DNA from: Pantoea sp. At-9b | GTDB taxonomy: Bacteria > Pseudomonadota > Gammaproteobacteria > Enterobacterales > Enterobacteriaceae | DNA length: 64,000 nt | Assembly: GCF_000175935.2 (NCBI RefSeq) | Contig: NC_014838.1 | Span: 434,001 to 498,000 of the forward strand | Direction: 5' to 3' | In this document: in pieces, positions 1-64,000 of the stretch | Layout: each line of letters opens with the position of its first letter | How positions within the stretch are numbered: the first letter of the stretch is position 1 | Made by a program: the position numbers and the translations under genes | Notes under the pieces: model-generated | What the model saw: the letters and a program-made list of their open reading frames with translations, nothing else | Databases searched by the model: none | What the model was told of the DNA's origin: nothing

Positions 1-685
1 GGCTGAAAATCTGTTGTGCGACAGACGATTGCAGAAATTCAGCCAGCGGCTGTGCTGTCGGCTGACAAAGCGCCCAGGCGTATTCGGCCTGAATGTTATA
101 CGGCTGCGGAATGGCGAAGATGTGCAGATCAGGGAAAACGGCCAGACGCGGCGCATAACTGGCGTAACCAATAAACATATCCGCATGATCCTGTGCCAAC
201 AACCATCGTGCCGCCAGCTCGCCCGCCGGAAGGTTCAGGCTATCTGGCCCACCGACCAGGCAGCGGGCCTTACTCTCCAGTATGCGGCCAAGGCCAGCAT
301 GGCGTTGTTCAATGGCCGCGAACAATTGCCAGGTATAGTCGCCGGAGGGATCGCTATGTGGGGTGGAGGTGGCGAGCCGCAGGTCAGGGCGGGTCAGTAC
401 GGTTAGCCAATCTTCTTTCGGCCTGATCCGATCGCGTTTGACGGTCAGGCACAGGCTGTTGGCGGCAAAGCGGCCCACTTGCTGCGCCAGCCCGAGCTGA
501 AGCAAATTTTCCGCATGGGCGGTGTTCGCCGAGGCGAACAGGTCACAGCTTTCCCCGCAGGCGATACGCGCACGCAGCAGACCCGCCGGGCCAAAACCGG
601 TATCGACCGGCGCACCGTATGCCGCCATCAACGCAGGCCACACGGGCCGCAGGCTACCGGCTGCCAGTACGCGCAGCGTTGTCAT
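1..685 (-). CDS. ModA-like substrate-binding protein (3' end cut by window edge)
   Basis: An uninterrupted reading frame of 228 residues runs from the ATG at 685 off the left edge. The N-terminus (MTTLRVLAAGSLRP) matches the first strand of mature molybdate-type binding proteins, and CGESCDLFASAN matches the GAPADLFISA-type ligand loop of the ModA/SBP_bac_11 fold. There is no signal peptide before this strand, and no start giving one was found in this frame upstream. The start lies inside the last codons of the upstream binding-protein gene (32-nt overlap), which implies translational coupling. By family it would bind an oxyanion or similar small ligand. The ligand is unknown, and the absent export signal makes a periplasmic role doubtful unless the start is wrong. 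Confidence 0.72.
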   Translation of the reverse strand, partial: MTTLRVLAAGSLRPVWPALMAAYGAPVDTGFGPAGLLRARIACGESCDLFASANTAHAENLLQLGLAQQVGRFAANSLCLTVKRDRIRPKEDWLTVLTRPDLRLATSTPHSDPSGDYTWQLFAAIEQRHAGLGRILESKARCLVGGPDSLNLPAGELAARWLLAQDHADMFIGYASYAPRLAVFPDLHIFAIPQPYNIQAEYAWALCQPTAQPLAEFLQSSVAQQIFS

Positions 686-1724
686 GATAAGATGTCCGGT
701 AAAATTGTTGATACCAACGATCGGCTTTTTGCTGCATATCAATGTCGCGGAATTTTTCCGGATAAAGTTTCTTCGCCATCCACAATTCCCCCAGCCCGAT
801 GGCTTCCGGCATCGGATAACCCCAGGCTTTGGCATATTCTGGCATTAGCCAGACACGATGGTTTTTCACCGCATCGATGGTCTGCCATTGCGCGCTGTGG
901 GTGATCTCATCCACTACCTGCGGGTAGCGGTCCTGCACAAAAATCACCTGCGGATTCCAGGCAATCACCTGCTCCATGCTCACCTGTTTAAAACCCTGAA
1001 TCGTCGCGGCGGCGACATTTAACGCCCCGGCATGTGCCATCATCAGCCCGGTATATTTTCCGGCACCGTAGGTGGTGAGATCCGGGTTGGCCATATAGGC
1101 GCGTACCCGTTGTTGTTCAGGCACGGAACGCAAACGATCGGTCACCAACTGACGACCGGCGAACGCGGCAGCAATCAGAGCTTTGGCCTGCGCCTGTTTG
1201 TTGACCACCTCACCAATCAGCGTGATGCCTTCGCGAATGCCCTGATTATAGGCCTGCTCCTCATCCTGCATGGCGGGATTGATTTTCCCCTGTTGACCGA
1301 CATCGTCATGGCGCAGCGAGATGGCGATCACCGGAATGCCCAGCGCGGAAATTTTATCGATCATCTCCTTTGGCGCGTAGTTAGTGACAAAAACCACCTG
1401 CGGATGCAGCGCCACCAGGCTCTCCGCATCGACATGGGTGAGATCGCCGAGCATCGCTTTGTGGTTCAGCGCGGGCACCAGCGTGGCGTAGCCATCGCCG
1501 AGTTGTTGTTTCCAGTTAGCGAGAATACCGACGATTTTGTCGGTGGCATTGAGCTGGACCAATAAATTAAGGGTTTGATGCTGCAACACCACGACGCGAT
1601 CGACCTGATCAGGAAGGGTAACCTGACGGCCAAGCTGGTCGGTGACCACCCGGCTGGCAAACGTGTGCAAAGAGGTAAGCAGTAGTACACCCGCTAAGGC
1701 GTAACGGTAAAAAGGGCGGTTCAT
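654..1724 (-). CDS. Periplasmic iron-siderophore/haem-type binding protein
   Basis: A 356-residue protein with a signal peptide (residues 1-23, ending HTFAS) followed by a Peripla_BP_2 (FecB/BtuF class) domain: VVTDQLGRQVTLP at the start of the mature protein, GDLTHVDAESLVALHPQVVF in the first lobe, and MEQVIAWNPQVIFVQ plus VKNHRVWLMP in the second. This class delivers ferric siderophores, haem or cobalamin to a FecCD-type permease. The start has a good ribosome site (AGGAGCT). It is divergent from the TonB-dependent receptor at 1897 and overlaps the ModA-like gene downstream. No permease or ATPase is in view; they may lie beyond the left edge. The exact ligand cannot be told from sequence. 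Confidence 0.85.
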   Translation of the reverse strand: MNRPFYRYALAGVLLLTSLHTFASRVVTDQLGRQVTLPDQVDRVVVLQHQTLNLLVQLNATDKIVGILANWKQQLGDGYATLVPALNHKAMLGDLTHVDAESLVALHPQVVFVTNYAPKEMIDKISALGIPVIAISLRHDDVGQQGKINPAMQDEEQAYNQGIREGITLIGEVVNKQAQAKALIAAAFAGRQLVTDRLRSVPEQQRVRAYMANPDLTTYGAGKYTGLMMAHAGALNVAAATIQGFKQVSMEQVIAWNPQVIFVQDRYPQVVDEITHSAQWQTIDAVKNHRVWLMPEYAKAWGYPMPEAIGLGELWMAKKLYPEKFRDIDMQQKADRWYQQFYRTSYHDNAARTGSR

Positions 1725-1829
1725 AATAGCTCCTGGTATCGATATGCACAGGAGTATATAGCGCTGGGGGAGGTGGGATATATAGCATTGCCCTTTTAAT
1801 TTTTATCGATATATAATAATTTACACAAC

Positions 1830-1848
1830 GATAATAATAACCTTACAA
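1830..1848. promoter_or_regulatory. Possible weak Fur box in the divergent receptor/binding-protein promoter
   Basis: The AT-rich 172-bp gap between two iron-uptake genes contains GATAATAATAACC, about 11 of 19 matches to the Fur consensus. Iron control is expected for such genes, but the match is poor and the call is tentative. Confidence 0.3.
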
Positions 1849-1896
1849 AACAATACCATAAGTAAATATTTTATTAATCCAGGCAATGGCAAGGTA

Positions 1897-4008
1897 ATGA
1901 AAATTAAATCCCGCAATATCCCGCTTATGCGTTTAATTAGCATCAGCGTACTGTTCGCTATTCACGCCCAGGCGGCAGAACAACCCACTCTCACCGTCAC
2001 CGCATCGCCCAATCAAACCCCCTCATCGGTGGATAAAAAGGCCACGTTAGGTAATTTGGGCCGCCAGGAAATACGCAACACCCCGTGGTCGGTACAAACG
2101 GTTTCACCGCAATTAATGAAACGTCAGCAGCTAAAAAGTATCAGCGATATTTACCGCTATATGCCGTCGGTGCAGGGTGATGGTGCCCGTCCGCAAACGC
2201 GTGGTATGCAAGGCAGCGTGGTACAGAACAGTATGATCGACGGGTTGAATGTGGTTGCTACCACCGATTACGCCGCCGAGCAGTTTGACCATCTGGAGGT
2301 GTTGAATGGTCTGGCCGGTTCGTTGTATGGACCCGCCAACCCCGCCGGGTTATTTAATTTTGTCAGCAAACGCCCCAGCGATACCCCGCAACATAGCGTC
2401 ACAGTTGGCGCGGGTACCGGCATCAGCCATCTGCTGGCCGGCGATTTTAGCGGCCCGCTGGATGACAATGATCGGCTGCGTTATCGCCTGAATCTGCTGG
2501 ATGACGAAGGCAATGGCTACGTCAAAGGCAGCAAAAAGCGCCGTCAGTTGGTCAGTCTCGCGCTGGATGCCAATCTCAGCGATCAAACCGTGCTGGAAAC
2601 CAATTTCAGCTACTACCACTTTTACGACAAAGGGTTACCGGGCAAATTTGCGCTGGGCAGCGGCCTGACATTGCCAGCCGCGCCTGACCCGAAAACTGCC
2701 CATCTCGGCCAATCCTATGCCGGGGATAACAACCACACCCTGACGGCGGGTGTGCATCTGAAGCACGATTTCGATGGTAACTGGCAAGGCGAGATCGGGG
2801 TATTGCGTCAAATCGCCGATCGTGAATCGACGGCGGTGACCAACACCTTTACCGATAATCAGGGGCATTACACCACCACCACCTCATCCGCCACCGCCAG
2901 TCGTTTTACTATCAACAGCTATCTGGCGAACCTCAATGGCGAAGTGGATACCGGCTGGATTCATCATCAAATTTCAACCGGTGTGCGGGGTTTTGTGTGG
3001 AAAAACATGAACCCAAGGGCGGGGGGCACCTCGACCCTGGGCAGCGCCTCGCTGGATAATCCCCAGGCGTTTGCCGAGCCGGACTACCCCGATTTTACCG
3101 ATCGCTATCACTCCGCCACCGCCACGCAACATGCGTTTTTACTCAGCGATAATCTGGCGTTTTCACCGCAGTGGAGCCTGTTGCTGGCAGGCAGTGAAAG
3201 CCTGCTCAGTTCAGCCAACTACAGCAAAACCGGTAGCCGCAGCAGCGAATCGTCCAACAGCGGTTTTAGCGGTTCTGCCAGCCTGATGTATAAGCCGGTT
3301 GATCCGCTGACGTTATATGTCAGCTACGCCGATAGCCTGCAACAGGGCGACACCGCACCGGCTACCGCCAACAACGCAGGCAACATCCTTGCCCCGTATC
3401 GCAGCCGTCAGGTTGAAGTCGGCAGCAAGCTGGCGGTCAACAAGCTGTTGCTGACCGCTGCGCTGTTTCAGATCAAACGTCCGTATGCGTATACCAATGC
3501 TAACGGTGACTATGCGGTGGACGGTGAGCAACGTAACCGGGGCATTGAGTTGATGGCTGATGGTGACGTCACTGACCGTTTACACGTCTACGGCGGCATG
3601 ACCTGGCTGGATCCGCGTCTGCTGAAAACCGCCAGTGCGCAGACGGACAATAAACAAATCGTCGGGTTGTCACGTTATGTCGCCAGCCTGTTTGCGGCTT
3701 ACGATTTGCCGATGTTGAGCGGCACCGATATTCACGGTGGCATGCATTATGTCGGACGTCGTAGTACCGACAACCAGAACGATGGCTGGGTGAGCGGTTA
3801 TACCACCATCGATGCGGGGGCGACGTGGAAAACGCAATTGTTCAACACCGCCACCACCTTCCGTCTGGATGTCACCAACCTGACCAATCGTCACTATTGG
3901 ACCAATATCGTGCCGGGTGGGCTGAACGGCTATAGCGGTTCGGGCTACGCCAGCGCGCAATTGGGCGATCCGCGGATGGTGCAGGTTTCGATGCAACTCA
4001 ATTTCTAA
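1897..4008 (+). CDS. TonB-dependent siderophore receptor
   Basis: A 703-residue outer-membrane receptor. It has a signal peptide (about residues 1-26), a TonB-box-like TLTVTASP directly after it, a plug domain (residues about 55-160, with SDIYRYMPSVQGDGARPQTRGMQ and the conserved LEVLNGLAGSLYGPANPAGLFNFVSKRP block) and a 22-strand barrel ending in a terminal Phe (MQLNF). It belongs to the FhuA/FpvA-like ferric-siderophore receptor family and is energised by TonB-ExbBD. Flanking binding proteins on both sides suggest receptor and periplasmic carrier act together. No siderophore synthesis genes are near, so import of a foreign siderophore is the likely role; the ligand is unknown. Confidence 0.92.
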   Translation: MKIKSRNIPLMRLISISVLFAIHAQAAEQPTLTVTASPNQTPSSVDKKATLGNLGRQEIRNTPWSVQTVSPQLMKRQQLKSISDIYRYMPSVQGDGARPQTRGMQGSVVQNSMIDGLNVVATTDYAAEQFDHLEVLNGLAGSLYGPANPAGLFNFVSKRPSDTPQHSVTVGAGTGISHLLAGDFSGPLDDNDRLRYRLNLLDDEGNGYVKGSKKRRQLVSLALDANLSDQTVLETNFSYYHFYDKGLPGKFALGSGLTLPAAPDPKTAHLGQSYAGDNNHTLTAGVHLKHDFDGNWQGEIGVLRQIADRESTAVTNTFTDNQGHYTTTTSSATASRFTINSYLANLNGEVDTGWIHHQISTGVRGFVWKNMNPRAGGTSTLGSASLDNPQAFAEPDYPDFTDRYHSATATQHAFLLSDNLAFSPQWSLLLAGSESLLSSANYSKTGSRSSESSNSGFSGSASLMYKPVDPLTLYVSYADSLQQGDTAPATANNAGNILAPYRSRQVEVGSKLAVNKLLLTAALFQIKRPYAYTNANGDYAVDGEQRNRGIELMADGDVTDRLHVYGGMTWLDPRLLKTASAQTDNKQIVGLSRYVASLFAAYDLPMLSGTDIHGGMHYVGRRSTDNQNDGWVSGYTTIDAGATWKTQLFNTATTFRLDVTNLTNRHYWTNIVPGGLNGYSGSGYASAQLGDPRMVQVSMQLNF

Positions 4009-4022
4009 CCGGGAGCGAAGCA

Positions 4023-5036
4023 ATGTTAAAACCTTTCTGTGGGCTGGCGCTGCTGGTGATTAGCGCCGTCGCTCAGGCGCAGACGGTGACCGACGATATG
4101 GGGCAGCAGGTGGTGATAAGCCACCCGGCGACGCATATTGCGGATGCCTGGTTTGCCCATCATTCGTTATTGATGACGCTGGGCGCGGGCGATCGGATTG
4201 TGGCGACGGTGAATCATCCGGCCGATCGTCCCTGGATGTTCAAGGTGCAACCGTCGTTGTATCAGGCGCTCCAGGCGCACGGTAAAACCTTTGCCAGTGA
4301 GGCGCTGGTGGCGCGACATGTCGATGCGGTATTTGCCCCAGCCCATGATCCTGACGTCGAGTCCTGGCGGCTGGCGGGTATCCCGGTGCTGGAGATGCAA
4401 TTTGATGACTTCGCTTCTCTGCAACGCTCCCTCACCACCACCGCACAAGTGGTAGGCACGGCGCAGGCGGCAGCGCGCGCCGTGACGTACAACCATTATC
4501 TCGATCAACAGATTGCGCGTATTCAGGCGAAAACGCAGGGACTCAGTGCCAGCCAGCGTCCGCGCGTGCTGCATATTCAGTCGCTCCATCCGCTGAAAGT
4601 GGACGGACGCGCTACCCTGATTGATACCTGGATTACGCTGGCCGGGGGGCGCAATGTTGCGGCGGGTATCGAGGGCAATATGAAGCCGATCTCACCGGAA
4701 GAGGTTATCCGCTGGAATCCGGATGTGATTATCATTGGGGCTGGCGCGGGCAAGCTGGAGGATTCTGCTTACGCGGCGCTGTTTGCCAGCGTCAATGCGG
4801 TGAAAAACCATCGGGTGTGGCAGAATCCAGCGGGGGTGTTTCCATGGGACCGCTATGGCACCGAGGTAGCGTTACAGATTCAATGGGCCGCCGCCAAACT
4901 GCATCCTGAATTATTTCCCGATCTGAACATCATCGATGCAACGCGTGATTTTTATCGCCAGTTTTACGCTTATCCGTTGAGTGCTGCGGAAGCCGGGCGG
5001 ATTTTGCAGGCGTTGCCGCCTGCGGCTAATCATTAG
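4023..5036 (+). CDS. Periplasmic binding protein, FecB/BtuF class
   Basis: A 337-residue protein starting 14 nt after the receptor stop, with GGGAGCG as ribosome site. The signal peptide ends at AQAQ (residue about 20). The mature protein begins TVTDDMGQQVVI and keeps the Peripla_BP_2 pattern, including SPEEVIRWNPDVIIIGAG and VKNHRVWQNP. The last motif is nearly identical to the one in the divergent paralogue at 654-1724, although the two proteins are otherwise well diverged. It very likely forms a transcription unit with the receptor and collects the same ligand. Having two such paralogues around one receptor is unusual. Confidence 0.85.
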   Translation: MLKPFCGLALLVISAVAQAQTVTDDMGQQVVISHPATHIADAWFAHHSLLMTLGAGDRIVATVNHPADRPWMFKVQPSLYQALQAHGKTFASEALVARHVDAVFAPAHDPDVESWRLAGIPVLEMQFDDFASLQRSLTTTAQVVGTAQAAARAVTYNHYLDQQIARIQAKTQGLSASQRPRVLHIQSLHPLKVDGRATLIDTWITLAGGRNVAAGIEGNMKPISPEEVIRWNPDVIIIGAGAGKLEDSAYAALFASVNAVKNHRVWQNPAGVFPWDRYGTEVALQIQWAAAKLHPELFPDLNIIDATRDFYRQFYAYPLSAAEAGRILQALPPAANH

Positions 5037-5053
5037 CCAGTGGTTATTTTTTC
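5024..5053 (+). terminator. Weak terminator candidate after the receptor operon
   Basis: The palindrome GGCTAATCATTAGCC overlaps the stop codon and is followed after 6 nt by TTATTTTTT. The stem is short (6 bp) and the T-run is slightly displaced. GGCTAATCATT recurs at 5065-5075. Confidence 0.35.
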
Positions 5054-5425
5054 CCCGTCCGTTGGGCTAATCATTGAGTAGCCAAATAAAATCACAAGCC
5101 ATATCAATCTGTTCTCATTACATATCTCTACAATCTAAAAAATAACCAGCGGGGGAGGAAAGTTTCCTTCCCCGGCTGAAGATATATCTATGGTTTTTCC
5201 CTCGGTCATTACCCAGGCAGATTATTAAGGCATTTCTTAAGGTTAACTTAATGTTGAGATGTGGCTCACATCAGCAAGCAAAATAATATCTGGCAATGTC
5301 AGGGGCAAATAGAGTTTTTCCTTTTTTTACTATGCTGGTTAGCGGGAATGTTTATTATTCTCACGGGGAGTGATACTAATAATTATTATCATTTCGCTTT
5401 TAGTACCTGTTTGGGAGCACTCTAC
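5037..5425. other. Intergenic region upstream of efeU
   Basis: This stretch is AT-rich and noncoding. It holds a strong imperfect hairpin at 5148-5177 (arms GGGGGAGGAAA and TTTCCTTCCCC, extended by AGC/GCT) and the Fur box at 5372-5390. An open frame in phase with efeU runs back to 5261, but it crosses the Fur box and has no ribosome site, so I treat it as untranslated. Confidence 0.6.
5372..5390. promoter_or_regulatory. Fur box of efeUOB
   Basis: GATACTAATAATTATTATC matches the 19-bp Fur consensus at 16 positions. It lies 36 nt before the proposed TTG start of efeU. Fur repression of efeUOB is established in E. coli. Confidence 0.8.
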
Positions 5426-7027
5426 TTGCTGGCGACGTTCATTATCGCATTGCGCGAAGGCCTTGAAGCCGCATTAATCGTAGGCATTATCGCCGCTTTC
5501 TTACGCAAAAATGGCAGGCCACTTACGGCAATGTGGCTGGGCGTCGGTTGTGCTGTGATTCTCTCCCTCGCCGTGGGTTTTGTGCTGAACCTGACTGAGA
5601 ACGCCTTGCCGCAGGCGCGGCAGGAGATGATGGAATCCATTATCGGTCTGGTGGCGGTGTTTTTCGTTACCGGCATGGTGATGTGGATGAACAACCATGC
5701 GCATAACCTCAAGCGTCAACTGGAAACCGAGGCAGCAGAGGCCATCAGCCGCTCCAGCGCGCTGGCGCTGACCAGTATGGCGTTTCTCGCCGTGTTGAAA
5801 GAAGGGTTCGAAACCAGCGTGTTTCTGCTGGCGACTTTTTCCGCCGCCCAATCGGCGGTGTGGGCAGCCGTCGGCGCGGTGTTGGGGTTACTGGTGGCGG
5901 TGCTGGTGGGATGGGGCATCTATGTCGGCGGCATCCGCATCAACCTGTCACGTTTTTTCCGCCTGACCGGCTTGTTCCTGATTCTGGTCGCAGCCGGTTT
6001 AATTATCTCCGCCTTGCGCAGTGCCCACGAGGCAGGGTGGTTAAATGCGGGCCAGCAACGCATTGTTGACCTGAGCTGGCTGGTTACCCCCGGCACCGTG
6101 CAATCGGCGCTGATCACCGGGGTGCTGGGCATTCCGGCCGATCCGCGCCTGGTGGAGTTTGCTGGCTGGATTATTTACATCGTGGTGGTGGCCGCGATGA
6201 TCTACTGGCCTGCTCATTTAAAACCCGCACCGAAACGGGCGGCGCAGTTTACCGCCGTGACCGGTGTGGGTCTGATGATCACCGCTTTGCTGCTGCACTT
6301 CATTTATCCGGCACCGGAAGTGGAGATCCCCGATCAAATTCCGCTGGTCAGTCGTACCTCGCAGCAACCGGTCGGGCATATCAGCAGCCAGCCAGGCGCG
6401 GGCAAACAGTTTGCCGTCACCCTGACAGGACAAGCGGCTGAAACCCTGGTGGTGCCTGCCGATCAACTCAGTAAAGTCACCACCTCAGGCCGTCAGGAGT
6501 GGCAGGCGAGTTTCAGCTATGAACCTGCTGACGCCCATTCACCCCTGACCCTGGATGAGGTGATGGCCGCCTACGGCAACCGCATTCCGGTTGGCTTAAG
6601 TCCGGCGCAGCATCCGGGGCCTTATGATGCCAAATGGACGGTGAATTGCAGCGTCGATGCCGCGATGGCGCGCGGTGTGTTGGTCAGCGCTGAATCGCAC
6701 CCGGCGACCTTTATTACCTTATCGGGCAGTGGCCTCCAGTCACCGCGCACCATCAGCGCCCGTGCGCGTACCACGGAAGCCGGATGCGACTGGCAAATCA
6801 GCCCGACGTATGCACAGGATATCGAGCAACACTTACGCGATGCGGTTGTTGCCCAGGATATCTGGCACTTCTGGGCCGTTATTTTACCTTCGCTTTTTGC
6901 CATTCTGGCCTTCACCTGCTTTTTCTCAGCCAGCCGCCAGTTCAGACGGCTGAAAGGTGTTCGTGCCCGAGGACGCAGCAAACAGGGACTGCTGGACAGT
7001 TCAACTCACCAATTGCCTGAAAAATAA
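5426..7027 (+). CDS. efeU: FTR1-type iron permease EfeU with a C-terminal periplasmic extension
   Basis: Inner-membrane iron permease. I place the start at TTG 5426, preceded by GGGAG at 5413-5417 with 8-nt spacing, giving MLATFIIALREGLEAALI, the usual EfeU beginning; the in-frame ATG at 5261 lies upstream of the Fur box. The protein is 533 residues, roughly twice E. coli EfeU (276). Residues 1-300 carry about seven membrane segments with iron-binding motifs REGLE (10-14) and KEGFE (125-129, where Lys replaces the usual Arg). Residues about 305-490 form a hydrophilic domain with two Cys, followed by a final membrane helix (about 490-512) and a basic tail. The extension's role is unknown. efeO follows 13 nt later. 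Confidence 0.88.
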   Translation: MLATFIIALREGLEAALIVGIIAAFLRKNGRPLTAMWLGVGCAVILSLAVGFVLNLTENALPQARQEMMESIIGLVAVFFVTGMVMWMNNHAHNLKRQLETEAAEAISRSSALALTSMAFLAVLKEGFETSVFLLATFSAAQSAVWAAVGAVLGLLVAVLVGWGIYVGGIRINLSRFFRLTGLFLILVAAGLIISALRSAHEAGWLNAGQQRIVDLSWLVTPGTVQSALITGVLGIPADPRLVEFAGWIIYIVVVAAMIYWPAHLKPAPKRAAQFTAVTGVGLMITALLLHFIYPAPEVEIPDQIPLVSRTSQQPVGHISSQPGAGKQFAVTLTGQAAETLVVPADQLSKVTTSGRQEWQASFSYEPADAHSPLTLDEVMAAYGNRIPVGLSPAQHPGPYDAKWTVNCSVDAAMARGVLVSAESHPATFITLSGSGLQSPRTISARARTTEAGCDWQISPTYAQDIEQHLRDAVVAQDIWHFWAVILPSLFAILAFTCFFSASRQFRRLKGVRARGRSKQGLLDSSTHQLPEK

Positions 7028-7040
7028 ACAGGAAGGCACG

Positions 7041-8255
7041 ATGAAGACAAAACCGTTCTCTACAAAATACGCGCTGATTGCGGCAGGGATTTCCGCAGCT
7101 TTGATGCTGTCTGTGGATGCACAGGCGGCAACGGCGGCACCGGTGAAAAACGGTGCTTCCCAGGTCAATATCACCATGACCAATGAAGGCGATGGCACCT
7201 GCCATATCGACCACACTTCAGCCAAAGCCGGTCCGGTGACCTTTACCGTGGTGAACAAAACCGCCACCGCCCTGACCGAGCTGGAGTTGCTGAGCGACAA
7301 CCGTATTCTGGGCGAAAAAGAGAACCTTGCTCCGGGCCTGCCGGCGGTGAAATTTACCGTTACGCTGGATGGCGGCACCTACCAGATTTATTGCCCGGGC
7401 GCGAAACAAGAGCTGACCAACTTCACCGTAACCGGTAAAGCGGCAGCAGCACCGACCGGTAGCGTTGCCACGCTGCTGGAAGAAGGCACCAAAGGCTATG
7501 CCAGTTATGTTAACGGCGTGGTGGATGCCATGGTGGTGGCAGTCGATCGTCTGAAGGCGGACATTGACGCAGGCGACCTGGAAAAAGCCAAAGCGGATTA
7601 CGCCAAAGCGCGTCCGTTCTATGAGCGCATCGAATCTGATGTGAGCGGTTTCGTATTGCCGGGTTTCAAAGCTACCGATAACGCCGGGAACCTTGACTAT
7701 CTGGTCGACATGCGTGCCTCCAACATCGACCCGAAAGTGGGCTGGCATGGCTTCCACGCCATCGAACGCGATCTGTTCGGCAACGGGGCGATCACCGCAG
7801 AAACCAAACAGCTGGCGGCTGAACTGCAAAGCAATGTGCACAAGCTGGATGAGCAGGTGAAAAAGCTGACTTACAAACCAGAGGATCTCGCCAACGGTGC
7901 GGCGGATTTGCTGGAAGAAGTACAGAGCAACAAAATCAGTGGTGAAGAAGAAGCCTTCAGCCATCTCGATCTGATTGATTTTGCCGGTAACATTGAAGGC
8001 GCTGAGCAGGCATTTGCCTTCCTGAAACCGGGCCTGGAAAAGATCGATCCTGACCTGACTAAACGCGTGACCGAGCAGTTCGCGGCAGTGCGTGCGTTAC
8101 TGGAAACTTACCGCGATCCAGCGATTCCGGGAGGATACAAGTACTACACCGCCGAACTGAAAGCCTCAGAGGGTGCCAAACTGAGCCGTGCAGTACAGGC
8201 GTTGCAGGAACCCTTGTCCAAAATCGCTGAAAAAGTCGCTACCAGCGGAAAATAA
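7041..8255 (+). CDS. efeO: EfeO periplasmic iron-uptake protein (cupredoxin plus M75 domain)
   Basis: A 404-residue periplasmic component of the EfeUOB system. The ATG at 7041 follows AGGAAGG and gives a clean signal peptide (MKTKPFSTKYAL...DAQAA); an upstream in-frame ATG at 6957 lies inside efeU and is not used. Residues about 33-130 are the cupredoxin-like domain (TMTNEGDGTCHIDH ... YCPGAKQELTNFTV). Residues about 145-404 are the M75/imelysin-like domain with the metal-binding HxxE motif (H239-E242 in GWHGFHAIERD). It is thought to bind iron and pass it to EfeU. It is co-transcribed with efeU and with efeB 3 nt downstream. Confidence 0.95.
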   Translation: MKTKPFSTKYALIAAGISAALMLSVDAQAATAAPVKNGASQVNITMTNEGDGTCHIDHTSAKAGPVTFTVVNKTATALTELELLSDNRILGEKENLAPGLPAVKFTVTLDGGTYQIYCPGAKQELTNFTVTGKAAAAPTGSVATLLEEGTKGYASYVNGVVDAMVVAVDRLKADIDAGDLEKAKADYAKARPFYERIESDVSGFVLPGFKATDNAGNLDYLVDMRASNIDPKVGWHGFHAIERDLFGNGAITAETKQLAAELQSNVHKLDEQVKKLTYKPEDLANGAADLLEEVQSNKISGEEEAFSHLDLIDFAGNIEGAEQAFAFLKPGLEKIDPDLTKRVTEQFAAVRALLETYRDPAIPGGYKYYTAELKASEGAKLSRAVQALQEPLSKIAEKVATSGK

Positions 8256-8258
8256 TCG

Positions 8259-9521
8259 ATGAACGATAAGTTAAAACCGGCCAGGGAGGCCGGTAATTTT
8301 ACCCGACGTGACCTGCTGAAAGGCGCGGTCGCCAGCGCGCTGACTATCCCGGCAATCAGCTCGGCGCATGGGCAAAGCGAAGCGTTGCATAATCCTGAAG
8401 ACCGGGTTGATCTCTCGCGCGAACATGCCTTCTATGGCAGCGGCGGTCAGGTGGGTATCGAAACGCCGCCGCAGCGCCATATTATGTTTATGGCGTTTGA
8501 TTTAACCTCGCAGAACCCGCGTGATCTCCAGGTGTTACTGGCACGTTGGTCGTCTGCCATTGCCCAGATGATGCGTGGCGAGACTATCGGTCAGATCGAA
8601 CCCCTGCGGACCAGTGGTGTTGGCAGTGATACCGGCGAAGCGATGGATCTCGGTCCCGCCTCATTAACCGTTACGGTTGGCTTAGGGCCGCGGATTTTCA
8701 GCGAAGCGATGGGGCTGGCAGGCAAGAAACCGCCACTGATGCGCGAACTGATTCAACTGCCAAGCGACAACTTTAGCCCGGAACTGACCGGGGGCGATCT
8801 GTCCATCCAGGCCTGTGCTGATGATCCGCAGGTGGCTTATCACGCGGTACGTAACCTGGCGCGCATCGCCAAGGCGACCGGCACGGCAGCCACACGTTGG
8901 TCGGTGCTGGGTTTTGGTCGTGCCTCCGCCGGCAAAGGGCAATCCACGCCACGTAACCTGTTCGGTTTTAAAGACGGTACGCGCAATATCACCGAGAAAG
9001 CGGATTTCAAACGTCATGTGTGGATTAATGAGGGTCCGGCCTGGCAGCAGCAGGGCAGCTATCAGGTGGTGCGAAAAATCCGCATGCACATTGAAAACTG
9101 GGATGTGGACCGCGTCAGCGATCAAAACAATATCTTTGGTCGCCATAAACTGTCCGGTGCCCCGCTGAGCGGGCACAAAGAGTTTGATCAACCTGATTTT
9201 GAGGTCAAAGATCAGAGCGGTGAACTGGTTATCCCGGCAACAGCGCATATCAGCCTAGCGGCTCATGAGAATAATCAGGGAATTCGCATTCTGCGACGTT
9301 CTTATAATTATACTGATGGCTTAAATAATCTCGGCTTTCTGGATGCGGGATTACTGTTTATCAGTTATCAGAATGATCCGGCGCATTTTGAAACCTTGCA
9401 GGCTAAGCTGGGGGCGGCAGATGCGTTGAATGAATATATTTCCCATATTGGGTCAGGTATTTTCTTTATTCCGCCTGCACCGGCAGAAGGGTCATATATT
9501 GGTGCGGAACTGTTCAGCTGA
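8259..9521 (+). CDS. efeB: EfeB Dyp-type haem peroxidase/deferrochelatase
   Basis: A 420-residue Tat-exported haem protein. The twin-arginine motif TRRDLLKG is at residues 15-22, with cleavage probably after SSAHG. The Dyp-family GxxDG motif appears as GFKDG (about residue 236), and the region around HISLAAHENN and RRSYNYTDG matches the haem-binding half of EfeB. In E. coli the enzyme is reported to use peroxide and to remove iron from haem in the periplasm, feeding EfeUO. The start lies 3 nt after the efeO stop, so the three genes form one operon under the Fur box at 5372. Confidence 0.95.
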   Translation: MNDKLKPAREAGNFTRRDLLKGAVASALTIPAISSAHGQSEALHNPEDRVDLSREHAFYGSGGQVGIETPPQRHIMFMAFDLTSQNPRDLQVLLARWSSAIAQMMRGETIGQIEPLRTSGVGSDTGEAMDLGPASLTVTVGLGPRIFSEAMGLAGKKPPLMRELIQLPSDNFSPELTGGDLSIQACADDPQVAYHAVRNLARIAKATGTAATRWSVLGFGRASAGKGQSTPRNLFGFKDGTRNITEKADFKRHVWINEGPAWQQQGSYQVVRKIRMHIENWDVDRVSDQNNIFGRHKLSGAPLSGHKEFDQPDFEVKDQSGELVIPATAHISLAAHENNQGIRILRRSYNYTDGLNNLGFLDAGLLFISYQNDPAHFETLQAKLGAADALNEYISHIGSGIFFIPPAPAEGSYIGAELFS

Positions 9522-9527
9522 TTTACA

Positions 9528-9563
9528 GCACATCGCCAGGAAAAATCCGGCCTGGCGATGTGC
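9528..9563 (+). terminator. Terminator hairpin of efeUOB
   Basis: A perfect 13-bp stem (GCACATCGCCAGG / CCTGGCGATGTGC) with a 10-nt loop starts 6 nt after the efeB stop. There is no long T-run. It may serve both converging genes. Confidence 0.7.
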
Positions 9564-9597
9564 CTGCTGCGTGATAAATTGCACAGTTATACCAATT

Positions 9598-9903
9598 TTA
9601 ACCGTAGGCCACTTTGTCATTGATATGATACAGCGTTGCGGTAGCTGCCATCACATGCTGACCATCATTACCCGGTTGATGGGAGTCCACATTGGTGATG
9701 TGGTAGCCCACGGCTCCGGCTTCCAGCGCCTTTTTCACAAAGGCGTCATTCAGTTCTTCCATGGATGTCACCCAACTGACGCTGGTGACGCCAACCGGGT
9801 GGATCGACGCAATTTCACGGTGAGATAATCCTGAACGGACCAGTACCGGGTTAATTGTCTTCTCAGTAAAAATAGAAATGATGTCGTTAACTAAAGCTTT
9901 CAT
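9598..9903 (-). CDS. DUF1471 (YdgH/BhsA)-like small protein
   Basis: A 101-residue protein with a strong ribosome site (GAGGAGT). The second half follows the DUF1471 pattern: VGVTSVSWVTSMEELNDAF, ALEAGAVGYHITNV, then MAATATLYH, comparable to the repeat of YdgH, YhcN and BhsA. Unlike most members, which are small periplasmic stress proteins, it has no signal peptide; the first 35 residues are charged and look cytoplasmic. It converges on efeB. Members of this family are linked to stress responses and biofilm; the function here is unknown. Confidence 0.65.
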   Translation of the reverse strand: MKALVNDIISIFTEKTINPVLVRSGLSHREIASIHPVGVTSVSWVTSMEELNDAFVKKALEAGAVGYHITNVDSHQPGNDGQHVMAATATLYHINDKVAYG

Positions 9904-10199
9904 ATCTGACTCCTCAACGCGACTGGTAAGCCAGTTATACGTATGACGATGGGTTGTTGTCGTTTAATCTTCGTTGATAAATATCGACGGTTGCGCACGG
10001 CAGGTAATCACCACCGTTAGGAATAATAAATACCTTTTGCCCGACTAAATTTTAGCTTTAACTGCTAATTAACACGCAGGCAAACTTCTGCCACAACTCC
10101 ATTAACTTTGCGCGAATATTTTTTCATTTGATTACATTTATGGCATGGCGTGAGGGGCTGATGAGGTCGGGGCTGAATCTTCGCACCAGATTATAAATA

Positions 10200-10322
10200 A
10201 GATGTTAAGGATTGGTTTACTCTGAGCCTGCCTGACGAGAAGTCTGTCATGACTTCTCAATGCCACATCATAATAAACATTCTTCACGTCCGATTAGCCC
10301 AAATGAATTTGGGCTTCTTTTT
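10200..10322 (+). ncRNA. Candidate small RNA ending in a Rho-independent terminator
   Basis: A TATAAA element at about 10191 precedes a roughly 120-nt segment with an internal hairpin (GAGAAGTC-TGTCAT-GACTTCTC, around 10240) and a classical terminator (AGCCCAAAT-GA-ATTTGGGCT then TCTTTTT). No gene on this strand ends nearby, so the terminator has no obvious owner. I do not recognise a known sRNA sequence, and the 5' end is a guess. Confidence 0.35.
10296..10322 (+). terminator. Rho-independent terminator without an upstream gene
   Basis: A 9-bp perfect stem with a 2-nt loop, followed by TCTTTTT. The nearest plus-strand gene upstream (efeB) ends 775 nt earlier and has its own hairpin. Confidence 0.75.
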
Positions 10323-10360
10323 GCCACCAGTCGATCCGCGTAGCATACACTTTGCGTTAC

Positions 10361-10383
10361 AAATTGTTATGATATAACATCTC
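10361..10383. promoter_or_regulatory. Zur box upstream of zinT
   Basis: TGTTATGATATAACAT sits within a 23-bp site matching about 18 of 22 defined positions of the enterobacterial Zur consensus. It lies 27 nt before the zinT start, as expected for zinc-repressed zinT. Confidence 0.8.
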
Positions 10384-10409
10384 CATTTTGACAAATGGAG
10401 AGTCTGGTT

Positions 10410-11060
10410 GTGAAAAGTAACATCAAAAAAATCGTATTATCTCTGGGGTTAATCAGCCTGAGCGCGTCGGTGCTGGCGCATGGCGATCACGCGCACGGTA
10501 AGCCACTGACGGAAATGGAGCAGAAAGCGGCGGAGGGCGTGTTCGCCGATCAGGATGTCCGGGATCGTAACCTTTCTGATTGGGAAGGCGTCTGGCAGTC
10601 AGTTTATCCGTTGCTGGTCAATGGTGACCTCGATCCGGTGCTGCGCAAGAAAGTGGCAAAAGACCCCGGCAAAACCTTCGCTGACATCAAAGCGTATTAC
10701 CGCAAAGGTTATGTGACGCAGGTTGATACCATTGGCATCGAAGACGGTGTGATGGAGTTCCATACGGGCGAACAGTCCGCTACCTGCCACTATCGTTATG
10801 CCGGGCATAAAATTCTGACCTATGCCTCAGGGAAGAAGGGTGTGCGCTACCTGTTTGAGTGCCAGGATGCCAACAGCCAGGCCCCGAAATTCGTGCAGTT
10901 CAGCGATCACATCATCGGTCCAAGAAAATCATCACATTTTCATATCTTTACCGGCAACACCTCACAGGAAGCGCTGCTGAACGAGATGGATAACTGGCCC
11001 ACTTACTATCCGTATCAAATGCAGACCGCCGAGGTGGTGGAGGAGATGCTGCACCACTAA
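10410..11060 (+). CDS. zinT: ZinT periplasmic zinc-binding protein
   Basis: A 216-residue protein, exactly the length of E. coli ZinT and alignable over its whole length ([57 protein letters not shown]). I use GTG 10410, with GGAG at 10397-10400 placed 9 nt upstream, rather than the ATG at 10395 that contains that ribosome site. The signal peptide is followed by a His-rich metal segment (HGDHAHG) and the calycin-like domain; SHFHIF holds further metal ligands. It binds zinc (and cadmium) in the periplasm and passes zinc to ZnuABC, which is not in this window. The Zur box upstream fits expression under zinc shortage. Confidence 0.95.
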
Positions 11061-11070
11061 GTAAGGCGGA

Positions 11071-11982
11071 TTAGCGCTGCCATTCATGCAGCCATCGCGC
11101 ATATTCGCCCGGCCACGCCATGGTTGGTGTGCCGGGTCGTCCCATGCCAAAGCCATGTCCTCCACGCGTATACCGATGCCATTCCACCGCCACCCGCTGC
11201 TGCTGGCAGGCGCGGGTCATAATCAGGGTATTATCAGGGTTTGATACCGGGTCATCTTCAGCCTGCACCAGAAAAAAGGGCGGAGAATCCGGGCGGACAT
11301 AGTTCTGTACGGACCAACTGGCGTCCTCGGCAACGGAAGCATGCGGGCCAACTAACACCCGTTGGGTTGAGGTGTGGCTATAGGGTGGCTCCAGCGTGAT
11401 GATCGGGTAAATCAACGCGGCGCGCTCGGCGGTTGCCGGGGTGTGGTCCAGCGCATCCTCGGGAAGATAAGATTGAAAATCTGCACGGGTGGCCGCCAGA
11501 CCGAGCAGATGCCCACCGGCGGAAAATCCCAGCAGGCTGACGTGCTGTTCACGTTGCCGCACTATTCTCAGCGCGCGCTGAGCATCCTGCAATGCCACCA
11601 CATTACCCGCCTGCCAGCCTTCAGTGGGGAGACGATAGCTGAGCACATAAGCGGTAAATCCGCGTGCCACCAACCATTCGGCTGCCGGCCAGGCTTCCTT
11701 GCCCATTTCAATACGTTTATAACCGCCTCCGGCAGCGATCAGTACCGCATAACCGTTGGCACGCGCAGGGGTGAGGGCGGTGAGTGTGGGCACGGCGATC
11801 TGGCGCTGTGCTCCCGTGGCAGAGGTCACCAGACTACCGGTCGGTCCGCCACCGCCTGGCGGTTTTCCGTGCCAGAGGGGAATCAGGGTGCGACTTAGCG
11901 CTGCTGCGGTAAAGGCGGGGCGGGTGTTGGCCGCAACCAGTGTACCAAGGGTGAGTCCAGTCAGAAAACGGCGGCGATGCAT
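11071..11982 (-). CDS. Exported alpha/beta hydrolase (esterase/xylanase-type)
   Basis: A 303-residue hydrolase with a twin-arginine-like signal (MHRRRFLTGLTLGTL). The fold features are an oxyanion region IAAGGGYKR (about residues 82-90), nucleophile S154 in GFSAGG, an acid in AEDDPVS (about 240) and the catalytic His in GGHGFGMG (about 275). This is the BD-FAE/acetyl-xylan-esterase-like family of exported carboxylesterases; the substrate is unknown. It converges on zinT with a 10-nt gap and is followed upstream by a REP pair, so it looks monocistronic. Confidence 0.82.
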   Translation of the reverse strand: MHRRRFLTGLTLGTLVAANTRPAFTAAALSRTLIPLWHGKPPGGGGPTGSLVTSATGAQRQIAVPTLTALTPARANGYAVLIAAGGGYKRIEMGKEAWPAAEWLVARGFTAYVLSYRLPTEGWQAGNVVALQDAQRALRIVRQREQHVSLLGFSAGGHLLGLAATRADFQSYLPEDALDHTPATAERAALIYPIITLEPPYSHTSTQRVLVGPHASVAEDASWSVQNYVRPDSPPFFLVQAEDDPVSNPDNTLIMTRACQQQRVAVEWHRYTRGGHGFGMGRPGTPTMAWPGEYARWLHEWQR

Positions 11983-11996
11983 GGCAGATCCCTTTT

Positions 11997-12076
11997 GTGG
12001 CGGCGCGATTTATCGCGTGCTTTTCAGGCATTGGTATACTCTGCAAAACCCGCGCGATAAATCGCGCCGCTACGCG
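11997..12076. repeat. REP pair (head-to-head palindromes)
   Basis: Two inverted copies of a REP unit with core GCGCGATTTATCGCG are joined by a 40-nt spacer containing TTCAGGCATTG. The same arrangement with an almost identical spacer recurs at 48755-48832. The pair lies just upstream of the hydrolase gene. Confidence 0.85.
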
Positions 12077-12261
12077 AGTTTGTAACGGAATACATCGTGG
12101 ATGCTTTTTAATTAACCTATTTCACATTTCTTTATCATTTAGTGCTATCTCCCCGACAAAAGTGCGGAATCTGATAAAAACCTGATAACAGTTTTGAAAC
12201 TTAAACGGTAGGATGTTACCCGTAACTTTGCTACTCCTTTCTTCTCAACATCAGGTAACCC

Positions 12262-12828
12262 ATGAAACGACATTTTCCAACTGAAACCGTTTCTGTCAGC
12301 AAAAATGGAACCGGTTCCAGTCGCAGGGAATTCCTCTTTGCGACCCTTGGTCTGACACTGACCGGCGTGGTCGCGAGCCTGCCGGGCAGGGCGTTTGCCG
12401 CCAGTGTTATCAGTGGCAGCGATGCGGTGAAGCAGTTTGTCACGCTCTCGCAAGTTATCACCGAACATCAGCATCTGGATGCCGTGTTGGCGGCGCGTTT
12501 TTTTGCCGCGTTTAGCCAGCGCGACGCGCAATTTGCTCCGCGCCTGGCGCAGCTCGCCTTGTTGTTACAAGCGGGCATGTCTGCACAACAACTGCTGGCA
12601 AAGGCAGACAGCGCGGGTTTACACGATTTCCTCTACCAAATCGTCACTGCCTGGTACACCGGGACCGTGGGGGATGACTATCACGGCACGTTAGTCGCCT
12701 ATAAGCAGGCCCTGATGTACCAAACCGTCAGCGATGGCCTGGTGGTGCCGACCTACTGTGGTAACGGGCCGATCTGGTGGACGGTGCCGGTGCCGGATGA
12801 ACGCAATGGTCTGATTGACTCGCTGTAA
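12262..12828 (+). CDS. Small subunit of a membrane FAD-dependent sugar/sugar-acid dehydrogenase
   Basis: A 188-residue protein with a Tat signal (SSRREFLFATLG, residues 19-30, cleavage near AFAAS). The C-terminal part (YQIVTAWYTGTVGDD, YKQALMYQTV, CGNGPIWW) is typical of the small subunit of FAD-SLDH/2-ketogluconate-dehydrogenase-type enzymes. It probably helps export and anchor the flavoprotein, being folded with it in the cytoplasm and carried out by Tat. It is the first gene of a three-gene operon with the GMC large subunit (30-nt gap) and the cytochrome. Whether the substrate is gluconate, 2-ketogluconate or sorbitol cannot be settled from sequence. Confidence 0.82.
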   Translation: MKRHFPTETVSVSKNGTGSSRREFLFATLGLTLTGVVASLPGRAFAASVISGSDAVKQFVTLSQVITEHQHLDAVLAARFFAAFSQRDAQFAPRLAQLALLLQAGMSAQQLLAKADSAGLHDFLYQIVTAWYTGTVGDDYHGTLVAYKQALMYQTVSDGLVVPTYCGNGPIWWTVPVPDERNGLIDSL

Positions 12829-12858
12829 CCACTCCTTTCATAAAAAACGAAGAAAATC

Positions 12859-14514
12859 ATGAAAAAACCAATTTTTACTGCGCAGGGTGATGCCTCCGCA
12901 GACATTGTTATTGTGGGCTCCGGTGTGGTGGGTGGCTTGATGGCCAATGAGCTGGTCAGTCAGGGCTATTCCGTACTGGTACTGGAAGCAGGGCTACGCA
13001 TTGATCGTGCTCAGGCGGTGGAAAACTGGCGTAACATGCCCTTCGCCAATCGTGCCGGTTCCGATTTTCAGGGGTTATATCCGCAGTCAAAATTTGCCCC
13101 GGCACCGCTCTATTTCCCGCCGAATAACTATGTCAACGTCACCGGTCCTAACGCCGCCAGTTTTCAACAGGGCTACCTGCGCACCGTCGGGGGCACCACC
13201 TGGCATTGGGCGGCGTCCTGCTGGCGTCACCATCCCAGCGATTTTGTTATGCAGTCGAAATATGGCGTGGGCCGTGACTGGCCGATCAGCTACGACGAGC
13301 TGGAACCCTGGTACTGCCGGGCGGAAAACGAAATCGGCGTGGCTGGCCCGCATGACGTGGCGATGCAATCCCCATCTGAGCGCAGTCAGCCTTATCCGAT
13401 GGATATGGTGCCGTTCGCCCACGGGGATAACTATTTTGCCAGCGTGGTAAACCCGCACGGCTACAACCTGGTACCGATCCCGCAAGGCCGCAGCACCCGT
13501 CCGTGGCAGGGACGTCCTACCTGCTGTGGCAACAATAACTGTCAGCCGATTTGCCCAATTGGCGCGATGTATAACGGCATCCATCATATCGAACGTGCGG
13601 AACGCAACGGTGCGGTGGTGCTGGCGGAAGCGGTGGTTTACAAAATTGATACCGATGGCAACAACCGGGTGACCGCTGTGCACTGGAAAGACAGTTCCGG
13701 CGCTTCGCACAAGGCCAGCGGTAAAGCCTTTGCGCTGGCTTGTAACGGTATTGAAACCCCCCGCCTGTTGCTGATGGCAGCCAACGGCGGTAACCCGCAT
13801 GGCATCGCCAACGCCTCCGATATGGTGGGGCGTAACATGATGGACCACTCCGGCTTCCACTGCTCCTTCCTGACGGAAGAACCGGTCTGGCTGGGGCGTG
13901 GTCCGGCGCAGAGCAGTTGCATGGTGGGCTATCGCGATGGCGATTTTCGTCGTGATTATTCGGCCAACAAAATGATCCTCAATAACATCTCGCGCGTGGT
14001 GGCAGCGACGCAGCAGGCGTTGAAAAAAGGACTGGTGGGCAAAGCGCTGGATGAGGAGATTCGCTACCGCGCGATCCACAGCGTGGATATCTCCATCAGC
14101 CTCGAACCGCTCCCGGACCCGGAAAACCGCCTGACGTTAAGCAAAACCCGCAACGATCCCCACGGTTTGCCGTGCCCGGATATCTATTACGACGTCGGCG
14201 ATTATGTGCGGAAGGGGGCTGAAGTCTCACATGCGCAACTGGAACATATTGGCCAGCTGTTCAACGGCAAAGAATTCACCATCAGCAAAGGGTTGAATGC
14301 CAACAACCATATTATGGGTGGCGTAATCATGGGCAAAAGCGGTAAAGACGCGGTGGTGGATGGCAATTGTCGCGCCTTTGATCATGAAAACCTGTGGTTG
14401 CCGGGCGGCGGGGCGATCCCGTCAGCAAGTGTGGTCAACAGCACCCTGACCATGGCGGCACTGGGACTGAAGGCCGCGCAGGATATCGCACAGCGTATGA
14501 GGGCACTGGCATGA
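12859..14514 (+). CDS. GMC-family flavoprotein large subunit of the dehydrogenase complex
   Basis: A 551-residue GMC oxidoreductase. The ADP-binding motif IVGSGVVGGLMANEL lies at residues 18-32, an FAD-contact segment TVGGTTWHWAA at about 110, and the C-terminal GMC block (NNHIMGG ... LWLPGGGAIPSASVVNSTLT) near 480-530 supplies the catalytic His/Asn region. A four-Cys segment (CCGNNNCQPICPIGA, about 217-232) suggests an iron-sulfur-like or disulfide element known in this subfamily. It has no own signal and is likely exported with the Tat-bearing small subunit. It oxidises a sugar or sugar acid in the periplasm, sending electrons to the cytochrome subunit, whose ATG overlaps its stop (ATGA). 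Confidence 0.9.
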   Translation: MKKPIFTAQGDASADIVIVGSGVVGGLMANELVSQGYSVLVLEAGLRIDRAQAVENWRNMPFANRAGSDFQGLYPQSKFAPAPLYFPPNNYVNVTGPNAASFQQGYLRTVGGTTWHWAASCWRHHPSDFVMQSKYGVGRDWPISYDELEPWYCRAENEIGVAGPHDVAMQSPSERSQPYPMDMVPFAHGDNYFASVVNPHGYNLVPIPQGRSTRPWQGRPTCCGNNNCQPICPIGAMYNGIHHIERAERNGAVVLAEAVVYKIDTDGNNRVTAVHWKDSSGASHKASGKAFALACNGIETPRLLLMAANGGNPHGIANASDMVGRNMMDHSGFHCSFLTEEPVWLGRGPAQSSCMVGYRDGDFRRDYSANKMILNNISRVVAATQQALKKGLVGKALDEEIRYRAIHSVDISISLEPLPDPENRLTLSKTRNDPHGLPCPDIYYDVGDYVRKGAEVSHAQLEHIGQLFNGKEFTISKGLNANNHIMGGVIMGKSGKDAVVDGNCRAFDHENLWLPGGGAIPSASVVNSTLTMAALGLKAAQDIAQRMRALA

Positions 14515-15914
14515 AGACATTAATTGCCAGCAGTCTGGCCGCGCTGGTGACGTTGGGCGCACAGGCCGCTCCCCTGGATAGCAACCTGTTGCGACAGGGC
14601 GAGCAGGTGGCCATTGCGTCGGACTGTCAGGCCTGTCATACCGCGCCGGGCAGTAAAACCGCGTTCAGCGGCGGTTATGGCATCGCTTCGCCGATGGGGG
14701 TGATTTATGCCACCAACATCACGCCAGCAAAAAGCGGCATTGGTGAGTACAGCGAAGCCCAGTTTGCGGCGGCGGTGCGTCATGGCGTGCGCGCCGACGG
14801 CGCGCAGCTCTATCCGGCGATGCCCTACACCTCTTACAGCATGATGACCGACGCAGATGTACATGCTCTGTATTACTACCTGATGCATGGCGTACAGCCG
14901 GTGGAGCAGCAGAATCCTCAAACCAATCTGCCTTTTCCGTTCAGCCTGCGTTTTAGTATGCGCTTCTGGAACATGATGTTTGCCAACGACAAAATGTGGC
15001 AGAACGATGGCAGCAAAAGCGCCGAATGGAATCGGGGCAATTATCTGGTTAACGGCTTGACGCACTGCAACACCTGTCACACGCCACGCGGTTTTATGAT
15101 GCAGGAACAGCCGGATCGTCCGCTGGCAGGGGGACCGCTGGGTAGCTGGTACGCGCCCAATATCACTTCAGATCCGATCAGCGGCATAGGTGGCTGGAGT
15201 GATGACGAGCTGGTGCAGTATCTGAAAACCGGGCGTGCACCAGGCAAAAACCAGGCGGCGGGCGGCATGGCGGAAGCGGTGGAACATAGCCTGCAATACC
15301 TGCCGGACAGCGATCTGCATGCGATTGCGGTTTACCTCAAAGGCACCACGCCGCTGCGTGATGAAGGGGAAACCCAACCGGCCTTCAGCTATGGCGCACC
15401 GATGGATGTGGAAAACAGCCTGCGTGGCCGTAACCCGAATAACGCTAACCAATCGCTGACCAGCGGTGCGGCGCTGTTTAGCGGTAACTGCGCCAGTTGC
15501 CATCAGCCAGATGGGGCGGGCAGTGCTAACCAGGCCTATCCTTCGTTGTTCCACAACACCGCGACCGGAATGCGCAATCCTGCCAACCTGATTGCCGCGA
15601 TTCTGTTTGGTGTACAGCGTGATACCGCCGATCATCAGGTGCTGATGCCCGGCTTTAGCTCGCCGTCCTACGTTGACAAGCTGAACGATCAGCAGGTGGC
15701 CGATATCAGTAACTTTGTGCTGAAAAACTACGGCAATCCTGACGTCACGGTGACCGCAGGTGATGTCGCCTGGGTACGCAAAGGCGGTCACCCGCCACTG
15801 CTGGCCCGCCTGCAACCGCTGGTGCTACCGGGACTCATTGGCGTGGTTATCCTGGTGCTGGCCGGGGTGGCGCTGAGTGTGGTGCTGCGGCGTAAAGGTA
15901 AAAAACCGTCGTGA
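14511..15914 (+). CDS. Tri-haem cytochrome c subunit of the dehydrogenase
   Basis: A 467-residue membrane-anchored cytochrome. The ATG at 14511 overlaps the flavoprotein stop (ATGA), giving a signal peptide ending GAQAA (residue 20); an earlier in-frame start at 14394 is inside the flavoprotein gene. Three c-type haem sites are visible: CQACH (39-43), CNTCH (186-190) and CASCH (327-331). A single C-terminal membrane helix (about 437-460) ends in a basic tail. The size and three-haem layout match the cytochrome subunits of gluconate and 2-ketogluconate dehydrogenases, which pass electrons to ubiquinone. Together with gcd at 24.8 kb it supports direct periplasmic oxidation of glucose products. 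Confidence 0.92.
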   Translation: MKTLIASSLAALVTLGAQAAPLDSNLLRQGEQVAIASDCQACHTAPGSKTAFSGGYGIASPMGVIYATNITPAKSGIGEYSEAQFAAAVRHGVRADGAQLYPAMPYTSYSMMTDADVHALYYYLMHGVQPVEQQNPQTNLPFPFSLRFSMRFWNMMFANDKMWQNDGSKSAEWNRGNYLVNGLTHCNTCHTPRGFMMQEQPDRPLAGGPLGSWYAPNITSDPISGIGGWSDDELVQYLKTGRAPGKNQAAGGMAEAVEHSLQYLPDSDLHAIAVYLKGTTPLRDEGETQPAFSYGAPMDVENSLRGRNPNNANQSLTSGAALFSGNCASCHQPDGAGSANQAYPSLFHNTATGMRNPANLIAAILFGVQRDTADHQVLMPGFSSPSYVDKLNDQQVADISNFVLKNYGNPDVTVTAGDVAWVRKGGHPPLLARLQPLVLPGLIGVVILVLAGVALSVVLRRKGKKPS

Positions 15915-15918
15915 TTGA

Positions 15919-15948
15919 TGGGCCAGGCTAACCACCTGGCCCATTTTG
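15919..15948 (+). terminator. Terminator of the dehydrogenase operon
   Basis: A perfect 9-bp stem (TGGGCCAGG / CCTGGCCCA, 7-nt loop) is followed by TTTTGTT, 5 nt after the cytochrome stop. Confidence 0.85.
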
Positions 15949-15988
15949 TTACTGCGCGGTGTTACAGGCGTTGTGACTTGTCGCAAGA

Positions 15989-16062
15989 TTCGCGCGATAA
16001 ATCGTGCTGCTACGCTATGTTTAAATCGTTTTTATTTGTGGCGGCGCGATTTATCGCGCTGA
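15989..16062. repeat. REP pair (opposite order)
   Basis: Two REP units (core GCGCGATAAATCG, then GCGCGATTTATCGCGC) lie in the reverse order to the pairs at 12.0, 39.6 and 48.8 kb, separated by an AT-rich spacer. The left copy has two changes (ATCGTGCTGC). Confidence 0.8.
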
Positions 16063-16192
16063 TTTCATTGCCCCATCACGCTGCGTGTAACACCTTTTGT
16101 TAACACTTTTCCCAGTGACGTTGGTCGCAAAAATAATTTCCAAACTCTCTTTAATAGATGGCAGTGCTAAGCATCTATCCGAAGGGGGCGTT

Positions 16193-17506
16193 ATGCAGGA
16201 CTCAATTCCCGGAACTCGTTGGTATCGCGTTATCGCGCCGATTTTAATTGTTTGCATCATCTCCTTCATGGACCGCGTCAATATCAGTTTCGCCTTACCG
16301 GGCGGGATGGATCAGGATCTCGCCATTACCAGCCAGATGGCGGGCATCATCAGCGGTATCTTCTTCATTGGTTATCTGTTCCTGCAAGTGCCGGGTGGCC
16401 GCATTGCGGTTAACGGCAGCGGCAAGCGCTTTATCGCCTGCTCGCTGGTGGCGTGGACGCTGGTGTCAATTGCCACCGGGTTTGTCACCAACCACTATCA
16501 GCTGCTGGCGTTGCGTTTCGTATTGGGGGTGTCGGAAGGCGGGATGTTGCCCGTGGTGTTAACCATGGTGAGCAACTGGTTCCCGGAAAAAGAGCTGGGA
16601 CGGGCGAATGCCTTTGTCATGATGTTTGCGCCGCTGGGTGGCATGTTCACCGCACCTATCTCCGGCTACATTATCAACGCCCTGGACTGGCGCTGGTTGT
16701 TCATCATCGAAGGGGGCCTGTCGGCGGTGATCCTGCTGGTGTGGTGGCTGGTGGTGAGCGATCGTCCCGAAGAAGCACGCTGGCTGCCGGAACGGGAAAA
16801 AGTGTGGTTGTTGCGTGAGTTGCAGCGGGAACGTGCCGCAGCCCGTGCGGTCGCGCCGGTGAGTAAAGCCCCGTTAAAAGCGGTGTTTCGCAACTCTGGC
16901 CTGATGGAACTGGTGGTGCTGAACTTTTTCTATCAAACCGGCGACTACGGTTACACCCTGTGGTTGCCCAGCATCCTGAAAAACCTGACCGGTTCGAATA
17001 TGACCGGTATCGGCCTGCTGGCCGCACTGCCGTTTGTTGCCACGTTGCTGGGTATCTATGCTATTTCCTGGCTGAGCGATCGTACCGGTAAGCGTCGTTT
17101 GTGGGTGATGATTTCGTTGTTCTGTTTTGCCGCTGCGCTGCTGGCGTCGGTGGTGTTGCATCACAACGTGGTGGCCGCCTATATCGCGCTGGTGATTTGT
17201 GGTTTCTTCCTGAAAGCCGCCACCAGCCCGTTCTGGTCTATCCCGGGCCGTATCGCTGCGCCAGAAGTGGCGGGAAGTGCGCGTGGCGTCATCAACGGGT
17301 TGGGGAATTTAGGCGGTTTTTGTGGGCCGTATCTGGTCGGGATGATGACCATGCTGTACGGACAGAATGTCGCGGTGTGCTGGCTGGCGGGATCGCTGGT
17401 GGTCGCCGGACTGATCACCACGCTGCTGCCCAAAGCCTGTGACCTGAATCCGTCTGCCGATCGTCAGGGCAGTGAGCAGGATAATCTTGTCAGCCTGAAA
17501 CATTAA
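16193..17506 (+). CDS. MFS transporter, anion:cation symporter family
   Basis: A 437-residue carrier. I use ATG 16193, preceded by GAAGGGGG; an in-frame ATG at 16097 lacks a ribosome site. There are twelve predicted helices, with the ACS-type start FMDRVNISFALPG and SNWFPEKELGRANA after helix 4. Its relatives take up hexuronates, glucarate, tartrate or 2-ketogluconate. Its position behind the sugar-acid dehydrogenase suggests import of an oxidised sugar acid, but this is inference; a terminator and a REP pair separate the two, so it has its own promoter. Confidence 0.82.
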   Translation: MQDSIPGTRWYRVIAPILIVCIISFMDRVNISFALPGGMDQDLAITSQMAGIISGIFFIGYLFLQVPGGRIAVNGSGKRFIACSLVAWTLVSIATGFVTNHYQLLALRFVLGVSEGGMLPVVLTMVSNWFPEKELGRANAFVMMFAPLGGMFTAPISGYIINALDWRWLFIIEGGLSAVILLVWWLVVSDRPEEARWLPEREKVWLLRELQRERAAARAVAPVSKAPLKAVFRNSGLMELVVLNFFYQTGDYGYTLWLPSILKNLTGSNMTGIGLLAALPFVATLLGIYAISWLSDRTGKRRLWVMISLFCFAAALLASVVLHHNVVAAYIALVICGFFLKAATSPFWSIPGRIAAPEVAGSARGVINGLGNLGGFCGPYLVGMMTMLYGQNVAVCWLAGSLVVAGLITTLLPKACDLNPSADRQGSEQDNLVSLKH

Positions 17507-17510
17507 GTCC

Positions 17511-17542
17511 GATGCCGCGCGGGCATTGCACTGCGCGGCATC
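17511..17542. terminator. Hairpin between converging genes
   Basis: A 10-bp perfect stem (GATGCCGCGC / GCGCGGCATC) with a 12-nt loop lies between the converging MFS and MetQ-like genes. It has no T-run and is probably a shared end or RNA-stabilising hairpin. Confidence 0.5.
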
Positions 17543-17550
17543 GTTGATGC

Positions 17551-18351
17551 TTACCAGCCTTTGATAATATCGCCTTTGTAGATCTCGTTCGCTTTGTTCA
17601 GCACTTCCGGTGACTGGAACGCTTCTTTCAGCTTCTGAATATTCGGGCTGTCTTTATTATCTTCACGCGCCACAATCGCGTTCACGTAAGGTGACGCTTT
17701 ACCTTCCATAAACATGCCATCGCGCGAGGCAGACAGGTTCGCCAGTGCGGCAAAGTTGTTGTTGATGATCGAAACATAGACCTGGGGATCGTCAAGGGTA
17801 CGCGCCAGCTGCGGGGTATCCACTTCAACAAACTTGAGGTTTTTCGGGTTCGCGGTGATGTCCAGTGTCGTCGGCAGCAGGCCCGCTTCCGGTTTCACGC
17901 TGATCAACCCTTGCGCCTGCAACAGCAGCAGGCTGCGGCCTAGGGTGGTGGCTTCGTTGGAAATGGTGATGGTTGCGCCATCCGGCAGATCTTTTAATGA
18001 TTTGATTTTGCGTGAGTAACCGGCAATCGGGAACACGAAGGTATTGGTGATCACGGCAAAATGATAGCCACGCTCTTTGGACTGCATCTCCAGATACGGC
18101 AAACTCTGGAAGGCATTGGCATCGACATCTTTGTTAAACAGCGCTTCATTAGGCTGAACATAGTCGTTAAACGCCACCACATCCACGTCCAGATGATATT
18201 TGTCATGCGCAACCTGCTTGACGGTGTCCCACAACGCCTGATCGGGTCCGGTGTTGATCGCCACTTTAACACTGTTGTCATTGTCTTTATTGCAGGCGCT
18301 AAGCAGCGTTACGGACGCGGCCAGCAGTACGGAGAGTAATTTTTTATTCAT
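17551..18351 (-). CDS. MetQ/NlpA-family lipoprotein
   Basis: A 266-residue lipoprotein starting at the ATG at 18351 (MNKKLLSVLL), with ribosome site GAAGGGAAG. The lipobox LLSAC puts the acylated Cys at residue 20. The mature part follows the NlpA fold (VKQVAHDKYHLDVDVVAFNDYVQPNEAL, ALFNKDVDANAFQ, EATTLGRSLLLLQAQG). Family members are the methionine-binding parts of MetNI transporters. No metN or metI lies beside it, so it is an orphan like E. coli NlpA and may feed a distant transporter. The MetJ-box array upstream supports a methionine link. Confidence 0.85.
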   Translation of the reverse strand: MNKKLLSVLLAASVTLLSACNKDNDNSVKVAINTGPDQALWDTVKQVAHDKYHLDVDVVAFNDYVQPNEALFNKDVDANAFQSLPYLEMQSKERGYHFAVITNTFVFPIAGYSRKIKSLKDLPDGATITISNEATTLGRSLLLLQAQGLISVKPEAGLLPTTLDITANPKNLKFVEVDTPQLARTLDDPQVYVSIINNNFAALANLSASRDGMFMEGKASPYVNAIVAREDNKDSPNIQKLKEAFQSPEVLNKANEIYKGDIIKGW

Positions 18352-18482
18352 AACCAACTTCCCTTCTGAACATCTCAATTTTCTGTAACCTGTTGCACAT
18401 TTATCGCGCTGATAAGGTGCTTTCTGCATGATTGCGCGCTAAATCGGACCGTGAAGAGCGTGCGTTGCGCATGCACTATAAT

Positions 18483-18514
18483 CTACATCCAGACGTCTGT
18501 ACATCCAGATGGGG
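18483..18514. promoter_or_regulatory. MetJ-box array upstream of the MetQ-like gene
   Basis: One perfect met box (AGACGTCT, 18491-18498) is flanked in register by three 8-mers matching at 4 of 8 positions each. Arrays of adjacent met boxes bind the methionine repressor MetJ cooperatively. It lies about 132-163 bp upstream of the lipoprotein start, and is also 114 bp before the divergent metallophosphoesterase gene. Confidence 0.55.
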
Positions 18515-18627
18515 ATCGTTTGCTGTAAATTGCAGCGATACTCAAACCGCCTGTTTTGAAAAGTCTCCGCCCGCTTTTTGTTAGATACTGATCGGCCTTA
18601 ACCTCGCGTAAATCCCAGGGACTCACG

Positions 18628-19743
18628 ATGTTTCACCTGATCTTCAGTATTCCAGGCTGGTATGTGATCGCACGTTTTATCGCTCCCCTGGCCTTGCCGC
18701 TTGCGGTGAAGCTGGTGTTTTCCGCTGTGGTGTTGATCGCCACGCAATATCTGTTTTTCAGTCGCTTTACCTCTGGCAGCATCATGTCGCCGGAGATGCC
18801 GCGTCCCGTGATCATCCTGTTTAACTGGGCGTTCTGCGCGGTGTTGTTCCTCGCCATGTTGCAGGTGCTAGTCGATGCCGTGGCGCTGATTGCGCTGCTG
18901 CTGGGGCATCCGCTGGTGATAGCGCCCGGGGTGCGCTATGGCGCTGGGGTGGCTGCGATGTTGCTGGCGGCATTCGGCGTGCACCAGGCGATTCGTGTGC
19001 CGCCGGTCAAAGATGTGGTGTTCACCATCAACAACCTGCCGCCAGAATTTGCTGGCTATCAGCTGTTACAGTTGACGGATTTGCATATCAGCAAGTTGTT
19101 TAACGCCAACTGGACGGCGAAGATGGTGAAAAAAGCGATGGCGCTCGATGTGGATCTGATTGTGATCACCGGCGATGTGATTGATGGCACCCTGAACAAT
19201 CGCCGCGCCGACGTTGAACCGTTACGCGGTCTGCATGCGCCAGATGGCGTATTGGCCATCACCGGCAATCATGAATATTTCTTTGAACAGGCGGCATGGA
19301 CCGATCATCTGGCTTCGCTCGGGCTGAAGCCGTTGCTCAACAGTCATACCGTGGTGGCGCGTGACGGAGCCAGCCTGGTGATTGCCGGGGTGACCGATGC
19401 CTCGGCCCCGCGCCGGGGGGCTACGGGCCCGGATTTGGCCGGAGCACTGTCCGGTGCACCGGCGAATGCGCCGGTGGTGCTGTTGGATCATCAACCGCGC
19501 AATGCACGGCAAAATGCCGCGCAAGGGGCAGATGTGCAACTTTCCGGGCATACCCACGGCGGGTTAATCGCCGGGTTTGATCGGCTGTTCGCCAAACCCA
19601 ATGGTGGCTATGTCTCGGGCTTGTATGCGGTGGAAGGCATGCAGCTGTACGTCAATAACGGCACCGCATTATGGCCGGGGATGGCGGTGCGCCTGGGTCG
19701 TCCTTCCGAGCTGACGCGCATCACGCTCCAGCCCGCGCAATAG
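18628..19743 (+). CDS. Membrane-anchored metallophosphoesterase (YaeI/YkuE-like)
   Basis: A 371-residue protein with about four N-terminal membrane helices (residues 5-125) and a calcineurin-like phosphoesterase domain. All metal motifs are present: TDLHIS, GDVIDG, GNHEYFF and GHTHGG. Relatives are phosphodiesterases with loosely known substrates; some act on lipid head groups. The active site probably faces the cytoplasm or periplasm depending on an undetermined topology. The gene stands alone and converges on the XRE-cupin regulator with only 2 nt between stops. Confidence 0.85.
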   Translation: MFHLIFSIPGWYVIARFIAPLALPLAVKLVFSAVVLIATQYLFFSRFTSGSIMSPEMPRPVIILFNWAFCAVLFLAMLQVLVDAVALIALLLGHPLVIAPGVRYGAGVAAMLLAAFGVHQAIRVPPVKDVVFTINNLPPEFAGYQLLQLTDLHISKLFNANWTAKMVKKAMALDVDLIVITGDVIDGTLNNRRADVEPLRGLHAPDGVLAITGNHEYFFEQAAWTDHLASLGLKPLLNSHTVVARDGASLVIAGVTDASAPRRGATGPDLAGALSGAPANAPVVLLDHQPRNARQNAAQGADVQLSGHTHGGLIAGFDRLFAKPNGGYVSGLYAVEGMQLYVNNGTALWPGMAVRLGRPSELTRITLQPAQ

Positions 19744-19745
19744 CG

Positions 19746-20324
19746 TTAGCCGTTTTTCAGCACCACCACGGCATAACGGCAGTTTTGCGCGCTGGTGTTG
19801 CTGAAGATACAGTCGGCGGGATCGCCCAGCTCAAGGCAGTCGCCTTGCTGCATGACAAAGTGATGATCCCCTTCCTGGAAGGTGAGCGAGCCTTCCAGTA
19901 CCCAGATCAACTGGCGACGTGACAGATAGGAGATGGCGGGCATCGGCACGCTCACCCCGGCAGGTAAATCGACACTGACTAAATCCACAGGAATCTGACC
20001 GGGTGAGACGTGCCGTCGGATATAACCGGTTTCCGGGTCCTGCCATACCGGCTGTTGCGCCTGTCTGATCAGCGTGCCGGTCTGCACTTCGCTCAGGGCG
20101 ATCAACTGCGACATACTCATATCAAAAGAACCGGCGAGGCGTGCCAGTAAGGTCGCCGTCGGGCTGCTTTCGCCCCGTTCAATTTTGTGGATCATGGCGC
20201 GGGAAACCCCGGAATTTTCCGCCAGATCGGTCAGCGACCAGCCACGTTTTTCCCGCTCGGCTTTCACTTTTTGTCCGATACGGATATTTATGCTGTCTTC
20301 TTTACTGGATTTTTCGTCTGACAT
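19746..20324 (-). CDS. XRE-family regulator with C-terminal cupin sensor
   Basis: A 192-residue protein if it starts at MSDEKSS (20324); ten more residues are open upstream to 20354 and neither start has a clear ribosome site. The helix-turn-helix covers residues about 15-70 (IGQKVKAEREKRGWSLTDLAENSGVSRAMIHKIERG), and the cupin domain covers about 110-190 (ILEGSLTFQEGDHHFVMQQGDCLELG-like). Such two-domain repressors control catabolism or amine/antibiotic detoxification. It is divergent from mddA with a short gap, which makes mddA its most likely target. Confidence 0.82.
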   Translation of the reverse strand: MSDEKSSKEDSINIRIGQKVKAEREKRGWSLTDLAENSGVSRAMIHKIERGESSPTATLLARLAGSFDMSMSQLIALSEVQTGTLIRQAQQPVWQDPETGYIRRHVSPGQIPVDLVSVDLPAGVSVPMPAISYLSRRQLIWVLEGSLTFQEGDHHFVMQQGDCLELGDPADCIFSNTSAQNCRYAVVVLKNG

Positions 20325-20387
20325 AGTGGATAAATAATATAGTGAACGAAGCATCTACTTTAGTGACAGAACAATGAGGTGTCCAGA

Positions 20388-20897
20388 ATGAATATCCGCC
20401 CGGCAGTTGAGCAGGATGCGGCAGTGATTGCCGCCATTTATAACGATGCAGTCCTCAATAGCACTGCGATCTGGAATGACAAAACGGTTGCTGTCGCGAA
20501 CCGCGTGCAGTGGATGGCCGATCGTCAGCAGGCCGGTTTCCCGGTATTGGTGGCGGTGGATGAACAGGATGGCGTGCTCGGCTACGCTTCTTACGGTGAC
20601 TGGCGACCCTGGGATGGCTACCGTTTTACCGTCGAACATTCGGTGTATGTCCTGAAAAGCGCACGTGGCAAAGGTGCCGGGGAAGCCCTGATGCGCGCGC
20701 TGATCACCCACGCCACGCATCAGGGAAAACATGTGATGGTGGCGGGGATTGAGTCAGAAAATACCGCTTCCATCGCCTTGCATCACAAGCTCGGTTTTAG
20801 CGAGGCGGGTCGCGTCAGTGAAGTGGGGAACAAATTTGGCCGTTGGCTGGATCTGACGTTCCTCCAATTGCGTCTTGATCAACGCCAACAGCCCTGA
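20388..20897 (+). CDS. mddA: MddA-like N-acetyltransferase (methionine sulfoximine/sulfone)
   Basis: A 169-residue GNAT enzyme. The ATG at 20388 follows GAGG by 8 nt. It aligns along its whole length with E. coli MddA (YncA): AAIYNDAVLNSTAIWND, SYGDWRPWDGYRFTVEHSVYV, the acetyl-CoA loop RGKGAGEALMRALI, KHVMVAGIESEN and FGRWLDLTFLQL. That enzyme acetylates toxic methionine analogues and resembles phosphinothricin acetyltransferases. It is transcribed away from the XRE-cupin gene, its likely regulator. Confidence 0.88.
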   Translation: MNIRPAVEQDAAVIAAIYNDAVLNSTAIWNDKTVAVANRVQWMADRQQAGFPVLVAVDEQDGVLGYASYGDWRPWDGYRFTVEHSVYVLKSARGKGAGEALMRALITHATHQGKHVMVAGIESENTASIALHHKLGFSEAGRVSEVGNKFGRWLDLTFLQLRLDQRQQP

Positions 20898-20911
20898 CAG
20901 CGCTACTGTCG

Positions 20912-21694
20912 TTAACCTTGCAGTCCAGTGGCAAAGGCGCTGAGCGTGTTTGCTACCGTTTGCGGCGCTTCCACCGGTAACAGATGACCTTTACCTGGGA
21001 TGATATGGACATCAGCCCAGGGATAAAGCGCTGCGATGGCATGTGCAACCACCGCGGGGGGATCGACTTTATCTTGCTCACCCGCCAGGATAATGATGGG
21101 CAGATCGAGGTGTTCTGCGGCGGGGCGCAGGTCTTCGCGCGATGCCGTAAACACCCAACCGTCTGCCGCGTTGTCACTGACGCGTAATGCATCCGCTACC
21201 AGCTTTTCGCGTTGCTGTGCAGTCAGCTCTCCTGCGGTTAAGACATTTTCCAGCGTCCACAGAATGGATTCGCGGCTGTGGTAAGCCGCCCGCATCTGGC
21301 TGCGCTGTTCTTCTGTGAAATTCATCGGCGCGAGTGGGGCAGAAGCCACCAGCGCGAGGGCGATGACCTCTTGATGTTGACGGCTGGCCAGCAGTTGGGC
21401 CGTTTTACCTCCCATCGAGTGCCCCACTAAAATCACCCGTTTGAGGCCCAGTGCCTGGATAACGGCATACACATCATCTGCGTGGTCAGCGGTGCGGTAA
21501 CCTTGTGTGGCGACCTCAGACTGCCCCGAACCGCGAGCATCAATCGCGACACAGCGGAAGTCATCGCTCAGGAGCGAGATCACCGACGACCAGGTGGCAG
21601 AAGAGCCTCCCCAAAAATGCATAAAAACCAATGCAATATCGCCATTGCCGCTATCGGTGACGTGCAGTTGTACACCTTTACTGTCTATTTTCAT
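20912..21694 (-). CDS. Alpha/beta hydrolase
   Basis: A 260-residue cytoplasmic hydrolase. The start at 21694 has GAGG in front; an earlier in-frame ATG at 21799 would overlap the promoter of the divergent LysR gene. Nucleophile S93 is in GHSMGG, the acid is in GEQDKVDPP (about 206) and the His in GKGHLLPVEAP (about 238). This is the general lactonase/esterase/epoxide-hydrolase-like family; the substrate is unknown. The divergent LysR gene at 21811 probably controls it. Confidence 0.82.
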   Translation of the reverse strand: MKIDSKGVQLHVTDSGNGDIALVFMHFWGGSSATWSSVISLLSDDFRCVAIDARGSGQSEVATQGYRTADHADDVYAVIQALGLKRVILVGHSMGGKTAQLLASRQHQEVIALALVASAPLAPMNFTEEQRSQMRAAYHSRESILWTLENVLTAGELTAQQREKLVADALRVSDNAADGWVFTASREDLRPAAEHLDLPIIILAGEQDKVDPPAVVAHAIAALYPWADVHIIPGKGHLLPVEAPQTVANTLSAFATGLQG

Positions 21695-21810
21695 GCTTGC
21701 CTCGTGGTGTGAAAAATCATCAACAACAGTTTCGCTAATGACGTAATGGTTTGGAATGAGGCAAAAAATAGCTATGGTAGATATTAAAAGTATATACAAG
21801 GGAGTCCGTG

Positions 21811-22731
21811 ATGGACCGTCTGTTGAGCATGTCCGTGTTTGTCGCCGCCGTTGAAGAGGGCAGCATTGCCGCTGCGGCGCGCCGGTTAAATCTCTCCCCG
21901 GTGATGGCGGGGCGTTATCTCACCTCACTGGAGGAAGGATTGTCGGTCAGATTGCTGGAGCGCTCCACGCATCAGCTCAACCTCACCGATGCGGGTGGGT
22001 CCTATTTTGTGAAAGCGAAACGTATCCTCAGTGATATTCGGGAAGCGGAGCAGGAAGCCACAGCGAAACATATTTCGCCCCAGGGGAGCCTGCGTATTGC
22101 CGCACCGGTCACCTTCGGCACCCAGTATCTGGCTCCTTTGATAGCGGCGTTTATGCGCGATTATCCGCAGGTCGATATTCAGTTGCAGCTGCTTGATCGC
22201 TTCATTGATTTGGTTGATGAAGGTGTAGACCTGGCGATTCGTATCGGGCAACTGCCCGACTCGGACCTGGTCGCCCGGCGGATCACCGATTACCGTTTAT
22301 TAGCCTGTGCCTCCCCGCGTTATCTTGCGGATGCCGGCAGGCCGCTGTTGCCGGAGGAGTTAGCTCGCCATGTGCTGATTGGTTATTCCGGGACCATGAC
22401 AACCTCACCGTGGCAATTTACCGCCGCGAGCGGTGAGGTGAAGCAAATCGAGGCCCACTGCCGTTTTCTCGCCAATAACACTGCGATTATGGTGGCGCTG
22501 GCCTTACAAGATGCCGGAATAGTCTATGGGCCAGAATTTGTCATGCAACCGCATTTGCAGACCGGCGAATTGGTCGAGGTATTGCCTGATTACCGATGCC
22601 CGGTGATCTCATTGTTTGCGGTCACGCTAAACGCCAAATACGTCAATAGCAAAACCCGACTGTTTATTCAGTATCTGAAACAGGCTATGGCTTCTTCCCC
22701 GCATAGAACTTGCGATAAACCGCTGGAGTAA
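21811..22731 (+). CDS. LysR-family transcriptional regulator
   Basis: A 306-residue regulator. ATG 21811 follows GGGAG; a GTG directly before it (21808) is the alternative. The N-terminal winged helix is at residues 1-60 (MSVFVAAVEEGSIAAAARRLNLSPVMAGRYLTSLE), followed by the effector-binding domain of the DsdC/YhjC-like group (GSLRIAAPVTFGTQYLAPLI). It is divergent from the alpha/beta hydrolase, the classic LysR arrangement. Its last 47 nt overlap the 3' end of the converging AraC-type gene. Confidence 0.88.
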   Translation: MDRLLSMSVFVAAVEEGSIAAAARRLNLSPVMAGRYLTSLEEGLSVRLLERSTHQLNLTDAGGSYFVKAKRILSDIREAEQEATAKHISPQGSLRIAAPVTFGTQYLAPLIAAFMRDYPQVDIQLQLLDRFIDLVDEGVDLAIRIGQLPDSDLVARRITDYRLLACASPRYLADAGRPLLPEELARHVLIGYSGTMTTSPWQFTAASGEVKQIEAHCRFLANNTAIMVALALQDAGIVYGPEFVMQPHLQTGELVEVLPDYRCPVISLFAVTLNAKYVNSKTRLFIQYLKQAMASSPHRTCDKPLE

Positions 22732-23656
22732 AACCGGTCACTTTAATAAATGCCCGTCGCATGACATCGCTGCTGTTATAACCGCAGCGCGCCGCGATGG
22801 ATTTCACCGGTTGATTGGCGGTCAACAGTTCACGCGCCAGCGTGATACGTGCCTCCTCCAGCCACTCGCCCGCCGTGACGCCCATTTCCTGATGAAAAAT
22901 GCGGTTCAGGTGGCGGGTACTGAGTTGGATATGTTCCGCCATCTGCGCCACGCTTTTCACGCTGTCCAGGTGGGATAACGTCCAGCGCTGGAGATCCTGT
23001 AAGGCCGAGCGTCCATCCACTGACGTCTGTTGTTTGCGAATAAAATGCCCCTGTCCTGCGGGTCGCCGAAAGAACATCACCAGATTCGCTGCAACATCCT
23101 GCGCCACCTCCGCTCCCACATCCTCTTCAATAAAACGCAGAGCCAAATCCAGGCCAGATGTCACCCCGGCGGCGGTGCGCACCGGGCCATCAGCGACATA
23201 TAACGCATCCGCATCAACGTCAATGTCGGGATAACGGCGCGCCAGCGTTTTGGCAACCGACCAGTGGGTGGTGACTTTGCGCTGATGCAGTAACCCGGTC
23301 TGCGCCAGCAACAGTGCACCGGTACACACCGAGCCATAGCGCTGGCTGCGTTGGCAGAGTGGGGCGATAGCGGCAATCTGTGCCGCGCTAAGGGTGAAGG
23401 CGTCAGCCTCCGGGGCACCGGCGATGAGAAAACTCATCGCACCCGCGGGCGGCGTCTCGCCCAATCGGCAATGTGCGGCGAGTTTGACCCCGGATGAAGC
23501 CAGAATCTCTTCCCCGTCCAATGACATCACCCGTGGTTGATAGACCTGACGGTGCAGGATGCGGTTGGCTTCGGCAAAGGCATCAAGCGGGCCAGCCACA
23601 TCAAGCAACTGGACCCCCGGCACCGCCAGCATCACGATGTTATGCGCCATCTTCAC
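22685..23656 (-). CDS. GlxA/FtrA-type AraC regulator with DJ-1/PfpI domain
   Basis: A 323-residue protein. Residues about 5-180 form a DJ-1/PfpI (class I amidotransferase-like) domain with the nucleophile-elbow Cys in SVCTGALLL. Residues about 215-320 form an AraC helix-turn-helix pair (SVAQMAEHIQLSTRHLNRIF and PVKSIAARCGYNSSDVMRRAF). The PfpI half is the fold also used by isonitrile hydratase and presumably senses a small molecule. It is divergent from the HD-domain enzyme at 23764, with a 41-bp two-part palindrome between them. Confidence 0.88.
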   Translation of the reverse strand: MKMAHNIVMLAVPGVQLLDVAGPLDAFAEANRILHRQVYQPRVMSLDGEEILASSGVKLAAHCRLGETPPAGAMSFLIAGAPEADAFTLSAAQIAAIAPLCQRSQRYGSVCTGALLLAQTGLLHQRKVTTHWSVAKTLARRYPDIDVDADALYVADGPVRTAAGVTSGLDLALRFIEEDVGAEVAQDVAANLVMFFRRPAGQGHFIRKQQTSVDGRSALQDLQRWTLSHLDSVKSVAQMAEHIQLSTRHLNRIFHQEMGVTAGEWLEEARITLARELLTANQPVKSIAARCGYNSSDVMRRAFIKVTGFTPAVYRKFYAGKKP

Positions 23657-23678
23657 CCCTCTGAGTCTGTTTTTATCG

Positions 23679-23719
23679 CAATGTCTGAAATAGTCAATTA
23701 AAGACTAATGTAGACATTG
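23679..23719. promoter_or_regulatory. Two-part palindromic operator between the GlxA-like regulator and the HD enzyme
   Basis: Symmetric arms CAATGTCT / AGACATTG (23679-23686, 23712-23719) enclose a second pair TAGTC / GACTA (23691-23695, 23703-23707). The spacers are 4 nt on both sides and the centre is 7 nt. Perfect nested dyad symmetry in a 107-bp divergent promoter points to an operator, probably for the adjacent AraC-type regulator. Confidence 0.65.
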
Positions 23720-23763
23720 TGCCAGCCTTTTAGAATGGTGACCAGACATCCAACAGGAGACAT

Positions 23764-24408
23764 ATGATGAACTTCACCGTACAAGGCATTCGCATACCTG
23801 ACACCCAGATGATGCGCGACACCACCGCGTTTATCCGTGACACCGAATCTGACCTGCTGTTCAACCATTCCAGCCGGGTTTATTACTGGGCGGCTTTAGC
23901 CGGTCAACAGCGCAATCTGAAGGTTGACCACGAGTTGCTGTACGTTGGCTGCATGTTCCACGATATCGGGCTGACACATGAACATTGCAGTTGTGATAAA
24001 CGTTTTGAGGTAGACGGGGCCAATGCGGCGCGCGAGTTTTTGCGTGGTTATGGGGTGCATGAGAGCGACATTGATAAAGTCTGGACCGGCATTGCGTTGC
24101 ACACCACGCCCGGTATTCCTGAGTTTATGGCTCCGGAAATTGCGCTGGTTACGGCCGGGGTAGAGATGGATGTGCTCGGGATCGGCTATGACGGCTTTGC
24201 TGAGTCTGACCGGGAAGCCGTGGTGGCACAACACCCGCGTAGCGCCAGTTTTAAGGAAGATATCATCCAGGCTTTTTATGACGGTATCCAGCATCGTCCG
24301 CAAACCACCTTTGGCAATGTGAAAGCCGATGTGCTGCAAGACAAGGACCCCGCGTTCCAGCCGATGAATTTCTGCCACATTATCCGGCAGTCACGTTGGC
24401 AGGGTTGA
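23764..24408 (+). CDS. HD-domain hydrolase, cyanamide-hydratase-like
   Basis: A 214-residue protein (or 213 from the second ATG at 23767, which is better spaced from GGAG). HD-fold metal ligands are H35 in FNHSSRVYYW and the H66-D67 pair in MFHDIGLT, with a later His in IALHTTPG. The HSxRVYYW and MFHDIG pattern resembles the cyanamide hydratase branch of HD proteins rather than nucleotide phosphohydrolases. Function is inferred only from motifs. It is divergent from the GlxA-like regulator and stands alone. Confidence 0.75.
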   Translation: MMNFTVQGIRIPDTQMMRDTTAFIRDTESDLLFNHSSRVYYWAALAGQQRNLKVDHELLYVGCMFHDIGLTHEHCSCDKRFEVDGANAAREFLRGYGVHESDIDKVWTGIALHTTPGIPEFMAPEIALVTAGVEMDVLGIGYDGFAESDREAVVAQHPRSASFKEDIIQAFYDGIQHRPQTTFGNVKADVLQDKDPAFQPMNFCHIIRQSRWQG

Positions 24409-24770
24409 GTGGGGTGCAACGCCGGGCGATGGTGTGATCGTCGCCCGTTAAATACATTAATTACAACATACATAAGATCATATTAATCAATATCCCTCAA
24501 GCCACCGTGCGTCGGGAAAGGTCGTTAGGATTCAATCAGTGGTATCGCTTCCACTTGAAGTGCGTTCGTTTACATTTCTGACTGATGAGAATAATAGCGA
24601 ATTTTTATCTTTTACTGCCGTTATTTGTTTAATTGGCTGAATTAAAACAATTTAATGATTTTTCCTGAAAAAATCGCACGGAATTATAATGTAGCAACCT
24701 TGTGATAACGTTTACACTGATGCTGTAATTTCTTTACAGTTGTCACATTTTTTCCTTCAAGGTTAATAAA
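24409..24770. other. Upstream region of gcd with promoter and CRP-like site
   Basis: A very AT-rich region without a gene. A perfect -10 (TATAAT, 24685-24690) is followed by a CRP-like site (TGTGA-N6-TTACA, 24701-24716) placed over the start of transcription, where CRP would repress. E. coli gcd is known to be repressed by cAMP-CRP, which fits. A -35 element is not clear. Confidence 0.5.
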
Positions 24771-27131
24771 ATGTCACGGGCTTCCCGAATTCTAAATTTG
24801 TTAACGCTACTCTTTTCAGTGGTTTGCGCTGCATGGCTGCTGATTGGTGGTGTCTGGCTGCTGTCGCTGGGCGGCAGTGCTTATTACCTCATTAGCGGTC
24901 TGGCAATGGCAGCCTTTAGCTGGCTGTTGTTGAAAAGAAAGCGCACTGCGCTTTACCTCTACGCCGCGATTCTGTTTTTTACCGCTATCTGGGCCTGGCA
25001 TGAAGCCGGGAGCGATTACTGGACGCTGGTTCCGCGTCTGGATATCTGGGTGTTGCTGGGTATCTGGTTAATCCTGCCGTTCAGTTATCGCCAGTTCCCC
25101 GTGAGCAACAAGAAACCGTTAGGAGCAATGCTGGTCGCGTTGCTGGTTAACGTTGTATTGTTGGCCGGTTCCGCGCTGCACGATCCACAGGAAATCAACG
25201 GCGAGCTGCCACTGACTGATCACGCCCCGGCCACCTCTACGGTTCCGGCGGAAGACTGGTCAGCCTATGGTCGTACCCAGGAAGGGGTGCGTTACTCGCC
25301 GCTGCAACAGATCAATGAACACAACGTCAAAGACCTTCAGGTGGCGTGGCAGTTCGAAACGGGTGACCACAAAACGGCGAACGACCCGGGCGAGATCACC
25401 AATGAAGTGACCCCGCTAAAAGTCGGCAACATGCTGTACCTGTGCACACCGCACCAAATCCTGATTGCCCTCGATGCTGCCAGCGGTAAAGAGAAGTGGC
25501 GTTTTGATCCACAGTTAAAATCAGACCCAACTTTCCAGCACATCACCTGCCGTGGCGTGTCTTACCACGAGATGCCGACAGTTGCTGCGGAGAATGCCAG
25601 CCAGCCTGCCATTTGTGCCCGTCGTATCTTCCTGCCGGTTGATGATGGCCGTCTGTTCGCACTGGATGCACAGAGCGGTGAACGTTGCCAGAGCTTTGCC
25701 AATAACGGCGAACTGAATCTGCAACATCAGCAGCCAAACGCCTATCCGGGCGGCTATGAGCCGACATCTCCGCCGATCGTTACCGATAATGTGGTTATTG
25801 TCGCCGGTTCGGTCACCGATAACCTCTCCACCCGTGAACCTTCCGGTGTGATCCGTGGATTCGATATCAATAGCGGCAAATTGGTATGGGCTTTTGATCC
25901 CGGTGCTAAAGATCCGAATGCATTGCCTGCCGACGGTGAAACCTTTACGGCCAACTCGCCGAACTCCTGGGCTCCGGCCGCTTATGATGCCAAACGTGAC
26001 ATCATCTATCTGCCGATGGGCGTGTCCACGCCGGATATCTGGGGTGGCAACCGCACTGCGGAGCAGGAACGTTTTGCCAGCGGCCTGTTAGCGCTGCATG
26101 CATCAACCGGTAAACTCGCCTGGTTCTATCAGACGGTGCACCACGATCTGTGGGATATGGATCTGCCGTCACAACCGACGCTGGCAGATATCACCGATAA
26201 ACAAGGTAACAGCGTGCCGGTGGTGTACGTTCCGGCGAAAACCGGCAACATCTTCGTCCTGAACCGTGAAACCGGTAAACCGGTAGTACCGGCCCCGGAA
26301 ACCCCGGTGCCGCAAGGCCCGGCGCAGGGTGACCATCTGAACCCGACCCAGCCGTTCTCGGAACTGACCTTCCGTCCGCAGCAGAAGTTGCAAGGCAAGG
26401 ATATGTGGGGCGCGACCATGTTTGACCAACTGGTGTGCCGCGTCATGTTCCATCGTCTGCGTTATGAAGGCCCGTTCACTCCGCCGTCTGAGCAGGGCAC
26501 GCTGGTGTTCCCGGGTGATTTTGGCATGTTTGAATGGGGTGGCATTGCGGTGGATACCGATCGTCAGATCGCGCTTGCCAACCCGATGGCGATGCCGTTC
26601 ATCTCCAAACTGATCCCGCGTGGACCGGGTAACCCGATCGAACCCGGTGCGGACGGCGCTGCCGGTTCCGGTTCTGAGTCGGGCGTGCAGCATATGTATG
26701 GCGTGCCTTATGGTGTGGAGCTTAATCCGTTCCTGTCACCGTTCGGTCTGCCTTGCCTGCAACCGTCATGGGGCTTCGTTTCGGCGATCAATCTGCAAAA
26801 TCACCAGATTGTCTGGAAAAAACGTATCGGTACGGTACGTGACAGCGCTCCGGTACCGCTGCCATTCAAAATGGGGGTACCGATGTTAGGTGGCCCGGTA
26901 ACCACCGCAGGCAATGTGTTCTTTGTCGCGGGTACGCTGGATAACTACCTGCGTGCTTACAGCGTGCGTGATGGCAAATTGCTCTGGCAGGCGCGTTTGC
27001 CCGCCGGTGGTCAAGCCACGCCAATGACCTATGCTGTCGATGGTAAGCAATACGTAGTGATTATGGCGGGCGGGCATGGCTCGTTTGGCACCAAACTGGG
27101 TGATTATGTGATTGCCTATAAACTGCCGTAA
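24771..27131 (+). CDS. gcd: Membrane PQQ-dependent glucose dehydrogenase
   Basis: A 786-residue enzyme (E. coli Gcd is 796). Residues about 1-150 hold five membrane helices; the rest is an eight-bladed PQQ propeller in the periplasm, with the canonical DWSAYGRTQEGVRYSPLQQIN entry, THEVTP-like NEVTPLKVGNMLYLCTPH, SPNSWAPAAYD, HHDLWDMDLPSQPTLADI and AGGHGSFGTKLGDYVIAY. It oxidises glucose to gluconolactone and reduces ubiquinone. The PQQ synthesis genes are not in the window. It is a single gene closed by a strong terminator. Confidence 0.97.
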   Translation: MSRASRILNLLTLLFSVVCAAWLLIGGVWLLSLGGSAYYLISGLAMAAFSWLLLKRKRTALYLYAAILFFTAIWAWHEAGSDYWTLVPRLDIWVLLGIWLILPFSYRQFPVSNKKPLGAMLVALLVNVVLLAGSALHDPQEINGELPLTDHAPATSTVPAEDWSAYGRTQEGVRYSPLQQINEHNVKDLQVAWQFETGDHKTANDPGEITNEVTPLKVGNMLYLCTPHQILIALDAASGKEKWRFDPQLKSDPTFQHITCRGVSYHEMPTVAAENASQPAICARRIFLPVDDGRLFALDAQSGERCQSFANNGELNLQHQQPNAYPGGYEPTSPPIVTDNVVIVAGSVTDNLSTREPSGVIRGFDINSGKLVWAFDPGAKDPNALPADGETFTANSPNSWAPAAYDAKRDIIYLPMGVSTPDIWGGNRTAEQERFASGLLALHASTGKLAWFYQTVHHDLWDMDLPSQPTLADITDKQGNSVPVVYVPAKTGNIFVLNRETGKPVVPAPETPVPQGPAQGDHLNPTQPFSELTFRPQQKLQGKDMWGATMFDQLVCRVMFHRLRYEGPFTPPSEQGTLVFPGDFGMFEWGGIAVDTDRQIALANPMAMPFISKLIPRGPGNPIEPGADGAAGSGSESGVQHMYGVPYGVELNPFLSPFGLPCLQPSWGFVSAINLQNHQIVWKKRIGTVRDSAPVPLPFKMGVPMLGGPVTTAGNVFFVAGTLDNYLRAYSVRDGKLLWQARLPAGGQATPMTYAVDGKQYVVIMAGGHGSFGTKLGDYVIAYKLP

Positions 27132-27151
27132 GCGTTAGATCGGCAGATCGC

Positions 27152-27185
27152 GCCCCCGTCGGGTTTCTCGGCGGGGGCGTTTTTA
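27152..27185 (+). terminator. Rho-independent terminator of gcd
   Basis: A GC-rich stem (CGCCCCCGTCGG / CGGCGGGGGCG) is followed by TTTTT. It lies between converging gcd and the ProC-like gene. Confidence 0.88.
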
Positions 27186-27187
27186 TA

Positions 27188-27988
27188 TTAATTGCCCGAT
27201 AACTCAGTCGTGCGGCGCAGCGCGGCGAGTACGCTTTGCTGCAATCCGGCGGCAAAATCACTCTTGTTCAATTCATAGATCCCGTTGATACCCACGCCCC
27301 CGGGTGAGTTATTGATATCCATTAGCTGGCGCGGGTGGCATTGCTTAAGCTTCAGCATTTCAACCGCACCGATCAGGTTTTCGTACACCGCTTGGGTGGA
27401 TTGTGTACGGGTTAATCCGGCCAGCACTCCCGCATCTGCCAGCGATTCAATAAAGTAATAAACGTAATTGATCCCGGCGACGGCGAACGCGGTAAAGGCA
27501 TCGATCAGCCGTTCCTCCAACAGCATCACCTTACCGAAACTCTCCAGAAACGGCAGCAGCGGGGCGCGTTCAACGTGTGGGTTAAACGCCACACCACTGA
27601 ATCCCAGTCCGGTGTCGGTCAGCGTATTCGGAATGATGCGGGCGATTGGGCGGGTATCCCCCAGCAGGGCAGCTAACTTCTCCAGCGTCACCCCGGCGAT
27701 AATCGAGATCACGGTGGCATTGGGGGAGGCATATTGGTTAATGATCGCCGCTACCGCTGCCAGATCATCCTGGGGACGCACTCCCAGAACGATATACTGC
27801 GCCGCACTCAGTGCCGCGCTTTCTGATAAGTCATCATTCAGATGATAGCGTTGGCGCAGCAAGGCGATCCGCGCAGGATCGATGTCTGATAGCGTGACCT
27901 CTCCGGCAGCGATAGTGTGACGTTGTAACGCAGCACGAATAATTGCCTCAGCCATCTGTCCGGCACCGAAAAAATGAATGTGGCTCAT
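27188..27988 (-). CDS. ProC-like pyrroline-5-carboxylate reductase family protein
   Basis: A 266-residue protein with a Rossmann start (IHFFGAGQMAEAII, residues 4-17) and the ProC C-terminal helical domain (ESLADAGVLAGLTRTQSTQAVYENLIGAVEML, then HPRQLMDINNSPGGVGINGIYEL, where ProC has VTSPGGTT). The catalytic region is therefore altered (NNSPGGVGINGI), and it is probably not the housekeeping ProC but a paralogue acting on a cyclic imine or imino acid from the M20 hydrolase pathway. Its ATG overlaps the stop of the M20 gene by 4 nt. Confidence 0.82.
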   Translation of the reverse strand: MSHIHFFGAGQMAEAIIRAALQRHTIAAGEVTLSDIDPARIALLRQRYHLNDDLSESAALSAAQYIVLGVRPQDDLAAVAAIINQYASPNATVISIIAGVTLEKLAALLGDTRPIARIIPNTLTDTGLGFSGVAFNPHVERAPLLPFLESFGKVMLLEERLIDAFTAFAVAGINYVYYFIESLADAGVLAGLTRTQSTQAVYENLIGAVEMLKLKQCHPRQLMDINNSPGGVGINGIYELNKSDFAAGLQQSVLAALRRTTELSGN

Positions 27989-29169
27989 TGATTGCTCTCC
28001 TGGTCAGAAACACTGCAAGGTAATGACCGTTCCACCAGCGTGACCCACAAACCGATTCCGGGGGCGATCAGGTCATCATTAAAGTCGTATTCCGGGCTGT
28101 GCAGCGAGGCAGAAGGCGTTGCGCCATCGCACCCCAGCCATAGATAGGCCCCCGGACATGCCTGTAATAAATACGCGAAATCTTCAGCCGCCATCGAAGG
28201 GGCCGGATTGTCATCTACCCGTACCATCCCGGGCGTCATCCGTGCGGCATCACGCAGTACACCCGCTGGTGCAGCATGATTTTGGGTGACCGGGTAGCCA
28301 AACTCCCAGGTAACAGTGCCGCTCACGCCTGTCACCAACGGGACATGGCGTGCGTATTCGTCAATCAACTGCCAGCAGCGTTCGCGCGTTGCGGTGCTGA
28401 GGCAACGCAAGGTGCCGGAGAGTGTCAACGTTTGTGGAATGACGTTAATCGCTTCGCCCGCCTGAATTTGTGTCACGCTGATAACGCATTGTTCCAGCGG
28501 CGAAAGACGCCGGGTAGCTATGGTTTGTAAGGCCAGCACCAGTTGCGAAGCGGCCACAATCGGGTCTGCTCCTCGCTCTGGCATGGCAGCGTGACAGCCT
28601 TTGCCGGTGAGGGTAATGGTGAAGTTATCCTGTGACGCCATCATCACACCCGGGCCGACAGCACATGCGCCTAGCGGTAATCCTGGCCAGTTATGCAGGC
28701 CAAACACCGATTGCATCGGAAAGCGGTGAAACAGACCCTCTTCAATCATCAGCCGCCCACCTCCGGCGTTCTCTTCTGCGGGCTGGAAGATAAAATAGAC
28801 GGTGCCGCTAAACTGCCGGGTTTGTGCCAGATGACAGGCAGCACCGAGTAAAATCGCGCTATGTCCATCATGACCACAGGCGTGCATGACTCCGGCATGG
28901 TGAGATTGCCAGTCGCAGCCGGTCTGTTCCTGCATCGGCAGCGCATCAATATCCGCGCGTAAACCGATCGCCGGGCCGGGACCGGTATGCAGCACGGCCA
29001 CCATACCGGTCCCGGCGATCCCGGTATGAACCTCCAGCCCGAATTCACGCAATAAGGCGGCGATTTTTTCTGATGTTTTAAATTCCTGTAAACCAATTTC
29101 CGGGATGCGATGCAATTCCCGCCGCCAGTCAATAGCCTGACGTACTAATTTCTGAGAAATCATTCCCAT
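27985..29169 (-). CDS. M20 family amidohydrolase (N-acyl-amino-acid/hippurate type)
   Basis: A 394-residue cytoplasmic metallohydrolase. Two-metal motifs are visible: MHACGHDGHSAILLG (about residues 95-109), FIFQPAEENAGGGRLMIEEG (about 125-145), VFGLHNWPGLPLG, and AAEDFAYLL near the C-terminus. This is the IAA-amino-acid/N-acyl-amino-acid hydrolase class that frees an amino acid from an acyl group. It heads the ProC-like gene (4-nt overlap) and lies next to the GntR regulator, with an amino-acid ABC transporter on the divergent arm, suggesting import then hydrolysis of an N-acylated amino acid. Confidence 0.88.
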   Translation of the reverse strand: MGMISQKLVRQAIDWRRELHRIPEIGLQEFKTSEKIAALLREFGLEVHTGIAGTGMVAVLHTGPGPAIGLRADIDALPMQEQTGCDWQSHHAGVMHACGHDGHSAILLGAACHLAQTRQFSGTVYFIFQPAEENAGGGRLMIEEGLFHRFPMQSVFGLHNWPGLPLGACAVGPGVMMASQDNFTITLTGKGCHAAMPERGADPIVAASQLVLALQTIATRRLSPLEQCVISVTQIQAGEAINVIPQTLTLSGTLRCLSTATRERCWQLIDEYARHVPLVTGVSGTVTWEFGYPVTQNHAAPAGVLRDAARMTPGMVRVDDNPAPSMAAEDFAYLLQACPGAYLWLGCDGATPSASLHSPEYDFNDDLIAPGIGLWVTLVERSLPCSVSDQESNQ

Positions 29170-29213
29170 AACACCCCGTAATATTAAATAATCAACCGTG
29201 CGGAATATAACGG

Positions 29214-29930
29214 TTAAAGGCTCAGATATATCCTTGCTAATCCTTCTTTTGTCACGGCAACCGCATGTTCCGCACTGAGAGAAATATGTTGTTCCATTAA
29301 ACCTACGCCTTTTTCAATATCACGCGCGCGCAGGGCGGCAATAATTTCCACATGTTCATCATAAGCATTATTGCGCCGTACCGGTGCTTCCAGATCGATA
29401 CGGCGAAAAAAACGACTCAGGGCGTTTAAGCTCTCCAGCATTTCGTAGAGTCGGGTGTTGCGGGCAATGCGGGCAATTTCCATATGAAATTGCTCGTCAA
29501 CCCGGGCAATGTGTGACCAGTAAGCCGCATCCTGCAATTCGGGAGGATGAATTGTCACGTTCTCCCAGATTGCGGTAGTGCGCGCAATATCCTCATCGCT
29601 GGCACGCAGGCAGGCAAAGCGAAACGTCGATTGCTCAATCACCATGCGCACCTCATACAACTCGCGCACACCGTCTGGTGTCAGGTCACGTGAGTAGAAA
29701 CCACGGTTTGGCACGAAGTTCATAAAACCTTCCTGCGCGAGTCGGTTCAGCGCCTCACGCACCGGGGTACGCGAGACACCAAGGTGCGCGGCCAACTCCA
29801 CTTCGTTGACACGTTCTCCAGGACGAAATTGGTAGTCGATAGCCAGCAGTTTGACTTTCTCGTACACCTTTTCCACGCTATCGGCGCTGCGAATTTTCTT
29901 TTTTGCGATGACCAATGATTCCCCCTGCAT
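29214..29930 (-). CDS. GntR-family regulator, FadR/FCD subfamily
   Basis: A 238-residue regulator (a TTG at 29915, closer to AGGGGGA, is an alternative start). The winged helix is at residues about 15-80 (FRPGERVNEVELAAHLGVSRTPVREALNRLAQEGF); the all-helical FCD effector domain follows, with metal-binding Asp/His candidates in DEQFHMEIARIA and HISLSAEH. FCD regulators usually sense the substrate of the neighbouring pathway. The 450-bp region in front carries three related dyads that are its likely operators. Confidence 0.88.
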   Translation of the reverse strand: MQGESLVIAKKKIRSADSVEKVYEKVKLLAIDYQFRPGERVNEVELAAHLGVSRTPVREALNRLAQEGFMNFVPNRGFYSRDLTPDGVRELYEVRMVIEQSTFRFACLRASDEDIARTTAIWENVTIHPPELQDAAYWSHIARVDEQFHMEIARIARNTRLYEMLESLNALSRFFRRIDLEAPVRRNNAYDEHVEIIAALRARDIEKGVGLMEQHISLSAEHAVAVTKEGLARIYLSL

Positions 29931-30380
29931 GTCCGCTGTCTTCGCACTATTTTAAATTGTTAGCACAGTGCAGGACGGTAACTCAACAATTAAATGCATA
30001 CACTTCTGTGTGCACCAGCTTAGACAATCCTGTTCTATTTAATCCGCATCGGTTGTGCTTATTTGCACCATAAAGTGACAGCGCTGCACCAAAATAGCAT
30101 CAAGTGTATTCACTTGTGTATTTAGTTGTTTTTCTCAGCTCTGATTCATCGCTTGCGACACACAATTTTTCCATCGTTTTCCGCTTTGTATTTATTGGAC
30201 ATTTTCTCATCACCCCATCGGGGTCTGGCGTGATCCTTCCGCGTATGGCACAGCCTTTGCTTAATACACAAGTGTATGCACTTATGCATTGACTTTGTTT
30301 CACCTCGCCAACATCAGGGTCCCCTTGTGGGATAAACACCGGCCTCAGAGCCGGAACACATTGAAAACTGGAGAAAGACC
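29931..30380. promoter_or_regulatory. Divergent control region of the GntR/M20 and LIV-type ABC operons
   Basis: No gene is visible. Three dyads share AAGTGTATNCA: 29995-30014 (TGCATACACTTCTGTGTGCA), 30101-30116 (CAAGTGTATTCACTTG) and 30269-30284 (CAAGTGTATGCACTTA). A small hairpin CCGGC-CTCAGA-GCCGG lies in the leader of the ABC operon at about 30340-30355. Their position between the two arms makes them likely operators of the GntR regulator. Confidence 0.6.
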
Positions 30381-31499
30381 ATGAAACGTCATTTGATTCA
30401 GATGTTCCCCCTTACGGCTGTTACAGGTGTTTTATTGTCACTGGCGTCACACAGCGTGCTGGCAGATGTCACGCTCGGGGCGATTCTTCCGCTAACCGGC
30501 ACCAGCGCCAGCATTGGCGAGGATCAACGTCGCGGAATCGAACTGGCGGTGGAGCAGCTCAACGCCCACGGCGGCGTGAATGGTGAAAAATTGCAGGTGA
30601 TTGTGGAGGACTCGGCGGGCAGTCCGGTCACCGGTCTGAATGCGGTGCGTAAACTTACCCAGGTGAATAAGGTGCCGCTGGTTGTCGGCGACTTCTCGTC
30701 CAGTGTGACCATCCCGGTCGGACAGTATCTGGTGAAAAACCACCTGCTGCATATCAACATCTCCGGCACCAGCGCCGATATCCGTCACGTCGGGAAAACC
30801 TCATGGAGCGTGATCGGCCTTGATGATCTCTCGGCCCGTTTCTCGGCAGAAGATGTACGCAAGCTCGGTTATAGCAAAGTGGCCTTTGTCGCACCCGATG
30901 GCGCTTATGGCCAGGGGATGGCGCAGCAATTCACTAAAGCCTTTGAAGCCGCAGGCGGCAAAGTGGTGGCGAAGGTGCTTTACACCAGCGGGCAACCCTC
31001 TTATCGCCGCGAGTTGGAGCAGATCTCCCGCGCCCATCCTCAGGCCTATGTCTACACCAGCTACGGTCAGGATGCGATTGTACTGAACCGTGAGGCCTGG
31101 GAGCTCGGTCTGCACAGCACGCCGTGGTATGGCATGTATCTGACCATGGCAATCGCGGATTCTCCGGCGCAGTACACTAACGGCCAACTGGGCATGGAGG
31201 TAGGTGGTGCCAGCGGTAATCAGGCCGCCGATAACTACAACCAACAATATCAGGCGCAGTTTAAAGAGAAGCCGCGATCCGTTTACGGCAGCTATGCCTA
31301 TGACAGCATCATGTTAGCGGCCGCGGCCATGCAGCAGGCACACAGCAGTACACCGGCAGCCATGATCACCGCCATGCAAACCGTGGCTCCCACCTTTAGC
31401 GGTCTGACCGGCAAACTCAATCTCGATAGTGATAATCAACGCCAGAGCCAACCGTATCTTAATGTGAAAGCACAGAACGGCGAACTGGTGGCGCGTTAA
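30381..31499 (+). CDS. Branched-chain amino-acid-type ABC transporter binding protein
   Basis: A 372-residue periplasmic protein (signal peptide about 1-28, ending SVLA) with the Peripla_BP_6/LivJ fold: VTLGAILPLTGTSASIGEDQRRGIELAVEQLNAHGGVNG at the start and APDGAYGQGMAQQFTKAFEAAGG in the hinge region. The start follows GGAGAAAG. The ligand is not necessarily leucine; the linked M20 hydrolase suggests an N-acyl or modified amino acid. It is the first gene of a six-gene operon. Confidence 0.9.
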   Translation: MKRHLIQMFPLTAVTGVLLSLASHSVLADVTLGAILPLTGTSASIGEDQRRGIELAVEQLNAHGGVNGEKLQVIVEDSAGSPVTGLNAVRKLTQVNKVPLVVGDFSSSVTIPVGQYLVKNHLLHINISGTSADIRHVGKTSWSVIGLDDLSARFSAEDVRKLGYSKVAFVAPDGAYGQGMAQQFTKAFEAAGGKVVAKVLYTSGQPSYRRELEQISRAHPQAYVYTSYGQDAIVLNREAWELGLHSTPWYGMYLTMAIADSPAQYTNGQLGMEVGGASGNQAADNYNQQYQAQFKEKPRSVYGSYAYDSIMLAAAAMQQAHSSTPAAMITAMQTVAPTFSGLTGKLNLDSDNQRQSQPYLNVKAQNGELVAR

Positions 31500-31523
31500 C
31501 TCTTTTGATGGCAGGAAAACGCT

Positions 31524-32417
31524 ATGTTGTCGTTTATTCTCGATACATTGATGCGCACAGCAGATTTATCGTTGGTCGCGCTGGGCTTGAGTCTGGTCTA
31601 TGGACTGGTGCGCTTTGCCAATATCGCCCACATGCAATATGCCATGACCGGGGCGTTTCTGACGGCGGGCGGATTGCAACTCGGTATGCCGTTGCTGCTG
31701 GCGATGTTGTTGTCGGCGCTGCTGTGCGGGACGCTCTCCGTGGTGCTGCATCATTGGGTATTTCAGCCGCTACTGAAGAGTGGTACAGCCAATGCAATGA
31801 TCGGTTCACTGGCGGTGTCGATGGTGGTGATTGCTGTGATGTTAGGGGCCGAGGGATCGGCACCTGTCAGCTTTAACCTGCCGCTGGGCAGCATGTGGAC
31901 TCTCGCTGGGGCGCGGATATCCAGCGACCGCTTGTTCAGCCTGGTGACGACGCTGGTGTTGATCCTCGTGTTTGCCCTGGTGCTATTTACTACGCCTCAG
32001 GGGCGAGCGGTGCGCGCGCTTGCCAGCAATCGCGAACTGGCAGCGGCCTCCGGCCTGAATGCCAGCGCTATTGTCCACACCGTCAATTTGGTGGCCGGGA
32101 TGCTCGCCAGCTTGGGCGGTTCGATGATGGCGATGCAGGGCAGTGCTTATATTAATCAGGGCAACGACCTGATGCTACCCGTACTGGCAGCAGCCATCCT
32201 CGGCGGGTTGGGTAACCCGCTGGGTGCGGTGTTCGGCGCGTTACTGATCGCCATGACAGAAACGCTGATCACCAATGTCGATTTTGGCAGCCTGATCAAC
32301 GGCGAAATGGCCTTTGTGCCGGTCACCTGGGTCAACGCTTGTTCGTTTGTCATGCTGCTGCTGGCACTCTGGCTGCGTCCTTATGGCCTGTTCAATCGCG
32401 AGGTGCGACGTGTCTGA
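31524..32417 (+). CDS. LivH-type permease
   Basis: A 297-residue inner-membrane permease with about eight helices and the LivH signature region (ALGLSLVYGLVRFANIAHMQYAMTGAF, later AAILGGLGNPLGAVFGALLIAMTETL). It pairs with the LivM-type permease, whose GTG start overlaps its stop by 8 nt. Confidence 0.92.
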   Translation: MLSFILDTLMRTADLSLVALGLSLVYGLVRFANIAHMQYAMTGAFLTAGGLQLGMPLLLAMLLSALLCGTLSVVLHHWVFQPLLKSGTANAMIGSLAVSMVVIAVMLGAEGSAPVSFNLPLGSMWTLAGARISSDRLFSLVTTLVLILVFALVLFTTPQGRAVRALASNRELAAASGLNASAIVHTVNLVAGMLASLGGSMMAMQGSAYINQGNDLMLPVLAAAILGGLGNPLGAVFGALLIAMTETLITNVDFGSLINGEMAFVPVTWVNACSFVMLLLALWLRPYGLFNREVRRV

Positions 32418-33297
32418 CTTTCTCCTCAATATCTTTTGCCTGGCAGGCATCTACGCGGTCATTGCGCTGGCGTTGAATCTGCAAGCGGGCTATGCCGGAT
32501 TGCTCAACTTTGGTCATATTGCGTTCGTAGGGATGGGGGCCTATGCCGTCGCACTCAGCAGTCAGTTTGGCTGGTCACTTTGGCTGGCCTTACCGCTGGG
32601 TATGATCGCGGCGATGTTGGTGAGCCTGCTAATGGCAACACTGGGCCGCCAGCTGGCGGCGGATTACTGGGGAATCGCCACCCTGGCGTTAGCCGAGATC
32701 ATCCGTATCGCTATCACCAATGAAGATCAGTATACCGGGGGAGCGCAGGGGATTGGCGCTATCAGCGCCCCCTGGGCCAGCGGTGTGCAAAGTCAGGATG
32801 GGCTGATTTTTGGCGTAGTGATCGTGTTGGCGGTGGTGCTGAGTATTCTGGTCTCGGTGCGTCTGGCTAACAGCCGTTTTGGCCGGGCGCTGCGCTTGAT
32901 GCGCGAGCAACCACAACTGGCTGTCTGCATGGGATACGCACTGCCGTGGCTGAAATGTCGCGCTCTGATGTGCAGCGCGGTGATGTGCAGCCTCGCCGGA
33001 ATGCTGCTGGCTTGGTACACCAACTACGCCAGCCCGGATTACCTGTTGTCATCAGAAACCTTTCTGATTTGGAGCATGGTGATGATCGGCGGTTTGGGCA
33101 ATGTGCGCGGTGTTCTGCTGGGGGTGTTGGTTGTGGAGGCGCTATACAACCTGATTCCGTTTGCTAAAGACTACTTACACTTCAGCGCAGATCTGACGGG
33201 TGCCTTGCGACTCGGACTGGTCGGTATCACCTTGCTGCTCTGCCTGTTGTTGCGTCCGGCCGGTCTGCTACCAGAAAAACTGAGGGTTTTATCATGA
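32410..33297 (+). CDS. LivM-type permease
   Basis: A 295-residue permease. I use the GTG at 32410 (GTG TCT GAC), preceded by GAGGTG, since an open frame from 32314 would run through the LivH gene. Signature segments are YAVIALALNLQAGYAGLLNFGHIAFVGMGAY and MIGGLGNVRGVLLGVLVVEAL. It forms the channel with the LivH-type subunit. The last codons overlap the ATPase start at 33294. Confidence 0.9.
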   Translation: MSDFLLNIFCLAGIYAVIALALNLQAGYAGLLNFGHIAFVGMGAYAVALSSQFGWSLWLALPLGMIAAMLVSLLMATLGRQLAADYWGIATLALAEIIRIAITNEDQYTGGAQGIGAISAPWASGVQSQDGLIFGVVIVLAVVLSILVSVRLANSRFGRALRLMREQPQLAVCMGYALPWLKCRALMCSAVMCSLAGMLLAWYTNYASPDYLLSSETFLIWSMVMIGGLGNVRGVLLGVLVVEALYNLIPFAKDYLHFSADLTGALRLGLVGITLLLCLLLRPAGLLPEKLRVLS

Positions 33298-34073
33298 TGC
33301 CCATTTTGCAGGTCAATGATCTGAGTAAAGCCTTTGGCGGGAATAAGGTACTGACCTCGGTGAGCTTTACTCTCGGCAGCGGCGAGATTCTCGGTTTGCT
33401 GGGTCCCAATGGTTCAGGCAAAAGCACCTTACTTAACACCATCTCGGGTTTCGCTCCTGCCGACAGCGGTAGTATCCATTTTGCCGGGCAGGCGATAGAC
33501 CGTCAGCCGACGCATCGGATTATCGCGGCCGGTATCGCCCGTACTTTTCAGTTACCGGCAATGCCGGAAAAAATGACGGTGCTGGAAGTGGTGATGGCCG
33601 CCGGAACTCGTGCACATGGTTTGTGGAGTGGGCTGCTGGCATGGCGCAGTGCGCGCCAGATCGAACAACAGGATAAGCAAAAAGCGCGGCATTTGCTGGA
33701 GGTGATGTTGCTGACCAGGGTGCAGGATTTGCCCGCCGCTGCCTTGTCGGGCGGCCAGAAAAAGTTGCTGGGGATTGCCTGTGCGCTGATGGGGGATCCG
33801 CAGGTACTGATGCTGGATGAACCCATGGCTGGCGTCCATCCCCATTTGCGGCAGCAATTGGTGGAGACGTTGCAGCGCCTCTCCTCACAGGGCATCGCGT
33901 TGCTGGTGATTGAGCATGACATGCATTTTATCGCCAGCCTGTGTCAGCGCTGTATCGTGTTAGATCGCGGACAGATCGTCGCCAGTTGCCGACCGGATGA
34001 ACTGGCAAACAATCAACAGGTGCTGGAGGCGTATCTGGGCCACGGCACGGCATCATTAAGGGAAGCCGTATGA
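33294..34073 (+). CDS. LivG-type ABC ATPase
   Basis: A 259-residue ATPase with Walker A GPNGSGKST (about residues 38-46), ABC signature ALSGGQKKLLGIA, Walker B VLMLDEPMAGV and the switch His in IEHDM. The C-terminal extension is typical of LivG (VLEAYLGHG). It overlaps both neighbours by 4 nt, so the transporter is translationally coupled. Confidence 0.93.
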   Translation: MMPILQVNDLSKAFGGNKVLTSVSFTLGSGEILGLLGPNGSGKSTLLNTISGFAPADSGSIHFAGQAIDRQPTHRIIAAGIARTFQLPAMPEKMTVLEVVMAAGTRAHGLWSGLLAWRSARQIEQQDKQKARHLLEVMLLTRVQDLPAAALSGGQKKLLGIACALMGDPQVLMLDEPMAGVHPHLRQQLVETLQRLSSQGIALLVIEHDMHFIASLCQRCIVLDRGQIVASCRPDELANNQQVLEAYLGHGTASLREAV

Positions 34074-34789
34074 TTACGCTGAACGAAGTGGTCGCGGGCT
34101 ACACGCCCGGTATTGATATCCTGCACGGTATTTCGTTGCAGGTGCACGACTGCGAGATTGTGACCTTGCTCGGTCCTAACGGCTGCGGCAAATCAACGTT
34201 GCTTAAAACCATCGCCGGTTTTCTCGCGCCGCGCAGTGGCAGCATTCTGATCAATGGGCGGGAGACCGGTAATATTCCCGCCCATCGTAAAGTTCGGGAC
34301 TGTGCGCTGGGGTTTGTGCCACAGCTAAATAATGTATTCAACAACCTAACCGTTGCGGAAAATTTGCAAACCGGTGGGCAGTTTCTCGCACCGGAGCAAC
34401 GTCGCCAGCGGATGGCCGCGCTGGCCGAAACCTATCCGGTACTAAAACTGAAGTGGCGTATGGCGGCTTCGGCGCTATCCGGCGGTGAGCGGCAGATTCT
34501 GGCGTTGGCACGCGCCCTGATGCCGTCCCCCCAGGTACTGTTGCTGGATGAACCTTCGGCGGGATTATCGCCAAAGATGTTGGGTGAGGTATTCCGCGCC
34601 ATTCAGACCATTCGGCGGCAGGAGAAAGTCACCGTGTTGATGGTAGAGCAAAATGCCATCGAAGCGTTGCATATCTCGGATCGTGCTTGGGTGCTGGCAT
34701 TGGGAAAAGTCGCCATGAGCGGCGAAGCGCAGGCGTTGCTGAATGATCCGCGTATGCGTGAACTCTACTTTGGAGGGCGAGCGGCATGA
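34070..34789 (+). CDS. LivF-type ABC ATPase
   Basis: A 239-residue ATPase with Walker A GPNGCGKST, signature ALSGGERQILALARAL and Walker B VLLLDEPSAGLSP, then VEQNA at the H-loop position, where LivF proteins have Gln before Asn. It completes the two-ATPase transporter. Its last 4 nt overlap the start of the VOC protein, which ties that protein to the transport unit. Confidence 0.93.
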   Translation: MITLNEVVAGYTPGIDILHGISLQVHDCEIVTLLGPNGCGKSTLLKTIAGFLAPRSGSILINGRETGNIPAHRKVRDCALGFVPQLNNVFNNLTVAENLQTGGQFLAPEQRRQRMAALAETYPVLKLKWRMAASALSGGERQILALARALMPSPQVLLLDEPSAGLSPKMLGEVFRAIQTIRRQEKVTVLMVEQNAIEALHISDRAWVLALGKVAMSGEAQALLNDPRMRELYFGGRAA

Positions 34790-35634
34790 CATCGTCACTC
34801 ACTCCACGCTTTGATCACGCAGTCATCAATGTGGATGACCAGCTCGACCGGGCCTGTGAACGCTTTACCCGCATGGGGTTCCAGCTACTGGCGCGCGGGC
34901 ATCACACCCTGGGCTCCAGTAATCATCTGGCGATTTTTGGTGAAAACTATCTGGAATTGCTGGGTTATGAACCTACACGTGCTGCCGGTAGCCGGGGACT
35001 GTGGCAAGTAACCATTGGTCTGGCAGGGCTGGTGTGGAAAACGGCGGATGCCCATGCGGCCTGGCGGGTACTCAAAGCGCTCCAACTGGATGGTGAGCCG
35101 CCAACCCTGTTTTCGCGCGAGGTGACATTGCCGGATGGCGAGCATTGCGATGCCCGTTTTTGTATCACCCGTTTACGCGCCAGCGCGGTGGAAGGCGGCT
35201 TCAGTTTTTTTTGCCAGCATCTGACTCCGCAGGCAGTTTGGCAACCGGCGTGGCAGCAACATCCTAACGGTGTGCAGAACATTACCGAGTTTGTGCTCGC
35301 GGCTGAGAATCCCGGTGCAGGTATCGCGCTCTATGCAAAACTGTTTGCCAGCGAACCGGTGTTGGATGACAGCGGGGCGGGTTATAGATTGCAGGGCGGT
35401 CGGACACGTATTCGGGTGATCACGCCAGCGCAGGTCAAACAGGAGTTTGGTCTTACCATTAACGCGGCCGAAACCCGTATGGTGGCGCTGGTCTTTAGTG
35501 TGGCAAGCTTGTCAGTGTTACAGGCTTGTCTTGATCATGGCGACATTCCTTTTGAGGTCAGGGGGGATGACATATTAGTCAGCGCGGAAGCCTCTGGTTA
35601 TTTGCCGCTGGTGTTTCGTCAGGCTGAACAATAA
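34786..35634 (+). CDS. Glyoxalase_3-like VOC protein co-transcribed with the transporter
   Basis: A 282-residue protein with the two-repeat glyoxalase/VOC arrangement: FDHAVINVDDQLDRACERFTRMGFQLL and HHTLGSSNHLAIFGENYLELLGYEP form the first module, and ITEFVLAAENPGAGIALYAKLFA the second. FDH and YLELLG are metal-ligand type positions. This Glyoxalase_3 branch is not well characterised; members occur beside amino-acid-like transporters. Overlap with the LivF-type gene makes a shared pathway likely, perhaps a ring-opening, isomerase or dioxygenase step on the imported compound. Confidence 0.78.
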   Translation: MTSSLTPRFDHAVINVDDQLDRACERFTRMGFQLLARGHHTLGSSNHLAIFGENYLELLGYEPTRAAGSRGLWQVTIGLAGLVWKTADAHAAWRVLKALQLDGEPPTLFSREVTLPDGEHCDARFCITRLRASAVEGGFSFFCQHLTPQAVWQPAWQQHPNGVQNITEFVLAAENPGAGIALYAKLFASEPVLDDSGAGYRLQGGRTRIRVITPAQVKQEFGLTINAAETRMVALVFSVASLSVLQACLDHGDIPFEVRGDDILVSAEASGYLPLVFRQAEQ

Positions 35635-35639
35635 TCGTG

Positions 35640-35664
35640 ATGCGGCCCGTATAACGGGCCGCAT
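35640..35664. terminator. Hairpin between the LIV/VOC operon and fliD
   Basis: A perfect 11-bp stem (ATGCGGCCCGT / ACGGGCCGCAT) with a 3-nt loop lies between converging genes. It has no T-run. Confidence 0.6.
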
Positions 35665-35669
35665 ACGCA

Positions 35670-37082
35670 TTACTTATTGTTACTGCTCTGCATATTTTCG
35701 AACTGTGTGGTGAGGTAAGTGCTGGTACTGTTTAATGCATTAAGCATGGTATCCAGATGGGTAAATTGGCTTTTATAACGGGCAATCGTATTGTCTATTT
35801 TTTTGCTGGCATTGTTATATTGGTCAGTTAGCGCGTTCAGCTTTTTACTGATACTGTCCGTCGCCCCCTGAAGCACACCTTTGCTGGTCAGCATGGCTGC
35901 CAGACCCGTTGCCAGTCCGGTCGCAACCCCGGTTTTTTTGCCGTCACCCGCAAAGATATCCCGCACGGCTTCCGGCGTGGCAGACAAGGCAGTGCTCAAT
36001 TTGTCGCTATCCAGCCTGAGTTTGCCATTCTGTGGATCGGTGGTGATACCTGCCTGAGTTAAGGTTTTAAAGGTTGCCGAACCTGAACCATTGGCCAGAA
36101 TCCCTTTCAGTTGCGTCTGAATAATACGCAGCGTGCTATCACCCAATAAGGCACCATTTTTGGTATCCTGATCCTGACCCGCATCGACCGGCGTATATTT
36201 GGTCAGATTACTGAACGTATCCTGAAGCGAATTGTAGGCATTGACCCAATCGGTAATGGCGGTTTTTGCTTTAGAACTGTCGCTGCTAAGGGTGAGGGTT
36301 TGATTGCCGGTCGTCTCATCATTCAGCCTTAGCGTGACCCCCTCAACCGCGTCAGTGATGACATTACTACTGCTTTCAATACTGACGTTGTTAATGCTGA
36401 GAAGGGCATTGCGAGCCTCAACGTTCTGCGTCATTCCCTGGCTTGTTACTGCCGAGTCGTAGCCAATAAAGCCCTGTAAGGTATCATCACCCGTCACCTC
36501 GATGCCTTTCACTGCATGGCCGGTGCCGGTCTCAGTGGCCGTCAGAGCGAGACGATACTCTTTATCAGAAACCCGAATCAGACTCGCGCTGATACCGGCG
36601 TTGGCCTTATTAATGCTATCGCGCAGAGCAGACAGCGATGTCTGATCTTTGCTTAACGTTATGCTGTGTTCTTTACCGTCCTCCATGTGAATTTTGAGCG
36701 TCCGGCTGTCAGCATCGCTGCCGACGGGCGCTTTCAAATCATTCTTCGCCGCACTGGTTAACGTTTGCGATCGTGCCAGTTGTGTCACACTAATGGTGTA
36801 CTTCCCGGGGATCGCATTGCCGTTCGAGTCAGCACTAAACGCCGTGGTGGTGCTGGTTGCACTGGTCTGGGTATATAGCCCCGTTTCCTGCAATTTACTG
36901 TTGGCGGTTTGAAAACTCTGGATGGCCGTTTTCAATGTCCCGTAACCCGACAGTTTGGCTGTCGCTGCGGTTTGTTGCTTTGAAATCGGCGTTAAAACTT
37001 GCTTCTCGGCGCTAGTCAACTTGTCGAGAATTTCATCCAGTTTTAAACCAGAACCGATGCCTAACGTTGAAATCCCTACCAT
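35670..37082 (-). CDS. fliD: Flagellar hook-associated protein 2 (filament cap)
   Basis: A 470-residue FliD with the conserved N-terminus (ISTLGIGSGLKLDEILDKLTSAEKQVLTPI), D2/D3 middle and C-terminal coiled coil (ITDWVNAYNSL, LNALTDQYNNASKKIDNTIARYKSQFTHLDTMLNALN). It forms the cap under which flagellin polymerises. The ribosome site AGGAGGAAGG is strong. No fliC, fliS, fliT or other flagellar gene is in the window, so it is an orphan or extra copy. It lies between a catabolic operon and an AT-rich, IS-containing segment. Confidence 0.92.
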   Translation of the reverse strand: MVGISTLGIGSGLKLDEILDKLTSAEKQVLTPISKQQTAATAKLSGYGTLKTAIQSFQTANSKLQETGLYTQTSATSTTTAFSADSNGNAIPGKYTISVTQLARSQTLTSAAKNDLKAPVGSDADSRTLKIHMEDGKEHSITLSKDQTSLSALRDSINKANAGISASLIRVSDKEYRLALTATETGTGHAVKGIEVTGDDTLQGFIGYDSAVTSQGMTQNVEARNALLSINNVSIESSSNVITDAVEGVTLRLNDETTGNQTLTLSSDSSKAKTAITDWVNAYNSLQDTFSNLTKYTPVDAGQDQDTKNGALLGDSTLRIIQTQLKGILANGSGSATFKTLTQAGITTDPQNGKLRLDSDKLSTALSATPEAVRDIFAGDGKKTGVATGLATGLAAMLTSKGVLQGATDSISKKLNALTDQYNNASKKIDNTIARYKSQFTHLDTMLNALNSTSTYLTTQFENMQSSNNK

Positions 37083-37365
37083 TTACCTTCCTCCTGTTAA
37101 TATCTTATTACATTTACTGTATCAGTCATTACAGTAGCAGGAGATCTTATGATCGATATGCTTACGCAATCCTTACATAAGGCAGCGTTTTTACCGGCTT
37201 ATGCCGTGATGAAAGGGAGTGTTGCTCAAAATTTGAACAGATGAGTCAAGTGCGAAGGGCGTTATGCTGTTGAAATTGGGCTATGCTTGATTGCAGTAAG
37301 CCTTCGCGTTCAATCACGCCACGGATAGAGTGGCGGCTTCCTCTCTCATTAAATTGGATATTAAA
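37083..37365. other. AT-rich gap upstream of fliD and the hypothetical gene
   Basis: A divergent promoter region for fliD and the secreted hypothetical. I looked for a sigma-28 (FliA) promoter before fliD and saw no convincing one. No other feature was seen. Confidence 0.4.
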
Positions 37366-37884
37366 ATGCTTAAAATAATAATCCGGTTTTTAGGATCGAG
37401 TTTACTCATTGTGATTTTTTGCTGTCAGGCCAGCGAAATAAACCTCTACTCAATCAATACCGGGTCTTTTGTTTACCATCTGACTGGAAATCACGGGCAA
37501 TACACTGAAAATTTTGAAAACAATTTCTTCTCCGTTGAGCGTAAGCTCTCGGAAGACTCGAAATATAGCGTGCTGCTCGGCACCATGAAAAACAGCTTTG
37601 ATGACCGCTGCCTTGCAATGGGCGTGCGAAGGGACTGGGCATCGTGGGACAACGGCTGGGTTTTCAAAGGCGTCTATGGCTATACCGGCGAGTTCTTTTT
37701 CGACGCATTTAAAAACTGCGGCGATCATGGTTCTTATCATGATTTTAAAAAGGCGACCGGGATTGGTTTCTCACCTTATATTTATCATGGCTTTCAATAT
37801 AACTTCACGTCTTACTTTGGCATCGAAACAGGCATTATTATTCCGAGCGTTTTCGTTATTACGGTGCAATGGAGTTTTAGATGA
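37366..37884 (+). CDS. Secreted hypothetical protein, beta-barrel-like, AT-rich
   Basis: A 172-residue protein from the ATG at 37366 (weak ribosome site). Residues 1-22 are a signal peptide (LGSSLLIVIFCCQAS). The remainder alternates aromatic and polar residues, with GHGQYTENFEN, MGVRRDWASWDNGWVFKGVYGYTG, FFDAFKNCGDHG and FSPYIYHGFQYNF, and ends WSFR, with an aromatic close to the C-terminus. This suggests a small outer-membrane barrel such as a lipid-modifying enzyme, but I do not recognise the family. Its base composition is visibly more AT-rich than its neighbours, and with the nearby IS it may be acquired. Confidence 0.6.
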   Translation: MLKIIIRFLGSSLLIVIFCCQASEINLYSINTGSFVYHLTGNHGQYTENFENNFFSVERKLSEDSKYSVLLGTMKNSFDDRCLAMGVRRDWASWDNGWVFKGVYGYTGEFFFDAFKNCGDHGSYHDFKKATGIGFSPYIYHGFQYNFTSYFGIETGIIIPSVFVITVQWSFR

Positions 37885-38031
37885 TGTTACAGCCGGGGGG
37901 CGCGATTATCTGAGGGGCACAACATAACAGTCCAGGAAAACATCCGCATCTCGAAAAGTGACATTATCAAATGTGACTCTCAGTAAATGTCTGGGCTGTT
38001 TATGAAGGTCCGCTTCCCGGCTCAATTAACA

Positions 38032-39521
38032 TGTCCGCATCTTCAACTTCAGCGTTTGCCGAATATCTTTTCGCTCTGCGTCTGCAGTTCCACAAGAGCC
38101 TCCAGGACATCATCCTGACTGAGGCTACGCTGGCTCTTTTTACCGGGCTGTTTCTTTCTCCGTGATTCTTCACCATCCAGAGAAGGAAGCGCCTGTGAAC
38201 GGGTGTTGTCACGTTTGTCCTGGACCAGCTTTATCATCTGCAGAGCACGTCCCAGCCGCTTGTTATCCACGATAGCTCCCTGGTCCAGTTCTCCCAGCCG
38301 GTCGTAAGTGATAAAGGGCAGGGAAGTGCCATTTGCCCGGAGTTCCACCGTGCCGTCCGGGTACTGCCAGACATCAATGTACTTACCCTGACAACGCCGA
38401 TTTTCTTCTTTATCTTCAATCAGATAAACCATTTTATCGTACTGTAATGTCAGGTTTTTTGAGACCTTACGTTGTTCCCGCCAGGTGAAGATTTCCTCCA
38501 GGTCTTCATCCGTTTCCAGTGGCCGGTGAACATCAAATTCGTGCCGGGGAGCCTTTGCAAAACGCCGGTTGTAATCGGCGATGAACTCATCAGCGAAGGC
38601 ATTGGCCGCTTCCGGTGTGTTGATTTCGCGCAGGCGCAGCTCTTTAACGAGTCGGTCCTGCAGCGTCAGATGGGCGCGCTCTACGCGTCCTTTGGCTGAA
38701 CTGCTGTTCGCACAGATGCCGGTAATGTTGAGTTCGTTCATGGCGCGACCGAACTGCGTATGACCATCGCCGCCAGTAGTTTGTTTGTTGTTGATGCGGA
38801 ATACGCTGGCCTTGTCGCTGTAAAAAGCCAGCGGCTTGCCGTGCTGTTCAAGATAACTGCGGGTGGCTTCAAAGTAGGTGAATGTTGACTCGCTGGCGAC
38901 AAAACGCAGCTGCATCAGACGGCTGGTCGCGTCATCGACGTAGACCAGCAGCGTGCAGGCCGGGCCGCGTTCTTCGAACCAGTGATGGTCAGAGCCATCA
39001 ATCTGGATGAGTTCTCCCGTGCAGGCTCTGCGGGCACGGGGCTGATGTATCCGCGGTGCTCTCAGCTTGCGGGGGATCCACAGTCCGGCCTGGGTCATCA
39101 GCTTACGCACGGTCTCTTTGGCAAGGCGGATCCCATGCAGCTCAGCCAGCTTCTCGCAGGCCAGTGTCGGGCCAAAATCGGCGTATCGTTCGCGGATGGT
39201 TTTTACAGCTGCCTCTGCAAGCCCCGGCATCAGCTGTCGGTTGCCACGCTGACCACGGCGCTTGTTAGCGAGTGCGAGCGGGCCATGCTGACGGTAACGC
39301 TCCAGAAGGCGGCGGCAGTGACGCGTCGAAATGTTCAGTCTCATCGCGGCCAGGCGGGTTGTCAGGCGTCTGTCGATCACGTCCTGAATGATCCTGAGTC
39401 GGTTAACTTCTTCCATTGAGAAAAACTCCGTTCCATATGCTGTCATCTGTCTCATCCTAAGTTCAGTTAGCATCCGAATGAGACTATAAAGCGGACCTGT
39501 CTATTTAGACCGAGGCGGACA
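38032..39521 (-). mobile_element. Insertion sequence, ISNCY/IS1202-type
   Basis: The segment is bounded by TGTCCGC (38032-38038) and its inverse GCGGACA (39515-39521), giving about 1490 bp, and is filled by one transposase gene. Further TCCGC motifs lie outside the left end (37945, 38009) and inside the right end (39492), as if the element ends carry several transposase sites, so the limits could be wider (from about 37940). Flanks show no clear target duplication: CTCAATTAAC on the left, CCCAATTTAG on the right. Confidence 0.7.
38049..39473 (-). CDS. ISNCY-family DDE transposase
   Basis: A 474-residue full-length transposase. The N-terminal helix-turn-helix region (residues about 20-130) includes RLTTRLAAMRLNISTRHCRRLLERY. 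The rve/DDE core shows D in IQIDGSDHHWF, D in AFYSDKASVF and E in AKGRVERAHLTLQDRL, so the catalytic triad is intact. A basic C-terminal tail (RRKKQPGKKSQRS) follows. No frameshift or stop is seen, so the element may be active. Length and domain order fit the IS1202 group of ISNCY. Confidence 0.9.
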   Translation of the reverse strand: MLTELRMRQMTAYGTEFFSMEEVNRLRIIQDVIDRRLTTRLAAMRLNISTRHCRRLLERYRQHGPLALANKRRGQRGNRQLMPGLAEAAVKTIRERYADFGPTLACEKLAELHGIRLAKETVRKLMTQAGLWIPRKLRAPRIHQPRARRACTGELIQIDGSDHHWFEERGPACTLLVYVDDATSRLMQLRFVASESTFTYFEATRSYLEQHGKPLAFYSDKASVFRINNKQTTGGDGHTQFGRAMNELNITGICANSSSAKGRVERAHLTLQDRLVKELRLREINTPEAANAFADEFIADYNRRFAKAPRHEFDVHRPLETDEDLEEIFTWREQRKVSKNLTLQYDKMVYLIEDKEENRRCQGKYIDVWQYPDGTVELRANGTSLPFITYDRLGELDQGAIVDNKRLGRALQMIKLVQDKRDNTRSQALPSLDGEESRRKKQPGKKSQRSLSQDDVLEALVELQTQSEKIFGKR

Positions 39522-39610
39522 TCCCAATTTAGCCATTACAGTAAAAATACGCATAATCATGATTATGTTAAATTGCATGTCCGACTAACCACGCAATACC
39601 ATCCCCTCCG

Positions 39611-39684
39611 GTAGCGGCGCGATTTATCGCGCGGTTCTGACGCCGGTGCTGAGAAACCCGCGCGATAAATCGCGCCGCTACGTG
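39611..39684. repeat. REP pair (head-to-head)
   Basis: Two inverted REP units (GTAGCGGCGCGATTTATCGC and its complement) are separated by about 30 nt, between the IS and yiaV. The outer arms match the pairs at 12.0 and 48.8 kb. Confidence 0.87.
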
Positions 39685-39743
39685 AAAACTCACCACCATT
39701 CACCCTGCGTGTCTCGCAGAATTCACGTAGCGACGTCGGTATG

Positions 39744-40880
39744 TTAATGGTCAAGATAAAGATAATGCATCCAACTGGTCATGCGCAGCAGTACCTTGCG
39801 CATCACTGATACATGCGTAAAGTGATCCGAATACACAGCCACCTGAGCAAAGATACCATCGGGTAATGCATCGACATCCGCGTTGGGTTGCAGATCTATC
39901 ACCGCCAGAACACCATCAGAGCCAGGCGTGATGGTCAGCGATTGCAGCGTTCCTTGCGCTTGATAACTCCCGCCCGGTACCACCGGAAGAATGCTGATTA
40001 ATTTTCCGGGAAACACTTGCCCCGGCAGCGCCGTGAATACCACTTCGGCTTCATCGCCCGCTTTGAGGCGCAGCAATGAATTCTGTCTGAACTGGGCGAT
40101 GATTTGCCGTTTCTGTTCCGGGATAAATATCATCACCGGGCGTAGCGGCAAGGCGGCGGCATAGGTGCCCGGGCGGATCAATACCTGGGTAACGTAGCCA
40201 TCACTGGGGGCGCGTACCACCGTTTGGTCAAGGTTATATTGCGCTTCAGCCAGCTGCGCGCGCAGGCTGACAATTTGTGATTGTTCCCCATTTACGGTGC
40301 TATCGAGTTGGCTTTTAATTTGCGCCTGTTCCGCCACCGAACTTTTTACCAGCGCATCCTGCGCCAAATAATTTTGCCGGGCATTATCAATATCACTTTC
40401 AGAAAAAGGATTGACCCTGGCTTTGCTTCCCTGCAAATAACGCTGATAGTCTTTTAATAAGCGGTCCCGTTCTGCTGACACATTAGTGGTATTAGCAATC
40501 GCTTCATCCAGTTGACTTTTCAATGTCTGAATATGCGCAATGGCCGTTGCCAAATCGGCCTTTAACCTGTCAACCCGTGCCTGATAACGTGTGTCGTCCA
40601 GACGAAAAAGCATCTCGCCCTGTTTAATTTCTCTATTTTGCTGATTGGTAACTTCTTTAACGATACCGGTTACCTGTGGGGTAATGGGAATAGATATCAC
40701 CGCTTTTTGTGCCAGCGCCGTGTAGGGATGATTATAATTCATCAACAAAATAAGCGCGCCAACCAGAAACACGCCACCCAAGGCGGCTGTTGGTACGGTC
40801 CATTTATTAACGGGTATTTTAAAAATCTTAAAAATGGCCCACGCAAAGGCAACATAAGTCAAAATAATCAGTAAATCCAT
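39744..40880 (-). CDS. yiaV: YiaV, HlyD-family membrane fusion protein
   Basis: A 378-residue protein, the same length as E. coli YiaV. There are two N-terminal membrane helices (residues 3-20 and 29-48), then a periplasmic adaptor: lipoyl-half ([32 protein letters not shown]), a long coiled coil (about 95-200) and the second half with [19 protein letters not shown]. It is presumed to be the adaptor of an efflux system whose partner is unknown. It follows yiaW by 4 nt. In E. coli yiaVW is elsewhere; here it adjoins malT. Confidence 0.92.
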
Positions 40881-40884
40881 ACGA

Positions 40885-41208
40885 TTACTCCGTAGGAGGA
40901 CCGTTAGTTATGCCCTGTTTTCGTTCCAGTTCGGCGACGCGAAATTTGAGTTGTTCCAGCGAATCATGTTGACTTTGCATGCCCCAGCCACGTTCAGGGC
41001 GATACAGGGTGGCCCATATCCATAAGAATGGCCAGATGATATGTAAGGTAAAAAGACTGACCCAACCGGCTACATGTATCGCGTCTGCATGGGGATGATT
41101 ACGTGATTTTGCAATAAGATAAGGAATATCATGCAGGATAATAATCCCGTAGAAAATAATCAGGAAGACAAAGATAAGAACGCCCAGTGCGAAGTAATTT
41201 AGAAACAT
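40885..41208 (-). CDS. yiaW: YiaW, DUF3302 inner-membrane protein
   Basis: A 107-residue protein, identical in length to E. coli YiaW. The ATG at 41208 ([13 protein letters not shown]) follows GAGG; a longer frame to 41289 is open but not conserved. It has two membrane helices (about 5-25 and 45-70), the conserved [31 protein letters not shown] and a C-terminal coiled coil ([14 protein letters not shown]). It probably works with YiaV; the role is unknown. Confidence 0.92.
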
Positions 41209-41331
41209 ATCTGCCTCGATATGAACTCGCCTGGTAATAAATATAGACGCTGGATATAGGCTGAGAAAGCCGGGCCATAAAAAAATCACGCGCTACGCTT
41301 ATTATTGGCCCTGGCCTTCACACAGTCAATG

Positions 41332-44034
41332 TCAAACATACCCCATCATTCTTAACATTGATTGCGCCTGATTCACCGCCTGAGATCGATGTGATACCCC
41401 TAACTTTTGATACAAATTTCGAATGTGCGTTTTAATGGTAGTCGCCGCAATATCCAGCTCACCGGCAATCTGTTCATTACTGTATCCAGAATAGATCAGC
41501 CCCAATACTTGCCATTCGCGTTGTGTTAACGGACTGGTGCGGATCAGCTCCGGCACATCCGGATGGTTTAATAACCGGCTGACAAAACCCTCGTCAAAAT
41601 GGGCAAATTTGTGCCGATGGTGTTTATTCAGTTCATCGAGGATACGGCGCGCCCGATGATTATCCAGTTCATCCAGAATGTTGAGCTGAAGCAGTTGACG
41701 CAGCTGTTGCGCCATCATCTCGCCCTCAATCACAAAGTGGCTGACAAAACCGGTGCTGCGCGCCAGTTTCAGGGCTTCAATCAATGTGCGCTGCGCGTCG
41801 ACCTTACGATCGGTTTGCCAGTAGATTTGATTCATCAGCAACAAATTACGGTTTAAATCGCTCATTAACCGTAAGGCACGGGCATTGTCATTCAGTTCAT
41901 CCAGCACCACTTCGGCCTGCGTCATATTGCCCAGCAGGATCTGAGCGCGCGCCACGTTGCGCCACTGGCCTTGCAGGAAATGATTATTGGCAAATGCGGG
42001 TTTCGCCGTCTGACGCATCCAGGAATGGGCGCTTTGCTTATCCCCGATCATTTGCCAGTAAATCACCCGTACTTCATCCGCATTGGCGATCCAGTCGCTG
42101 TGCCAGTTACCGTTGTTGAGTAAGTTTTCCAGCCGATTCAGATGGCTACGCGCATTGTCGAGATTCCCGCGAGCCAGTGAACATTGCACCAACAGACCCA
42201 GGCACTGGATTTGTTGCTGTTGCTGATAGCCTTTCAACACCTTAATACCGGCCCGCGCTGCCTGTTCCGCCTCCTCTAACCTGCCCCATGCCCACATCAG
42301 CTGGGCGCGGATGCGTAGCAGGAATTCATGTAAGGGGAATTGTGCCAGGTGCTGTTCATTCACCAGTACAAATGCCCGCTCCTGTGTCTCGTAAGCGCCT
42401 TGTAAAAAGCCCTGCGCAAACAGGATTTCGCTCTGCTGGATCAGACTCCACAACGCGTAGTGCCAGGTTTCATCCCGCCGCGCCATCTGTTCGGTCTGGC
42501 GCATGAGCTTGAGTGAATTCACCAGGTCGCCCTTGCAATGCATCACCTCACCCAGCACCGAGGTGGCAACAATACGGCTGTAGTAACAACTGTCAGGCAG
42601 GCTTGCCAACGCCAGCATTGCCAGATGTTCGGCTTCCTCGGCGTTGCCATTGTTGATAGTGACCTGAGCGCGGACGGCGTTGAATTCCCCGCGTAACGCG
42701 TCGTCAATATCGCTACAGCATGCCTCTTCAAAGCGCGCCAGCAGGCTGTTGACCTCATAAAACCGGTGCTGACTTTGCATCAGCCACGCCTGTAATAACA
42801 CCAGGCGCGGGTTTTCCAGTAGCGTCTCCCAGGGCAATGTTTTGAGTGAGGCCTCCAGTAATGTTAACTCGCTCTGGTTAAATAAAGTCCAGGCATGGAC
42901 CAGCAGCACATCACGCAACATACCGGCATCACCTGAAGCAAGCGCATGATGGATCGCTTCACGCGGAAAACCCTGCGCCATCCAGCTTTGCGCAGCAGCG
43001 CGATGGATGGCGGGCAACTCTGTGGCGAGTTCCCACTGACAACGCAGGCGCAAAAAGCTGCCAAACAGGGGATGATAACTAAACCATTGCCCGGAATTAT
43101 CCATCCGCTGTAAAAAAAGCCCTTGCCGCTCAATCTCCTCCAGTCGCATCTGCCCGTTCTCTTCGCCGGTGACGCAAGTGATCAGGGCATCGTTCATCGA
43201 GCGTAGCAAGGCGCTTTTCAGCAGAAAATGGCGAGTAGCAACGTCAACGTTATCGAGTACCTCCTCCACCAGGTAATCGGAAAGATGGCTGGCGTTGATG
43301 CCGGAGAGACGCCGCGCGGAGACCTGCGCAGAACTGGCCCCCTGACGCGCGGAAAGCGCGATTAACTGCAAGGCGGTGGCCCAACCGGCCACGTCATCAC
43401 ACAACTGGTTGCTCTCTTCGCTGGCCAGCGGTGCCGTCAGACGACCATCAAAAAACTGCTTCGCCTCCTGATGGGTAAAGGCCAGCTGTTGGCTGGTCAG
43501 TTCAATCAATTGTTCGCGTACCCGCAGGTTGGCGATCCCCAGTTGCGGTAAATTACGTGACAACAGAATAACCGTCAGGTTATCCGGCTGATGACGTAAA
43601 AAGAAACGCATCGCTTCATGAATGGCCGGATTAGTAATGTGATGATAATCATCGATAATCAGCCACAGCGGTTGCTGCCACTCCGTCACCTCAATAAACA
43701 ATTGTGCGAATAAGGTATTGAGCGTCATGTACTGGCGCTTCTGCGCCAGTTGTTCGCTGCGCGGGCAGCCCCCTTGCGTGGCTTGTTGCAGAGCAGCAAT
43801 CAGATAATCGGCAAACGGTTCGGGATGATTATCGCCCTCGTCCAGTGAATACCAACCCAGATGAGTTTTATCCGCCGCCCATTGTGAAACCAGCGTGGTT
43901 TTACCGTAGCCAGCCGGGCTGGTCACCAACACCAGCCGATAGTTACCGGCTGCGGTGAGTTTTTGCAGAAGACGGTCGCGCGTTACGGTGCTTTCCATGC
44001 GGACAGGGCGACTGAGTTTCGAGGGTATTAACAT
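41332..44034 (-). CDS. malT: MalT, ATP-dependent activator of the maltose regulon
   Basis: A 900-residue STAND activator starting [12 protein letters not shown] at 44034, as in E. coli (901 aa); four more codons are open to 44046. The NTPase Walker A is SPAGYGKTT (about 39-47), with Walker B-like [10 protein letters not shown]. The middle is a TPR-like maltotriose-sensing region, and the C-terminal LuxR helix-turn-helix is [44 protein letters not shown]. It binds maltotriose and ATP, then activates malPQ, malEFG and malK-lamB-malM through MalT boxes seen at 44.2 and 52.5 kb. It is divergent from malPQ, the E. coli arrangement. Confidence 0.97.
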
Positions 44035-44189
44035 AGGCGCATGCATCTCCCTTACATTTAGCGATTATTTTTACGCTTCGAAATTATTATTCACACAACT
44101 TCAATTATTCGTGGAACGATTGCAAGCAAACTCATTAAGTAATCTTTACAAAAGCGGCAGTTATCACATTCCTGGCCCGGTTTCAGATT

Positions 44190-44222
44190 CCCCTCACCCT
44201 CTCCACCCCACTTATCCTCCCT
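44190..44222. promoter_or_regulatory. MalT boxes upstream of malPQ
   Basis: Read on the minus strand this segment has three G-rich near-repeats: GGGAGGATAA, GGGGTGGAGA and GGGTGAGGGG. They are close to the MalT box GGGGA(T/G)GAGG and lie 90-120 nt before malP. Confidence 0.55.
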
Positions 44223-44310
44223 GGTGAATTTACCGCAGGAGGAGGAGCGAGCCGTCACCGACAGGCACACTGACGGACAGATATTCTTCGCTCTTACAGG
44301 ACATCCGGTT

Positions 44311-46698
44311 ATGACACAGCTATTTGATCATGCACGTTTTATCACCTCTCTGACGCGCCAGTGGCAGCGTTTTGGCCTTGACGATCCGCGCGATATGACA
44401 CCGCATCAATGGTGGCAAGCCCTGAGCGGCGCGCTGGCCGACAGGGTGGCTGACCAGCCTGCTCCACCCGCCCCTACGCCGCAACGTCACGTTAACTACC
44501 TCTCAATGGAATTTCTGATTGGCCGCCTGACTGGCAACAACCTGTTGAACCTCGGATGGTATGACGCGGTTAACGATGCGTTGAAGACATGGGACATCAG
44601 CCTCAGTGACGTGCTGGAGTGCGAAACCGATCCCGCCCTCGGCAACGGCGGGCTTGGCCGTCTGGCGGCTTGTTTTCTCGACTCCATGGCCACCGTCGGG
44701 CAACCGGCGATTGGCTATGGCCTGAATTATCAATACGGCCTGTTTCGTCAGCGTTTCGTCGATGGACAACAACATGAATTGCCGGATGACTGGCAGCGCG
44801 ATCGCTATCCGTGGTTTAACCATAATGCAGCGCTGAACGTCACGGTTGGCCTGGGTGGCAAGGTGATCAATGGCCGTTGGGAACCGGCATTTCTGTTGCA
44901 GGGCGAAGCCTGGGATCTGCCGGTGGTGGGCTACCAAAATGGCGTAACGCAGCCACTGCGTCTGTGGCAGGCAAGGCACGCGCAGCCTTTCGACCTGCAA
45001 CGTTTTAACGATGGTGACTTTTTGCGTGCGGAGCAGTCGGGCATTGATGCCGAGAAGCTAACCAAAGTGCTCTACCCCAATGACAACCATACGGCGGGCA
45101 AAAAGCTGCGTCTGATGCAGCAATATTTTCAGTGTGCCTGTTCGCTGGCGGATATTTTGCGCCGCCATCATCAGGCCGGTCGCGCCATCGCCACCTTGCC
45201 GGATCATGAGGTGATTCAACTAAATGACACTCATCCGACGCTGGCCATTCCCGAGCTGATGCGTCTGTTGCTGGACGAGCATCAGATGGATTGGGATCAG
45301 GCATGGCATATCACCCAACGCACCTTTGCCTACACCAACCATACCCTGATGCCGGAAGCGCTGGAGTGCTGGGATGTGCGTATGGTACGCGCCCTGCTGC
45401 CACGTCATATGATGATCATTACTACCCTCAATGCGCAGTTGAAAAAACAGGTGGAAGCCCGCTGGCCGGGTGATGACGCGTGCTGGGCAAAGCTGGCGCT
45501 GGTACATAACAACCAACTGCGTATGGCAAACCTGTGCGTGGTGGGTGGTTTTGCGGTGAACGGCGTGGCGGCGATGCATTCCCAACTGGTGGTACAGGAT
45601 CTGTTTCCTGAATACCACACGTTGTGGCCGGAGAAATTTCATAACGTTACCAACGGCATCACCCCGCGCCGTTGGATCAATCAGTGCAACCCGGCGCTGG
45701 CGGGGTTGATCAGCGACACGTTGCAACAACCCTGGATCAACAACCTCGATGCGTTGCAGGGGCTGGAAGCTTTTGCCGCTGATGCGGCGTTCCGCGCCAA
45801 CTATCGCGCCATCAAGCAGCGCAATAAAGTTGCGCTGGCAGATTGGATTTTGGCACGCACCGGCATCGCGATTAATCCTGAAGCGATGTTTGATGTACAG
45901 ATTAAGCGTCTGCATGAATACAAACGCCAACATCTGACGTTGCTGCATATCATTGCGCTGTGGCAGACGCTGGTCAGCGATCCACAGGCAAATCTGGCCC
46001 CGCGCGTGGTGTTGTTCGGTGCCAAAGCGGCGCCAGGCTATGCACTGGCGAAAAACATCATTTACGCCATCAACCAGGTGGCTCAGGTCATCAACCAGGA
46101 TCCGCGCGTCGGCAATCGTCTGAAGGTGGTGTTTATCCCGGACTACAACATTTCGGTGGCCGAGCGCCTGATCCCAGCGGCCGATCTTTCCGAGCAAATC
46201 TCCACCGCCGGGAAAGAGGCGTCTGGCACCGGCAATATGAAGCTGGCGCTGAACGGTGCACTGACCATTGGCACGCTTGATGGGGCTAATGTTGAGATTG
46301 CGCAGCAGGTGGGCAGCGAGAATATTTTTATCTTTGGTCATACCGTTGAGCAGGTTAACGCGTTAAAAGCGCAGGGTTACGCCCCCGCAGTGTGGCGTAA
46401 AAAGGATCCGCAGCTCGATCAGGTGTTAAAAGCCCTTGAGGACGGTACGTTCAGTGCAGGAGATACCAACGCCTTTAGCGCGCTGCTGCACAGCCTCGGC
46501 GCACAAGGCGGCGATCCGTATCTGGTACTGGCAGACTTCCGCCATTACCTGAAAGCGCAGGAACAGGCGGAAGCACTGTGGGCCGATCAGGATGCCTGGA
46601 CGCGCGCCGCCATTCTTAACACAGCACGTTGCGGGATGTTCAGCTCCGATCGGTCGATCCGCGATTATCAGCAACGTATCTGGCAGGCCGCACGCTGA
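44311..46698 (+). CDS. malP: Maltodextrin phosphorylase
   Basis: A 795-residue enzyme (E. coli 797). The start at ATG 44311 aligns with the E. coli N-terminus ([21 protein letters not shown]); a longer frame from 44224 overlaps the MalT-box region and is rejected. Conserved blocks are [76 protein letters not shown] and the PLP-lysine region [20 protein letters not shown]. It releases glucose-1-phosphate from maltodextrins in the cytoplasm. malQ follows 9 nt later. Confidence 0.97.
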
Positions 46699-46707
46699 GG
46701 AAATCCG

Positions 46708-48738
46708 ATGAAACCCAACAACCTCATCGCGCTGGATTACATCGATGCCCACGGCCAGCCGCAAACCATTTCTGCTGATACCCGCCAGCGCCTGCTGGCG
46801 GCCATGCAACCCGCGGCGGCAGAGATCACCCCTTTACCCGCCGTGAAAGTGTTTCAGCACGGTCAGCCACTGGTGTTATCGCCAACCCTGAATGGCCCGG
46901 CACAATGGCGGCTGCAAAGCGAAACCGGTCGCCAGTGGACCGGGCAATGTAGCGCCCTGCAACGGTTGCAACTGCCCACTTTACCGGAGGGATATCATCA
47001 GCTTACGCTGATGCAGGACAGCAACACGACGACCTGCGCGATCATCGTGACACCGTCACGTTGTTATGAGCCTGCCGAACTGCTGAACGGTGAATCCCTG
47101 TGGGGAGCCTGCGTCCAACTCTACACCCTGAGATCAGATCATAACTGGGGCATCGGTGACTTTGGCGATCTGCAACGCATGCTCCAGCAGCTGGCACAAC
47201 GTGGTGGTGCCTTTATCGGCCTGAATCCGCTGCACGCCTTGTTCCCGGGCATGCCGGAGAGCGCCAGCCCCTACAGTCCGTCGTCACGCCGCTGGTTGAA
47301 CGTGCTGTATATTGATGTGAATGCGGTCGAGGATTTTCGTCAAAGCGAAGACGCACAACGCTGGTGGCACTCCTCTCCGACCCAGCAGGCATGGCAGGCT
47401 GCGCGTGCCTGCGACTGGGTTGATTACCGCGCGGTCAGCCAACTGAAGCTGACCGCCCTGCGTCTGGCATGGAGTCACTTCCGGCAGCGAGAACTGGCCG
47501 ATCCCGACCTTAGCGCTTTTGACACCTTTGTCGCCGCTGGCGGTGAAAGTTTGCAGTTGCAGGGCGTATTTGATGCATTGCATGCGATGTTGATGGCGCA
47601 GGACGCGAGCCACTATGGCTGGCCGGTTTGGCCGCAGGAGTGGCAACACCCCAACAGCGCTGCGGTTCGCGCTTTCCGTATTGAACACAGCACCGAGGTG
47701 AATTTTTATCTGTGGCTACAGTGGCTGGCCGCCCGCCAGTTTGCGGCATGCTGGGAGGTGTGCCAGCAACAGCAAATGCCCATCGGGTTATACCGCGATC
47801 TGGCGGTAGGCGTCGCGCAAGGTGGAGCGGAAACCTGGGGCGACCGCGAGCTGTATTGTTTGCAAGCCAGCGTCGGTGCGCCGCCGGATATCCTCGGTCC
47901 ACTCGGTCAAAACTGGGGATTGCCGCCGATGGATCCACAGGTGATGCAGGCGCGGGCCTATGAACCCTGGATTAGCTTGCTGCGGGCTAATATGCGCGAC
48001 TGCGGGGCATTGCGTATCGATCATGTGATGGCGTTGCTGCGCCTGTGGTGGATCCCGCGCGACGGCAACGCGGCACAGGGTGCCTATGTCCACTATCCGA
48101 TCGATGATCTGCTGGCCATCCTGGCGCTGGAGAGTCAGCGTCATCGTTGCATGGTGATTGGCGAAGATTTGGGGACAGTGCCGGACGCGATCATCGACAA
48201 ACTGCGGGACGCCGGGGTTTACTCCTACAAAGTGTTGTATTTTGAACAAACTTCGACGAAAGATTTCCGCCCACCGCGGCAATGGTTGCGTCAGGCGATG
48301 GCCGTTGCCACTACGCATGATATGCCGACGCTGCGCGGCTGGTGGCAAAGCGATGATCTGTCGCTCGGCAGTGAGTTGGGGCTGTATCCCGACAGCGTGA
48401 TCCTTGCCGGCTTACACCAGCAACGCCACGCCGCGAAACAGGCGCTGCTACGCAGCCTGCGCCACACCGGCTACCTGCCTGAATTTGCCCGGCATGGGGC
48501 GATGAGTCGCGCGCTTAACCATGCCATGCATCGTTATCTGGCGGATAGTCGCAGTGCGCTGCTGGGGTTACAGCCGGAGGATTGGCTGGATATGGCGTCG
48601 CCGGTCAATGTGCCCGGTACCACCGATCACTATCCCAACTGGCGGCGTAAACTGTGCGTCACGCTGGAAGCGTTATTTCGCGATCCGCAGGTCAATGCCT
48701 TGTTGGCCGATATCCACCAGCGACGGCAGGTCAGTTAG
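46708..48738 (+). CDS. malQ: 4-alpha-glucanotransferase (amylomaltase)
   Basis: A 676-residue GH77 enzyme (E. coli 694). It has an N-terminal accessory domain (about 1-130), then the barrel with WGACVQLYTLRSDHNWGIGDFGDL, catalytic nucleophile Asp in LRIDHVMAL, acid/base Glu in VIGEDLGTVP and the third Asp in THDMPTLRGWW. It rearranges short maltodextrins so that MalP and glucokinase can finish them. It is co-transcribed with malP. Confidence 0.96.
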   Translation: MKPNNLIALDYIDAHGQPQTISADTRQRLLAAMQPAAAEITPLPAVKVFQHGQPLVLSPTLNGPAQWRLQSETGRQWTGQCSALQRLQLPTLPEGYHQLTLMQDSNTTTCAIIVTPSRCYEPAELLNGESLWGACVQLYTLRSDHNWGIGDFGDLQRMLQQLAQRGGAFIGLNPLHALFPGMPESASPYSPSSRRWLNVLYIDVNAVEDFRQSEDAQRWWHSSPTQQAWQAARACDWVDYRAVSQLKLTALRLAWSHFRQRELADPDLSAFDTFVAAGGESLQLQGVFDALHAMLMAQDASHYGWPVWPQEWQHPNSAAVRAFRIEHSTEVNFYLWLQWLAARQFAACWEVCQQQQMPIGLYRDLAVGVAQGGAETWGDRELYCLQASVGAPPDILGPLGQNWGLPPMDPQVMQARAYEPWISLLRANMRDCGALRIDHVMALLRLWWIPRDGNAAQGAYVHYPIDDLLAILALESQRHRCMVIGEDLGTVPDAIIDKLRDAGVYSYKVLYFEQTSTKDFRPPRQWLRQAMAVATTHDMPTLRGWWQSDDLSLGSELGLYPDSVILAGLHQQRHAAKQALLRSLRHTGYLPEFARHGAMSRALNHAMHRYLADSRSALLGLQPEDWLDMASPVNVPGTTDHYPNWRRKLCVTLEALFRDPQVNALLADIHQRRQVS

Positions 48739-48754
48739 TTTTGTGTCTCGTCAT

Positions 48755-48832
48755 GTAGCGGCGCGATTTATCGCGCGCTCTTCAGGCATTGCCAGGTACT
48801 GCCAAACCCGCGCGATAAATCGCGCCGCTACG
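48755..48832. repeat. REP pair (head-to-head) after malQ
   Basis: Two inverted REP units with a spacer containing TTCAGGCATTGCCAGG, nearly the spacer of the pair at 11997-12076. The pair lies 16 nt after the malQ stop, where it may protect the malPQ message. Confidence 0.87.
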
Positions 48833-48842
48833 GATTGCACAT

Positions 48843-48866
48843 AAAAAAGGTGCGCCGTAGCGCACC
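48843..48866 (-). terminator. Rho-independent terminator of malK-lamB-malM
   Basis: On the minus strand GGTGCGC-TACG-GCGCACC (7-bp stem, tetraloop) is followed by six T. It lies 32 nt past the malM stop. Confidence 0.85.
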
Positions 48867-48898
48867 AGGTGGGGCAACTCAGCACTGTCGGGGAAGTC

Positions 48899-49822
48899 TC
48901 ACCCCTTGCCTTTAACACTGCTGATAAACGTTGGCCGCGCTGTTGTTGACCCCAGACGTTCGGCCTCATCCAGCAGTTTAAGCGCTTTATCAATGTTACC
49001 CTGTTCAACCGCCTGCCGGATGTTGTGATTAAAGTAGCTCTCGGTGTCGTTCATAATTGGCGCGCTCGGGGTTTTTTGTGACGTTGTCACTTGCGCAGGT
49101 GCAGGCGCAACCGCCTGCGTGCTGCCTACCATCACCGGGGCCGGGCCGGACGAACCAAACAGTGGCCCCACCAGGATTGACGATCCCGAACTGGTTTTAA
49201 CCTTCAGTTTCAGCGTCCCGCTGCGGCTATGGCGGGCAATCGGGTCCGGAATATCCGGGATGGCGTTGCTGGTGCCTTTGGCAAATGCCTTGGCCGGATC
49301 CAGCAACGTGGTGGTTTGTGTCAGATCCTGCTCGGTGGTAAACACCAGCAAATAAATCTTTTGCTGTCCGGGTACTGGCGTCAGTTTTATCAGTCCTTCC
49401 AGCCGATCGGGTGTCATTACCCCCGGCTGCTGGTAGGTAAAGAACTTGCTCGGAAACCAGGCGGCAGGACGCAGGTTTTCATCCAGCACCAGCACGTTCG
49501 GTGCGAACACCTGATTGTTTTCCACTTCGCTGGTTAAGGTCACATTGAGCTCACCAATGTTGGCAGGCAAGCTATAGGCGGCGATGGCCCCTGTCACGCC
49601 AGCCGCACCTGTCGCGGCATTGACGTCTGACAGCTTGCTTACCTGGGTGCGTGAAGCATCTACCGGTAGCCAGCTCAACTGTTGCAGGCTGGTCGCCGGG
49701 AAGGTGGGTGCGGCCGAGAGGTCCTGTGGCACCAGGGTGATATCCGCATACGCAGGCAGGCTTTGCCCTGCCATCAGCGCGGCACTCAGGCACAGCGCCG
49801 CCAGTGTTTTTGTCATTTTCAT
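48899..49822 (-). CDS. malM: MalM periplasmic protein
   Basis: A 307-residue protein (E. coli 306) with a start at 49822 (MKMTKTLAALCLS) giving a signal peptide ending PAYA. It aligns with MalM: LSWLPVDASRTQVSKLSDVNAATGAAGVTGAIAAYSLPANIGELNVTLTSEV and the C-terminal QGNIDKALKLLDEAERLG. An Ala/Pro/Val-rich linker (about 220-250) separates two parts. Last gene of the malK operon; function unclear, periplasmic. Confidence 0.95.
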   Translation of the reverse strand: MKMTKTLAALCLSAALMAGQSLPAYADITLVPQDLSAAPTFPATSLQQLSWLPVDASRTQVSKLSDVNAATGAAGVTGAIAAYSLPANIGELNVTLTSEVENNQVFAPNVLVLDENLRPAAWFPSKFFTYQQPGVMTPDRLEGLIKLTPVPGQQKIYLLVFTTEQDLTQTTTLLDPAKAFAKGTSNAIPDIPDPIARHSRSGTLKLKVKTSSGSSILVGPLFGSSGPAPVMVGSTQAVAPAPAQVTTSQKTPSAPIMNDTESYFNHNIRQAVEQGNIDKALKLLDEAERLGSTTARPTFISSVKGKG

Positions 49823-49849
49823 TGTTTTGACCTTATTGGGCAGATCAGC

Positions 49850-49878
49850 AGCGGCTGAGCCAGGCAATGGCCGCCGCT
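49850..49878 (-). other. Hairpin in the lamB-malM gap
   Basis: On the minus strand AGCGGC ... GCCGCT encloses an inner GGC/GCC pair within the 96-nt intercistronic gap. It could stabilise the lamB part of the message; no T-run. Confidence 0.4.
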
Positions 49879-49918
49879 GCGATGAAGGGATAACGTTGTT
49901 AATTCAGGGTGGATGGGC

Positions 49919-52373
<2,455 letters not shown>

Positions 52374-52460
52374 GATGCTTTTCCTCTCAGCTTGCTAATC
52401 CTTGCCCGTATCGCGGCGGGCAGACTCCGGCGACCACTATGGGCAAGGCGGACGGGCGCA

Positions 52461-52640
52461 ACATCCTCCACACCGGGCGGATTTATGGGGGAGGAGACGG
52501 GAGGAGGAGGCGACGGCGGAAAGTCACGGAAACGCTGGCCGGAACGCATTTTTGTGATCGGCAATACAAACTGGCAGTGCCATTTTTGTGCGTCACACCG
52601 TGATAACCGGGTGATTTTGCAATGGCGATCACATTGAACG
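52461..52640. promoter_or_regulatory. Divergent malE/malK control region with MalT boxes and CRP-like sites
   Basis: MalT-box-like G-rich runs lie at 52487-52496 (GGGGGAGGAG) and 52499-52510 (GGGAGGAGGAGG), with an inverted match near 52463 (TCCTCC). CRP-like sequences lie closer to malE: TTTTGTGATCGG at 52550 and GGCGATCACATT at 52624-52635. The layout resembles the E. coli malEp-malKp nucleoprotein region, where MalT and CRP act on both operons. Confidence 0.65.
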
Positions 52641-52737
52641 CGCGCCAGGCGTAGAAGACAGGAGGATGAGAAGCCGACAGGAATCAACACAATGTGGCGA
52701 CAACAGAAATTTCCGTTTCCGCTAACAGGATGGAGTT

Positions 52738-53928
52738 ATGACGATGAAAACCGGCGCACGCATTCTCGCCTTATCTGCCCTTTCTGCCGTGTTATTTTCG
52801 GCAACCGCGATGGCAAAAATCGAAGAGGGAAAACTGGTCATCTGGATCAACGGTGACAAAGGCTATAACGGCCTGGCTGAAGTGGGGAAAAAGTTTGAGC
52901 AGGAAACCGGCATCAAGGTGACGGTGGAACATCCGGACAAAATGGAAGAGAAATATCCGCAGGTCGCCGCCACCGGCGACGGCCCGGATATCATCTTTTG
53001 GGCGCACGACCGATTTGGTGGCTATGCCGAATCCGGCCTGCTGGCGGAAATCACGCCGGATAAAAATTTTCAGGAAAAAATCATTCCGTTCACCTGGGAC
53101 GCGGTACGTTTCAACGGTAAGCTGATCGGTTATCCGATTTCAGTTGAAGCCCTGTCGCTGATTTATAACAAGGATTTACTGCCCTCCCCGCCGAAAACCT
53201 GGGAAGAAATCGCTGCGCTGGATAAACAAATGCGCAAGCAAGGTAAAAGCGCCCTGATGTTCAACTTGCAAGAGCCCTACTTCACCTGGCCGTTGCTGGC
53301 GGCGGGCGGTGCCTATGCCTTTAAATACGCCGATGGTCATTACAACGTCAAAGATGTGGGGGTAGATAACGCCGGGGCCAAAGCCGGGTTGCAGTTCCTG
53401 GTGGATCAGGTCAAAGCCAAAACCCTCAATGCCGATACCGACTACTCCATCGCGGAAGCGGCCTTTAACAAGGGCCAGACCGCCATGACCATCAACGGTC
53501 CCTGGGCGTGGAGCAATATCGATAAGAGCGGCATCAACTACGGTGTCACCCTGCTGCCGACGCTGAACGGCAAGCCGTCGAAAGCCTTTGTCGGGGTGTT
53601 GAGCGCCGGGATCAATGCCGCCAGCCCGAATAAAGAGCTGGCGAAAGAGTTCCTCGAAAACTATCTGCTGACCGATGCGGGACTGGCAGCGGTGAATAAA
53701 GACAAACCGCTGGGGGCCGTGGCGCTCAAATCGTTCCAGCAACAGCTGGAAAAAGATCCGCGCATTGCTGCCACCATGAGTAACGCCCAGAACGGTGACA
53801 TTATGCCAAACATCCCCCAGATGGCCGCCTTCTGGTACGCGATGCGCACCGCCACGCTCAACGCCCTGAGCGGCCGTCAGAGCGTTGACGCCGCGCTGAA
53901 AGATGCCAAAGCACGTCTGAATAAGTAA
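52738..53928 (+). CDS. malE: Maltose/maltodextrin-binding protein
   Basis: A 396-residue periplasmic protein, the E. coli length. The signal ([20 protein letters not shown]) matches E. coli and is cleaved at [22 protein letters not shown]. Conserved ligand regions are [61 protein letters not shown] and the C-terminal [12 protein letters not shown]. It delivers maltodextrins to MalFGK2. The second ATG (52744) is also possible. A GC hairpin follows before malF. Confidence 0.98.
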
Positions 53929-53940
53929 TTTCCACTCGTC

Positions 53941-53960
53941 GGGCCGGAGCGATCCGGCTC
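53941..53960 (+). other. Intercistronic hairpin between malE and malF
   Basis: GCCGGA-GCGA-TCCGGC, extended by two outer pairs, sits 12 nt after malE. In E. coli REP sequences in this gap stabilise malE mRNA over malF; this tetraloop hairpin is a likely substitute. Confidence 0.55.
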
Positions 53961-53988
53961 GTCACTGGCTGTTAAGGAAAACCGAATC

Positions 53989-55521
53989 ATGTCAGGAAAA
54001 CCGCAAACGAGAAGCAGGTTGCTAAAGGGCGTTCTCGTCGGGATCTGCTGTCTGCTGGTCGGCTACCTGTTGGTGCTGATGTATATCCAGGGCGAATACC
54101 TGTTTGCGCTGATTTCGCTGGTTATCAGCGCGCTCGGGATCGCGATCTATGCCAACCGTCGTGCGTATGCCTGGCGCTATGTCTATCCCGGTATCGCCGG
54201 TATGGCGCTGTTTGTGCTGTTTCCGCTGGTCTGTACCGTGGCCATCGCCTTCACCAACTACAGCAGCACCAACCAGCTGACGCTGGAACGCGCGCAGCAG
54301 GTGTTGCTGAGCCGCCAGTATCAGGATGGCGCAGGATTAAACTTCAACCTGATTGCTGCCGGAGAACGCTGGCAACTGGTACTGAGCGAGGCCGAGAACG
54401 GCCAGACCTTCGTCTCCGCCCCGTTTAGCTTCGGCGGCGAACAGACGCTGAAACTCACGCAGGCAACGCCGACTGCCGGTGAACGAGCCAGCTTGCGGGT
54501 GATTACCTCTAACCGCCAGGCGTTGAGTCAAATCCATGCGCAATTACCGGATGGACGCCAACTGGTGATGAGTTCGTTGCGCCAGTTCTCCGGCACGCGC
54601 CCGCTGTATCTGCTGAGCGACGATGGCCGGCTGAAAAACCAACAAAGCGGCGTGACGTACCGCGCTAACGCAGCAAGCGGTTTTTACCAGACCATCAATG
54701 CCGATGGCAGTTGGGGCAGTGAGACACTCAGCCCTGGTTTTACCGTGAATACCGGCTGGAAAAACTTCATCCGTGTCTTCACCGATGAAGGGATCCAGAA
54801 ACCGTTCCTGGCGATCTTTGGCTGGACGCTGATCTTTTCGCTGTTGACTGTGGTGCTCACCGTGGCGGTCGGCATGGTGCTGGCCTGCCTGGTGCAATGG
54901 GAAGCGTTGCGCGGCAAAGCCCTATACCGTGTGATGTTGATCCTGCCGTATGCCGTCCCGGCGTTTATCTCGATCCTGATCTTTAAAGGATTGTTTAACC
55001 AGAGCTTTGGTGAGATCAATGTGATGCTCAAGGCGCTGTTAGGTTTTCAGCCTGCGTGGTTCAGCGATCCCACGCTGGCGCGCGCCATGCTGGTGATCGT
55101 CAACACCTGGCTCGGCTACCCCTACATGATGATTTTGTGCATGGGGCTGTTAAAAGCGATCCCGGACGATCTTTATGAAGCCTCAGCGATGGACGGGGCC
55201 GGACCGCTGCAAAATTTCTTTCTGATCACCCTGCCGTTGCTGCTGAAACCCCTGATGCCACTGATGATCGCCAGCTTCGCCTTTAACTTTAATAACTTTG
55301 TGCTGGTGCAGTTGTTGACCAATGGTGGCCCCGACCGGCTCGGCACCACTACCCCGGCGGGCTACACCGATTTACTGGTCAACTACACCTGGCGTATCGC
55401 CTTTGAAGGCGGTGGCGGTCAGGACTTTGGTCTCGCGGCGGCGATCGCTACCCTGATTTTCCTGCTGGTGGGCGCGCTGGCGGTGATTAACCTGAAAGCC
55501 GTGCGGATGAAATTCGACTAA
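53989..55521 (+). CDS. malF: Maltose ABC transporter permease MalF
   Basis: A 510-residue permease (E. coli 514): eight membrane helices and the large periplasmic P2 loop (residues about 90-275) that contacts MalE. The cytoplasmic EAA loop is YEASAMDGAGPLQNFFLITLPLLLKPLMP (about 395-425), which docks on MalK. The start follows TAAGGAAA. Second gene of malEFG, 9 nt before malG. Confidence 0.97.
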   Translation: MSGKPQTRSRLLKGVLVGICCLLVGYLLVLMYIQGEYLFALISLVISALGIAIYANRRAYAWRYVYPGIAGMALFVLFPLVCTVAIAFTNYSSTNQLTLERAQQVLLSRQYQDGAGLNFNLIAAGERWQLVLSEAENGQTFVSAPFSFGGEQTLKLTQATPTAGERASLRVITSNRQALSQIHAQLPDGRQLVMSSLRQFSGTRPLYLLSDDGRLKNQQSGVTYRANAASGFYQTINADGSWGSETLSPGFTVNTGWKNFIRVFTDEGIQKPFLAIFGWTLIFSLLTVVLTVAVGMVLACLVQWEALRGKALYRVMLILPYAVPAFISILIFKGLFNQSFGEINVMLKALLGFQPAWFSDPTLARAMLVIVNTWLGYPYMMILCMGLLKAIPDDLYEASAMDGAGPLQNFFLITLPLLLKPLMPLMIASFAFNFNNFVLVQLLTNGGPDRLGTTTPAGYTDLLVNYTWRIAFEGGGGQDFGLAAAIATLIFLLVGALAVINLKAVRMKFD

Positions 55522-55530
55522 GGAGACGGT

Positions 55531-56421
55531 ATGGCAATGGTACAACCCAAATCGCAGAAACTGCGCCTGCTGCTGACACATCTGGTGTTGCTGGCGTTTA
55601 TCGCAGCCATCCTGTTCCCGCTGCTGATGGTGGTGGCGATCTCGCTACGCGCGGGCAACTTTGCTACCGGAAGTCTGATCCCGGACCAGATATCGTGGGA
55701 ACACTGGCGACTGGCGCTCGGTTTCAGCGTTCAGCATGCCGATGGTAGCGTGACGCCACCGCCCTTCCCGGTGCTGTTGTGGCTGTGGAACTCCATCAAA
55801 ATCGCCGGGATTAGCGCACTCGGTATCGTGGCACTGTCCACTACCTGTGCCTATGCCTTCGCCCGTATGCGCTTCACCGGGCGCGCCAGCCTGTTAAAAG
55901 GCATGCTGATCTTCCAGATGTTTCCGGCGGTGTTATCGCTGGTGGCGCTCTACGCGTTGTTTGACCGTCTGGGCCAGTACCTGCCGTTTCTCGGCCTGAA
56001 TACCCACGGTGGCGTGATCTTTGCGTATCTCGGTGGCATTGCGTTGCATGTCTGGACCATCAAAGGCTATTTCGAAACCATCGACAGCTCGCTGGAAGAG
56101 GCCGCCGCCCTGGATGGTGCCACGCCGTGGCAGGCGTTTCGCCTGGTGTTATTACCGCTGTCAGTGCCGATTCTGGCGGTGGTATTTATCCTTGCCTTTA
56201 TCGCGGCGGTTACCGAGGTGCCGGTTGCCTCGCTGCTGCTGCGCGACGTCAACAGCTACACGCTGGCGGTGGGGATGCAGCAATATCTCAATCCGCAAAA
56301 CTACCTGTGGGGCGATTTTGCGGCGGCGGCAGTGCTCTCCGCCATCCCGATTACGCTGGTGTTTTTACTGGCACAGCGCTGGTTGGTCAGCGGGCTGACC
56401 GCCGGAGGTGTCAAAGGTTAA
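55531..56421 (+). CDS. malG: Maltose ABC transporter permease MalG
   Basis: A 296-residue permease, as in E. coli, with six helices and the EAA loop [30 protein letters not shown]. The C-terminus ([10 protein letters not shown]) is the conserved tail that enters the MalK dimer. Last gene of malEFG. Confidence 0.97.
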
Positions 56422-56483
56422 GACTTCATCATTGCGTTGCCACTGCTTCCTCAATGTTCACTGCCATTGAGAGTTGAGATGCT

Positions 56484-56510
56484 TCGGCGGCCTGCGGGTC
56501 GCCGCTTTTA
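56484..56510 (+). terminator. Terminator candidate of malEFG
   Basis: CGGCGGCC-TGC-GGGTCGCCG forms a stem with a small bulge and is followed by CTTTTATT. Confidence 0.55.
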
Positions 56511-56570
56511 TTGTCACCATATAGAGACAAATTAGGATTTAATTAAACATTGTCACTATATAGATACATT
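56511..56570. promoter_or_regulatory. Two palindromic operator copies downstream of hipA
   Basis: Copies at 56511-56531 (TTGTCACCATATAGAGACAA core) and 56550-56570 (TTGTCACTATATAGATACAT core) start 39 nt apart. They share the dyad TGTNNCYATATRGNNACA with the two copies upstream of hipB. Their place past the 3' end of hipA, in the malG-hipA gap, is unexpected for an operator. Confidence 0.65.
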
Positions 56571-56579
56571 TTGAGTGCT

Positions 56580-57818
56580 TCATTTCAGCAATGCGTCGGT
56601 CTTTCTTTTCTTCGGTCTTTTGACATCAGTAACCATAAACAGGTTGTTAGTTGCGCCGCTGCGAGTCAGCGAGCGTCCAATCGCGGCCTGCAATGCCGGA
56701 AAGTCAGCCAGCAACCCGGCATGCGCCAGTTGGGTGCTGATGACATCGGCAAACTCCTCCAGCACACGTTCCGGATGAATAATTTTTAACTCGCGACCAA
56801 ATTTGATCAGGCTATCACGATCGGGGAACTGCTTGCTTTTATTCAGCTTCAGCGCCAGTTCGTTATCGTTGGTGGGATAAATCTGCGTATTGACCACATC
56901 GTATAACGGCGAGAGTTGCGGGGTGGCGTTCCCGGCGGCCTGATAAACCAGCGAAAAGTTTTTCAGATGTGCATCACCGTTGCCCACCATGCAACTGAAC
57001 AACACATAGCGCCAGTACAACTCGATCTGCGATTGATCGCGGGTAAACAGGCTGACAATTCTGGCACCGGTTTCATAAGATCCCGCGTATTTATGGTCGG
57101 AAGTCTTACCTGCCAGCACGCAAAAATCTTCCATTGCCAGCCGATTTTCTCCATGAATATCAAAGCGTTCCATGATGAACAACTCTTTGTTATCCGAGAG
57201 CCAGAAATCAGCCACCGGTAATCCACAGGCGCGCGCCAGGGACATACAAATAAACTCATTTTCCGCCAGACGGGGATACTCTTCATCACCGGTTTTGGCA
57301 ATCAAATTGGGATACAGCACCGTTCCGCGACTTTCACTGCTGATCATCACTTTGGGCTGCACACCAGAGATCGTCGTTTGCAGCAAATACTTGTTCAGCA
57401 GGTACTGGAAGGCGCTCTCTTTCTGATCCCAGCGCAGCAAATCATCCAGCTTTTCCGGCGTGGGGCGCGGCAAATTGATATCGCTGACATAGGAAAGCGC
57501 GCCAATGCCGCTATCTTGCTGTAATGCCAGAAACAGCATGTCGGAGATGGTCCCCACGTAGCGGCGCAAACGCTCCGCGATATGGTAACGAACATAGCCT
57601 TCAGGAATATTCATCTCAAAGATGTTAAACAAGCGACCCGCGTTATAGCCCATGCGATGGTCCGGTAACATGGTCAGTGACACGCGACGGCTCACCGGGC
57701 TGGCATAAGTGAAGTTATAGCTGCCGTGTTCATGCAACAATCTGCCGCTGTACTCACCGCCGTTATAGACTTCAATCTGGCGGATTGGCCGAGAGAGTTG
57801 GCTCAGGTCAGTCATCAT
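56580..57818 (-). CDS. hipA: HipA-family Ser/Thr kinase toxin
   Basis: A 412-residue kinase starting at the ATG at 57818 (or 57815), which overlaps the end of hipB; GGAGG lies 9 nt upstream. HipA features are an N-terminal couple_hipA domain (about 10-110), the glycine/substrate loop SGVQPKVMIS, hinge ELFIMERFDI, catalytic Asp in GNGDAHLKNFSLVY and metal-binding Asp in LSPLYDVVNT. HipA kinases phosphorylate glutamyl-tRNA synthetase or other targets and halt growth. All catalytic residues appear present. It is paired with HipB as a type II toxin-antitoxin module. Confidence 0.9.
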   Translation of the reverse strand: MMTDLSQLSRPIRQIEVYNGGEYSGRLLHEHGSYNFTYASPVSRRVSLTMLPDHRMGYNAGRLFNIFEMNIPEGYVRYHIAERLRRYVGTISDMLFLALQQDSGIGALSYVSDINLPRPTPEKLDDLLRWDQKESAFQYLLNKYLLQTTISGVQPKVMISSESRGTVLYPNLIAKTGDEEYPRLAENEFICMSLARACGLPVADFWLSDNKELFIMERFDIHGENRLAMEDFCVLAGKTSDHKYAGSYETGARIVSLFTRDQSQIELYWRYVLFSCMVGNGDAHLKNFSLVYQAAGNATPQLSPLYDVVNTQIYPTNDNELALKLNKSKQFPDRDSLIKFGRELKIIHPERVLEEFADVISTQLAHAGLLADFPALQAAIGRSLTRSGATNNLFMVTDVKRPKKRKTDALLK

Positions 57819-58059
57819 CAAACAACGCCTCCAGTTCATCCAACTGCGGCAGGCCCGCGGTTTGTACCGTTAGCATCAGATCCAGTGCGATCAGATAGAG
57901 GGTGAATGCCTTGAGCGAACCGGTGTAGACACCGTTTTCGATCTCTGAAACCAGGGTACGCTGAATCCCCGCCCGTGCGGCGGCAACCTGTTGAGTCCAG
58001 CCTTTGGATTTACGCCGTTCACGACATTTCAGGCCAATCGCTTTCATGCCCGGCAACAT
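57808..58059 (-). CDS. hipB: HipB-like XRE antitoxin/repressor
   Basis: An 83-residue protein from the ATG at 58059 (GGAGG in front; 58047 and 58089 are alternatives). The helix-turn-helix lies at residues about 10-60 (GLKCRERRKSKGWTQQVAAARAGIQRTLVSEIENGVYTGSLKAF), and the acidic tail ends LEALFDDD. It should bind HipA and repress its own operon through the dyads at 58069 and 58109. Its stop overlaps the hipA start, so the two are translationally coupled. Confidence 0.88.
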   Translation of the reverse strand: MLPGMKAIGLKCRERRKSKGWTQQVAAARAGIQRTLVSEIENGVYTGSLKAFTLYLIALDLMLTVQTAGLPQLDELEALFDDD

Positions 58060-58068
58060 AACGCCTCC

Positions 58069-58129
58069 AATGTATCCATATGGTGACAAACAATCTATTA
58101 ATCTAATTTTGTCACCATATAACTACAAA
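58069..58129. promoter_or_regulatory. Two palindromic operator copies upstream of hipB
   Basis: Copies at 58069-58089 (ATGTATCCATATGGTGACA core) and 58109-58129 (TTGTCACCATATAACTACAA core) start 40 nt apart. They match the dyad TGTNNCYATATRGNNACA seen twice after hipA. This is the expected position for HipB autoregulation. Confidence 0.75.
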
Positions 58130-58146
58130 ATCCATTTAAAATAAAA

Positions 58147-58209
58147 GCGCGATAAATCGCGCCGCTACGGTTGTTGATCCTGGTTGTAGCGGCGCGATTT
58201 ATCGCGCAT
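58147..58209. repeat. REP pair (opposite order)
   Basis: GCGCGATAAATCGCGCCGCTAC then its inverse GTAGCGGCGCGATTTATCGC, 17 nt apart, between hipBA and the end of the 58-64 kb operon. Same inside-out order as the pair at 16.0 kb. Confidence 0.85.
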
Positions 58210-58220
58210 TAAAGGGTTGA

Positions 58221-59414
58221 TTATGAACGCAAAAAATCCTGCCAACGGCGCGTCAGATAATTATGCTCATCCATCACTGAGTTCCAGACGGCAATATGGC
58301 TCATGCGTTGTTCATAGCTGCCACCGTCACGGCTTTCGCCTTCCGGTATCAAGGGCGCACCCCATGCGTCGTACAGCATTTCCGCTGCGGGTTTGCCGCC
58401 ATACCAGAAATCCCACTCAGCGGCAGAGAGATGGGCACGGCTACGCGCCGGATTGGAGATGTAATACCCCTGCCGTGCCATCACCGCCCCCGGCCAGCCG
58501 GATTGCCACCAGTTGAGGTAGTCATAGGCGGCGTCTTTGATGCGGCCCGTGGCGCAGCGGGACAACGACATGCCGCCATACCACGCGCGATACCCTTCAC
58601 GCGGGTGCGCCATCTTATAACCACGCTGATGGAAGTGGTGGCGGAAATAGATCGGTGCCCACAGACTCTGTACCTCCACCTGGCGGTTTTCAATCAAATC
58701 ACAGGCTTGCTCTTGCGTGGCCCAGAAGGCGGCAAAATGCCCGTGACGATTAAGACGCGATAGTTCCTGCGTCAGTACATCGATCTCTTCCAGCGCCAGG
58801 TTACCGGTATTGGCAAAACGCGCCAATCCTGCCCCCTGCATCGCCAGCGCCGCATCCAGGCCGCCCATCGCGGCATCTTCCTGCAACGCCACCTGACCGG
58901 TCAGTGCCGGGTGCAACAGCCAGCCCCAACTCTCCGGCTCATCACGCAACGCCGCAGGCAGTCGATCTACGTGGTAGGCAAAGCTATCGGCATTGTGGGT
59001 CAGCGGCAGCATACTGATGTGATCGCTCGGCTGGCTGCCAAGGTGTAAATCACGCTGCACATACAAACGCTGCGAGGGCACGCTGCCGTCAGCCAACACG
59101 CCATTGGCGTTGAGGGTGCCGGTTTTTGCCAGCGCATTAACCTCGTCCCACCAGGTCAGACGTTTGATCTCCAGCGGCTGAATGGCACGCGCAGGCCAGA
59201 CAAAATCGATGTTGTGGAACCACTGATCGTAGAGGTCGTAACTTTCGGGATGCATCACCGCAATACGTTGCGCATCTTCTACGCTGCGCAACAGATATTC
59301 AATTTTGATGCCGAGATCCTGCTCCGCGCGCACGCGCAGCATCTCCAGCAGCGTGACGGAGGTTCCGAGCACGCGTAAGGTCAGTTGGTCATTGACCACT
59401 GCCGCAGAATTCAT
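58221..59414 (-). CDS. PotD-like solute-binding protein without signal peptide
   Basis: A 397-residue protein from the ATG at 59414, preceded by GAGGAG and 4 nt after the CobW-family gene. The fold is that of type II polyamine/thiamine-like binding proteins: LTLRVLGTSVTLLEMLRVRAEQDLGIKIEYLL at the start, SYDLYDQWFHNIDFVWPARAIQPLE in lobe 1, NADSFAYHVDRLP, ESWGWLLHPALTGQVALQED and the C-terminal WWQSGWPGAVMARQGYYIS. The mature-like sequence starts within 12 residues of Met and no export signal is possible in frame, so it seems cytoplasmic. No ABC permease or ATPase accompanies it. Last gene of a seven-gene operon. Role unknown. Confidence 0.8.
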   Translation of the reverse strand: MNSAAVVNDQLTLRVLGTSVTLLEMLRVRAEQDLGIKIEYLLRSVEDAQRIAVMHPESYDLYDQWFHNIDFVWPARAIQPLEIKRLTWWDEVNALAKTGTLNANGVLADGSVPSQRLYVQRDLHLGSQPSDHISMLPLTHNADSFAYHVDRLPAALRDEPESWGWLLHPALTGQVALQEDAAMGGLDAALAMQGAGLARFANTGNLALEEIDVLTQELSRLNRHGHFAAFWATQEQACDLIENRQVEVQSLWAPIYFRHHFHQRGYKMAHPREGYRAWYGGMSLSRCATGRIKDAAYDYLNWWQSGWPGAVMARQGYYISNPARSRAHLSAAEWDFWYGGKPAAEMLYDAWGAPLIPEGESRDGGSYEQRMSHIAVWNSVMDEHNYLTRRWQDFLRS

Positions 59415-59418
59415 ACCG

Positions 59419-60441
59419 TTATGGCTCCTCAAACGCCCGCAGGTAGCGGCTGAACGCCTGTTGCAGGCGATCGGCCTCCAGACCGCGCAAAATAAATACC
59501 AGTTTTGAACTCTCCAGCTCACCGGGCCAGTCGTGCAGATGCTCCGGCGGATGTAAGGTATGCTGCACGCCGTGGATGACAATCGGCGAGCGGCTGTCGC
59601 TGACACGTAAAATGCCCTTCATCCGCAGCACCGTGCGACCGTGGCAATGTAATAGCATTGACAGCCAGATAGCAAATGCTGGCCAGTTTAATGACTGTTG
59701 TAGGGTGATCACGCAGGTTTGCGTAACCGGATGTGAAACGCCGGGCGTCACCGGAGCCAGACGATACGCCTCCCCGGCGCAGTCACCCAGCCAGCGGAAA
59801 CGTTGCTGACGTGAACCGCTGCGTAACGGCAGACGAAACAGTTGGTGCGGGTCATCCAGTGCAGTGCGGGTATCGCTGAGTTGTGCCAGCGGATTGAGCT
59901 GGCGCAACCAGTCCGCCAGCGCCGTCTGCTGCGCATGAGTGATGCGATCACCTTTGCTGATCAGCAGCTTATCTGCGGCGCTGACCTGTGCCAGCCATTC
60001 CGGTTGCGCATCCGCCTGCATGCGCGCATGCTCCGCATCCACCAACGTCACCAACGTCCCCTGACTGAAGTGATGCTGAAGCTGGCGGTCATGCAGCAGT
60101 GTCGAAAGAATCGGTGACGGGTCGGCCAACCCGGTGGTTTCCAGAATCACCTGCCGGAACGGAGGCAGCAGGCCACGTGCCCGACGTTCAAACAGATCGA
60201 GCAGTGCGGTTTTCAGTTCACCACGGATCTGACAGCAGACACAGCCGCTCGGCAGCAGCACGGTATCGGGCGCAACCTGGTTGAGCAGATGATGGTCAAT
60301 ACCGACTTCGCCAAACTCGTTGACCAGCAACGCCACCTCATTGAGGTTCTGCTGGGCCAGCCAGCCTTGCAGCAAGGTGGTTTTACCGCTGCCGAGGAAA
60401 CCGCTCAGCACGTGCAGGGGCAATTTTTCCTGATAATCCAT
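59419..60441 (-). CDS. COG0523/CobW-family metal GTPase
   Basis: A 340-residue P-loop GTPase. Walker A GFLGSGKTT is at residues 14-22, the metal-binding CxCC motif is C67-V68-C69-C70 (SGCVCCQIRGEL), switch II is LETTGLADPSPI and the base motif is ISKGD. The C-terminal CobW_C domain (about 240-335) ends with LVFILRGL. Family members are metallochaperones for zinc, nickel, cobalt or nitrile hydratase iron. Here it is within an operon of SDRs and a binding protein, so it may load a metal into one of them. Separated from neighbours by 9 and 4 nt. Confidence 0.9.
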   Translation of the reverse strand: MDYQEKLPLHVLSGFLGSGKTTLLQGWLAQQNLNEVALLVNEFGEVGIDHHLLNQVAPDTVLLPSGCVCCQIRGELKTALLDLFERRARGLLPPFRQVILETTGLADPSPILSTLLHDRQLQHHFSQGTLVTLVDAEHARMQADAQPEWLAQVSAADKLLISKGDRITHAQQTALADWLRQLNPLAQLSDTRTALDDPHQLFRLPLRSGSRQQRFRWLGDCAGEAYRLAPVTPGVSHPVTQTCVITLQQSLNWPAFAIWLSMLLHCHGRTVLRMKGILRVSDSRSPIVIHGVQHTLHPPEHLHDWPGELESSKLVFILRGLEADRLQQAFSRYLRAFEEP

Positions 60442-60450
60442 CCGCTCTCC

Positions 60451-60738
60451 TTACAACGCGTTAAGCCAGGCATCATCCAGCGGATCAATGGGTCGCCGGA
60501 TCATTTTTTCCGCTTCCTGCCACAGCACATCCAGTGAGTTGACCAGCATTTGCTGCCCGGTCGGGCTGGCTAACAGCCAGCTGTTGTGAAACTCGGTTAA
60601 CGTCAGCCGCCACGGCTTGAGCGCGCGGTTCAGAAGTGCCAGCTGTTGCAAACGTAGCTGGCGTTGGGGGATATCCTGCCGCAGCGGATCGCTCCACTGC
60701 GGCCCGTTATCCAGCAGGCCGCAGACTCCACACATCAT
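60451..60738 (-). CDS. Small hypothetical protein with N-terminal CxxC
   Basis: A 95-residue protein (or 94 from the second ATG). Ribosome site GGAGG. It begins MMCGVCGLLDNGPQWSDPL, a CxxC right at the N-terminus, followed by a mostly helical body (QRQLRLQQLALLNRAL, WLLASPTGQQMLVNSLDVLWQEAEKMI). I do not recognise a family. Its place directly before the CobW GTPase (9 nt) and its early Cys pair suggest a metal- or redox-linked partner, but this is inference. Confidence 0.72.
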   Translation of the reverse strand: MMCGVCGLLDNGPQWSDPLRQDIPQRQLRLQQLALLNRALKPWRLTLTEFHNSWLLASPTGQQMLVNSLDVLWQEAEKMIRRPIDPLDDAWLNAL

Positions 60739-60746
60739 TGCCTCCG

Positions 60747-61493
60747 TTATGGCATCACATCGCCGGAATTCGGCCCCAGCGTCTGGCCGACAAACAGGTT
60801 GCCGCCCGGTTCACTGGCGAGCAGTAACGCCACCGGAGCCACTTCTTCCACCCGGCCAAAACGCCCCAGCGGCAGTTCAGCCGCTTTGGCCTGTTTCCAT
60901 GCCTGATTGATACCCTCAATCAACGGCGTTTCAATCGGTCCGGGCGCGATAGCATTGACCAGCACGTTATCCGCCGAGACTTCCAGCGCCAGCGATTTAG
61001 TAAAACCTATCACACCCGCTTTGGCCGCCGCGTAATGGCACAGCTCTGCGCCACCTTTAATCCCCAACTGCGAGGCAATGTTAATGACCCGGCCCCAGCG
61101 CTGCGCCAGCATGGCGGGCAGCGCTCGCTGGGTGGCGAGGAACACGCTACGCAGATCGACCGCCATCATTTCTTCCCACATGGTCAGCGAAATGTCCGTG
61201 CAACGCGCCTGGGTTAACATCCCGGCGTTATTGACCAGCACGTCGATACCGTCATAGCGCGCGAGGCAGGCATCCACCCCGGCGGTGGCACCGGCGACCT
61301 CGCCAACATCCGCCACCACCGCCAGGCACTCCCCACCCCATTGCTGACAGTGCGTCACCTGCAACGCCAGTTTGTCGGCGTCGCGATCGGTTAAAATCAG
61401 CCGGGCACCCTCGCGAGCGAAGAGCTCGGCAATCGCTGCCCCGATACCGCTGGCTGCGCCAGTAATGACACAACGTTTATCTTTCAATAGCAT
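60747..61493 (-). CDS. Short-chain dehydrogenase/reductase (second SDR)
   Basis: A 248-residue classical SDR: cofactor motif TGAASGIG (11-18), NNAG, catalytic Ser in INIASQLG and YAAAK. The Asp at the end of the second strand (LTDRDADKL) favours NAD(H). The C-terminus is GQTLGPNSGDVMP, where SDRs usually have VDGG, so substrate binding at the tail is altered. It lies 9 nt from each neighbour in the operon. Substrate unknown, probably a small alcohol or hydroxy acid. Confidence 0.88.
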   Translation of the reverse strand: MLLKDKRCVITGAASGIGAAIAELFAREGARLILTDRDADKLALQVTHCQQWGGECLAVVADVGEVAGATAGVDACLARYDGIDVLVNNAGMLTQARCTDISLTMWEEMMAVDLRSVFLATQRALPAMLAQRWGRVINIASQLGIKGGAELCHYAAAKAGVIGFTKSLALEVSADNVLVNAIAPGPIETPLIEGINQAWKQAKAAELPLGRFGRVEEVAPVALLLASEPGGNLFVGQTLGPNSGDVMP

Positions 61494-61502
61494 AGCGGCT
61501 CC

Positions 61503-62279
61503 TTAGTCCGGCCAGCGCACGGTCAGACCGCCATCCACGATCAGGCTTTGCCCGGTGAGATAGCTGCTCTCTTCACTGGTAAGAAAGGCGATCACCTTGG
61601 CGATCTCATCCGGACGTCCGACACGCGCCAGAGGAATGGCGCTGGCGGCTTTTGCCAGACCTGCCGGGCCGAGCGAATTCTGCGCATCCAGCGATTGCGG
61701 TGTTTCTATCAATCCCGGGATGATGGCGTTGCAGCGCACGCCACGCGGGGCCAGCTCTACCGCCAGCGAGCGGCAGATGCCCGGCACCGCCGCTTTGGCG
61801 GCAGCGTAGTGGGCATGGTCCTGCCAGCCGTAGACGCCACCGGCGATAGAGGACACCGCCACCAGGCTGGCACCGGCGTGCAGATGGGGCGTGGCCGCGC
61901 GAAAGCAGCGCATCACGCCCGTCAGATCGACGTTCAGCATGGCGTCCCAGCGTGCGTCGCTCATCTCTTCAATCGGGGCGCGACGTAAGATTCCGGCATT
62001 CGCCACCAGATAATCCAGGCGGCCAAAGTGCTGCACCCCCTGCGCGATAAACGCATCGACTGAAGCGGTTGACGCCACATCCAGCGGTAACCACAGGGCA
62101 TCCCCCCCGGCGGCTTCGACCTGCGCCGCCGCAACGGCAGGATCGTGCGGATCGGCGGGATAGTAACCGGCGATGATTTTCACGCCACGCTGGGCGTAAA
62201 GCGTGGCCAGCGCCAGACCAATGCCGCTGGCGGCACCGCTGATCGCGGCGACCGGCTGAGTTGAAGACGAAAGCTGCAT
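61503..62279 (-). CDS. Short-chain dehydrogenase/reductase (first SDR)
   Basis: A 258-residue classical SDR: SGAASGIG near residue 14, NAG in VANAGILRRAPI, catalytic Ser in VAVSSIAGG, YAAAK and the usual C-terminal LTGQSLIVDGGLTVRWPD. It differs strongly from the SDR that follows, so the two probably catalyse successive steps rather than being a duplication. It follows the MFS gene by 9 nt. Confidence 0.9.
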   Translation of the reverse strand: MQLSSSTQPVAAISGAASGIGLALATLYAQRGVKIIAGYYPADPHDPAVAAAQVEAAGGDALWLPLDVASTASVDAFIAQGVQHFGRLDYLVANAGILRRAPIEEMSDARWDAMLNVDLTGVMRCFRAATPHLHAGASLVAVSSIAGGVYGWQDHAHYAAAKAAVPGICRSLAVELAPRGVRCNAIIPGLIETPQSLDAQNSLGPAGLAKAASAIPLARVGRPDEIAKVIAFLTSEESSYLTGQSLIVDGGLTVRWPD

Positions 62280-62288
62280 AGCAATTCC

Positions 62289-63653
62289 TTAAGCGGTAGT
62301 CACCGCTGAACTGACGTCAGTACGCTGCGGAGCGTGCGCACGGGCGAAAAACATAATAATGCCGGAGATAAAACACGGGACCGCACCGAACCACAACGCG
62401 GCATCCTGCCAGTGGCCGCCACTGCTCAGCACGCTGGTGGTGCCGACACCGGCGATAATCGCGCCCACCGGCCCCATAGCACCAATCAACGCACCGGCGG
62501 TGGCACGGATGGCGGTCGGGAAACTTTCACTGATAAAGAACAGCGCTGCGGCATACGGGCCAATCAGGAAAAACAGGCCGATACTGTAGAGCGCGACGAT
62601 GGTGGCGAAGTTATCCGGGCAGTAAAGCATCGCGGCAAAAGCGACACCGCCAAGCATCCAGCCAACGGCAATGGTATTGCGACGACCAATACGATCGCCG
62701 AGCCAACCGTGCACCAGGTAGCCGCAGTAACCGACGAGGTTGGAGAGAATCAGGATTAATAACGAGTTATTAAACGAAACCTCATGGGTTTTGGTGATCA
62801 CGGTGGTGCCCAACACGCTAAAAATCTGAATCGCGAACCAGTTGATCAACACCGCACCCCCCAACACCAGCGTGGCGCGCAGTGACGGTCCACGAAACGC
62901 AGCGGCCAGGCCAGCACGGTGCTGTTCTTCCCAGGAAACCTGATAATCATCTGCTACCTGACGCGCATCACGATCGTTACCCTCAGCGCGCAGTTGCTGA
63001 ATCTTCTTCTGTACCTGGAATTGCGGGGTTTCTTTCAGTTTCAGTGCCAGGAAGGCAATCACCAGCGACGGCAGCGCGGCAAAGATAAAGCTGCCCTGCC
63101 AGCCGATGATTGGCATCAGGATCGCGGTCAGCGCAGAAGCCACCAGCGCCCCTACCGGCCAGCCACCCTGCACCAGGCTGTAGACAAAGCCTTTGCGTTT
63201 ATTGAGTTTCGGGTCGTCAATGGCGGTATAAAGCTCCGACAGATACGTCGCGTTGACCGTCTGCTCGGCATAACCCAGACCTGCGACCGAACGAATCGCG
63301 GTCAGCGCGCCTTTACCCCAGGCACCTCCGACAGCGGTTAACAGCGAGCAGAGCGCCGCGCCGCCGACGGTGACCACAATCCCCATACGACGACCGAGAC
63401 GATCCACCAATGGGCCAATCGCCAGCGCGATGACCGCACCACCAACCGCAACCCAGGTGGCGATTTCAGCCTGCTCGACCTCGCTCCAGCCGAAATGTCC
63501 GCCGATTTCCGGCAGCAAAGTGCCAAACAGGATGAAATCATAAACAGCAAAAACCCAGGCGAAAAAAGCAATCCAGGTGGCAAATTTTACGTCCCTGATG
63601 GTCAACTGCTGCGGCTGCCAGCCATTTACGGAGATTTTCTTAAAGATGCTCAT
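62289..63653 (-). CDS. MFS transporter (AAHS/sugar-acid type)
   Basis: A 454-residue carrier with twelve helices. The loop motif between helices 2 and 3 is GPLVDRLGRRMGI, and the equivalent in the second half is GWLGDRIGRRNTI. A long cytoplasmic loop (about 215-265, charged) separates the halves. Such carriers import aromatic acids, sialic-acid-like sugars or organic acids. It lies between the deacetylase and SDR genes, so it likely imports the operon's substrate. A 98-bp gap with a REP separates it from the deacetylase. Confidence 0.87.
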   Translation of the reverse strand: MSIFKKISVNGWQPQQLTIRDVKFATWIAFFAWVFAVYDFILFGTLLPEIGGHFGWSEVEQAEIATWVAVGGAVIALAIGPLVDRLGRRMGIVVTVGGAALCSLLTAVGGAWGKGALTAIRSVAGLGYAEQTVNATYLSELYTAIDDPKLNKRKGFVYSLVQGGWPVGALVASALTAILMPIIGWQGSFIFAALPSLVIAFLALKLKETPQFQVQKKIQQLRAEGNDRDARQVADDYQVSWEEQHRAGLAAAFRGPSLRATLVLGGAVLINWFAIQIFSVLGTTVITKTHEVSFNNSLLILILSNLVGYCGYLVHGWLGDRIGRRNTIAVGWMLGGVAFAAMLYCPDNFATIVALYSIGLFFLIGPYAAALFFISESFPTAIRATAGALIGAMGPVGAIIAGVGTTSVLSSGGHWQDAALWFGAVPCFISGIIMFFARAHAPQRTDVSSAVTTA

Positions 63654-63702
63654 AGCGCTATCACTCTGTCAGGGGGTTAACGGGTTACAACTCGCATATT
63701 CC

Positions 63703-63746
63703 GTAGTGGCGCGAAATTTCGATGCGCGATAAATCGCGCCGCTACG
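63703..63746. repeat. Compact REP pair
   Basis: GTAGTGGCGCGAAATTTCG (a degenerate left unit) adjoins an intact GCGCGATAAATCGCGCCGCTAC. It lies inside the presumed operon, between the deacetylase and MFS genes. Confidence 0.75.
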
Positions 63747-63751
63747 CGTAC

Positions 63752-64000
63752 TTAGCGCGGTTGGCGCTGTTTAAAGTCGTCGGCGATCTCGTCAAAGGTG
63801 ACGAAACGCACGCCTTCGTGGCTACGGATATACTGAATCAGGCGTTCCAGCATCAGCAGCACCTGCGGACGGCCAGACACGTCGGGATGGATGGTCATGG
63901 TGAACACCGCGTAGTCGTTTTCGCGGTAAACCCAGTCAAACTGATCACGCCACATCTCTTCCAGATGGCGTGGGTTAACGAAACCGTGGCTGTTAGGGGA
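63752..64000 (-). CDS. Polysaccharide deacetylase family protein (5' part beyond window)
   Basis: Only the C-terminal 83 residues are seen; the frame is open to the right edge, and an internal ATG at 63955 is not the start. [51 protein letters not shown] and [13 protein letters not shown] match the C-terminal third of PuuE/allantoinase-like NodB-fold deacetylases, including the late His (TIHPD). These hydrolyse C-N bonds in small cyclic amides or N-acetyl groups. Probably the first visible gene of the 58-64 kb operon. Confidence 0.8.

Follow-up and report, generated by a model that had tools for sequence, protein, structure and literature searches.

A conserved operon of Pantoea sp. At-9b that probably takes up and opens small ring-shaped amides, with a candidate metal-insertion pair and a putative cytosolic binding-protein sensor

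Catabolism of cyclic imides by way of a half-amidase is known in Blastobacter. For nicotinate catabolism in Aspergillus nidulans, deletion mutants led to the proposal that HxnM, a member of the HpPgdA family, opens 3-hydroxypiperidine-2,6-dione and acts between an SDR step (HxnW) and an amidase step (HxnN) (PMC9304392, PMC8478523). In the portions of the fungal literature drawn on here, the authors state that these fungal steps have no prokaryotic equivalent; the same portions of these papers name a cyclic imide hydrolase of P. putida (AAY98498). COG0523 GTPases, such as the activator of Fe-type nitrile hydratase and CobW, are metallochaperones, and in the part of the survey used here their genes lie beside those of their probable clients (PMC2770081).

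The window analysed is a stretch of 64,000 nucleotides of Pantoea sp. At-9b (NC_014838.1, positions 434,001 to 498,000). As recorded in the first-pass annotation, seven genes occupy the minus strand from 58221 to 64000, with spacings of 9, 9, 8, 9 and 4 nt from the MFS gene onward; the stop codon of the deacetylase gene lies 98 nt from the MFS start. When only the binding protein served as query, a nine-gene order recurred in 65 of the 80 best loci, more than is expected by chance: GntR regulator, amidase, deacetylase, MFS, SDR, SDR, 95-aa protein, CobW and binding protein. The window shows the last seven of these, and the divergent GntR gene lies just beyond its edge. The operon is thus real, conserved and uncharacterised in bacteria; literature searches gave no published pathway with this combination of genes, in agreement with the initial impression. 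Counts over the wider set of 140 loci are affected by redundancy, as L208 and L014, L210 and L021, and L211 and L060 at least look like the same contigs, and its rhizobial counts of imidase, amidase and CobW are lower bounds, because regions ended early (L167, L168, L170-L172 and others), as the longer regions L257, L258, L263, L264 and L266 show.

Pfam assigned the CobW and CobW_C domains, the two classical SDRs and the MFS transporter, so these first-pass family names stood, and the PuuE-like identity of the deacetylase did not (see below). No Pfam family matched the 95-aa protein or the window's own binding protein; relatives of the latter match SBP_bac_8. The MFS transporter (454 aa; 62289..63653, minus strand) had as its best NCBIfam model aromatic acid/H+ symport, at 135.4 bits, far under the cut-off of 418.55. 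SDR 1 (258 aa; 61503..62279) and SDR 2 (248 aa; 60747..61493) follow on the same strand, and four Lonsdalea loci retain only SDR 2, GntR and the binding protein. Beyond the last gene lie two inverted REP-like elements (58147..58207), which border the system without belonging to it. In Pantoea sp. At-9b an FMN-dependent dehydrogenase gene is found beyond GntR, and PxpA/B/C genes occur near the cluster in 21-23 of 36 Rhizobiaceae loci.

We favour, with a probability of about 0.55, a catabolic operon of sporadic distribution whose substrate is a small cyclic imide or a hydroxylactam related to one, and in which two separable modules, a metal-insertion pair (A) and a binding protein-GntR sensing pair (B), surround a catabolic core. 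The gene set probably takes up and opens small ring-shaped amides. The substrate would enter through the MFS transporter (an ABC transporter in rhizobia), one or both SDRs would oxidise a ring hydroxyl, the imidase would convert the ring to a half-amide, and an amidase would free ammonia and leave a dicarboxylate; in two clusters (L121 and L276), which an asparaginase-family gene adjoins, the last step may fall to that enzyme. The earlier proposal of a catabolic operon with MFS uptake, hydrolytic ring opening and SDR oxidation is supported as a reading of the sequences.

The deacetylase-annotated gene is central to this scheme. Its 3' part lies at 63752..64000 (minus strand), and the full gene, read from the genome, extends to window-equivalent position 64627 (L006:7753-8628), where the likely start is ATGGCC (L006:8628) and the protein begins MAKEIL. 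The full-length protein scored 542.6 bits against HpPgdA (HP0310, 3qbu), over residues 8-299 of the called frame, and 62.9 bits against the PuuE allantoinase entry 3cl6, which argues against the PuuE-like deacetylase identity; the PuuE model TIGR03212, scanned on the 82-aa window fragment only, gave 35.9 bits for a cut-off of 424.6. The protein therefore belongs with HpPgdA and the cyclic imide hydrolases, and imide hydrolysis is predicted. With this kinship, the set has the look of a pathway in which an imide ring is opened, the half-amide is hydrolysed and SDRs carry out oxidation. Like HpPgdA, to which it is similar over its full length, the window protein has no signal peptide; what sets it apart from HpPgdA is that its gene shares an operon with those of CobW and the 95-aa partner. 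HpPgdA is reported to deacetylate crude peptidoglycan (PMC3084791), which counts against the imidase reading.

In relatives, an amidase gene lies between the GntR and deacetylase genes. No ortholog was found in the Pantoea sp. At-9b genome, and the amidase is also missing in L015, L016, L017, L050 and L066, which tells against the scheme; in Pantoea sp. At-9b the dedicated amidase was lost, and another amide hydrolase would be needed. An SDR, the cyclic imidase and an amidase occur together in 65 of the 80 best related loci, as HxnW, HxnM and HxnN do in one regulon according to the parts of the fungal papers considered. The bacterial operon differs from the fungal set in its second SDR, the metal-insertion pair and the GntR regulator with its binding protein, and no upstream hydroxylase was noted in the annotated clusters viewed, L118 apart.

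This likeness allows a narrower version of the favoured reading, which we consider unlikely, namely that bacteria have in this operon their own version of the HxnW-HxnM-HxnN branch, converting 3-hydroxyglutarimide, or the hydroxylactam that precedes it, to L-2-hydroxyglutarate. Besides the three shared enzyme families, an annotated L-2-hydroxyglutarate oxidase gene (lhgO), which fits a 2-hydroxyglutarate product, adjoins the Shinella cluster, and the FMN-dependent dehydrogenase gene mentioned above would also fit. However, lhgO is beside only one of 14 plasmid clusters and none of the 36 Rhizobiaceae loci, and is not supported as a constant neighbour; no pyridine hydroxylase appeared in the annotation tables viewed (L118 holds a molybdopterin oxidoreductase); and two SDRs stand against one HxnW, the likeness to the three fungal proteins being one of family rather than of direct sequence comparison.

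The 95-aa protein of module A (60451..60738, minus strand) begins M-C-x-x-C-G, matched no NCBIfam model and travels with the imidase and CobW genes. In an independent search it was present in 26 of 199 Rhizobiaceae genomes, with CobW adjacent in all 26 and the imidase within 1.5 kb in 24. The 95-aa protein apparently lacks CobW in region L173 as first read; the same appearance in L174 and L176 was an artefact of region ends, recognised in regions of wider span (L256, L249). Imidase clusters also occur without the pair in the flanks read (L118, L169), which speaks against a fixed link. The GTPase (340 aa; 59419..60441, minus strand), identified by Pfam and motifs, has a P-loop (GFLGSGKT) at residue 14, CVCC at 67 and a CobW_C domain. 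Its P-loop, CxCC motif, CobW_C domain and position beside a probable client are those of described COG0523 metallochaperones; it differs in that the probable client is a NodB-fold imidase and in its small MCxxCG partner, a pairing not described in the part of that literature drawn on here (PMC2770081). The two proteins are best read, jointly with the whole explanation and at its probability, as a dedicated COG0523 pair that would load metal into the imidase. The idea that the GTPase serves a metal-dependent step, already put forward in the first-pass annotation, fits these neighbourhood counts.

TorT/TorS is an example of a periplasmic binding protein working with a histidine kinase as a sensor pair. 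The PotD-like binding protein of module B (58221..59414, minus strand), read from the ATG at 59414, is 397 aa long and has no export signal; a longer GTG frame overlaps the CobW gene. The leader was at most 25 aa, without a TAT motif, in 108 of 140 loci; in 31, including the window's, a longer open frame upstream is by eye the translation of the overlapping gene, and one locus (L160) could not be scored. Its nearest exported relatives are of the kinase-linked kind: a TAT-like leader was found in 18 of 19, and a histidine kinase gene follows in 10 of the 10 scanned from these 19 loci. In the tree, these relatives and the signal-less clade group together (99/98 support) with ABC-type proteins outside, a single origin of the signal-less clade receiving weak support (78/50). 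In contrast to the periplasmic pairs, the window protein is predicted to stay in the cytosol, with a GntR regulator as constant companion.

This regulator, read from the genome at window-equivalent 64952-65962 (L006:8953-9963) and divergent from the operon, has the winged helix and FCD domain of FadR/FCD regulators, and differs from these in having two GntR stretches, in its constant binding-protein companion and in the loss of FCD histidines by most alpha- and betaproteobacterial members. GntR is present in 132 of 140 binding-protein loci, the remaining eight being cut by contig ends, and is directly adjacent to the binding protein in 14; as any catabolic operon can be expected to have a regulator nearby, this co-presence is weak evidence in loci chosen by the binding protein. 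In a GntR-based search of 121 genomes, all nine strong matches (339-472 bits) and none of the 15 weaker sister GntRs (210-261 bits) lay in binding-protein clusters, a score gap partly built in because the model was trained on GntRs linked to the binding protein. In 14 of the 26 genomes with the 95-aa protein both binding protein and GntR were found, and in the other 12 neither was. The FCD histidines were intact in all of the 14 sister regulators compared (one of the 15 fell under the score limit), and the first was kept in 12 and the second in 13 of 46 partnered alpha- and betaproteobacterial GntRs. Gammaproteobacterial GntRs, that of Pantoea sp. At-9b included, keep these histidines, so GntR may sense ligand itself.

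Palindromes of the form AAATGTACATTT lie between regulator and operon. In 84 gammaproteobacterial loci there were on average 3.18 sites per divergent region, compared with 0.36 after block shuffling, for a palindrome picked from the same regions in which the sites were counted; the one perfect site in the whole Pantoea sp. At-9b genome is in the operon's divergent region. We tentatively propose, at somewhat less than even odds, that a PotD-like protein, whose sister group is the histidine-kinase-linked periplasmic sensors, shed its export signal and became the ligand-sensing partner of the GntR/FCD repressor, whose own ligand site then decayed in most alpha- and betaproteobacterial members. 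The cytosolic protein would take the substrate or an early product as ligand and, perhaps by direct contact, relay the signal to the double-winged-helix repressor sitting on the palindromes. Narrow text searches of the literature gave nothing like a GntR repressor whose ligand is sensed by a solute-binding protein in the cytosol.

Solute-binding folds have been turned into catalysts in MqnA/MqnD and DszB, and the signal-less protein might similarly be a pathway enzyme with a newly arisen catalytic or metal site that CobW may supply. Residues H67, D70, E383 and H384, which would form this site, are kept in the signal-less clade and are mostly N/N/T/Y in the kinase-linked relatives, many positions are invariant, and CobW adjoins the binding protein in 116 of 140 loci. 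We nevertheless think this improbable: the binding protein stays with GntR where the cluster encodes different enzymes (L120, with hydantoinase-type genes; L119, with hydantoinase/oxoprolinase and ABC genes), it is retained in the reduced Lonsdalea clusters, and the 12 genomes that have the small protein and lack the binding protein also lack GntR.

The first-pass annotation had treated the trio of CobW, 95-aa protein and PotD-like protein as a unit. The three genes are contiguous in that order in most gammaproteobacterial and many rhizobial loci, and a single metal-dependent machine made of them is very improbable. The 95-aa protein and CobW accompany the imidase in genomes without the signal-less protein, which is absent from 12 of the 26 small-protein genomes; conversely, the flanks read around the signal-less protein show neither CobW nor the 95-aa protein in L018-L021, L118-L120 and L169, GntR being present in L018-L021 and L118-L120; and long binding-protein frames that resemble CobW fusions (L158, L165, L166) hold no CobW domain. 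The trio is thus not a functional unit.

It had also been remarked that the binding protein has no transporter, which a role as cytosolic sensor would explain; this holds for the window operon, which has no ABC permease or ATPase gene, and not for the rhizobial clusters, which do have ABC transporters. The least credible alternative is that it is an ordinary transport protein serving a transporter elsewhere, and is either exported although no signal can be recognised or in decay. Its fold family and the rhizobial ABC transporters would suit this, but those clusters mostly encode a separate binding protein of about 190-230 bits whose leader is of the twin-arginine type (29 of 36 Rhizobiaceae loci, 7 of 14 plasmid loci), the window operon has no permease, and the signal-less clade is conserved in alpha-, beta- and gammaproteobacteria, which speaks against decay.

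If the favoured reading of a cyclic imide operon with modules A and B is correct, it would provide a bacterial counterpart for fungal nicotinate steps that, in the portions of the literature considered, are said to have no prokaryotic equivalent. One branch of the COG0523 GTPases would gain a probable client together with a small partner protein. The same reading would also mean that a transport-type binding protein can move into the cytosol and serve a transcription factor.

Gene calls on the window, which spans positions 434001-498000 of its contig, bore out the seven minus-strand genes (58221..64000) described in the first-pass annotation and the gaps of 9, 9, 8, 9 and 4 nt downstream from the MFS gene. 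Its interpretation was partly right, and failed for the PuuE-like label of the deacetylase and for the grouping of CobW, a 95-aa protein and a PotD-like binding protein (SBP) as a unit. The whole deacetylase gene was obtained by reading the 6.3 Mb genome beyond the window edge (L006; L numbers denote genomic regions read around the cluster), and the divergent GntR gene lies outside the window in the same sequence (L006:8953-9963). The full protein scored 542.6 bits against HpPgdA (3qbu), compared with 72 against 1z7a and 62.9 against the PuuE allantoinase entry 3cl6; it is called the imidase below. An amidase gene sits between GntR and the imidase in most relatives; it is absent from the window operon, and a genome search gave matches of 31-38% identity only.

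Past the GntR gene, L006:10169-14983 has two plus-strand genes, for an MFS carrier and an FMN-dependent dehydrogenase, followed by two minus-strand genes, for a D-serine-dehydratase-type enzyme and a PALP enzyme. Just beyond the operon's other end, the window encodes a HipA-family protein (56580-58089, minus strand), preceded by a 93-aa frame that had no Pfam match at the limit used; the two are perhaps a HipBA-type pair. A REP-like element, GTAGCGGCGCGATTTATCGCGC, occurs in 11 copies (window 11997-63745, up to two mismatches; none in 100 shuffles), mostly as inverted pairs, with two copies past the operon and one between the imidase and MFS genes.

Scanning genomes with the binding protein as query gave 284 confirmed loci, of which the best 80 underlie the conservation counts. 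All nine genes were present in a single order in 65 of the 80; contig ends cut six, the amidase alone was missing from five (L015, L016, L017, L050, L066), and four, from Lonsdalea, retain only GntR, one SDR and the binding protein, their second SDR match being a cross-hit. The nearest named relatives by binding protein are Pantoea and Mangrovibacter. Clusters in plasmid records came from Paraburkholderia, Halomonas (rearranged), rhizobia and Thioclava, the last two with an ABC transporter in place of the MFS carrier. The distribution is sporadic: the binding protein was found in 5 of 149 genomes of the window's own family and in 40 of 297 Rhizobiaceae genomes (E up to 1e-121), where 36 matches are of the signal-less class and four adjoin ABC genes. 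The full operon, including the amidase, was also seen on a Klebsiella pneumoniae plasmid (L115), typed conjugative and with insertion sequences adjoining the operon, and on a Pantoea plasmid (L107).

The fungal relative HxnM is reported (PMC9304392, PMC8478523) to share 64.2% identity with a P. putida cyclic imide hydrolase homolog, and is proposed there to open 3-hydroxypiperidine-2,6-dione after the SDR HxnW and before the amidase HxnN. SDR, imidase and amidase families are likewise found together in the bacterial cluster. An asparaginase-family gene is next door in two clusters with no detected amidase, directly 3' of the binding protein in L121, the position of the amidase in rhizobia, and on the opposite strand past CobW in L276; these neighbours fit a predicted half-amide product. 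An annotated L-2-hydroxyglutarate oxidase adjoins one Shinella cluster; in the stretches read, the remaining 13 plasmid loci and all 36 Rhizobiaceae loci had none. PxpA/B/C (5-oxoprolinase-type) genes are near 21-23 of the 36 Rhizobiaceae loci, mostly just past GntR, a further cyclic-amide theme. In L116:7504-11759, beside GntR, PxpA, biotin carboxyl carrier, biotin carboxylase and PxpB/PxpC-type genes make up a 5-oxoprolinase-like set.

The 95-aa protein, used as its own query, was present in 26 of 199 Rhizobiaceae genomes. CobW adjoins it in all 26 and the imidase lies within 1.5 kb in 24, the exceptions being L247, where the imidase was found further upstream (in L276), and L253. A binding protein of signal-less level was absent from 12 of these 26 genomes, which separates it from the proposed trio; among the regions around those 12, L272 and L273 hold weaker relatives (298-316 bits) adjoining ABC genes. 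The 95-aa protein has MC at its start, C-G four residues later and few further fixed residues, and the CobW/COG0523 GTPase has a P-loop and CxCC. Together, they would load the metal of the imidase. Two imidase clusters (L118, L169) have no such pair within the flanks read, so the pair may assist the imidase without being essential. Passages of Haas et al. (2009; PMC2770081) describe fifteen COG0523 subfamilies, defined in part by gene neighbourhood, with no mention of an imidase-linked one. No COG0523-imidase link appeared in titles or abstracts among the literature matches listed, which concerned the fungal pathway, allantoinase, 2-hydroxyglutaramate, the HpPgdA structure and COG0523 work.

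The SBP and GntR form a second module. GntR was found in 132 of 140 SBP loci (80 + 14 + 36 + 1 + 9, a few duplicates included), counting that of L109, located in L117, and those of L167 and L168, found by tblastn; the other eight are contig-end cuts (L028, L036, L055, L058, L060, L068, L161, L211). GntR directly adjoins the SBP gene in 14 loci. The SBP leader is at most 25 aa and without a TAT motif in 108 loci; in 31, a longer upstream open frame overlaps the neighbouring gene and was judged by eye to be no signal, three of these satisfying a crude TAT pattern, and L160 was not scorable. Because the 140 loci had been selected by SBP, a reverse search was made with GntR. Among 121 Rhizobiaceae genomes, all nine strong matches (339-472 bits) and none of 15 weaker ones (210-261 bits) fell in SBP clusters, a separation partly built in because SBP-linked GntRs served as the training set of the search model. 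In the window's order, GntR was found in 2 of 197 genomes (E up to 1e-50), and each of the two also has the SBP. In the 26 genomes with the 95-aa protein, SBP and GntR were jointly present in 14 and jointly absent from 12 (flanks to about 10 kb), and this joint absence is not built in by the training. SBP and GntR are found alongside other enzymes as well: hydantoinase-type genes in L120, and hydantoinase/oxoprolinase and ABC genes in L119. A narrow literature search returned no paper on a signal-less solute-binding protein paired with GntR, and one on cytosolic periplasmic-type coregulators nothing related.

The FCD histidines of GntR proteins are metal/ligand residues; all are intact in 14 of 14 sister regulators and, gaps apart, in gamma GntRs. 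Among 46 alpha/beta SBP-partnered GntRs, some of which are duplicates, 12 keep the first histidine, 13 the second and 44 the third. In the divergent region between GntR and the operon, a candidate operator palindrome, AAATGTACATTT, is found repeatedly, with a mean of 3.18 sites per region (up to three mismatches) in the same 84 gamma regions from which it was chosen, compared with 0.36 in 20-base block shuffles; 77 of the 84 have two or more. It was not seen in alpha divergent regions. The window's genome has a single perfect AAATGTACATTTA site, in the operon's divergent region; with one mismatch there was no excess (12 matches versus 10 for the reversed control). In loci without the amidase, the palindrome abuts the imidase start.

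In a phylum-wide sample, SBP relatives occurred in 73 of 398 genomes (E up to 1e-20); ranked by score, proteins with twin-arginine leaders came straight after the signal-less class (510-545 bits). In most of the 19 loci of these read, a long same-strand protein follows; all ten scanned are histidine kinases, nine with receiver domains. This binding protein-histidine kinase unit recurs in L125-L144 except L142, with a TAT-like leader in 18 of the 19. In a tree of 61 chosen proteins, the kinase-linked relatives join the signal-less clade (support 99/98), with transporter-linked proteins outside; this places the cytosolic SBP nearest to a sensory branch rather than a transport one. Support for the signal-less state having arisen only once was not firm (78/50).

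Several observations count against the proposed role of the SBP as ligand sensor for GntR. It adjoins CobW in 116 of 140 loci, and gamma GntRs retain their own FCD site. Fifteen residues, including H67, D70, W252, E383, H384 and N385, also set the signal-less clade apart from the kinase-linked relatives; these might reshape the ligand pocket, mediate contact with GntR or have a catalytic role. In conclusion, this operon is uncharacterised yet conserved, with a putative substrate of the cyclic-imide type and two unusual, separable helper modules.
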